From contig JAUQXK010000022.1 of NCBI GenBank assembly GCA_030834695.1, positions 1-35,279 on the forward strand: a stretch of 35,279 nucleotides of DNA, read 5' to 3'. Shown here piece after piece: positions 1 to 35,279 of the stretch (within the stretch, counting starts at the first letter, position 1; each line of letters begins with the position of its first letter). Origin of the DNA: Desulfobacterales bacterium (lineage in GTDB: Bacteria > Desulfobacterota > Desulfobacteria > Desulfobacterales > SpSt-501). Position numbers and translations under genes: made by a program. Under the pieces are notes generated by a model. That model saw only the letters and a list, made by a program, of their open reading frames with translations. It was not told the origin of the DNA and did not search any database.

Positions 1-280
1 GTCAGGAAGTTTGCTGACCCTTTTAGTCAAGAAGTCGGCTGCTTGTCAAATGGTTTTTTTCAAGCAAACATCGGGGAAAAACGGGGGCTCAGAGGTATTT
101 CTTGCATAGCAGACCGTCGGATTCTCAGGCGTGTCGCCCGCCCGAAACGGTGGTTCATGGCTCTCATCGAACGAATAAAGCAATAGCTTTATTACTCCGG
201 CGTTGAAATATGTCTCATTCAGTTACGCCACCCATCGACTGAAGGCGCACACCGGTCGGCTTGCCGGAGTCATGCTCTTC
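1..280. other. Left-edge region without a confident gene
   Basis: No supported gene is seen here. Frame 1 on the plus strand is open from base 1 to a TAG at 184-186 but has no visible start or recognisable domain. A short perfect palindrome lies at 174-193 (8-base arms AATAAAGC and GCTTTATT around a 4-base loop). It could be a weak hairpin or an operator, and nothing in the sequence decides between them. Confidence 0.4.
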
Positions 281-319
281 AAAACAGCCGCCGGGCATGG
301 CACGCCCGACGGCTGTTTT
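281..319 (-). terminator. Rho-independent terminator of the Hsp20-like gene
   Basis: The arms AAAACAGCCG and CGGCTGTTTT enclose a GC-rich inner stem. The hairpin starts four bases after the stop codon of the minus-strand gene at 323-625. Read on the minus strand the stem ends in TTTT, as expected for an intrinsic terminator. The structure is symmetric and could also act on plus-strand transcripts. Confidence 0.8.
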
Positions 320-322
320 GAG

Positions 323-625
323 TTAGTGGATTTTAACGACGTGAGCACCCGCCATGGGGTCTCTCAGCGGGACCGCCACTTTCAGCATGCCGTCCTTGTA
401 GGATGCCTTGGCCTTCTTGGAATTCACCGGGCAGCAGAAGGCCGCAGCGGATACATAGTCGAAGTCGTCCCGCGCCGCGAACAGGCTGTAACTGTCGTCC
501 CGGATCTTCAGGCTGATCGCCTGCTTTTTGACCCCCGGGACACAAATTTCCAAATAAATATGATGGTCGTCCTCGTTCACGTAAGAGCACACATCGGCGG
601 CCATTTTCAGTTTGTCTTCGGCCAT
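323..625 (-). CDS. Hsp20/alpha-crystallin-family small heat shock protein
   Basis: This is a 100-residue protein, essentially an isolated alpha-crystallin domain. Small heat shock proteins are ATP-independent holdases that bind unfolding proteins in the cytoplasm. The diagnostic A-x4-G-x-L signature near the end of the domain is present (A74, G79, L81), followed by a beta strand (KVAVPL). The tail ends in VKI, which could serve as the short I/V-x-I/V oligomerisation motif. The N-terminal arm is only about ten residues, shorter than usual. ATG 625 is chosen over the upstream GTG 634 because a near-perfect ribosome binding site (AAGGAGGTGA) sits about eight bases before ATG 625 and overlaps the GTG. 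The gene is monocistronic with a strong terminator just downstream. Several cysteines (C13, C28, C64, C65) are unusual for this family. Confidence 0.8.
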   Translation of the reverse strand: MAEDKLKMAADVCSYVNEDDHHIYLEICVPGVKKQAISLKIRDDSYSLFAARDDFDYVSAAAFCCPVNSKKAKASYKDGMLKVAVPLRDPMAGAHVVKIH

Positions 626-1133
626 CGAATTCACCTCCTTGATGGTTTGATCCTCATTGATCGGCTATCAAACACGCACGATCCATAGGGGTGAAGCTAA
701 GGCCGTGAGACGACAATTCAAGGTGGGCAACGCCCATTGACAAGGGAGCCGGCCTCGACTAATCCCTTTTGAACCCGGGAGTGAAGAAGATTATTGTTCC
801 GGAGATACAACGCAAGCCAGCTTCGGGGGCAGTTTTTCGGCCGCAGCGCGCCGCAACCAGCCGTTCAACGAACCAGGGTACGGCAGCAAGCCCGCTCCAT
901 GCTTGTCCGCACAGCCCCAGGGGACCGATGCCCACGCAGCTGCCCGTCGTCTCTGCCTGTGCGCGGTTCCTCATAGACGGCTGGGGGGCGTGGCAGCGTC
1001 GCCTGAAGAATTGGTTGCGGCGCGCTGCGGCCGGAAACCCGCCCCTCCCCGACAAGTGACATGACCGCATGAGGCCTAATTTTATGCCCGGCCTGATAGA
1101 ATCGACCTCACAGAATACGCTGGAGGATGACGC
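626..1133. other. Intergenic region, no supported gene
   Basis: This gap lies between the divergent Hsp20-like gene and coaE. It must hold both promoters, but I cannot place -35/-10 boxes with confidence. Open frames on both strands lack ribosome binding sites and their translations are rich in Arg, Pro and Ala without recognisable motifs, as expected of random high-GC frames. No tRNA or known small RNA fold was recognised. Confidence 0.5.
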
Positions 1134-1751
1134 ATGATCGTCGCAGGACTGACGGGCGGTATCGCCACGGGAAAATCGACGGTCGCCGCTATTTTCGAAA
1201 AAGCCGGCGCGCGCCTGATCGACGCCGACCGGATCGCGCGTGAAGCCGTTCGGAAGGGTTCTCCCGCCTACCGGGATATCGTGGCGCATTTCGGTAAGGA
1301 CGTCCTGTTCGGCGACGGAGAGATCGACCGCAAGCGGTTGGCGGCCATCATTTTCAACAACCCGGCCGAGCAACGGGCGCTGGAGCACATCGTCCACCCG
1401 CAGGTCAAGCAGGAAGTCGACCGGAGGGTGGCCCTGATTCGACGGCAGGCGCCGGACGCCCTGATCATCTTGGACATTCCACTGCTGTTTGAGGCCGGCA
1501 TGCAGCCGGGGATGGATGCGGTCATCGTCGTCTATGCGCCGAAGCACCTCCAGCTCGCACGCCTTATGGCCCGAGACGGACTGACCGAGCCCGAGGCCCT
1601 CGCCCGCATCCGGGCCCAAATGCCGATCGAATCTAAAAGGGCTCTGGCTACGCGCGTGATCGACAATTCCGGTTCCCGGGAGCAGACCCGTCAGCAGGCG
1701 CTGGAGATCTATCGCCAATTGGCGGGAAGCCAAACGCAGAGCATAGGGTAA
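1134..1751 (+). CDS. coaE: Dephospho-CoA kinase
   Basis: CoaE phosphorylates the 3'-hydroxyl of dephospho-CoA with ATP, the last step of coenzyme A synthesis, in the cytoplasm. The 205 residues match the usual family length. The P-loop is at 8-16 (GGIATGKST), followed by the family motif LIDADRIAR with acidic residues D30 and D32, and by the DIPLLFEAG segment in the CoA-binding region. The start ATG is preceded by GGAGG at normal spacing. The gene stands alone and converges with the CULT-domain gene; there is no coaBC or coaD nearby. The last residues (QTQSIG) run into a possible terminator stem. Confidence 0.96.
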   Translation: MIVAGLTGGIATGKSTVAAIFEKAGARLIDADRIAREAVRKGSPAYRDIVAHFGKDVLFGDGEIDRKRLAAIIFNNPAEQRALEHIVHPQVKQEVDRRVALIRRQAPDALIILDIPLLFEAGMQPGMDAVIVVYAPKHLQLARLMARDGLTEPEALARIRAQMPIESKRALATRVIDNSGSREQTRQQALEIYRQLAGSQTQSIG

Positions 1752-1795
1752 CTTCCTGGATGTCTGGCCTTTGCACTTTGCTCTATGCGCTCTGC
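1736..1795. terminator. Possible bidirectional terminator hairpin between convergent genes
   Basis: GCAGAGCATAG at 1736-1746 pairs with CTATGCGCTCTGC at 1783-1795, apart from a two-base bulge. The stem spans the 3' end of coaE and the gap to the convergent CULT gene. The loop is long and there is no clear T-run, so this is weak. Confidence 0.3.
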
Positions 1796-1812
1796 CTTCT
1801 ATCCCCTTGCCC

Positions 1813-2244
1813 TTACGGGTAAGGCTCGATCAGGCGATCGAGGATCAATCCGTGAAAGGCGCCGCCGCCCGAAGCTGTAAAAAGCCACCCCAGATGAGCC
1901 AGGCATGCGGCGCAGACGCACACACGCCAGCGGTGTCCTGGAAACCAGGTAAATTCGTCCGAGGCCGGACCGATCACCCCGCATCCCGGAGCGTTTTGAA
2001 AGCAACCGATCTCGAAAACGAGTCCGTGGGGATTGGCGAAGGTATGCATGTGCCGTCCCTGAACGCTGATGCGGTCGGCCGGCCGCGCGATCGGGTGCAG
2101 GCAGGCGCGGCAGAGGATATAAATTTCCTCGTGCGGTGCCCGCTCGCCGGCGGCTTCGGTTCCGATGGTCGGAGCCGGCGGATCCTGCGGCCGTCCCGGC
2201 GGCTGGCGCAGGCGTTGGACGCTGGGTGCGGCCGGAGCTATCAT
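1813..2244 (-). CDS. Cereblon-like CULT-domain protein
   Basis: This 143-residue protein has a Pro/Ala-rich N-terminal tail (about 1-38) and one CULT domain (about 39-141). CULT is the fold by which human cereblon binds thalidomide and C-terminal cyclic imides. Bacterial single-domain homologues, such as the Magnetospirillum gryphiswaldense protein, bind uracil- and imide-like ligands in vitro. Both zinc knuckles are present (C45-x2-C48 and C111-x2-C114). The ligand cage is intact: W100 in FTWFPG, W106 in HRWRV, and W120 with F122 in HLGWLF. F122 corresponds to cereblon F402, where the Magnetospirillum protein has Tyr. The ATG at 2244 follows a good AAGGGAGGG site. No ubiquitin-like or protease partner is adjacent. 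The domain call is firm, but the cellular role is unknown. Confidence 0.88.
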   Translation of the reverse strand: MIAPAAPSVQRLRQPPGRPQDPPAPTIGTEAAGERAPHEEIYILCRACLHPIARPADRISVQGRHMHTFANPHGLVFEIGCFQNAPGCGVIGPASDEFTWFPGHRWRVCVCAACLAHLGWLFTASGGGAFHGLILDRLIEPYP

Positions 2245-2430
2245 GCCATCCCTCCCTTAACCGGGTTTACATAGGCGCTGCGCCGGCTGTCAAGAGGCAG
2301 GTTCCGTCGGGGACCCTGCTCGGATCTTCGGCTTCAACCCGCCCACGAAAGCCCGTAATGCATCGGAATCTTGACAATCGCACAGAATGAGATAAACTGT
2401 TTGGTATATCGTCCAATGGAGAGAACACGT

Positions 2431-2637
2431 ATGCCGATTTACGAATTCGAATGCCCGAAGGGAACTGTCACCGAGCGCTGGGTCGCCATGGGTACGGAAA
2501 GCATTTCCTGCCCGTGCTGCCAGAAAAAGGCACCCAAAATAATTTCACGCTTTTCCTTTGAACTGAAGGGCGGCGGATGGTTTGCCGATGGATATGCCTC
2601 CCGCAGACCGTCCGGCAAATCCTCCGACTCACGCTGA
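2431..2637 (+). CDS. FmdB-family putative zinc ribbon protein
   Basis: This is a 68-residue protein opening with the family hallmark MPIYEFEC. It has a cysteine knuckle SCPCC (C27, C29, C30) and the conserved SRFSFELKGGGWF segment after the ribbon. FmdB-type proteins are small putative regulators of uncertain function. The usual first knuckle C-x2-C is broken: C8 is present but residue 11 is Gly. C29 or another ligand would have to compensate if zinc is bound. Start 2431 is chosen because GGAGAG lies seven bases upstream and the family begins at MPIYE; an upstream TTG at 2371 would add an unrelated extension. Confidence 0.8.
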   Translation: MPIYEFECPKGTVTERWVAMGTESISCPCCQKKAPKIISRFSFELKGGGWFADGYASRRPSGKSSDSR

Positions 2638-2747
2638 ACCAGACGATACGCTTATCGTCGAAACCTGTCATCTGATCTTCTGAATCAGGGGTCCCACATT
2701 CTTTGTTGAGTTCACACCTGCCTGAAAAGGAAAGGAGGGGCTTGGCG

Positions 2748-3200
2748 ATGGTGGCGATCAAAAAAATCCTGTTTCCCTGCGATCTGACCCAGCATTCGAT
2801 AAAAATCTTGAAGTATGCGCTGGGGCTGGCGGATACGTTCGGCAGCCGGCTCTGCATCCTCCATGTCGTGCAGGACCTGCGCCATTGGGCCGGCCTCTAC
2901 ATGCCCCACAAGCGTCTGGACCTGGAGCAGAAAGAAGTCGAGGAGCATGCCCGGAAATCCCTGGTCGAGTTCTGTCTCGACATACCCGACGCCCGAACGA
3001 AGGCTGAAAAACGGGTGGTGTCCGGCGATCCGGCCGAAGAGATCATCAAGTCGGCCGGCGAAGAAAAGGCGGACCTGATCGTCATGGGGACCCACGGCCG
3101 CACGGGGTTGGAATACTCCCTGTTCGGCAGCGTCGCCACCAAGGTCGTGCGGCATTCGCCGGTTCCCGTACTGACCGTCAATCCGGTCAACCTCAAATAA
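2748..3200 (+). CDS. Universal stress protein (UspA family)
   Basis: This 150-residue single-domain Usp has the usual length. It begins with the strand KKILFPCDLTQHS containing the conserved Asp (D12). It carries the ATP-binding signature G-x2-G-x9-G-S at 114-128 (GTHG then GS), so it should be of the nucleotide-binding type. The C-terminal strand PVPVLTVNP is typical. Usp proteins are cytoplasmic and respond to starvation or other stress. ATG 2748 is chosen because GGAGGGG lies seven bases before it; an in-frame start at 2703 would add 15 residues without family similarity. It may be cotranscribed with the FmdB-like gene 110 bases upstream. Confidence 0.93.
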   Translation: MVAIKKILFPCDLTQHSIKILKYALGLADTFGSRLCILHVVQDLRHWAGLYMPHKRLDLEQKEVEEHARKSLVEFCLDIPDARTKAEKRVVSGDPAEEIIKSAGEEKADLIVMGTHGRTGLEYSLFGSVATKVVRHSPVPVLTVNPVNLK

Positions 3201-3285
3201 GCTCACCTCGTCCACGCGACAAACGGTTCAGGCTCGGGCCGAATGGCAGCGCGTCCAAACGCAGGCCGGTTCTGTCTATGCACCC

Positions 3286-4818
3286 ATGAACAAAAGCCTA
3301 TCGCCCCCCGTCGCGCCCGAAGAAACAACTCTGCCGGACTGCGCGCCATCAAAACTATCCATTCCGAATGATCCTTTCTACATAGAGCCCGCCTGCCGTT
3401 ACGTCGCCGCAGTCGCCGGTCAAATCGGGTTCGACGCCCTCCAGGCGCAGGACATCTCTGCAGGCCTGCACCGCGCGCTCACCACTCTCCTGCGGTACTC
3501 CTTCGAGCCGAACGAACGGGCATCGGTCGAGCTGGTCAGTGAGCGAATCCCGGCCGGGCTGAGGCTATCCCTCCGCGACCAGGGGCTGCCCCTCAGTCCG
3601 GCGGACGGCGGCAGCGGGGGTGCCGGCGCCGGCAACCCGCTCTATGGGCTGAACGCGTATTTCGATGAGGTCCGCTTCCACAACCGAGGGCGGGAAGGCA
3701 AGGAAATCATTCTGAGCAAGCACCTGCCCGACCCGTCCATCACGGACGATGCGGCGGCCTGCGCATGGGACGCCAATGAGGCATCGGGTTCCGGGCGCGC
3801 CGCTGCGCAGACGGAGGCTCACTGTACCGTCCGCCGCCTGAAGCCCTCCGAAGCCCATGAAGTCTCCAAGGCGGTTTACCGAGCCTACGGTTATTCCTAT
3901 CCCCATGATTACGTTTACTATCCGGAAAAAATCGCCGAGCTCAATCGTCGCGGGGACATTTTCTCAGCGGTCGCCGTAGCCGAAAATCAAGAAATTGCCG
4001 GGCATTGCTCGCTGAAACGCTGGGAGGAAAACCCACGGATTGCGGAGATGGCCCAGGGGGTCGTCAAACCTCGGTTTCGTTCTCAGGGGTGCTTCGCGCA
4101 GCTGACCGAGTACCTGATCGAAGCCGCCCGCGGCCAGGGGCTCACCGGGATCTTCGGAGAGGCCGTGACCACCCATCCCTATTCCCAGAAGACGGCGATT
4201 CAATTCGGACTTCGGGATTGCGCCCTGTTTTTAGGCCTGATACCGGCTGCAGCGGATTTCAAGGGGCTGGGAGGAAGCCCGGGCGATCGGGGCAGCATGC
4301 TGGTTCAGTTCCGATATTTGACAACGCCACCCTCGACGCCGGTCTATTCACCGGTTCCTCACCGCGCCATGATCGCCGAAATCCTTGTCAACCTCGGGCG
4401 TGCTCCGGATCTACGCACCCCGCCGCCGGGGGCCGAACGGCCGGCAGCAGCGGAGGCCGCCATCGCCGTCAAGCTCAGCCGATCGTTGAATTTCGCGCGA
4501 ATTCGAATCGACCGCTACGGCCGCAATGCGGTGGGGCTTCTTCGCGAGCAGACCCGGGCACTGTGCCGCCAGAAATGGGACGTGATCCATCTGCTGCTCG
4601 ACTTGTCGGATCCGGCCACCGCCCATTTCGCGAACCGCTTCGAAGAGCTGGGGTTTTTCTTTGCCGGTGTGCTTCCCTGCGGGCTCCCCGCCGGTGATGT
4701 CCTGATCCTGCAGCACCTGAACCACCTCGTCGTTCCGTACGAATCCATTCAGACGGAATCGGAGTTTGCCGGCCGACTGGCTGCCTATGTGCGGCAGTGC
4801 GACCCATCACGCGCCTGA
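3286..4818 (+). CDS. Fusion of a degenerate HATPase_c-like domain and a GNAT acetyltransferase
   Basis: This is a 510-residue soluble protein. Residues about 30-145 resemble anti-sigma-factor-type HATPase domains of the RsbW group. The G1-like box RDQGLPLSP (98-106) is visible, but the N-box is altered: R63 and T67 replace the usual Glu and Asn, so ATP binding or hydrolysis is doubtful. A Ser/Ala-rich linker (about 150-178) leads to a GNAT domain (about 180-325). Its acetyl-CoA loop includes RFRSQGCF near 263-270, followed by the helix FAQLTEYLIEAA. Residues about 330-510 form a further alpha/beta region, possibly a second degenerate GNAT fold. Substrate is unknown. A link to a partner-switching stress response is inference from the N-terminal domain and the adjacent uspA. 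No strong ribosome binding site is visible. Confidence 0.72.
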   Translation: MNKSLSPPVAPEETTLPDCAPSKLSIPNDPFYIEPACRYVAAVAGQIGFDALQAQDISAGLHRALTTLLRYSFEPNERASVELVSERIPAGLRLSLRDQGLPLSPADGGSGGAGAGNPLYGLNAYFDEVRFHNRGREGKEIILSKHLPDPSITDDAAACAWDANEASGSGRAAAQTEAHCTVRRLKPSEAHEVSKAVYRAYGYSYPHDYVYYPEKIAELNRRGDIFSAVAVAENQEIAGHCSLKRWEENPRIAEMAQGVVKPRFRSQGCFAQLTEYLIEAARGQGLTGIFGEAVTTHPYSQKTAIQFGLRDCALFLGLIPAAADFKGLGGSPGDRGSMLVQFRYLTTPPSTPVYSPVPHRAMIAEILVNLGRAPDLRTPPPGAERPAAAEAAIAVKLSRSLNFARIRIDRYGRNAVGLLREQTRALCRQKWDVIHLLLDLSDPATAHFANRFEELGFFFAGVLPCGLPAGDVLILQHLNHLVVPYESIQTESEFAGRLAAYVRQCDPSRA

Positions 4819-4862
4819 CCGTCCCGCGCCCTTGGGGTCCCTGCCGTTGAACTTCGTCTTCC

Positions 4863-6320
4863 TCAGCGACCGGAGCTGGTCACGTAGAAATCGTCGATGA
4901 TGCCCTTCGACTTGAGGTTGCGCCCGAACTCGCGGGCGGATTGCGGGTCCGGGAAATGGGCGATGCGCACCTGGTACCAGGTTTTTCCGCTGTTCGTGGT
5001 TTCAATCCAATAGGCCTTGAGCCCCTTTTTCTTGAGATCGTCCACCAGCTTCAGCGCATAGTCCTGCTTCAGATAAGCGGCGACCTGCAAGGCGAACGGG
5101 TCGGCCGGCGCTAAAACGGAAGCGGAGGCGGGACCCGCGTCTGCCGTTTCGGTCGGCGAGGGCTCGAAAACGCCGGCCATGTCCAAGGCCAGCCAGCCGC
5201 CACCGGCGGCGATCCCCAGGATCATGAGCAAGGCCAGCGCTTGGCGGAGGCGCGGATGGCGGCGGATGCCGTACACCCAACCCGCACCAGCAGCACCCCA
5301 ACACCGGAGCCGATCGCGGAGGAGCTCCCAGGCGGCCACGGCCCGCCGAACCCGTTCGTCCAACCACGCCGAGCCGCGCCGGGGTTTGGCGAACAACGAC
5401 GCCCGTGGGTCCTCCTCGTCTTCGTCGATTTCATCGATCTCTCCCGTCAAGCGGAATACCGCGTCCTCTTCCTCGGGCGCCGCCGGTATTTCCAATCTTA
5501 CCGAGGGCTCCGGTGGTTCGGGGGGACGCGAAGGCTGCGGAACCCTTGCGATCGCAATCTCGGCCGACGCCGGGGATACCGTTCCGCTTTGACGCAAGCC
5601 CTGCCGTATCCAGTCCCCGGACCGGTCGTCTTTGCCGAACAACCGAGATAGGTCCGCACAAAATTCGGGCGGGACCCGCCCCTCCTCGGCGCACACCCGT
5701 CGATAGGCTTGAAGCGCATGGTAGTCGGTGCGCTCCGACGCCAGGCAAAGCCGTGCCACCGCGCGTTGGATGACCGGATGGAGGGGATGGGTGTCGGCGA
5801 GTCGATCGGCCAGGTCCTGGTGTTCCTCCCGCATCCCGCCCTGGCGTTCGGCATGCCGCACCCACTGCTCGGCGACTTCTTCATCCTGAGGACGGGCCCA
5901 TAGATAGCGGACGATGAAATCCTCTGTAGCGGCGCTGAAATGGCTTTCAGACAGGTAATATCGGGCCATGCGGCCGGCCAGCGGCAGCAGGATCCGTTGT
6001 CGGGTACGCGGGGAAATCAAAAAACTGTCGAGCACGCCCAGGGCGCTCTGAAACGCCTTTTCCGCTTCGGCCCGCAGCCCTTCGCGTTCCGCCCGGTCCG
6101 CCCGGCGCATCAGCCGCTGCACGCATCCCAAACCCAGCCGATTGGCTGCCCAGCCGACGGCGAGAAACACCGCCACCAGCAAACCGGAAACCAGCAAAGG
6201 CGCCGCATCCGCTCCCACCTCCGGCCGGAGGACCGTCAGGATCCAAAAGCTTCCGAAGCCGCAGATCAGCAGGCTGATCCAAAGGCACAGGGACGCGCGA
6301 CGTAGGAAATGAACAACCAT
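4863..6320 (-). CDS. Membrane-anchored SPOR-domain protein
   Basis: This 485-residue protein has two N-terminal hydrophobic segments (about 10-31 and 40-60). A helical, TPR-like cytoplasmic region (about 70-230) follows, then an acidic, Pro-rich linker with a run of Asp/Glu, a third transmembrane segment near 370-390, and a C-terminal SPOR domain in roughly the last 80 residues (from FALQVAAYLKQ). SPOR domains bind glycan strands stripped of stem peptides and direct proteins to septal or actively remodelled wall. The gene follows the PBP gene by 13 bases, so the pair is almost certainly cotranscribed. ATG 6320 has GAGAGGA upstream; a longer frame reaching 6386 would overlap the PBP gene. Confidence 0.8.
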   Translation of the reverse strand: MVVHFLRRASLCLWISLLICGFGSFWILTVLRPEVGADAAPLLVSGLLVAVFLAVGWAANRLGLGCVQRLMRRADRAEREGLRAEAEKAFQSALGVLDSFLISPRTRQRILLPLAGRMARYYLSESHFSAATEDFIVRYLWARPQDEEVAEQWVRHAERQGGMREEHQDLADRLADTHPLHPVIQRAVARLCLASERTDYHALQAYRRVCAEEGRVPPEFCADLSRLFGKDDRSGDWIRQGLRQSGTVSPASAEIAIARVPQPSRPPEPPEPSVRLEIPAAPEEEDAVFRLTGEIDEIDEDEEDPRASLFAKPRRGSAWLDERVRRAVAAWELLRDRLRCWGAAGAGWVYGIRRHPRLRQALALLMILGIAAGGGWLALDMAGVFEPSPTETADAGPASASVLAPADPFALQVAAYLKQDYALKLVDDLKKKGLKAYWIETTNSGKTWYQVRIAHFPDPQSAREFGRNLKSKGIIDDFYVTSSGR

Positions 6321-6333
6321 CACGTCCGTCCTC

Positions 6334-8367
6334 TCAATTTCCACCGCCGGTGGGACTCGGCTCGCGCCCGTCGGAAACGGAAACAAATGCGCCCAGCTGC
6401 CCCTCCCGCAGGGCGACTTCCATGCCGCGCGGCCCCCAGGGCATGGCCGGATGCCCGCTCACCGGATTGACCTGAACGAACCGGATGTCGGATGGCACCA
6501 CGAACTCCCGGCGCGGCGCACCCTCGGTCGCCCGGCGCATGAAATCCGCCCAAATCGGAGCGGCGCCCCGGGACCCGGTGATCCCACGTCCCTGGCCGTC
6601 CCGCATGCTCATCCCGCGATCAAACCCGACCCACACGCACACGCTCAGGGTCGGCGTGAACCCCGTAAACCAGGCATCGTTGAAATCGTCGGTGGTCCCG
6701 GTCTTTCCGGCGGCGGGCAGCTGAAATCCCAACTGCCGAACGACGGTCGCCGTGCCCTCGTCGAGGACCGCCCGCATCATGTCGACCAACTGATAGGCAA
6801 TGGAGGCATCCAGCGTCCTACGCCCGCTCAGAATGCGCTCCTCCAGGATCCGGCCGGAGGAATCCTCCACTCGACGGATGGTGAAGGGTTCGTGCTGAAT
6901 GCCACCGGTCGCCAGGCTGGCGAAGGCCGCTGCCATCTCCAGGGGGCTGACGCCCGACGTCCCCAACGCGACGGAGGGAACCGGGGCCAGCGGGCTCTTG
7001 ATTCCGAATCGACGGGCCGCGTCGATAACGGCGTTGGGACCGATGCGGTCCACCAACTGGGCCGCGATCGAGTTCACGCTGTGCACCAAGGCCCGCTTGA
7101 GAATCATCGGCCCCTCGTGCTCGCCGCTGAAGTTCCGTGGGACCCAGGCCGTCTGGCCCGGGATGGGAATGGCCACCTTGCGGTCCACGAACACCGCCGC
7201 CGGATTCAAACCGGCCTTTTCCAACGCCGCGTAGTAAAGAAAGGGTTTGAACCCCGAACCGGGCTGCCGGTTGTTCTGAAGCGCACGGTTGAATTCGGTC
7301 TCGGCATGGTCCCTTCCGCCCACCAGCGCTCGCACCGCACCCGAATGCGCCTCCACGGCCACCAGCGCACCCTGCGGGTGGGCGCTGGAATCCCCGCCGA
7401 CGGCGGCCGGCACCCGCAGAACCTGGTCGAGTTTGACCAGCCCGCTTTGAACCGATTCCACGGCCCACGCCTGCAGCTGAGGGTCCAGGGTGGTGAAAAC
7501 TTTCAGCCCCGCATGATGGACCACATCGCTCCCGTAGCGTTCCTCGAGATCCTTCAGCACGACATCGATAAAGTAGTCACCCGACGGCGCCCCCGCCCCC
7601 GGCGCCCGAAGGGTCAACCGCTCCTGATAGGCCCGTTCAGCCTCACCGGCGGAAATGTAGCCGACGGTCGCCATACGATCGAGAACCACCTTCTGGCGCT
7701 CTCGAGCGCGTTCGAAATGGCGAAACGGATTGTAGCGGGTCGGGGATTTGGGCAGACCGGCCAGAAGGGCTGCTTCCGGCAGGCTGAGCTGCAATGCGGG
7801 TTTGCCGAAAAAAACCCGGGAGGCCTGCTCGACCCCGTGGGCACCCACGCCGAAAGCGATCTGGTTGATGTAGGCCTCCAGGATCTCGCTCTTGGCATAA
7901 CGCGCCTCGATCTGCAGCGCCACCGCCAGCTCGCGGAATTTGCGCTGGTAGGTGCGCTGGAACGAAAAGAAAAGATTCTTCGCCAGCTGCTGGGTGATGG
8001 TCGAAGCCCCCTCAACCCTTCCGCTCTGAAACAGATTGACCAATAACGCCTTGACGATCCGCAGGTGATCGATGCCGTGATGGCTCCAAAAGCGATGGTC
8101 TTCGGTGGCGATGACGGCCTGGATGAAGACCGGCGAGACGCGGTTCAGCGGCACGGTCTCCCGCCCGCCGATCAGCATGAGACGCTCGCCGGTGGCGGCA
8201 TAGATTTCAGTCGGGGGTGTTTCGATGATGCGGCTCAGGGGCTCCGGCACCCGCGGCAGATCCCGTACGGTGACAAAAAAGGCGATCATCAGCCCGGCCG
8301 TCGCGAGGCCGATCACCAGTAAGCCGGCGTAGAAAGCGGCTCTCAGCCAGGAAAACCACACCGTCAT
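6334..8367 (-). CDS. Class A penicillin-binding protein (PBP1A-type transglycosylase/transpeptidase)
   Basis: This 677-residue bifunctional enzyme polymerises lipid II and cross-links peptidoglycan at the outer face of the inner membrane. The N-terminal transmembrane helix is at about 10-33. The GT51 domain includes ATEDHRFWSHHG with catalytic E89, the GASTITQQLAKN motif (120-131) and RKFRELAVALQIE (142-154). The transpeptidase domain has the SxxK nucleophile motif S371-GF-K374, S430-V-N432, and K555-T-G557. It is shorter than E. coli PBP1a and lacks the large OB-like insertion. Its ATG overlaps the stop of the upstream gene (ATGA), and the SPOR gene follows by 13 bases. The operon suggests one elongation or division complex. 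Confidence 0.95.
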   Translation of the reverse strand: MTVWFSWLRAAFYAGLLVIGLATAGLMIAFFVTVRDLPRVPEPLSRIIETPPTEIYAATGERLMLIGGRETVPLNRVSPVFIQAVIATEDHRFWSHHGIDHLRIVKALLVNLFQSGRVEGASTITQQLAKNLFFSFQRTYQRKFRELAVALQIEARYAKSEILEAYINQIAFGVGAHGVEQASRVFFGKPALQLSLPEAALLAGLPKSPTRYNPFRHFERARERQKVVLDRMATVGYISAGEAERAYQERLTLRAPGAGAPSGDYFIDVVLKDLEERYGSDVVHHAGLKVFTTLDPQLQAWAVESVQSGLVKLDQVLRVPAAVGGDSSAHPQGALVAVEAHSGAVRALVGGRDHAETEFNRALQNNRQPGSGFKPFLYYAALEKAGLNPAAVFVDRKVAIPIPGQTAWVPRNFSGEHEGPMILKRALVHSVNSIAAQLVDRIGPNAVIDAARRFGIKSPLAPVPSVALGTSGVSPLEMAAAFASLATGGIQHEPFTIRRVEDSSGRILEERILSGRRTLDASIAYQLVDMMRAVLDEGTATVVRQLGFQLPAAGKTGTTDDFNDAWFTGFTPTLSVCVWVGFDRGMSMRDGQGRGITGSRGAAPIWADFMRRATEGAPRREFVVPSDIRFVQVNPVSGHPAMPWGPRGMEVALREGQLGAFVSVSDGREPSPTGGGN

Positions 8368-9281
8368 TGCGCGGAATATGCCTCCTGCGATCCCTTGCCG
8401 CCGCGCGATTTCGAGAGCTTGCCCTCCAGAAGCGACCGCAGGCGCCAAACCGCCCAATCCTGGCCCTGCAGCAGGAGAACGCGGCGCTGGGCCCCCGATT
8501 GGATTTCCACGCCGACGTCGACGAATCCGGCCAGCGCCTCGTCGGAAATACCCACGCGGGTGATCTGCCCGGAGACGTCCAGCAGCCGTTCCGGCTGAGG
8601 TATCAGCCCGCGGCGATCTTCCTCCGGCAGCGCGGCCAGCGCCGCAAAAAACCGTTCGGCGGGATAAATTCGATTTTGGAAGCTGACCAGATCCTCCAGG
8701 GACTGGCTGGTCATGTCGCTTCGGCGGGCCAGCAGGGCGACGCTGGCGGCGGGGACTCTGAACTGGCGCAGCACCTGGTTGTTCGGCTCCAGCAGATACA
8801 CCATGAGGCCGTCCGCCGTCTTTTCGAGATAGGCCCGCGTCCAACGCTTTTCACTGGTGAATCGCAGCAGGTCGAAGGGGGAAATCATTTCCGCGGCGAT
8901 TCCGGAGGGGATCTTCTGATAGAGCTCTCGAAAGTGCTCGGCGGAAAGCATGGCGCCCTGTCCGGGCGCCAGCGCCGAGACGACCTCGTTCAATGTCCCG
9001 GCATTGCGGGCCATGCGTTGATGCGCTTCGCGGTCGGAAGCGAGTTTGTCGACCGCCATGCGCGCGGCCTGGGTTTTGCGCCCCTTTTCCCAAATGGCAC
9101 CGGACTCGGGCCGGTCTTCGTTGACGGCAACCAGGTACGCGCCGACGATCCGCTCCGCCCAGTTCAACTTCATCTCGGATGCGATCAGGGCCAGCAGCAC
9201 CGGTGCCAGCATGAAAACCGGTGCGGCGAAAACCCTGACACTCCACGGCCGCAGGTTCTTGATGTCTGTCAGCTCTTGCAT
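8364..9281 (-). CDS. Membrane-anchored protein of unknown function, first gene of the PBP operon
   Basis: This is a 305-residue protein with a cytoplasmic N-terminus, one clear transmembrane segment (about 17-34, FAAPVFMLAPVLLALIAS) and a soluble, probably periplasmic remainder rich in Ala, Arg and Glu. I do not recognise the family. The stop codon overlaps the start of the PBP gene by four bases, implying translational coupling, so a role as accessory factor or regulator of that PBP is a reasonable inference. No strong ribosome binding site is seen before ATG 9281. The Lys/Ser/Gly-rich C-terminus looks unstructured. Confidence 0.72.
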   Translation of the reverse strand: MQELTDIKNLRPWSVRVFAAPVFMLAPVLLALIASEMKLNWAERIVGAYLVAVNEDRPESGAIWEKGRKTQAARMAVDKLASDREAHQRMARNAGTLNEVVSALAPGQGAMLSAEHFRELYQKIPSGIAAEMISPFDLLRFTSEKRWTRAYLEKTADGLMVYLLEPNNQVLRQFRVPAASVALLARRSDMTSQSLEDLVSFQNRIYPAERFFAALAALPEEDRRGLIPQPERLLDVSGQITRVGISDEALAGFVDVGVEIQSGAQRRVLLLQGQDWAVWRLRSLLEGKLSKSRGGKGSQEAYSAQ

Positions 9282-9508
9282 GGGGCCATGCTACCAGCAA
9301 ACGAGTCGCTCTGGCAAGATGCCGAAGCCGGATGCCTAATAATCCGGTATGGGGAATTGACGATCAAGCCGGGTGGCTGGGGATTGTGGAATCATGGGAT
9401 GCGGAGGGTATATTTCGTGGGGCAGGCAAGCGCATTCGATGGATTGAACGGCGGCTTATGGCGTCCACCGGCCGGATTCGATCGCATCCGACTGCGATTC
9501 ATTCAGGT

Positions 9509-9742
9509 TCAATCGGTTTCACCCAACTCGCCCTGCAGTTCTTCCCGAACGTCTTCACTCAGCGATTTAATGGCCGGAAAAAGCCCGGACAGGATGGATT
9601 TAACTTTGTCCACGCAGGAAACGGCCTGATTCAATTTATTGCCCTCGGTTTGGGTCAGTTGGACCCTGTCCCGGATGTCGTCGATATCATCGCGAAGGAC
9701 GTCACACTCGTTGATGACGTTCATGAACTCTTCAGCCTGCAT
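9509..9742 (-). CDS. Small acidic helical protein, unknown function
   Basis: This 77-residue protein is predicted to be almost wholly alpha-helical. It has heptad-like spacing in the segment DVLRDDIDDIRDRVQL, no membrane segment, and two cysteines (C13, C43). GGAGAGG lies four bases before the ATG, supporting translation. It stands alone between the envelope operon and murB and is transcribed divergently from murB. I cannot assign a family; it may be a small coiled-coil adaptor. Confidence 0.55.
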   Translation of the reverse strand: MQAEEFMNVINECDVLRDDIDDIRDRVQLTQTEGNKLNQAVSCVDKVKSILSGLFPAIKSLSEDVREELQGELGETD

Positions 9743-9925
9743 GCGGCCTCTCCATTTTTCGGTTTATGATGATATCGGCGAGGCCGCGCTGAAACTTTAG
9801 ACCGGCGGAAACGCGATGCGCCGCGCAGGGCGGCGAATTGCTTTTCCGCTATTTTTATGGTTTACAGCCACAGGCATGCGCCGCAACGATCGCGAGCAAC
9901 GCCAAATGCCTCCAATTGAACCCAA

Positions 9926-10882
9926 ATGACCCTAAGCCTCACCCGGAAAGACCTCGAAGACCTGGCAGCCCACCTATCAGCGGTCGCGCCGGGTGATGTC
10001 CGGATCGACAAACCGCTGGCTCCCTACACCTCCTATCGGATCGGCGGGCCGACCGCCGTCTGGGTGGCGCCCGGCTCCGAGGATGGCGTACGCGGCGTCC
10101 TGGAGGTGGTCCGAAACACCACGATCCCGCTTTTCGTCCTTGGCCGCGGCTCCAACCTGCTGATCTCGGACCGGGGCTGGCCCGGGGTCACGCTTTACAT
10201 CGGGGAGAATCTGAGCAGCCTGCAGTTTTCCGGGGCGCAGGCCGAGGTTGGGGCCGGCACCCTCTTGCTGGAGGTAATTCGGGCGGCCGCCGATCGCGGC
10301 CTGGGAGGAATGGAGCAGATGGCCGGCATTCCGGGCGGCGTCGGCGGGGCGCTGCGCATGAATGCGGGCGCCTTCGGCCGTGAAATCGAGTCGGTCACGG
10401 CAGCGGTGGCGGGATTCAGGGCCGACGGATCCCCGTGTCGGATCGCGCGGCAGGACATCGCCTTCGGCTACCGGTGCGCGCCGCAGTTGGGAGAGATGAT
10501 CATCACATCGGCCCGATTCCGTTTTCAGACCGAGCCCGCGACGATGCTCCGCGCTCGGGTCGATGAAATTCTGGCGCTGCGCAAGCGCAAGCAACCTCTC
10601 GAGCACCCTTCCTGCGGCAGCGTTTTCAAACGCCCTCCCGGTTACTATGCCGGGGCCCTCATCGAAGCATCCGGCTTGAAGGGCGAGCGGGTCGGAGGTG
10701 CGGAGGTGAGCCGCAAGCATGCCGGCTTCATCCTCAATGTCGGCGACGCAGCCGCAACGGACGTCTATCGCCTGATCCGTCGAATCGAGGAACGGGTGTT
10801 CGAGCGGTTCGGCATCCGGCTGGAACGTGAGGTACATCTGGTGGGTGATTTCAGCGAAGAGGGCTTCGATGATCGACCGTAG
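9926..10882 (+). CDS. murB: UDP-N-acetylenolpyruvoylglucosamine reductase
   Basis: MurB uses NADPH and FAD to reduce the enolpyruvyl group of UDP-GlcNAc-enolpyruvate to UDP-MurNAc, a committed cytoplasmic step of peptidoglycan synthesis. The 318 residues and compact C-terminal domain fit the type II (Gram-positive-like) class. FAD-binding motifs include SYRIGG (36-41), GRGSNLL (73-79) and GIPGGVGGALRMNAGAFG (134-151). The catalytic serine is S232 in CGSVFKRP, and a late conserved Glu lies in REVHLVG (E302). No clear ribosome binding site precedes ATG 9926. It is isolated from a mur cluster, but the nearby PBP operon makes this a loosely cell-wall-themed region. Confidence 0.95.
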   Translation: MTLSLTRKDLEDLAAHLSAVAPGDVRIDKPLAPYTSYRIGGPTAVWVAPGSEDGVRGVLEVVRNTTIPLFVLGRGSNLLISDRGWPGVTLYIGENLSSLQFSGAQAEVGAGTLLLEVIRAAADRGLGGMEQMAGIPGGVGGALRMNAGAFGREIESVTAAVAGFRADGSPCRIARQDIAFGYRCAPQLGEMIITSARFRFQTEPATMLRARVDEILALRKRKQPLEHPSCGSVFKRPPGYYAGALIEASGLKGERVGGAEVSRKHAGFILNVGDAAATDVYRLIRRIEERVFERFGIRLEREVHLVGDFSEEGFDDRP

Positions 10883-10971
10883 CCGACACCGTCCATTGGA
10901 TCGTGCACGAGCCGCCGGAAGGGGAACGCCGTTCCTTTGAAGACGTCTCCTAAAAATGGGCCGCCGCAATC

Positions 10972-12297
10972 ATGATGGATACAGAGTCACCCCACGATGC
11001 AGCGGCAGGTCCGGCTCCACCGGACTTTTGGCGTCTGACGCGGTTTTTCTTTCCGCTGGCGATTCAGGCGGCCTCCCAGTCGTTGTGCTACCCGCTGGTG
11101 GCCATGGTGGCCACCCGCGGCCCCGGCGGGCCGCTGGACTTGGCGGGCCTGGCTCAGTCCAACACCGTTCTGTTCTTCCTCGGCATGTTCGCCATCAGCC
11201 TGGTTCCGACCGGGATGGTCTTCGCGCGCACCCGCGAGGGCTACCGTCAGTTCTACCGAATGACGCTGGCCGCCGGCCTCTGCGCTTCGGCCGCTCAGGG
11301 GCTTCTTTGTCTCCCGGAGATCTCACACCTGCTCTTCGGCCGGCTGATCGGCCTTCCGCCATCGATTGAAGCCCCGGCCCAGATGACGCTGCTGGCCAGC
11401 ATCCCGCTGCAGCTGCTGTTCTTTTCGCGCATCCCGTATTTCGTCGTCATGTACCTGGGCCAGGCCACCGGGATCGCCAGCCTGGCTACCATCGGCCGGG
11501 TGGTGCTGACGGCCGTTCTTTCTCCTCTGTTTTGCTGGACGGGGCTGGTCGGACCGCTATGGGCCGTGGTGGCCTTGACGCTGCCCGTAGGAATCGAGGC
11601 GATTGTGTCCTGGGCGTTTGCGCGGCCCTTCTTGAAGAACCAACCCCGCGATCCTCGTAACGCGCCCCGGCTGAGAGAGCTTTTTCTGTTTACGGTGCCC
11701 CTGACCATCGGCGGTTATTTTCTGTCGCTGTCGACCATTCTCCTGGCGGGAATCGTCGCACGCGCCCCCGAGCCCGAGCGCATGCTTCCGATTTATTACC
11801 TGGCCCTCGGCCTGGCGAGCCCGGTGGCATTTGCCGGCACCCGGATGCAGACCATTGTGCTCGCTTTCCCCCCGGCCGATCGACACCGGCGGGAAACGCT
11901 GCGCTTCGCTGTCGTCGCCGGATTCCTGCTGGGACTTCTGCCGCTCGTGTTCATTCTGCCGGGTCCGGCGGAATTTTATTACATCCGGCTGCAAAACTTG
12001 AATGCATTGGACCTGGAATGGGTTCGCCAAACAGCGGCGGTCCTCGTGCTGCTGCCGCTGGCCGTGGCCTTGCGGGCCCAGAGCGAAGGCCTGGCGACCT
12101 GGCGCAAAAAACCCTTGATCGTGCTCTCCGGGCATGCCATGTTTTTACTGGCCGCCTCGGTGACCGGCATCATGGCCTTGAGCGCCGGCATACCCGGATG
12201 CCTCATCGGAGCCGCCAGCCTGCCGATCGGCAGCCTGGCGTCATCGGCGACGATGCGCCTGGCATTGAAGAAGAAAGTCAGTCCTCTTCCCATTTGA
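10972..12297 (+). CDS. Polytopic membrane protein, MATE/MOP-superfamily-like (possibly ANKH-type)
   Basis: This 441-residue protein has about 11-12 hydrophobic helices and short loops, with a soluble N-terminal stretch of about 15 residues. The overall pattern (opening FWRLTRFFFPLAIQAASQS, repeated bundles of paired helices) suggests the MOP flippase/MATE superfamily. It also resembles ANKH-like bacterial proteins, but I cannot separate these by eye. A substrate cannot be given; export of a small organic ion or lipid-linked sugar is possible. The start is one of two adjacent ATG codons (10972 and 10975) with no strong ribosome binding site. Its 3' end overlaps the convergent ferredoxin gene by 20 bases. 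Confidence 0.68.
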   Translation: MMDTESPHDAAAGPAPPDFWRLTRFFFPLAIQAASQSLCYPLVAMVATRGPGGPLDLAGLAQSNTVLFFLGMFAISLVPTGMVFARTREGYRQFYRMTLAAGLCASAAQGLLCLPEISHLLFGRLIGLPPSIEAPAQMTLLASIPLQLLFFSRIPYFVVMYLGQATGIASLATIGRVVLTAVLSPLFCWTGLVGPLWAVVALTLPVGIEAIVSWAFARPFLKNQPRDPRNAPRLRELFLFTVPLTIGGYFLSLSTILLAGIVARAPEPERMLPIYYLALGLASPVAFAGTRMQTIVLAFPPADRHRRETLRFAVVAGFLLGLLPLVFILPGPAEFYYIRLQNLNALDLEWVRQTAAVLVLLPLAVALRAQSEGLATWRKKPLIVLSGHAMFLLAASVTGIMALSAGIPGCLIGAASLPIGSLASSATMRLALKKKVSPLPI

Positions 12298-12475
12298 TGC
12301 ATTCCACCGGACAGGAGCTCATCGCCTCTTCGATGCAATCCTCCGGCCCGCCCTCTTCCTTGGTCACTTCGGCTTTCTCCGAAGCGTCGTTGAAAGCGAA
12401 AACATCCGGGCACAACTCGACGCACGTCTGGCAGCCCACGCACTCTTCCGAATCGATCACCACACGCTTTGCCAT
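12278..12475 (-). CDS. Ferredoxin, single [4Fe-4S] cluster, Desulfovibrio type
   Basis: This is a 65-residue acidic electron carrier of the cytoplasm. The cluster motif is C12-x2-C15-x2-C18-x3-C22-P with a second set C47, C55-P and C59. In the D. gigas/D. africanus class the first three cysteines and the last CP cysteine (here C55) bind the cluster, and the two remaining cysteines (here C22 and C47) can form a disulfide or exchange into a cluster. C59 is an extra cysteine. AGGAGGG lies seven bases before the ATG. It is probably monocistronic. Its redox partners cannot be told from the neighbours. Confidence 0.93.
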   Translation of the reverse strand: MAKRVVIDSEECVGCQTCVELCPDVFAFNDASEKAEVTKEEGGPEDCIEEAMSSCPVECIKWEED

Positions 12476-12687
12476 ATCCGACCCTCCTGTCTGCCGATGG
12501 GGCCGGCTGGACCGGACCCGATCGACTAGTTGTCACCGCAACGTTTCGTTGCTTCCAGCCGGGCAAATATATGAATGATGGGCATCTGAGCCTGTTGTCT
12601 ATCCGTCGTTGATCTGTTAGGGTGTCGGACGTTCAGGCGCAGACGCAAGGCTTCTCATACTTGGATTTTTAGATTAAGGAAACGATC

Positions 12688-13065
12688 ATGGCCGAAAGAC
12701 CCCCGACCGAAGGCGCAGAGCAAGGAATCGACTTCAGCATCGATCGCTCCAATTTGTTCCTGGAAGAAACGTTCACGGACCTGAAGTCCGGAACGGTGAA
12801 ACGGTTCACACCCATTCTGCCGGACGGCTCCGTGGACAAGGGCCGCAAACCCCTCTTCCTGGGACAAACCAGCATCTACACGCCCCATGGGCCGTTGCCG
12901 ATCCAAAATGTCATACCGGCCAAGGAACTCGCTCAGGCGCTCAAACGCTTCCCCGAGGCCATGCACCAGGCGATGGAGCAGCTGATGGAAGAAGCCGATA
13001 AAATGAGGCAGGAAAAAACCTCCCCCCTCATCCAGACGCCCGAATCTCGAATCATCGTGCCGTAA
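12688..13065 (+). CDS. Conserved-looking cytoplasmic protein, unknown function
   Basis: This is a 125-residue soluble protein. The first part (about 15-80) looks like a small beta-rich domain (IDRSNLFLEETFTDLKSGTV, then GQTSIYTPHGPLPIQN). A Met/Glu-rich amphipathic helix follows (about 84-112). There is no membrane segment or metal motif. The ATG has AAGGAAA upstream at normal spacing. It is monocistronic, lying between the ferredoxin and ferritin genes, which does not settle its role. I do not recognise the family. Confidence 0.65.
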   Translation: MAERPPTEGAEQGIDFSIDRSNLFLEETFTDLKSGTVKRFTPILPDGSVDKGRKPLFLGQTSIYTPHGPLPIQNVIPAKELAQALKRFPEAMHQAMEQLMEEADKMRQEKTSPLIQTPESRIIVP

Positions 13066-13138
13066 CGCCGATGCGGCAGGTGATGCCATCCATCCGACTC
13101 AACAGGTGCCAGCATGCCGCCGATGACGTCCCCGCCGC

Positions 13139-13675
13139 CTAGGCGTTGCCGGCAGGGACGACCGGATTGAGAGGGCTTCCCGGCGGATAGGCCCGCGCAG
13201 CGAGTTCCCGGTCAAGCATTAAAAGCCCGGATTTGTCGCTGCCCACCATCTCCAATTGCTCCGCGATCTTGCCCGCGTTGGCTTCTTCCTCGACCTGCTC
13301 GTCGGCGAACCAGGCCAACAAGGGCTCGGTGGCGTATTCTTTCTCCTGGCGCACGATGGTGGTCAGATCATTGATGGTGCCCGAGATGAACTGCTCATGT
13401 TTGTAGGCGTCTTGAAAGGCATCGAGCGGCGATTTCCAGGTGGTTTTGAGCTGTTTGAGGTCCTTGAGAACGACTTTTCCGCCGCGGTCGATCAGGTGGT
13501 TGAAAAACTTCATGGCATGGGTCAGTTCCTCATGGGCCTGTACCCGCATCCAGTGGCCCATGCCGTCTAAAGATTTGGAATGGAAATAGGCCGACATCGA
13601 CAGATAGATGTAGTAGGATTCCAACTCGTTCTTGATCTGTGCGTTGATGGCATCGTTCACCTTCTTACCGATCAT
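13139..13675 (-). CDS. ftn: Ferritin (bacterial, non-haem)
   Basis: This 178-residue four-helix-bundle ferritin forms 24-mer cages that oxidise and store iron in the cytoplasm. All ferroxidase residues line up with E. coli FtnA numbering: E17, E50, H53, E94, Q127 and E130, with Y24 present. The opening IGKKVNDAINAQIKNELES is typical. AAGGAGA lies about eight bases before ATG. The C-terminus is about ten residues longer than usual and Pro-rich. The gene is monocistronic; I could not identify a convincing Fur box upstream. Confidence 0.95.
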   Translation of the reverse strand: MIGKKVNDAINAQIKNELESYYIYLSMSAYFHSKSLDGMGHWMRVQAHEELTHAMKFFNHLIDRGGKVVLKDLKQLKTTWKSPLDAFQDAYKHEQFISGTINDLTTIVRQEKEYATEPLLAWFADEQVEEEANAGKIAEQLEMVGSDKSGLLMLDRELAARAYPPGSPLNPVVPAGNA

Positions 13676-13971
13676 CGTTTCGTCTCCTTGGGTGAATTTT
13701 GATGGCTTCGGATTGGACGCATCCGCTTCTTTCGGGTCAGTTATTCGGTGTCGAAAGTTAGCATTGCCGCCCGGCTTGTCAAATCGGGGAACCCCTTGAC
13801 TTGAACGGAGTATGTCGATTATGACTCCGGCGAGTGCATCTTCAGCCGAGGTCCGGCGCGCGGATGCGTGGCTTAACCGACATTAGACCTGAGTTTTAGT
13901 GCCGGAGCCATAACGTACGGGAATCCTCTTCCCTGTGGGCGCCGCCCCCGCGGGCGGGCGAATGATGGACC

Positions 13972-14898
13972 ATGACCGAGCAGCTGAGCCTGTTTCAAAC
14001 CCCTGATGGCCGAGCCATCGAAGGCCTTGCCGCTGCCGGGCCGATGCCCGGCGAATCGGATGTCGGCGCCGTAGACGAGCTTTTTCGCATCAACCATCGC
14101 TGGCGCAGCCGTTGCAGTTTCCTCGAACTGCTCGAATTCATTTCGCGGCTGACGACCTATTCGCCGCTCAACGCATTTCTCATCCATCTCCAAGATCCTG
14201 CCGCCACGCGCGTGGCCACGGCCAGAATGTGGGCGCGGAAATACCAGCGGCGGCTGCTGCCCGGAGCACGCCCGATCGTTATTCTGGCCCCCATGTCGCC
14301 GGTGTTGTTTGTGTTCGACATCCGCGATACGGAAGGCCCTCCGCTGGACCCGAAGGTCCTTCCGGCGGCAGGCCCCGGCGGACGTCCGGTCCGCCTTCTG
14401 GAAACCACGCTGCACAACTGCGGCATCCAGCGCATAGCGGTGCGCGACGCCACCGGGCTTGACCCTTCCGCCGAGCGCGCCATCCGGCTGACGCCGGCGT
14501 TGCGGAAAAAACATGCGGATCTGGGTCTGGAGCCGAACACGCGCTACCTGGTCCTATTGGACGCCGGGCTGAGCCCCGATCCGAAATTCGCGACCCTGAG
14601 CCTGGAGCTCGGCCGGATTTTCTGTGGCCATCTGGGCATCGACAGCGACGCGTGGTGGCCCGACCGCAAGGACCTCGATTTCGAACGAATCGAAATCGAA
14701 GCCGCCGCCGTCGCCCATCTGGTCTGCCGCCGCAGAGGGCTATCGGCGACTCCCGTGAACGTCCTGGCGGCCTGCATCGAAAAGGATCAGGCGCTGCCTC
14801 CCTTCAGCCTGAATGCCATTTTTCAGGCTGCCCACCATATCGAAGCCATGAGCCGTCGCGCCTGGAAGAAACCCCGCAAGCAGGGCCGCTCCGGGTGA
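13972..14898 (+). CDS. ArdC N-terminal/ImmA-IrrE-like protein with degenerate metalloprotease motif
   Basis: This is a 308-residue soluble protein. Residues about 40-125 resemble the ssDNA-binding N-terminal domain of ArdC antirestriction proteins (SPLNAFLIHLQ, VATARMWARKY, ARPIVILAPMSPVLFVFDI). Residues about 190-255 match the ImmA/IrrE-type zinc peptidase helix pair. The usual HExxH is replaced by L211-E212-L-G-R215, so both zinc histidines are missing, while the following IFCGHLG and the later helix EIEAAAVAHLVCRR are kept. The protein is therefore probably not a protease and may act by binding only. It heads a tight run with the next two genes (gaps of 13 and -4 bases). No mobile-element genes lie nearby, although ArdC proteins are often plasmid-borne. 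Residues 1-35 look disordered. Confidence 0.7.
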   Translation: MTEQLSLFQTPDGRAIEGLAAAGPMPGESDVGAVDELFRINHRWRSRCSFLELLEFISRLTTYSPLNAFLIHLQDPAATRVATARMWARKYQRRLLPGARPIVILAPMSPVLFVFDIRDTEGPPLDPKVLPAAGPGGRPVRLLETTLHNCGIQRIAVRDATGLDPSAERAIRLTPALRKKHADLGLEPNTRYLVLLDAGLSPDPKFATLSLELGRIFCGHLGIDSDAWWPDRKDLDFERIEIEAAAVAHLVCRRRGLSATPVNVLAACIEKDQALPPFSLNAIFQAAHHIEAMSRRAWKKPRKQGRSG

Positions 14899-14911
14899 AG
14901 ATCGAGACCGC

Positions 14912-15388
14912 ATGTCGACCAAACCCGCCGAAATCGTGATCCGCCGCGAAGACGCCGTTTTTCGGCTCGACCGCCGCGGCCGCTGGTGCAACGAGTTCGG
15001 CGTCTTTCGCAACCACCGGATCAGCGAGTATTTCCATTCGGCGATCCGCCGCGACGCGGGGGGCTATTTCGTCTGCCAGGAACGCGAGAGCCTGACCGAG
15101 AAGGTCTATTTCCCTTACGAGGACACGGCCCTGTTCGTAATGGACCTCACCCTCGGGCCGGCGATCACCCTCCGTCTCAATACCCGGCGCCAGACCGAAC
15201 TGGACCCCGCGCAGCTCTTCGTCGCCGGCGACAGCCTCTATCTGATGGCCGGCGACGAACGCATTAAGTTCACCGAGCGGGCCCTCATGAAGCTGGCCGA
15301 GGTGATGGATTTCACCAGCGAGGGCTATTTCATTCGGATGGGCGGCCGTCTCTATCGGATTCGCGAAAACAGCGGCGGAGAAACATGA
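14912..15388 (+). CDS. Conserved-looking soluble protein, unknown function
   Basis: This is a 158-residue, mostly beta protein without membrane segments or signal peptide. Aromatic-rich strands (WCNEFGVFRN, GGYFVCQE, KVYFPYEDTALFVMDL) give a pattern loosely like DUF1285-type proteins, but that is only a suggestion. It lies 13 bases after the ArdC-like gene, and its stop overlaps the RluA-type gene start (ATGA), so the three are likely cotranscribed. A link to RNA modification is inference from position only. Confidence 0.62.
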   Translation: MSTKPAEIVIRREDAVFRLDRRGRWCNEFGVFRNHRISEYFHSAIRRDAGGYFVCQERESLTEKVYFPYEDTALFVMDLTLGPAITLRLNTRRQTELDPAQLFVAGDSLYLMAGDERIKFTERALMKLAEVMDFTSEGYFIRMGGRLYRIRENSGGET

Positions 15389-16206
15389 CCCGTGTGCCCG
15401 TTCACGTCCGGGTGGATCCGGGGGAGTCCCGCACGGCGTGTGCGATTTTGGCGCAGGCGGCCGGACTTTCGAAGCTTCGGGTCAAGGATGCGATGCAGAA
15501 GGGGGCGGTCTGGTGGAAACGCGCCGGGGCCGGCGAACAGCGCCTGCGCCGTGCACAAACCACACCGCCGGCCGGCAGCATCCTCGCGCTCTACTACGAT
15601 GCCGAACTGCTGGCGCGCGTTGCCCCGCTGGCCGAACGCGTGTACGACCAAGCCCGCTTTAGCATCTGGTTCAAACCCGCCGGTCTGCTGACCCAGGGCA
15701 CCCGCTTCGGTGACCACTGTTCGCTGCTGCGCCAGGCCGAAGTTTTCCTGCGGCCCCGGCGGGGAGCCTTTCTGGTTCACCGGCTGGACCGTGAAGCCGC
15801 CGGCCTGACGATCATCGCCCACGACCACGCGGCAGCCGGTGCCCTTTCGCGGCTTTTCGCCGAGCGTCGGGTCGTCAAGCGCTATCGCGTCGAGGTCCGG
15901 GGGCGGGTCGATCCGGGCGCGGGAAGGATCGACCTGCCGCTGGACGGCAAACCGGCGGTGACGGAATACACGCGGTTGCACCATGACCCGGCAACGGGCA
16001 TCTCGGAGGTCGGTGTGGTGATGCAGACGGGCCGCAAGCACCAGATCCGAAGGCATTTCGCACTCGCCGGATTCCCGGTGATGGGGGATCCGGCATACGG
16101 CCGGAACAACCGGAATGCCGCGGGCTTGAAGCTGACGGCCTGGGGCCTGGAGTTTAGCTGCCCCTTTACCGGACAGCCCATGAAATTTGAACTGCCGGTC
16201 GGTTGA
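15385..16206 (+). CDS. RluA-family RNA pseudouridine synthase
   Basis: This 273-residue cytoplasmic enzyme isomerises uridine to pseudouridine in rRNA or tRNA. The catalytic motif HRLDREAAGL gives the essential D135. The later family motifs are present: KRYRVEVRG, TGRKHQIRRHFA and GFPVMGDPAYG. The N-terminal about 85 residues are a short, S4-like region that is not clearly a full S4 domain. RluA, RluC, RluD and TruC cannot be told apart here, so no symbol is given. It is translationally coupled to the gene before it by a four-base overlap. Confidence 0.9.
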   Translation: MTRVPVHVRVDPGESRTACAILAQAAGLSKLRVKDAMQKGAVWWKRAGAGEQRLRRAQTTPPAGSILALYYDAELLARVAPLAERVYDQARFSIWFKPAGLLTQGTRFGDHCSLLRQAEVFLRPRRGAFLVHRLDREAAGLTIIAHDHAAAGALSRLFAERRVVKRYRVEVRGRVDPGAGRIDLPLDGKPAVTEYTRLHHDPATGISEVGVVMQTGRKHQIRRHFALAGFPVMGDPAYGRNNRNAAGLKLTAWGLEFSCPFTGQPMKFELPVG

Positions 16207-16339
16207 GTTTTCCGGAAACCCGATCCATATTGCCGCTGTAATCTGTAATATAGATAGATGGACCCTGTGCCGACATCGTGCCCGGCGACCTGCCGGAGCA
16301 ATCAGTCGGATGGGACCGAACTCGAAAGGAGAGGCGATT

Positions 16340-16657
16340 ATGTTCAAAGTCAGTGTCATGTACCCGAATCAGGAGGGCGCCCGGTTTGACCTGAGTTACT
16401 ACTGCACGAAGCACATGGACCTGGTCCGGAAGCACATGCAGCCGTTCGGTCTGGTGCGTACGGAGGTCCTCAAAGGCATTGCCGGAACCGCCGGTCAGCC
16501 CGCACCGTACATCTGCATCGGCAACCTGTATTTTGAAACCGTCGACGGGTATGAAAAGGGGATTGCGGCTTCCGCGGGTGCGCTGCGCGCCGACATCCCT
16601 AATTTCACCGACGTGACACCCGTCCGGCAGATCAGCGAAATCCTGGCGGCGGCTTAG
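16340..16657 (+). CDS. EthD-family small protein (dimeric ferredoxin-like fold)
   Basis: This is a 105-residue protein with the EthD pattern: an opening strand VSVMYPNQEGARFDLSYY, the segment CTKHMDLVRKHM, and a closing strand and helix near NFTDVTPVRQISEIL. EthD-like proteins form alpha/beta-barrel dimers; some assist ether degradation and many have no known role. ATG 16340 is chosen because AAAGGAGAGG lies just upstream; a longer in-frame opening from 16187 would overlap the RluA gene. The EamA transporter begins four bases after its stop, so the pair is probably cotranscribed. Confidence 0.82.
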   Translation: MFKVSVMYPNQEGARFDLSYYCTKHMDLVRKHMQPFGLVRTEVLKGIAGTAGQPAPYICIGNLYFETVDGYEKGIAASAGALRADIPNFTDVTPVRQISEILAAA

Positions 16658-16661
16658 GGAG

Positions 16662-17585
16662 TTGGCTCTCAAGATCGAAAATAACCCCTCCGCTTCGAAG
16701 ACCGACTCATCGTACACGGGCTTTTTATTGCTGGCCCTGCTCAGTCTGTTTTGGGGTCTGGGCTGGCCGGCCATGAAGATCGTCCTGAGCGAAGTCCGTC
16801 CCTGGACCTTTCGAACGGTCTGTCTGCTGGCGGGCGGGGGCGGCCTGCTGACCCTGGCCCGTCTGGGAGGAACTCGCCTGAGGGTGCCGTTCACGGATCT
16901 CAAGCCGCTCCTGGTGACGTCGATCATCAACATCACAGGCTGGCACATTCTCTCCGCCCACGGGATTGCGGCCATGCAGGCCGGGCGGGCGGCCATCATC
17001 GCCTACACCATGCCCATGTGGGCCATCCTCCTCAGCCGTCTGATGCTGAAGGAGCAGGTGACGCCCATGCGCCTGTGGGCGCTGGCGTTTGGGTTCGCCG
17101 GGCTCTTCCTGCTGCTGTGGCCGGACCTCCGGGCCGTGGAAGCGGCCCCGGCAGGGGCGCTGTTCATGCTGGGAGCGGCGTTCTGCTGGGCGGCCGGAAC
17201 GGTGTTGGTCAAGTACTTCCAGTGGCACATGCCGGCAACCTTGGTGATGGGCTGGCAGCTGCTGATCGGAGGGATTCCGGTTGCCTTCGGCGCGTTTCTT
17301 CTGGAGCCGGTGGCGGCCGTCACGGCCATTTCGCTGAATGCACTCCTGACCCTGGCCTTCGTGGTCTTCCTGCCGATCATTTTCTGCCACTGGGCTTTTT
17401 TCAGGGTGGTCCAGATCTTCCCCGCCAACGTCGCCGCCCTGAGCACGCTCAGCATCCCCGCGATCGGCGTTTTCAGCAGCGCGCTGCTGTTGGACGAACC
17501 CCTCCGGCTTTATGAATTGGCGGCATTGGGACTGGTGGTGGCTTCCCTCGGCTTGACCGGCTTGAGCAAGCGCTCGGCCAAATGA
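16662..17585 (+). CDS. DMT-superfamily (EamA) transporter
   Basis: This 307-residue inner-membrane protein has about ten hydrophobic helices arranged as two EamA repeats (about 20-150 and 165-300). The first repeat includes the typical LFWGLGWPAMKIVLSEV; the second ends with PAIGVFSSALLLDEPL, the standard last-but-one helix motif. Such proteins often export amino acids or metabolites. The start is a TTG at 16662; GGGAG abuts it directly, which is unusually close, but no better start exists before the first helix. It converges with the subtilase gene, leaving only seven bases between the stops. Confidence 0.88.
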   Translation: MALKIENNPSASKTDSSYTGFLLLALLSLFWGLGWPAMKIVLSEVRPWTFRTVCLLAGGGGLLTLARLGGTRLRVPFTDLKPLLVTSIINITGWHILSAHGIAAMQAGRAAIIAYTMPMWAILLSRLMLKEQVTPMRLWALAFGFAGLFLLLWPDLRAVEAAPAGALFMLGAAFCWAAGTVLVKYFQWHMPATLVMGWQLLIGGIPVAFGAFLLEPVAAVTAISLNALLTLAFVVFLPIIFCHWAFFRVVQIFPANVAALSTLSIPAIGVFSSALLLDEPLRLYELAALGLVVASLGLTGLSKRSAK

Positions 17586-17592
17586 AGGCATT

Positions 17593-19227
17593 TCAATCCG
17601 GCAGGACGCTTCCCAGGAAACAGCCGCCACTTCCGCCCCCGCCGCCGCCTCCGGAAGATGACGACACGGCGGTCGCGGATGTTTCCGAGGTGTAGACGGA
17701 GTCGTTTTGGCCGTTGTTGGCCCGCGCCCGGTAGGAGTAGGTCTTGGAAACCTCAACACCGGTGTCGCGGTAGACGGAGGCGCCTGGAGCGACCAGGGCG
17801 ATTTCAGCGAAGGCTCCCTCCGCGGATTCCCGCCGTTCTATTTTGACGCTCACCGCATCCGAGTAATTGCCATCCCACCCCAGGACGATCTGGCTGTTCG
17901 AAGCCCCGCTGACCCCAAACCGCGACGGAGGCGCGGGGATGTTCAGCAGGCTGTTGTAGGCGTTGATACGGCCGGCCGTGAAGATTTTGCCCGACAAATC
18001 GCCGAGGCGGTCCACGCCGTCCAGAATGCGGGCCCTCACCTGGGAGGCGGCCAGCCCGGGGTTGGCGCTCCAGACCAGCGCCGCCAGCCCGCTGACGTGC
18101 GGACCCGCCATCGACGTACCGGAGCCGAATGCATAATCATTGTTCAAGTAAGTGCTTAATACCGAATCGCCCGGCGCAGCGACGTGGACCGTCGCAGGCC
18201 CGAAGTTGGAGAAGGAGGCGAGTCGATCGTTGCTGTCGGTCGCCGCAACCGCGATGATGTTGGTCAGGTCGTAGCCGGCCGGATAGCTCGGAAGACGGTC
18301 GTTGTCGGCGCTTTCGTTGCCGGCGGCGACGATCAACAGAATGCCGGCATCATTTAGAAAGCTGATCGCATCGTACTCCGCCTGGGAAAAGTTGGCCCCG
18401 GCATAACTGGCATTGACGACCCCGACCCCCTTCGTCCGCGCATAGTGCATCGCTTCGATGACGTCGGCCACCGTGCCGTTGCCTTCAGCGTCAAAGGCCC
18501 GCAGGGCCATGATTTGTCCGCCCCAGCAGAGGCCGGTGACGCCCAGGGCGTTGTCGCCCACGGCCGCGATCGTCCCGGCCACGTGAGTGCTGTGGCCGTT
18601 TTCGTCCATGGGATCGTTGTCATCGGCGACGAAGTCCCACCCCATCGTGTCGTCGATGTATCCGTTGCCGTCGTTGTCGATCCCATCGCCGGCAATATCG
18701 GCGGGATTGGTCCATATGTTCGCGGCGAGATCGGTATGTTCGTAGTCCACGCCGGAGTCGATCACGGCCACCGTCGTCGCGGCGCAATCGGTTGCTGCAT
18801 TCCAGGCCGTCGGGGCGTTGATGATCGGCAGGTTCCACTGCGAAGGGTACGAGGGGTCATCGGGGGTCCGCGCCAGGTGGCGGTAGTAATTCGGCTCGGC
18901 GTATTCCACCTCCGGATCCTGCCTCAAGATGGCCTGGGCCTCGGCGACGGACATGTCCGGCTCCAACTTGACCCGGTGCACGCCTTTCTCATCCAACCGT
19001 TTAAAAGACCTGACCCCCAGGCGAACGCGGTCCAATTCATTGGCCTGGAGCCGCACCGCGTCCTTAAATTTGACTAGAATTTCTCCAGCGGCATAGGGTC
19101 TATTTTTAAAATCCGACCGGGCGGTCGAATCCTGGCCGAAAGCCCCGATCGGCACCACCACGGCACAGGCCAGAAATAGAGCGACAAAGGCAAAACCGGT
19201 TCTGAAACGCGAGTAGGGAGAGCCCAT
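17593..19227 (-). CDS. Secreted S8 subtilisin-family serine peptidase with FN3-like domain
   Basis: This 544-residue precursor has a signal peptide (about 1-31) and an inhibitor-type propeptide (about 46-115, GEILVKFKDAV onward). The catalytic domain carries D157 (VAVIDSGVD), H212 (NGHSTHVAGT), oxyanion N304 (AAGNES) and S372 (GTSMAGPHVSG), so it is complete. An Asp/Asn/Gly-rich insertion at 180-207 (DGIDNDGNGYIDD) is a likely calcium site. A fibronectin-type-III-like domain follows at about 434-522. The tail is a poly-Gly run then GGCFLGSVLPD, with one Cys eight residues from the end; this may be a sorting or anchoring signal. The gene follows the ferritin-like gene by 38 bases. No ribosome binding site is obvious. 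Confidence 0.93.
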   Translation of the reverse strand: MGSPYSRFRTGFAFVALFLACAVVVPIGAFGQDSTARSDFKNRPYAAGEILVKFKDAVRLQANELDRVRLGVRSFKRLDEKGVHRVKLEPDMSVAEAQAILRQDPEVEYAEPNYYRHLARTPDDPSYPSQWNLPIINAPTAWNAATDCAATTVAVIDSGVDYEHTDLAANIWTNPADIAGDGIDNDGNGYIDDTMGWDFVADDNDPMDENGHSTHVAGTIAAVGDNALGVTGLCWGGQIMALRAFDAEGNGTVADVIEAMHYARTKGVGVVNASYAGANFSQAEYDAISFLNDAGILLIVAAGNESADNDRLPSYPAGYDLTNIIAVAATDSNDRLASFSNFGPATVHVAAPGDSVLSTYLNNDYAFGSGTSMAGPHVSGLAALVWSANPGLAASQVRARILDGVDRLGDLSGKIFTAGRINAYNSLLNIPAPPSRFGVSGASNSQIVLGWDGNYSDAVSVKIERRESAEGAFAEIALVAPGASVYRDTGVEVSKTYSYRARANNGQNDSVYTSETSATAVSSSSGGGGGGGSGGCFLGSVLPD

Positions 19228-19265
19228 GGGATTAATTTCACGTTAGGGTTTTTGAATAGTTTGGC

Positions 19266-19751
19266 TCAGCGCACCGGAAGGGCCGCCTTCAGGCTCTTCG
19301 GGTTGAAATCCTTGAGGCGCGAGATATGCCGGTTCTCTTCGGCGATGATGGTTTCCAAGTGGATGCGGGTCTCGCTGTCCTCGATGAACGGGGCCACCAT
19401 TTCATAAAAGAGCACGGTGTCCTTCTCGAATTCGATGAAGATCCCGACCAACTCCTCCAGGCTCTCCACGGCGGCGAAATCGACTTCCTTGAGCGAAAAG
19501 CTCTGGCCGCCGACCAGGTCGTCGAAGAGCTCCCGGCTCATTTCTTCCATGAACGGGTTTTTCCCTCCCGTTTCGAGAGAGCACTGGAGCTTGGAAAACC
19601 ACTGACCGTGGCGCGCCTCCTCCTGCGCCATCCAGTCGAGCGCGGCTTTCAGCTCCTCATCGCTTGAGGATTGAATCGCCTGCCGGTAGGTGGCCTCGCC
19701 GTTCTTCTCCAACCGAATCGCCAGATCCAGAATTTCTCGGATCTCAAACAC
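19266..19751 (-). CDS. Ferritin-like/rubrerythrin-type diiron protein
   Basis: This is a 161-residue four-helix protein without a rubredoxin domain. Two E-x2-H motifs, E45-x2-H48 and E139-x2-H142, plus E19 and E109 or E117 in the partner helices, would form a diiron centre. Related proteins reduce peroxide or oxidise iron in anaerobes. The GTG at 19751 is preferred because GGGAGG lies five to six bases before it; the upstream GTG at 19757 is too close to that site. It precedes the subtilase gene on the same strand with a 38-base gap and is divergent from the HerA-like ATPase gene. Confidence 0.82.
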   Translation of the reverse strand: MFEIREILDLAIRLEKNGEATYRQAIQSSSDEELKAALDWMAQEEARHGQWFSKLQCSLETGGKNPFMEEMSRELFDDLVGGQSFSLKEVDFAAVESLEELVGIFIEFEKDTVLFYEMVAPFIEDSETRIHLETIIAEENRHISRLKDFNPKSLKAALPVR

Positions 19752-20016
19752 AAGCACCTCCCGAATGGGTTGAGACGGACCATGGTTTTACAGCCGCCTG
19801 CACAGATTCGATCGGGGTATCATACTCAAAGCCGGGGACAATTTCAAACGCCGGGAAGTAAAGGCCAACGGGCGCATTGACTTCCGTGGTCATTGTCAGT
19901 ATCAAATCGGGTATCCGTTTCAAGCCCGGCGGGGCAGCCGGAGCGCATCCGCTCGCCGGTCTTTCAAACTGTGGAGTGCCTGCATCTAAGATTCTAAGAG
20001 ACCAGGAGGAACGGCC

Positions 20017-22461
20017 ATGACCGCATACGAAAAGCTCGGCGTGTTTTACCTGGGCAAGGCGTTCGACACGGACTCGGGCAAGCTCCGGGACGATCTGCTC
20101 CTCTATGATTCCAAGGATCTCACCACCCACGCCGTCATCATCGGCATGACCGGTAGCGGCAAGACCGGTCTTGCGTTGGGCCTTCTGGAGGAGGCCCTGA
20201 TCGACAACATCCCGGTGATCGCCATCGACCCCAAGGGCGACCTTCCCAACCTGCTGCTGACCTTCCCGAGCCTTTCCGCCGATGAATTTCTGCCCTGGAT
20301 CGACGAGCAGGAAGCTGTCGGTGCGGGCATGAGCCGCAAGCAATTTGCCGAGAAGCAGTCCCAACTTTGGCGCAACGGCCTGGCGGACTGGGGGCAGGAA
20401 CCGGAGCGCATCGCCCGGCTGCGATCGGCCGCGGAATTCGCGGTTTACACCCCGGGCAGCCGGTCCGGGCGGCCGATCAATGCTCTGGGCAGCTTTGCAC
20501 CGCCCGCGGCCGCCATTGCCGCCGACCCCGATCTCCTGCGCGAGCGCGTTCAGAGTACCGTGACCGCCATGCTGGCGCTGACCGGGATCGATGCGGATCC
20601 CCTCACCAGCCGTGAGCACATTTTGATTTCGACGATCTTGAGCGTCGCCTGGTCTCAAGCCAAAGGACTGGATCTTTCCGGCCTGGTGCGCGCCATCCAG
20701 GAGCCTCCGTTCGCCCGCGTAGGGGTGATGGACCTCGAATCCTTTTACCCGGTCAAGGACCGCTTTCAACTCGCCATGCGCTTCAACAACCTGCTGGCAG
20801 CGCCGGGTTTCGAGGCCTGGCTGGAGGGTGAGCCCCTCGACATCGGACGGCTTCTGTTCACCTCGGAGGGCCGGCCCCGCGCCTCCATCTTCACGATCAG
20901 CCACCTGGGCGACACCGAGCGCATGTTCTTCGTATCCAAGCTGCTGACCGAGATTCTGGCCTGGGTGCGGACCCAACCCGGCACCTCCAGCCTGCGGGCC
21001 GTTCTTTATATGGATGAGATCTTCGGCTACTTTCCGCCGGTCAGCAACCCGCCGTCGAAGCAACCGCTCCTGACGCTCCTCAAACAAGCGCGGGCCTTCG
21101 GATTGGGGGTCGTGCTGTCCACCCAGAATCCGGTGGATCTGGATTACCGGGGCCTCGCCAACACCGGCACATGGTTCATCGGGCGCTTGCAGACCGAAGG
21201 CGACAAGGAACGCGTGATGGCCGGTCTCGAGGGGGCTGCTGCCGGCAAGCATTTCAACCGCGGACGGATGGAGCGGATCCTGGCCGGGCTGGGGAAGCGG
21301 GTCTTCCTTCTCAACAACGTGCACGAAAACGAACCGGCCATCTTCCAGACGCGCTGGACGTTGTCCTACCTTCGCGGCCCCATGACGCGCGAAAACATCA
21401 AGCTCCTGACGACCGCGTTAGCGGCCGTGCAACCGGCGGCCGCCGCCGCCGAACCATCTTTGCCGGAAAAAGCGCCGCTGGCCGCTTCGGCGGGGGTTGT
21501 GCTGGAGCCCCAGCCGCCGCTGCCGCCGCCGGGAATCACCGCCTATTACCTGCCGGCCGCCGAGGGGACGCCGGGAATCGAATATTTCCCCGCAGTGGCC
21601 GCCCGTCTGGAAATCCATTACACCAGCGCCAAGCACCGCATCGATCTGGCCCGGTGCCTGGCATATGCAGCACCGCTGTCCGCAGGCCCGGTCCCCCTGG
21701 ACTGGGATCAGGCCACGCCCGTCGAACTGGACCCCTCCGAGCTGAGTTCCAAGCCGGAGGCTCCGGCCGGTTTTGCGGAGCTGCCCGCCGAGGCGAAAAG
21801 GCCCAAGGCCTACGACGCCTGGCGAAAGGACCTGGCCCGCTGGGTTCGCCAGAATTGTGCCCTGCGGCTCCTGCGCTCCGAGCGTTTCGGGGTCACCGCC
21901 GGTCCGGAGGAGCCCCGAGCCGGTTTCATGGCGCGGCTGGCCCAAACTGCCCGGGAGCAGCGCGACCTGGAGGTTGAAAAACTACGCCGGCGCTATGCGG
22001 ACAAGTTCGCCGCGCTGAGGGATCGTTTGATGCGCGCGGAGCAGGCCGTCATGCGCGAGCAGGAGCAACTGTCCGCCAAGAAAGTCGAAACCGCCATCTC
22101 GTTCGGGACTGCCATTCTCGGGGCGTTTCTGGGCCGAAAGGCCGTCAGCGCTACATCGGCCGGGCGCATAGGCACGGCGGCGAAATCCGCCGGGCGCCTG
22201 CGCAAGGAAAGCATGGACGCCGCCCGCGCCCAGGAGAGCGCCGAGGCGGTCAAAACCCAGATGGCGGAACTGGATCGGGCCCTGCAGGCGGACATCGCCA
22301 AACTCGAAACCGCCTTCGACCCGACGGTTGAAAAACTGCAGGAGATCACTGTGGCGCCGACTCCGGCGGGCATCACCCAGGAGTTTTTCGGCCTTGTCTG
22401 GCTGCCCTATCGACGGGACTCGCAAGGCAAGGCCACCCCCGCCTGGCGGGCGGCTTCGTAG
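20017..22461 (+). CDS. HerA-like (DUF853/DUF87-type) ATPase
   Basis: This 814-residue cytoplasmic ATPase of the HerA/FtsK group has Walker A G43-MTGSGKT-50, an acidic motif DPKGDLPNLL (71-80), Walker B VLYMDEIFG (329-337), and the sensor region LSTQNPVDLDYRGL with the following arginine (R390 in FIGRLQ). A Pro/Ala-rich linker (about 470-510) joins a C-terminal half. That half includes a Glu/Arg-rich coiled coil (about 645-690), a short Ala/Gly-rich stretch (about 690-725) and another helical segment. No NurA nuclease or DNA-defence partner lies next to it, so it acts alone or with a distant partner. AGGAGGA lies seven bases before the ATG. Its last codons and stop lie inside the left arm of a palindromic repeat. 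Confidence 0.85.
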   Translation: MTAYEKLGVFYLGKAFDTDSGKLRDDLLLYDSKDLTTHAVIIGMTGSGKTGLALGLLEEALIDNIPVIAIDPKGDLPNLLLTFPSLSADEFLPWIDEQEAVGAGMSRKQFAEKQSQLWRNGLADWGQEPERIARLRSAAEFAVYTPGSRSGRPINALGSFAPPAAAIAADPDLLRERVQSTVTAMLALTGIDADPLTSREHILISTILSVAWSQAKGLDLSGLVRAIQEPPFARVGVMDLESFYPVKDRFQLAMRFNNLLAAPGFEAWLEGEPLDIGRLLFTSEGRPRASIFTISHLGDTERMFFVSKLLTEILAWVRTQPGTSSLRAVLYMDEIFGYFPPVSNPPSKQPLLTLLKQARAFGLGVVLSTQNPVDLDYRGLANTGTWFIGRLQTEGDKERVMAGLEGAAAGKHFNRGRMERILAGLGKRVFLLNNVHENEPAIFQTRWTLSYLRGPMTRENIKLLTTALAAVQPAAAAAEPSLPEKAPLAASAGVVLEPQPPLPPPGITAYYLPAAEGTPGIEYFPAVAARLEIHYTSAKHRIDLARCLAYAAPLSAGPVPLDWDQATPVELDPSELSSKPEAPAGFAELPAEAKRPKAYDAWRKDLARWVRQNCALRLLRSERFGVTAGPEEPRAGFMARLAQTAREQRDLEVEKLRRRYADKFAALRDRLMRAEQAVMREQEQLSAKKVETAISFGTAILGAFLGRKAVSATSAGRIGTAAKSAGRLRKESMDAARAQESAEAVKTQMAELDRALQADIAKLETAFDPTVEKLQEITVAPTPAGITQEFFGLVWLPYRRDSQGKATPAWRAAS

Positions 22462-22572
22462 AAAGCTCGAATTCAAGGCGTGCAAGTGCCGTGACGGGAG
22501 GCGTGCTTCAGATGCGCCGTAGCGGCAGCGACGCGCAGCACAAGGCCGAAGTTGAGACTTTTACGAAGCCGC
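22450..22572. repeat. Palindrome-ended dispersed repeat, family A, copy 1
   Basis: This 123-base element has perfect 11-base terminal inverted repeats, GCGGCTTCGTA at 22450-22460 and TACGAAGCCGC at 22562-22572. The interior (TTCAAGGCGTGCAAG onward, then ATGCGCCGTAGCG) is related to the element at 23780-23904. The left arm overlaps the end of the HerA-like gene and supplies its final Ala-Ser codons and TAG. No open frame lies inside, so it is a non-autonomous element or a structured repeat. Confidence 0.75.
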
Positions 22573-22573
22573 A

Positions 22574-22612
22574 AAAAAATGCCCCTCCCCGGTTGTTACA
22601 CCGGGGAGGGGC
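22574..22612 (-). terminator. Strong rho-independent terminator reading from the minus strand
   Basis: A perfect 12-base stem (GCCCCTCCCCGG pairing with CCGGGGAGGGGC) has an 8-base loop. On the minus strand it is followed by ATTTTTTT. It lies about 310 bases beyond the stop of the minus-strand CoA-transferase beta gene and would end that transcript. It would also block read-through toward the HerA-like gene. Confidence 0.85.
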
Positions 22613-22730
22613 AAGGGATCGGGCAAGGGTCTTCGAGGCTCAACTCGCGGCCAGCCTATGGCCAGGTCATTTATCCCGTTCAGATCAGAACCCGACCCTC
22701 CCCGATCAAGCCTTCATCAATTTCCACTAT

Positions 22731-22893
22731 TACTAATCGTCCGGAAATAGTACCGTCATGCCGGACGTGATAAGCCTGCCCCGTACCACGATACGGGGGC
22801 ATCCAGAAAACCACTGGATTCCGGCGCCGGCCCTGGACCTGATCCAGGGTTCGCCGGAATGACAACGTAAAGACAATTATGAGACTTTTAATA
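22731..22893. repeat. Dispersed repeat, family B, copy 1
   Basis: This 163-base intergenic element runs from TACTAATCGTCCGG to GAGACTTTTAATAA. It matches the reverse complement of 26607-26724 over both outer portions. Shared blocks include GTCATGCCGGACGTGATAAG and a palindromic core CCCCGTACCACGATACGGGG. It carries an extra internal block of about 47 bases, itself partly palindromic (CTGGACCTGATCCAGG), that copy 2 lacks. It has no coding capacity and lies just downstream of the CoA-transferase beta gene. Confidence 0.8.
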
Positions 22894-22922
22894 ACAATCG
22901 GTGCAACTCTCTGCAACGATTA

Positions 22923-23693
22923 TTAAGCTCGCCCGATCACCAGCTTCAGCGGATCCACTTCTTCGCGCAGAATCCTCAGCTCCTTATCCGTCGGCGGCGC
23001 CGTCCGTTCGACCTTCTGGGGCACGATCAGTTTGAAGCCCGTCTCCGCCTGAACCTTCTCAACCTCTATTCCCGGGTGCAGGGACTCGACCATCATGGCC
23101 TTGGTCTTTTCGTCGAACCCCATGACCGCCAGGTCCGTGACGATCTTGTAAGGACCGCCCTCCGGGAGCCCCGCCTCCTCACGCGCGCCGGCGCCCGTGA
23201 GAAACCCCGGCGAGGTGACGAATTCGCACTTCTCCACAAAGCGCGACTTGCTGTGGACGGTCATAATCATCGTACGCCAGCATAAAGACGCAAAATCGTT
23301 TGCGCCGCCGCTGCCTGGGAAGCGGACCTTGGGCTTGTAGTAATCACCCACGACCGTGGAGTTGATGTTGCCGAACTTGTCGATCTGGGCCCCGCCCAGA
23401 AAGGCGTAATCCACCTGGCCCCGGCTGCAGGTGGTCATCATCTCGATCATCCCGGCGGCCATGACCGCGCGGAAAAAGGTGCGCGAGTCGCCTACCGAGA
23501 TCGGCATCTGGGGCAGCATCGGCGCCACCCCGCCGGCCTCAAAGAGAATGATCAGATTGGGCGATTGGGTTTTCTGCGACAGCATGGCGGCGGCGCAGGG
23601 CGCGCCGGTTCCGACGGCCACGGTCTTGCCGTCCTCAAGATAGCGTGAGGCCACGCAGATCATCATTTCCATCATGTTGTATTCGAGTGCCAT
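22923..23693 (-). CDS. Class I CoA-transferase, beta subunit (GctB/IpdB-like)
   Basis: This is a 256-residue subunit of a heteromeric CoA-transferase that moves CoA between acyl-CoA donors and carboxylates. The candidate catalytic glutamate is E52 in LIILFEAGG, at about the position of Glu54 in Acidaminococcus glutaconate CoA-transferase beta. Other conserved segments are MPISVGDSRTF, SRGQVDYAFLGGAQIDKFGN and KVRFPGSGGANDFAS. The sequence also resembles IpdB of steroid-ring degradation, so the substrate is not settled; glutaconate-like, dicarboxylate or ring-cleavage acids are all possible. It lies downstream of the alpha gene with an unusual 219-base spacer holding a family A repeat. Confidence 0.9.
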   Translation of the reverse strand: MALEYNMMEMMICVASRYLEDGKTVAVGTGAPCAAAMLSQKTQSPNLIILFEAGGVAPMLPQMPISVGDSRTFFRAVMAAGMIEMMTTCSRGQVDYAFLGGAQIDKFGNINSTVVGDYYKPKVRFPGSGGANDFASLCWRTMIMTVHSKSRFVEKCEFVTSPGFLTGAGAREEAGLPEGGPYKIVTDLAVMGFDEKTKAMMVESLHPGIEVEKVQAETGFKLIVPQKVERTAPPTDKELRILREEVDPLKLVIGRA

Positions 23694-23779
23694 ATCCGCA
23701 GCTCCTATGGATGAGCCTGAAGCTCAACGCTCAAAGCTCAAAGCAAAAGATTAGGTTCGGTATTCGCCAAGATACTCTC

Positions 23780-23904
23780 AACGGCTGCATAGGAAGCACG
23801 GGTTCAAGGCGCGCAAATCCCGCGGAGCAAGGCGTACTGGTAGTACGCCGCAGCGACGGGGTGATGAGGGGCAACGCCGAAATCGGGCTTCTTATGCAGC
23901 CGTT
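23780..23904. repeat. Palindrome-ended dispersed repeat, family A, copy 2
   Basis: This 125-base element has 18-base terminal inverted repeats with one mismatch (AACGGCTGCATAGGAAGC at 23780-23797 and GCTTCTTATGCAGCCGTT at 23887-23904). The interior contains TTCAAGGCGCGCAAA, an inner palindrome GCGTACTGGTAGTACGC, and AACGCCGAAATCGG. The interior aligns with copy 1 at 22450-22572. It sits eight bases after the stop of the alpha gene and splits the two CoA-transferase subunit genes, which are normally adjacent. Confidence 0.8.
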
Positions 23905-23912
23905 AGCGTTCA

Positions 23913-24896
23913 TCACTTTTCGACCAGGGTCTCCAGCTTCTGCAGCTCCTTGAGTTTTTTGAGGCCGCCGCAGCGCTCGAGGTACTCCTCAAAGCAGGAA
24001 ACGCCGTAGATGTAATGGTCGAGAAATTTCTCGAATTCTTTGGGGTCCTTTTCGACCTTCATCCATGCCGCCAGGTGCTCCTCGTCCGAAAAATAGAGGT
24101 AAGGCATGTTGCCGGGGTAGCTCCCGTATGGCACTTCGACCACGGCGTCCACCAGGTAAAAGGGAATCGAGGTGGCGGTCGGGTTGTTGCGGATGGAGAA
24201 ATTGGTCACCAGACGCTCCGCAGTGATGATCAGATGCTTGGCGGCCCGTGCCAGCTCCATATCGGCTACGGAGATCCCCCTGAAAACGGAGTTGCCGTAC
24301 ATGTCGGCCTCGTGGACGTGGATGACGGCCACGTCCGGCCAGAGGGCCGGAACGGCTGCGAACTTCTTGCCAGTGAAGGGGCACTCGATGACCTTGGCAC
24401 CGGACATCTTGAACGTATCGGTGCCCAGCATCGACCGCACGATGCCGAAAGAAACGCCTTCGGCGGCGGCCCTCAACCGTGCGGCCAGGGAGTAATTGGT
24501 CCACTCGGTGACCTTGACCTCTCCGGACTCCATGTAGCGGCGCGCGTTCGGAGACAACCCGCGCGCTTCCAGTCCGACGATGTAGGCGGCATCCAGACGG
24601 TTGAAGCACTTCCCTGCGCAGAGCAGCTCGAAATCGTGGGTCGAGGTGTGGCCGAGGAAGCCCAAGTTTTTGCGCCGTGCCCGTAGAATCTCGTGAATGA
24701 CGGCGGTCGGAATGCGGTTGGCGCCGAAGCCGCCGATTCCAAGGTAGCAGCCGTCCGGGATGAACTTCTCGACCACTTCCTTCTCGGTCATGCGCTTGTC
24801 GGTCATGGCACGCGGTTTTTTCCGGAAAAACTCGCGAGCTTTGTCCGGGTCGGGATCCATAAAAATCGGGTTGACCCCTTGATCCAGCACTTTCAT
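23913..24896 (-). CDS. Class I CoA-transferase, alpha subunit (GctA/IpdA-like)
   Basis: This 327-residue partner of the beta subunit is translated first. Conserved features include the glycine motif near residue 53 (YLGIGGFGANRIP), FLGHTSTHDFELL, and ALWPDVAVIHVHEADMYGN with the following helix. GGAGGAG lies six bases before ATG 24896. A -24/-12 promoter motif lies 75-90 bases upstream of the start. The N-terminal about 35 residues (MKVLDQGVNPIFMDPDPDKA) are an extension before the usual subunit fold. Together with the divergent dehydrogenase and TRAP genes it suggests activation of an imported carboxylate to its CoA ester. Confidence 0.9.
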   Translation of the reverse strand: MKVLDQGVNPIFMDPDPDKAREFFRKKPRAMTDKRMTEKEVVEKFIPDGCYLGIGGFGANRIPTAVIHEILRARRKNLGFLGHTSTHDFELLCAGKCFNRLDAAYIVGLEARGLSPNARRYMESGEVKVTEWTNYSLAARLRAAAEGVSFGIVRSMLGTDTFKMSGAKVIECPFTGKKFAAVPALWPDVAVIHVHEADMYGNSVFRGISVADMELARAAKHLIITAERLVTNFSIRNNPTATSIPFYLVDAVVEVPYGSYPGNMPYLYFSDEEHLAAWMKVEKDPKEFEKFLDHYIYGVSCFEEYLERCGGLKKLKELQKLETLVEK

Positions 24897-24970
24897 AAGA
24901 TTCTCCTCCAGCGTCGATAAGAGTTGATGTTGCTGAGACTTCGAGCCGTCATTTGTTCTTTTCTCGGCCC

Positions 24971-24986
24971 AGCAATAAACATGCCA
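24971..24986 (-). promoter_or_regulatory. Sigma-54 (-24/-12) promoter for the CoA-transferase operon
   Basis: Read on the minus strand the site is TGGCATGTTTATTGCT. Against the consensus TGGCACG-N4-TTGCW only one defined base differs, and the GG and GC elements are separated by exactly ten bases. Transcription would start near 24960, leaving about 64 bases before ATG 24896. Promoters of this type need an AAA+ activator; none is encoded in this window. Confidence 0.75.
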
Positions 24987-25371
24987 CCTGAACGCACTTG
25001 TTTGAACTAAATAACCTAACTTTTTTAATTGGTTATACTGTAAATGCGGTTCCTGGTCGATGATAGGCCTCTGGCCGGATGCCGTTTCCCCACGGTGGGC
25101 GAACCGCTCGACAAAGTAGTTTTAACATATTGAATTTATTTTTAAATAAACCATAATGCAGGCGTGCGTGAGAGGGCCATCGCACTTCGTTCCCGGATTG
25201 AATGTATCACTTATGCTACTTTATCCATTATCGGCCAGAGCCATTTATTGATGCCCGCTGAAGATACGGCCTCAAACTCGGACATGACTTTAAAAATGTT
25301 TAATTTAAATATGATAAAATCATTATGCGATACCGATTGCAGTGTTTCAGGCCCTCAGAAATCAGTAAAAC

Positions 25372-25409
25372 ATGTAGCAAAATTTAGTCATGATGCTTTC
25401 GTGCTACAT
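25372..25409. promoter_or_regulatory. Inverted repeat, candidate activator-binding site
   Basis: ATGTAGCA (25372-25379) and TGCTACAT (25402-25409) form a perfect 8-base inverted repeat with a 22-base spacer. It lies about 135-170 bases upstream of the plus-strand -24/-12 motif, the usual distance for enhancer-like sites of sigma-54 activators. A stem-loop role is an alternative. Confidence 0.4.
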
Positions 25410-25540
25410 TCTTCCGCGATTCGAGACGATGCTCGCGGCACGAGCCGTCTGACACTGCGGTATACATAACCAACCTAAATTCATCATAAAAAGTTTTTTA
25501 TAGCTCGGGCAAGGAGTTGGAGCGCCTATGCAAATACAGG

Positions 25541-25556
25541 TGGCCTGGGATTTGCT
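25541..25556 (+). promoter_or_regulatory. Sigma-54 (-24/-12) promoter for the SDR/TRAP operon
   Basis: The site TGGCCTGGGATTTGCT keeps TGGC, the G at position 7, the TTGC core and the final T, with exactly ten bases between GG and GC. It differs from the consensus at positions 5 and 6. Transcription would start near 25567, giving a leader of about 150 bases before ATG 25721. Confidence 0.65.
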
Positions 25557-25720
25557 TGGGCGCTGGAGGCAAGCAAAGAAATGAATCCGAATTAGTCCTT
25601 TGACTAAATTCACCGTCCCTGAGAGAGGGCTGCCGACCGCTTCCGTTTCCGGCCCGACTTTCGGGCGCCGGTTCACATGCATCACACCCACCGCCTACAG
25701 GAGAAGGAGGAGCGTCATCC

Positions 25721-26560
25721 ATGGACATCCGTGAGCCAGAAATCACCCGGGAACAAATCCTCGTACTGAAAGACGACAACTTCACCGTCGGCAATGTGTG
25801 CATCGTCACGGGTGCTGGAACCGGGATCGGCCGGGCCACCGCGATCGCGGCCGCTGTGAACAATCTCATGACCGTAGGGCTCGACGTCAACGAAAAAGAG
25901 GGCAAAAAAACTCAAAAAATGGCCCGCGACATGGGCGGCCAGATGATCTTCATCAAAGCCGACCTTTGCCAGGACGAAGAAATCGCTCAAGCCGTCGCCG
26001 ACGCCGCCAAACTGGGGACGATCAAGTTCGTGGCCAACATCGCCGGCCTCCAGCACATCGACTCCATCGAGAACTTTCCCATGGAAAAGTACGACCTGAT
26101 GCAACGGCTCATGCTGCGGGCGCCCTTCCTGCTCTCCAAGCTGACGATCCCGCACATGCGCCAGAGCGGCAACGGCGAGGGAGTCATCGGCCACATGGCA
26201 TCCATCCACGCCCACATCTGCACCAAGAATAAGCCGGTCTACAACATCACCAAGTTCGGGCTGCGGGCGCTCGCCCAGTCGATTTCGGCCGAGGGCGAGG
26301 GCAAGATCCGCTCTTTTACCGTCAGCACCGGCTTCATCAAAACCCCGCTCGCCCTCAACCAGATCCCGGCCCAGGCAGCTCAGCGCGGCATCACACCGGA
26401 GGAAGTGGTCCGGGATGTCATGCTGGGCAAATCGAGGATCAAGGAGATGATGGACCCGATTGAAGTAGCCAACCTGTTCGTCTACGGGTTCTCGCGTCAC
26501 GCGCGTTTCCTCGTCGGCGGCGACCTGCTGTTCGACGGCGGCGTGGTGTTGACATATTGA
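25721..26560 (+). CDS. SDR-family NAD(P)-dependent dehydrogenase, 3-hydroxybutyrate-dehydrogenase-like
   Basis: This is a 279-residue classical short-chain dehydrogenase. It has the cofactor motif TGAGTGIG (30-37), D55 at the end of the second strand (favouring NAD), N106 in NIAG, the catalytic triad S161, Y174 and K178 (YNITK), and a C-terminal FLVGGDLLFDGG strand. The segment LQHIDSIENFPMEKYD resembles D-3-hydroxybutyrate dehydrogenases, so a hydroxy acid or its ester is a reasonable substrate guess. A 22-residue N-terminal extension precedes the Rossmann fold. AAGGAGGAG precedes ATG 25721. As first gene after a sigma-54 motif and upstream of TRAP genes, it is probably part of the same catabolic unit. 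Confidence 0.88.
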   Translation: MDIREPEITREQILVLKDDNFTVGNVCIVTGAGTGIGRATAIAAAVNNLMTVGLDVNEKEGKKTQKMARDMGGQMIFIKADLCQDEEIAQAVADAAKLGTIKFVANIAGLQHIDSIENFPMEKYDLMQRLMLRAPFLLSKLTIPHMRQSGNGEGVIGHMASIHAHICTKNKPVYNITKFGLRALAQSISAEGEGKIRSFTVSTGFIKTPLALNQIPAQAAQRGITPEEVVRDVMLGKSRIKEMMDPIEVANLFVYGFSRHARFLVGGDLLFDGGVVLTY

Positions 26561-26606
26561 TGAACTTAGTCATACAAAACTGCCTCTTCAAAATGCGGGG
26601 CGACGT

Positions 26607-26724
26607 TATTAAGGGTCTCATAATCGTCTTTACGTCGTCATTCCGGCCTGGATGCCCCCGTATCGTGGTACGGGGCAGGCTTATCACGTCCGGCATGACG
26701 GGACTATTTCGAGACGATTAATAA
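26607..26724. repeat. Dispersed repeat, family B, copy 2
   Basis: This 118-base element lies in the gap after the SDR gene. Its outer ends are related inverted repeats (TCTCATAATCGTC near the left end and GAGACGATTAAT at the right). Its core CCCCGTATCGTGGTACGGGG is palindromic. It is in the opposite orientation to copy 1 and lacks that copy's 47-base internal block. It has no coding capacity and may fold into a long hairpin in the operon transcript. Confidence 0.8.
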
Positions 26725-26758
26725 AACCGAAACGACAAAAGCACTGGATAGCCAACCA

Positions 26759-27067
26759 ATGTCCGAAACGGTCCAGATCATAGTCGGAATCATCCTTCTC
26801 GTCGGAGTTTACGTCTTCACCCAGGCGGTGGTGGGCTACCGCATCAAGCGCGCCGCTCGCGGCATCGTGCGCGACCTCGACTTCAAGAAAGCCTACAGCG
26901 CCGAGTCGGCGATCGAACTGCCCTATGCCAAATCCAGCCTGTTCCGAATCGGATTGCGGGATTTTCGGCCGAAGGCCGTCTCGGCCCTGGTTCAGGGCGG
27001 AGTCATTACCCAAACCGCGGCCGGCAAGTATTTTTTATCGAAACGTCCCCAGGACCTAAACTTTTAG
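26759..27067 (+). CDS. Small single-pass membrane protein, unknown function
   Basis: This 102-residue protein has one N-terminal transmembrane helix (about 6-26, IIVGIILLVGVYVFTQAVVG). A basic juxtamembrane segment (YRIKRAARG) follows, placing the rest in the cytoplasm. Residues about 55-95 (RDFRPKAVSALVQGGVITQ, then AGKYFLSKRP) resemble the helix-strand end of a winged-helix fold, but this is too short to name. It starts 35 bases after a repeat and lies upstream of the TRAP genes, with no strong ribosome binding site. The family is not recognised. Confidence 0.6.
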   Translation: MSETVQIIVGIILLVGVYVFTQAVVGYRIKRAARGIVRDLDFKKAYSAESAIELPYAKSSLFRIGLRDFRPKAVSALVQGGVITQTAAGKYFLSKRPQDLNF

Positions 27068-27186
27068 ACGCAGGGCGCCGCATGGTCGCCCGTCAACTCG
27101 GAAGGAGGTGATGGCAGCTCCAGAGCGTTTCGGATCGGAAACCGCAACCTTTATCTCGACCATCAAACCATTCAGGAGAAAATGAG

Positions 27187-28356
27187 ATGAAAAAAATCGC
27201 ATGGGCAGTTCTGATCGCGTTTGTAGCCGTGGCCTTCGTCGCCATGGGGCCGACCAACTCCTTTGCTCAGCAGCAGCAAAAGAAAATAGAGAAATTCGGC
27301 GAAGACAAGCGCATCCAGGAATGGAGCAAAAAGAAATTCGAAACCTCCAACAAGACTATCAACTGGCGCATGAGCGACCCGTGGGGCGGGCTGAACTTCC
27401 ACGACATGGCGATTCACTTTGCGGACACCGTGCGCGCCTGCTCCGGCGGCCGCCTGAACATCAAGGTCTTCCCGACCGGCGCCATCGTCCCGGCCATGGA
27501 AATCTTCGAGGCGACCTCCAAGGGCACGCTGGATGCCTTCCACTCCTGGCCCGGCTACTGGAAGGGCAGAAACGAGGCTTTCTGTGCCTACGCCTCCGTG
27601 CCCTTTGGCCTCGACAACGAGGGCTACAACATCTGGTACTATGAGCGCGGCGGCAAGGCGATGTTCGACGAACTCTACGGCCGTTTCGGGATGGTGCCCT
27701 TCTTCTGCGGCAACGTCGGCATGGAGATCGGCATGCACTCCAACAAGCGCGCCACGAAGCTTGAAGACTTCAAAGGCATGAAAGTCCGCACCGTCGGCTG
27801 GTACATGGACATCCTGACCAAGATGGGCGTTTCCGTCACGCCCCTGCCCGGCGCCGAAGTCTACCTGGCGCTCGAGCGCGGCGTCGTCGACGCCGCGGAG
27901 TTCAGCTCGCCGTCCGCCAACATCCCTGCCGGGTTCCATGAAATCACCAAGTTCGCCATCATGCCCGGCGTGCACCAGCCCTCCTGCCAGTTCGACGTAG
28001 CCATCAACAAGAAGAAGTGGGACGAGCTGCCCGACGACCTGAAGATCATCGTCGAGACCGCCGCCAAGGAGACCCAGCTGTGGTCGAACGCCTGGCAGGA
28101 AAACCTCAACATCGAGGCCCTGAAGATCATGGGCAAGACCACCGAGTTCGTGAAGATGGACGATGCCGCCATCGTGGCCTTTGCCAAGGCGTCGTTCGAA
28201 TACCTGGACGATCTGGCCGCCAAGGACCCGGACGTGAAGAAGGTCCTGGATTCCCAGGAAAAGTTCAAGGAAGAATACGCCCAGTGGCGCGATCTGCGCG
28301 GCCGCCTGGCCCCCTGGCCCAAGGCGGACGTCCTCAAAGGCCGACTGACCCAGTAA
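27187..28356 (+). CDS. dctP: TRAP transporter substrate-binding protein (DctP family)
   Basis: This is a 389-residue periplasmic solute receptor. The signal peptide is about 1-27 (hydrophobic core AVLIAFVAVAFVAM, cleavage after SFA). Family segments include GGRLNIKVFPTGAIVPAMEIFEA, the ligand-carboxylate strand with the conserved arginine in FKGMKVRTVG, and YLALERGVVDAAEFSSPS. Acids are the usual ligands of this class; the aromatic-rich pocket region (WPGYWKGRNEAF) suggests something larger than a C4-dicarboxylate, but this is inference. AGGAGA precedes ATG 27187. The length is above the usual roughly 330 because of a Gln/Lys-rich N-terminal linker and a long C-terminal helix region. Confidence 0.94.
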   Translation: MKKIAWAVLIAFVAVAFVAMGPTNSFAQQQQKKIEKFGEDKRIQEWSKKKFETSNKTINWRMSDPWGGLNFHDMAIHFADTVRACSGGRLNIKVFPTGAIVPAMEIFEATSKGTLDAFHSWPGYWKGRNEAFCAYASVPFGLDNEGYNIWYYERGGKAMFDELYGRFGMVPFFCGNVGMEIGMHSNKRATKLEDFKGMKVRTVGWYMDILTKMGVSVTPLPGAEVYLALERGVVDAAEFSSPSANIPAGFHEITKFAIMPGVHQPSCQFDVAINKKKWDELPDDLKIIVETAAKETQLWSNAWQENLNIEALKIMGKTTEFVKMDDAAIVAFAKASFEYLDDLAAKDPDVKKVLDSQEKFKEEYAQWRDLRGRLAPWPKADVLKGRLTQ

Positions 28357-28434
28357 ACCCGTGATGCGCGTGCCCCGCGGCGGCTTCCCACCGCGGGGCA
28401 CCTGTCTTCGCATCCGGAGGAAAGGATTCAACCC

Positions 28435-28934
28435 ATGCTGAAACAATTCGTCCGCACGGTCGACGCGGTCAACCAGTTCGTCGGCCGTTTCACGTCCTAC
28501 CTGCTCGTCCCCCTCGTGGCCGTGGTGTGCTACGAGGTGTTCATGCGCAAACTGTTCAACCTGCCCACGGTCTGGGCCTTCGAGATGACGGTCTATATTT
28601 ACGGGTTCCACTACATGATGGCCATGGGCGTGACGATGCTCTACGACAAGCACATCCGCATCGATATCATCACCCTGCAGCTGCCCCAGAAGATCCAGCT
28701 CATCCTGCGGCTGATCACGTTCTGGCTGGTCTTCGTGCCTTTCATCGGCGCCATGCTCTGGGCCGGGACCGAATACGCGGCCAAATCCTGGATGCAGTGG
28801 GAGCACAGCTGGAGTGCCTGGAAACCCCCGCTCTACCCGTTCAAAACCGTGATCCCGGTGTCCCTCGCCCTGCTCTTCATCCAGGGGTTCGCCAACTTCA
28901 TCAAGGAATGGTACCAGCTTAAGGGGGAGAAGAT

Positions 28935-28938
<4 letters not shown>
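28435..28938 (+). CDS. dctQ: TRAP transporter small permease (DctQ family)
   Basis: This 167-residue membrane protein has four transmembrane helices and the family signature near the first two helices (EVFMRKLFNLPTVWAFEM, then a helix ending in the DKHIRIDI motif). It pairs with DctM in the inner membrane and helps couple the sodium-driven transport cycle. GGAGGAAAGG lies upstream. Its stop overlaps the start of the large permease gene (ATGA). Confidence 0.93.
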
Positions 28939-30272
<1,334 letters not shown>

Positions 30273-30287
30273 GGGGCATTCATGTCT

Positions 30288-30317
30288 AAAAAAGCCCCGC
30301 TCCGGCGGGGCTTTTTT
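30288..30317 (+). terminator. Rho-independent terminator after the TRAP genes
   Basis: AAAAAAGCCCCGC, loop TCCG, GCGGGGCTTTTTT form a compact GC stem flanked by A and T runs. It lies 15 bases after the DctM stop and would work on either strand, mainly on the plus strand here. Confidence 0.95.
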
Positions 30318-30335
30318 GTAGAAAAAGTTTTTTCA

Positions 30336-30387
30336 TGTGGGAGCGGCTTTCAGCCGCGATCTCTGGTCGATAAACTCCGCTCCCACA
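30336..30387. repeat. REP-like palindromic element
   Basis: TGTGGGAGCGG at 30336-30346 pairs with CCGCTCCCACA at 30377-30387, and the left half holds an inner hairpin GCGGCTTTCAGCCGC. The motif is close to the REP elements known in Pseudomonas and other proteobacteria. It follows directly on the TRAP terminator. Confidence 0.7.
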
Positions 30388-30398
30388 AACACAGTGAT

Positions 30399-30570
30399 AT
30401 TAATCGTCTCATAATTGTACTTACGTCGTCATTCCTGCGAAAGCCTGAATTTAGTGGCCCCGGCGCCTGCCCCGGACATCATTGATCCGGGGTTCGCCGG
30501 GGCGGGCTCCGAACCCTGGATGCCGGGACAGGTCCGGCATGACCATACGATTTCGGGACAGATAATAATT
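30399..30570. repeat. Dispersed repeat, family B, copy 3
   Basis: This 172-base element begins ATTAATCGTCTCATAATTG and CTTACGTCGTCATTCC, like copy 2, and ends TCCGGCATGACCATACGATTTCGGGACAG (split here by eye into GTCCGGCATGAC and the following degenerate end). The interior differs and contains its own palindromic stretches (TGATCCGGGGTTCGCCGGGG). It fills the gap between the TRAP genes and the next gene and has no coding capacity. Confidence 0.7.
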
Positions 30571-30610
30571 CCATCCTTTCCCTTAAACCCAAGATAACGA
30601 GGAGGCTCTT

Positions 30611-31525
30611 ATGCCGCAGAAAAAACCGTCCAAGCTGCCTCTTAAAAAATTCGCCATGGTCGGGACCGGCATCCAGGGCACCCAGATCGCCATGATCGCC
30701 GCCCGCACCGGCTACGAGGTCACGGTGTTCGACCCGCGCGAGGGCGCCTTCCGCCAGACTTTCGAAAAACTGCGCGCCGACCTCAAGGCCAAGAAAGTCT
30801 CGCCGATCATCCCCTGGAACCAGTGGGAGGCCTGCGCCCGGAACGTCCGCCAGGTGCAGGACCTGCGCGAGGCGGTCCGGGATGCCGATCTCGTCCTCGA
30901 GGCCGTGCCGGAAAATCTTGAAATAAAGAAAAAAGTCTGGAAGGAGATCGGTGCAAAGGCCGCACCCGGCGCCATTCTCGCCACCAACAGCTCATCCATG
31001 CCGGTCTCGCGCATGGAAAAAGCCGGCGGCCGGCCCGAGCAGGTACTGAACATCCACTTCTACTTCCCCATGCAGGGCGTCAACATGGTGGACATCATGG
31101 GTGGCACCCGCACGCGGGCCGACGTCATGGAGAAGGGTGTCGCCTGGATCAAGTCGATCGGGTTCGTGCCGCTCACGGTCAAGAAGGAGTTGCTCGGCTT
31201 TTGCTTCAACCGCGTCTGGCGGGCCATCAAGCGCGAGACGCTCTACATGTGGGGCAACGGGTTCGTGGACTTCATGGACGTGGACCGGGCCTGGATGATC
31301 TTCACGCGCATGAAAGAGGGACCGTTCGCGCTCATGGACAAGGTGGGCCTGGACGTGATCTGGGACATCGAGATGGTCTATTACAACGACTCCAAGGACC
31401 CCAAAGACCACCCGCCTCAGGCATTGAAAGACATGATTGATCGCGGGGAATTGGGCGTCAAGAGCGGCAAGGGGTTTTACACGTATCCGGATCCGGTGTT
31501 CCTGAGCCCGGACTTTTTCAAATAA
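30611..31525 (+). CDS. 3-hydroxyacyl-CoA dehydrogenase-like NAD-dependent oxidoreductase
   Basis: This 304-residue, two-domain protein has a Rossmann motif GTGIQG (18-23), D41 after the second strand, and VPENLEIK near 99. The catalytic region has S127-129, H149 and N200, and the C-terminus has the usual LGVKSGKGFYTYP. The fold should oxidise a 3-hydroxyacyl-CoA or a related hydroxy acid with NAD. Two active-site changes stand out: the Glu that normally pairs with the catalytic His is D161, and the Asn in the HFFNP motif is F152 (HFYFP). These suggest an unusual substrate. GGAGG precedes ATG 30611. It has its own terminator and no thiolase or enoyl-CoA hydratase beside it. Confidence 0.88.
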   Translation: MPQKKPSKLPLKKFAMVGTGIQGTQIAMIAARTGYEVTVFDPREGAFRQTFEKLRADLKAKKVSPIIPWNQWEACARNVRQVQDLREAVRDADLVLEAVPENLEIKKKVWKEIGAKAAPGAILATNSSSMPVSRMEKAGGRPEQVLNIHFYFPMQGVNMVDIMGGTRTRADVMEKGVAWIKSIGFVPLTVKKELLGFCFNRVWRAIKRETLYMWGNGFVDFMDVDRAWMIFTRMKEGPFALMDKVGLDVIWDIEMVYYNDSKDPKDHPPQALKDMIDRGELGVKSGKGFYTYPDPVFLSPDFFK

Positions 31526-31527
31526 AC

Positions 31528-31558
31528 ATCCGCCGGCAAACACCGGCGGATACTTTTG
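31528..31558 (+). terminator. Rho-independent terminator after the 3-hydroxyacyl-CoA dehydrogenase-like gene
   Basis: ATCCGCCGG (31528-31536) and CCGGCGGAT (31543-31551) form a perfect nine-base stem with a six-base loop, followed by ACTTTTG. It starts two bases after the stop codon. Confidence 0.85.
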
Positions 31559-31565
31559 TAACAAG

Positions 31566-32804
31566 TTGAGCAAGCAATCGAAAGGTGTGACAACGGCCGC
31601 AGGCAACCTCCTGACGCTTCCCGGGCTGGTGGCCCTGGCAGTCGTTTTTCTCCTGGCGGCGTGGTATTCGCAGCCCGCCATCCTGATGCTGACCGGCCTG
31701 TTCCTGTCCACCGCCGGCCTGGCCCGCCTGTGGAACCGGTTCGCCCTGACCGGTGTCTGGGCCGAACGGGACCTGGAGACCACGCGCTTTTTCCCGGGCG
31801 AGCCCATCGAGTGCACCCTGCGGCTGTTCAACCGCAAGCCCCTGCCGTTGCCCTGGGTTCAGCTTGAACACGACCTGCCGCCGGAATTCGTCCTGGTTGA
31901 ACCGGCCGGGCGCCGGAACGAGACGCCGATCCGGCGAGCGGCTGCCTTGCTCTGGTACCGCAGCATTACATGGAAGCTCAGGCTGGCCGGCGAGCGGCGC
32001 GGCTACTACCCACTCGGCCCGATGAAGCTCACGTCCGGGGACTTCCTGGGCCTTTATTCCCGCTCGCGGCTGGATGGGAACCCAACGCACCTCATTGTTT
32101 ACCCGCATATCTTTCCGGTCGACACGCGCTTGATCCCCTCGCTGCACCCCATGGGAGAGTTTCAGGCCGTTCGGCCCATGTTCCGGGACCCCACCCATAC
32201 GATCGGCGTGCGGGAATACCTCCGCAGCGACAGCCTCAAATTCATCCACTGGAAGGCCACCGCCCGCCGGGGCGACCTCCAGGTGAAAGTGCTCGCCGCC
32301 ACAACCGCTTTCAAGGTTGCCTTGTTTCTGGACGTAGACAGCTTCCGGTCGGATGACGCTTTCGCCGAAGCCGATTTTGAGCTCGGGATCAGCATGGCCG
32401 GCTCCATCGCGACGGTGCTCTGCGAGCGCGGGAGCCCGGTGGGGTTGTTCGTAAACACCCGGTTGGCCGACACCGGCCAGCCGGCCGTGATCGCACCCGG
32501 CGCCGGCCGCAGCCGGATCGTGGAAATCCTCGAAACCCTGGCCAAGGTCACCGGACGCAGCAGCGGCCCGGCGGCCGCCTTCTTGGACGCCCAGAAATTT
32601 TGCCTCGCTGCCGGCACGACCTTGATTTTCCTGGTAGCGCGACCGGCGGATGGATTTGCGGACCTGCTGGCCGGCTTGAAATCGACCGGTTTCAAAGTCC
32701 TGATGCTGCTCGTCGGCGAGCAGGCCGATCCGGCCGTGCCGCCCGGCGTTCCCTGGCACCGGGTCCGCCGCTCCGACGACCTGGCCGGAGACGCGCGGCC
32801 GTGA
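31566..32804 (+). CDS. DUF58-domain membrane-associated protein
   Basis: This 412-residue protein has one or two N-terminal hydrophobic segments (about 15-52), a beta-rich region, and then the DUF58 hallmark FRDPTHTIGVREYLRSDSLKFIHWKATAR near 210-238. A von-Willebrand-A-like remainder follows, including ALFLDVDSF. Proteins of this family commonly pair with MoxR ATPases, as here two genes downstream. The start is uncertain: TTG 31566 opens the frame without a visible ribosome binding site, and GTG 31587 is an alternative. The DUF4129-type gene overlaps its stop (GTGA). Confidence 0.85.
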   Translation: MSKQSKGVTTAAGNLLTLPGLVALAVVFLLAAWYSQPAILMLTGLFLSTAGLARLWNRFALTGVWAERDLETTRFFPGEPIECTLRLFNRKPLPLPWVQLEHDLPPEFVLVEPAGRRNETPIRRAAALLWYRSITWKLRLAGERRGYYPLGPMKLTSGDFLGLYSRSRLDGNPTHLIVYPHIFPVDTRLIPSLHPMGEFQAVRPMFRDPTHTIGVREYLRSDSLKFIHWKATARRGDLQVKVLAATTAFKVALFLDVDSFRSDDAFAEADFELGISMAGSIATVLCERGSPVGLFVNTRLADTGQPAVIAPGAGRSRIVEILETLAKVTGRSSGPAAAFLDAQKFCLAAGTTLIFLVARPADGFADLLAGLKSTGFKVLMLLVGEQADPAVPPGVPWHRVRRSDDLAGDARP

Positions 32805-34249
32805 AGCACACCGTACCCAAAACGGCCGGCCCTCTTTTCGTCGGAGGCATGGAAGCCTGCTGGATGATCAGCGTACTCTGGCTGGTGGAATCCCGGGTTG
32901 CACCGCAAGCGCTTCCCGTGCCGTGGGCGATGATAGGGGTTCCACTCGCTTTCGCCCTGGGCCGGCTCGCACGGGCGCTCTCCCGTCCCCGACGGATCGC
33001 GGTTTTCCTTGCTGCCGGCCTGGCCTGGAACCTGGCACTGGTCAGGTTTTCGACTTTTCCGGCGGCGGCTCCGATGGGACCCGCCGGGTTGGCGGATCTC
33101 GTCTCCGCGCTTTTTCAGGGAAGAGGCGGTCCCAACCCGCTCCAGATGACGACGCTGGCAGCGGCCGCCGCCTGGGTCGCCGGCCTGCGGTTGTCGGTCC
33201 GGCCGGCGGGCTTCGAGCAGATCCTCAGCGAGTTCCAGTTCGGCCTGCCGGTCCTGCTCTGCGTTTTTTTCTGCGCGGCCCAATGGGGAACCCCGTTGCC
33301 GGCCGCGTTGCCGGTGGTGTTCATCTTTTTCACGTTGTTTCTGTTGGGCATGGCTGCGGTCCGCAGCCAGGAAGCCGGCGGACGGTTAGGGGGCGAAATG
33401 CGGTCCCGCTGGTTTCTCACCTTCGCGTTGCACGCCGCCATGGCCCTGGGGGCGGGCTTGCTTCTGACGATCGTCGTTACGCCGGAGGTGCTGACGATCA
33501 TCCTCGCCTTTTTGCAGGCGGCATGGGATGCCGTGATGGAGTGGGTCGTCCGATTTATCACGTTTCTGGCGCGGTTGATCCCCCAGCCGGAGCTGAAGCC
33601 GGTCGGCATCGGTACCGGCTCCGGGCCGCCGCCGCAGAATCCGGCCAGCTTCCCCGACCTCTTGAGCATCCCGGACTACGTGCGCCGGGTTGCCGCATTT
33701 TTGGTTTCAGCCTTCTGGGTCGTGCTGTTCGCCGTTTGTCTCTGGCGCGTGGCCTCTCAGATCGCGGCCTGGCTGCGCGGGCAGATGAACGGCTTGGAAA
33801 CCGCGCAGATTGAGTCTCTGCCGGGGTCCTTCCGGCAGGATCTGCTGCGACTGCTGCGTTATATCCGTCGGCGGGTTGCGGGATGGATCGGCTGGCTGCG
33901 ATATGCCATCGGCCGGGGGCTTTCGAAAAAATCGACGCCGGATGAGTCCTCGGCCGTGCGGCGGGTGTACCGCGGGCTGCTGGCCTGGGCCGCCGCCAAC
34001 GGCTGCCCGCGGCGTCGCCACCAAACCCCGCACGAGTTTCTCGGCCGCCTCTGCGAATGGCTCCCGCAGGCTCGCGTCCAGTTGACGCAGATCACCGCGC
34101 ATTACGCCGCGGTGCGCTACGGAGGTCGCCGGCCGGACGCTCAGGCCGTTAAAACCCTTGAGCAAACCTGGCAGGATGTGCGACAAATACGAAAACGATC
34201 GAAAAACTTTGCCAAACGAACACGGTTTGAGGCAAGGAGAAATTGTTAG
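32801..34249 (+). CDS. Polytopic membrane protein with C-terminal DUF4129-like domain
   Basis: This 482-residue protein has about seven or eight transmembrane segments in the first 330 residues. A Pro-rich loop (about 268-285) precedes the last segment. The cytoplasmic end (about 360-470) carries a DUF4129-like pattern (VRRVYRGLLAWAAANGCPRRRHQTPHEFL). It resembles the membrane part of transglutaminase-like proteins usually coded with MoxR and DUF58, but no transglutaminase Cys-His-Asp core is seen. GTG 32801 overlaps the preceding stop by four bases, and the MoxR start lies three bases past its stop. Function is unknown beyond the MoxR system. Confidence 0.75.
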   Translation: MKHTVPKTAGPLFVGGMEACWMISVLWLVESRVAPQALPVPWAMIGVPLAFALGRLARALSRPRRIAVFLAAGLAWNLALVRFSTFPAAAPMGPAGLADLVSALFQGRGGPNPLQMTTLAAAAAWVAGLRLSVRPAGFEQILSEFQFGLPVLLCVFFCAAQWGTPLPAALPVVFIFFTLFLLGMAAVRSQEAGGRLGGEMRSRWFLTFALHAAMALGAGLLLTIVVTPEVLTIILAFLQAAWDAVMEWVVRFITFLARLIPQPELKPVGIGTGSGPPPQNPASFPDLLSIPDYVRRVAAFLVSAFWVVLFAVCLWRVASQIAAWLRGQMNGLETAQIESLPGSFRQDLLRLLRYIRRRVAGWIGWLRYAIGRGLSKKSTPDESSAVRRVYRGLLAWAAANGCPRRRHQTPHEFLGRLCEWLPQARVQLTQITAHYAAVRYGGRRPDAQAVKTLEQTWQDVRQIRKRSKNFAKRTRFEARRNC

Positions 34250-34251
34250 CG

Positions 34252-35205
34252 ATGGACGAGCGCGGATTGTCGCCCATTCAGACCGCGGCCGAGGTATTCA
34301 AATCGAACGTGGGGCAGGCCGTTATCGGACGATCCGATGTCGTCGAGCTGATCTTCATTGCCCTGCTCTGTGAGGGGCACGTGCTGATCGAGGACGTGCC
34401 CGGCGTGGGCAAGACCCTGCTCGCTCGGGCCACGGCCCGCTCGCTGGACGGACGGTTCAAGCGCATCCAGTGCACGCCGGACCTGCTCCCCTCGGACGTG
34501 GTGGGCATTCACGTCTTCAACCAGAAAACGGCGGAGTTCGAGTTCAGGCCGGGCCCGGTTCTGGCCAATGTTGTGTTGGTGGACGAAATCAACCGCGCCA
34601 TGCCGCGCACCCAGTCCTGCCTGCTGGAGAGCATGCAGGAACGCCAGGTGACCGTCGACTGGAACACGGTGGCGCTGCCGCGGCCGTTCATCCTCATGGC
34701 CACCCAGAACCCCATCGAACTGGAGGGCACCTTTCCGCTTCCGGAGGCCCAGCTCGATCGCTTCCTGATGAAACTGAAGCTCGGCTACCCTTCCTCTGAA
34801 GATGAATTCGGCGTACTGAGCCGCTACCAGCAGGAGAGCCCGATCGATCGGCTGGAAAGCGTTATCCGCACGCCGGAGCTGCTGGAGCTGCAGGCCCAGT
34901 CCCGGCGCATTCACATCGCCGAGCCCGTGCGCGAATACATCGTAGCCGTCACCCGGGCCACCCGCGAGCACCGCGCCGTCCGGCTGGGCGGCAGCACGCG
35001 TTCGGCGCTCGGCCTTCAGGCCGCCGGCCAGGCCTTGGCTGCCTGCCGCGGCCGGGACTTCGTCATCCCGGACGATGTCAAGTCACTGGCCGTTCCGGTG
35101 TTATCCCACCGCATCATCCTCAAGACCGAAGCCCGCCTAAAGGGCCGCACCGAGGAGGATCTCTTGAGAGAACTCCTGGAAACCGTGCCGGTCCCTGCCG
35201 AATAA
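34252..35205 (+). CDS. MoxR-family AAA+ ATPase
   Basis: This 317-residue ATPase has Walker A VPGVGKT (49-55), Walker B VVLVDE (107-112) followed by INRAMPRTQSCLLESMQE, sensor 1 N153 in ATQNPIELEGTFPLPEAQLDRF, and the C-terminal lid. MoxR ATPases act as chaperones that help assemble or activate metalloproteins and envelope complexes, usually with VWA/DUF58 partners such as the gene at 31566. ATG 34252 is preferred: AAGGAGA lies about 11 bases upstream, whereas the in-frame TTG at 34243 is only two bases from that site. The order here, MoxR last, is unusual; it more often comes first. Confidence 0.95.
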   Translation: MDERGLSPIQTAAEVFKSNVGQAVIGRSDVVELIFIALLCEGHVLIEDVPGVGKTLLARATARSLDGRFKRIQCTPDLLPSDVVGIHVFNQKTAEFEFRPGPVLANVVLVDEINRAMPRTQSCLLESMQERQVTVDWNTVALPRPFILMATQNPIELEGTFPLPEAQLDRFLMKLKLGYPSSEDEFGVLSRYQQESPIDRLESVIRTPELLELQAQSRRIHIAEPVREYIVAVTRATREHRAVRLGGSTRSALGLQAAGQALAACRGRDFVIPDDVKSLAVPVLSHRIILKTEARLKGRTEEDLLRELLETVPVPAE

Positions 35206-35254
35206 GGACGGTCTGGTCTATTCCTCCGGCAAGTGCAACTTGAGCCGATGCCCG

Positions 35255-35279
35255 TCGCGGGGGGGGGTGGGGGGGGGGG
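35255..35279. other. Terminal poly-G run, probable assembly or sequencing artefact
   Basis: The last 25 bases are G except for one C near the start and a single T. It follows ordinary sequence after the MoxR stop and reaches the window edge. Such runs are typical of no-signal calls in two-colour short-read chemistry at a contig end. Confidence 0.6.

Follow-up and report, generated by a model that had tools for sequence, protein, structure and literature searches.

The CULT Gene and Its Product

The window is the whole 35,279-nucleotide stretch that was analysed, taken from contig JAUQXK010000022.1 of a Desulfobacterales bacterium. Its minus strand carries a CULT-domain gene (1813..2244), an open reading frame of 143 amino acids with an ATG start. 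The product consists of one domain and a Pro-rich N-terminal tail (residues 1–40). The CULT, or beta-tent, domain covers residues 41–143 (1816..2124, minus strand), which VIA-align places on residues 20–123 of MsCI4, the CULT protein of Magnetospirillum gryphiswaldense. The tail contains nine prolines among its first 37 residues, and a hydropathy scan finds no hydrophobic 15-residue stretch in it (best mean −0.12). As read from the sequence, the 143-residue product appears to be the CULT domain alone, with no signal peptide predicted by hydropathy, and the protein is probably cytosolic. In its own genome (5.65 Mb, 149 contigs), the gene is the single match at E ≤0.001.

The domain contains two C-x2-C motifs, C45-x2-C48 (2101..2112) and C111-x2-C114 (1903..1914), which by homology would form the two zinc knuckles; these and all other residues named here are encoded on the minus strand. 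The three cage tryptophans are W100 (1945..1947), W106 (1927..1929) and W120 (1885..1887). In the alignment, the superposition and passages of PMC8900816, they correspond to W79, W85 and W99 of MsCI4 and to W380, W386 and W400 of human cereblon, respectively. The cage base is F122 (1879..1881), which corresponds to Y101 of MsCI4 and is Phe in human cereblon (passages of PMC8900816). An NPxG motif, N71-P72-H73-G74 (2023..2034), is of the type described for CULT proteins in passages of PMC4449219. In the structural model, it sits between strands 66–70 and 76–82. Two further cysteines, C81 (2002..2004) and C88 (1981..1983), form a pair away from the zinc site. The translation of 1813–2244 has W100, W106, W120, F122, C45-x2-C48 and C111-x2-C114 at the residues given for them in the first-pass annotation, and the protein reads as a bacterial CULT domain with a complete set of tri-Trp cage residues and both zinc knuckles.

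Family Assignment and Predicted Structure

The top PDB sequence match (phmmer) is MsCI4, with an E-value of 3.2e-21 over residues 37–140; eukaryotic cereblons come next, with E-values from 3.4e-14 to 1.6e-10. Every one of the 46 distinct PDB matches with an E-value of up to 1 carries the name cereblon. The Pfam library, which may lack a CULT model, yields no family for the protein at E-values as high as 1, and neither Pfam nor NCBIfam gives a significant match to a different zinc family. At 143 amino acids, and with nothing from Pfam at this threshold, the protein has neither a LON domain nor a DDB1-binding region.

The AlphaFold2 model, built from 99 aligned bacterial sequences, has a mean pLDDT of 88. 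The values per block are 93–98 over residues 41–140 and 64–72 in the tail. The top Foldseek match is again MsCI4 (E 9.9e-11, TM 0.91 by target length). VIA-align superposes the model on MsCI4 with Z 19.3 and an rmsd of 1.5 over 103 residues, and on the best cereblon among its best 50 matches with Z 17.5 and an rmsd of 1.4 over 101 residues. The best 50 matches in Foldseek and the best 50 in VIA-align are all MsCI4 or cereblon. Sequence identity is 35–40% to MsCI4 among the Foldseek matches listed and 33–36% to cereblon among the VIA-align matches listed. With an offset of 21, W100, W106, W120 and F122 land on W79, W85, W99 and Y101 of MsCI4. The predicted fold is a cereblon-type beta-tent. The model also superposes on ligand-bound MsCI4, as would be expected if the three Trp form a pocket. 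The bacterial CULT identity proposed at first annotation is therefore upheld by the sequence match to MsCI4 and by the superpositions on MsCI4 and cereblon.

MsCI4 (MGR_0879; PDB 4V2Y and others) is likewise a single bacterial CULT domain. It has the predicted fold, the three cage tryptophans and the zinc knuckles in common with the window protein, and both proteins carry a Phe where human cereblon has H378 (F98 in the window protein). The two differ at the cage base (Phe in the window protein, Tyr in MsCI4), at the inner residue of the NPxG motif (His versus Ala) and at residue 88 (Cys versus Leu), and the N-terminal tail of the window protein is longer by about 19 residues. The thalidomide-binding domain of human cereblon resembles the window protein in its predicted fold (Z up to 17.5), its cage tryptophans and its base Phe. 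Human cereblon presumably also has NPHG at the hairpin tip, as the window protein does. Unlike the window protein, human cereblon has a LON domain and a DDB1-binding part.

Distribution

All seven genomes of the genus sample, the window's own included, contain a CULT match; the family sample consists of the same seven genomes. Matches are present in 126 of the 194 genomes of the order sample and in at least 39 of the 395 genomes of the phylum sample, where at most 11 candidates were scored per genome. CULT genes are thus common in this order and not rare, contrary to the first-pass annotation, which had described CULT proteins as few outside eukaryotes. Two phylum matches flagged for an in-frame TGA were considered as selenocysteine candidates and rejected: the TGA is the terminal stop.

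Relatives are also present on 25 named contigs. Twelve of these are from Desulfobacterales, Desulfobacteraceae, Desulfobulbus or other deltaproteobacteria, six from Gammaproteobacteria, three from Rhodospirillales or Rhodospirillaceae, two from Spirochaetes and one from Proteobacteria. The remaining one is a 3.8-kb contig assigned to Acidobacteria that could be misbinned. The closest relative among the named contigs is in a Desulfobacterales MAG (L034). This spread fits the bacterial CULT group described in 2015, which in passages of PMC4287342 comprises delta-, alpha- and gammaproteobacteria and one spirochaete. The window protein has the domain make-up and the lineage of that group, and nothing essential differs from the account in those passages.

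Pattern scans of viral contigs find no confirmed CULT relative, and tblastn finds no CULT match in phages or plasmids. A mobile or phage origin is rejected on these grounds.

Sequence Conservation

Conservation was assessed over 99 distinct loci: the window, the 25 named contigs and 80 of the 125 other matching genomes of the order, minus seven duplicates. The 80 genomes are mostly from the top of the match list, with several short contigs skipped, and the sample leans towards relatives of the window protein. Eleven residues are invariant in all 99 loci: C45, C48, N71, W100, F101, W106, C111, C114, G119, W120 and F130. These include all four cysteines of the zinc knuckles. In the NPxG motif, P72 and G74 are each present in 90% or more of the loci. 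One copy, at L154 (genome G345), is broken by a stop within the domain, 3' of the codon for the second cage Trp.

Position 122 is Phe in 76 loci and Tyr in 23 (82 and 24 in the 106 rows that include the seven duplicates). Phe is carried by the window protein and by 75 of the 98 other loci. On a quick tree of 113 columns, from which column 122 was left out and in which 47 of the 96 inner branches are weakly supported, the state at this position changes at least 12 times. Given this majority and these repeated changes, Phe 122 is the ordinary state in the sample and does not point to a closer relationship with human cereblon or with eukaryotes. The earlier description of position 122 as Phe, as in human cereblon, and Tyr in MsCI4 stands; its noteworthiness does not.

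Cys occupies both position 81 and position 88 in 89 of the 99 bacterial CULT loci. MsCI4 has the first cysteine only. In the AlphaFold2 model, the two residues are on adjacent strands (76–82 and 88–95), away from the zinc site. On the same tree, the pair goes through five or more changes of state. A redox or metal role for the pair is possible. The passages of the CULT literature consulted contain no account of it.

Genomic Context

The CULT gene is convergent with coaE, which encodes dephospho-CoA kinase (1134..1751, plus strand; Pfam CoaE 8.3e-59, TIGR00152 8.3e-56). It is divergent from an FmdB-type zinc-ribbon gene (2431..2637, plus strand; TIGR02605 2.2e-10), after which comes a universal stress protein gene. 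Given this orientation towards both neighbours, the CULT gene is probably transcribed alone. For the CULT strand, a promoter scan is negative, and the lone terminator-like site on that strand falls within the CULT gene.

In all six genus relatives, the 3' side of the CULT gene carries coaE together with an HSP20-like gene, and the 5' side carries SPOR and PBP1 genes. Among the 98 loci other than the window, coaE is near the CULT gene in six and the FmdB-type gene in eight. Neighbourhoods were compared by using ORFs of 60 or more amino acids within 6 kb of the CULT gene in the 99 loci, some of which are clipped by contig ends. No seed cluster is present in more than 14 of the 99. The survey of neighbours in related genomes therefore has two outcomes: coaE adjoins the CULT gene throughout the genus relatives, and there is no order-wide partner. 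In the Pfam survey of adjacent ORFs, no family is common to more than 5 of 81 upstream ORFs or more than 6 of 86 downstream ORFs. These are the ORFs left from 98 upstream and 97 downstream after exclusion of those shorter than 75 amino acids, those 300 or more bases away and the window's own. Neither protein repair nor pyrimidine metabolism is represented among the families listed (25 of 94 upstream, 25 of 121 downstream). Neighbouring ORFs were called by a greedy longest-ORF procedure, which can select shadow ORFs; a known case is 9836–10609 of L059, which lies opposite coaE.

The best neighbour cluster by position is an ORF of about 179 amino acids, 3' of the CULT gene and on the same strand in 11 loci from six GTDB families (L060, L061, L064, L066, L067, L068, L071, L073, L076, L078 and L115). 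In nine of the 11, it is within 400 bases of the CULT gene. Its product is uncharacterised and has a strongly conserved N-terminus, and none of the three members scanned has a Pfam family above cut-off. The ORF is present in 44 of the 194 order genomes; CULT is present in 37 of these 44 and in 89 of the 150 others, a comparison of lists made by hand that ignores shared ancestry. It is present in none of the seven genus genomes and therefore provides no explanation for the window gene.

Several other features of these regions were recorded. In L059, the nearest relative, an FmdB-type zinc ribbon and a universal stress protein are fused in one frame (8531–9169, minus strand). The ribbon is just below the Pfam cut-off, and the window has two separate ORFs instead. 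At 3286–4818 (plus strand), the window encodes a 510-residue protein with a weak HATPase_c_2 match (histidine-kinase-like ATPase, below cut-off) and a GNAT acetyltransferase domain. Relatives of this protein are near CULT in 5 of the 98 other loci. Four of the ten long ORFs scanned in the window (10972–12297, 13972–14898, 19744–21324 and 31518–32759) match no Pfam family at E 1e-5, and some of these may be shadow frames.

Ligand and Possible Function

The window protein is best described as a stand-alone member of the bacterial CULT group that Lupas et al. (2015) described, with a beta-tent domain that would be pinned by zinc. W100, W106 and W120, together with F122, would form an aromatic cage in which a planar uracil- or cyclic-imide-like ring is held by backbone hydrogen bonds. 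MsCI4 binds both glutarimide and deoxyuridine, according to PDB entry titles and passages of PMC8900816 and PMC4449219. By homology with such proteins, the most likely ligand of the window protein is a ring of this class. The family, the fold and the ligand class taken together are given a probability of about 0.85.

The role in the cell is a matter of guesswork. Human CRBN recognises C-terminal cyclic imides (passages of PMC12117711), and passages of PMC4449219 caution that the natural CULT ligand may differ from thalidomide. Our tentative guess, with the odds somewhat against it, is that the window protein would be a reader of a damage-derived cyclic imide, such as an aspartimide or glutarimide at a protein C-terminus, as human cereblon is. 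Among the openly accessible papers listed by literature searches, none assigns a function to a bacterial CULT protein in its title or abstract opening. Bacteria are not known to have the ubiquitin machinery through which the cage of cereblon takes effect. Isoaspartate methyltransferase (PIMT) was considered as a link between CULT and protein damage. All 194 order genomes have a match, 189 of them above cut-off (in the control, 13 of 14 genomes match, four above cut-off). Because there is no contrast among the order genomes, the presence of PIMT cannot be tied to CULT, and the survey is no guide to such a link.

Alternatively, the protein may be a sensor or carrier of uracil, uridine or hydantoin in pyrimidine metabolism and not a reader of protein ends. 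MsCI4 binds uracil and uridine (passages of PMC4287342), and its structure with deoxyuridine is available (PDB 4v31). Against this, the 25 families listed in each of the two neighbour surveys include no pyrimidine family, and we regard the role as rather unlikely. The cyclic-imide reader is ranked slightly above uridine sensing because damage of this kind needs no eukaryote-specific chemistry. The probability left after these two roles falls to a ligand that is neither a cyclic imide nor uridine or uracil.

It is doubtful that the protein is a redox-gated binder in these bacteria, with C81 and C88 acting next to the cage as a disulfide or redox switch. The frequency with which both are Cys and their position on neighbouring strands would suit such a switch, whereas the Leu at position 88 in MsCI4 and the repeated changes of state on the tree argue against it.

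A divergent methionine-R-sulfoxide reductase (MsrB) would have the beta-tent fold in common with CULT, and passages of PMC4287342 describe the two binding sites as homologous. The sole NCBIfam match of the window protein is to an MsrB model (E 0.13 over 16 residues), in a library that may lack a CULT model. However, this match is not significant, scoring 12 bits where the cut-off is 179, and the MsrB-type Arg/His site is missing: by the correspondences in PMC4287342, as far as its passages give them, W106 and W120 take the places of the Arg and the His. The best 50 fold matches include no MsrB, all being MsCI4 or cereblon, and this enzyme is very improbable. A 167-residue ORF overlaps on the plus strand (1771–2274), but the possibility that the CULT frame is a fortuitous ORF antisense to a gene can be dismissed in view of the sequence and fold matches, the presence of the gene in every genus genome and a dN/dS of 0.23–0.41 in the CULT frame against six genus relatives (dS >1 in five of the six pairs).

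The window gene adds one member to the family published in 2015, from the main lineage named there (passages of PMC4287342). Crystallographers use MsCI4 as a surrogate for human cereblon, from which it departs at the base of the cage (passages of PMC8900816), and a humanised MsCI4 is already among the structure matches (PDB 9gjq). The window protein and the other loci with Phe 122 carry this cage base naturally, which may be of practical use. A broader and speculative proposal, which we consider unlikely as a whole, is that the lone bacterial CULT protein is a ubiquitin-free reader of cyclic-imide damage at protein ends, that the cage already read protein damage when it came to be joined to an E3 ligase and that the conserved Cys pair of this lineage, next to the cage, could gate it. 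Because CULT genes are widespread and conserved within one order, the nature of the ancestral CULT ligand is a question that can be put to the test in bacteria.
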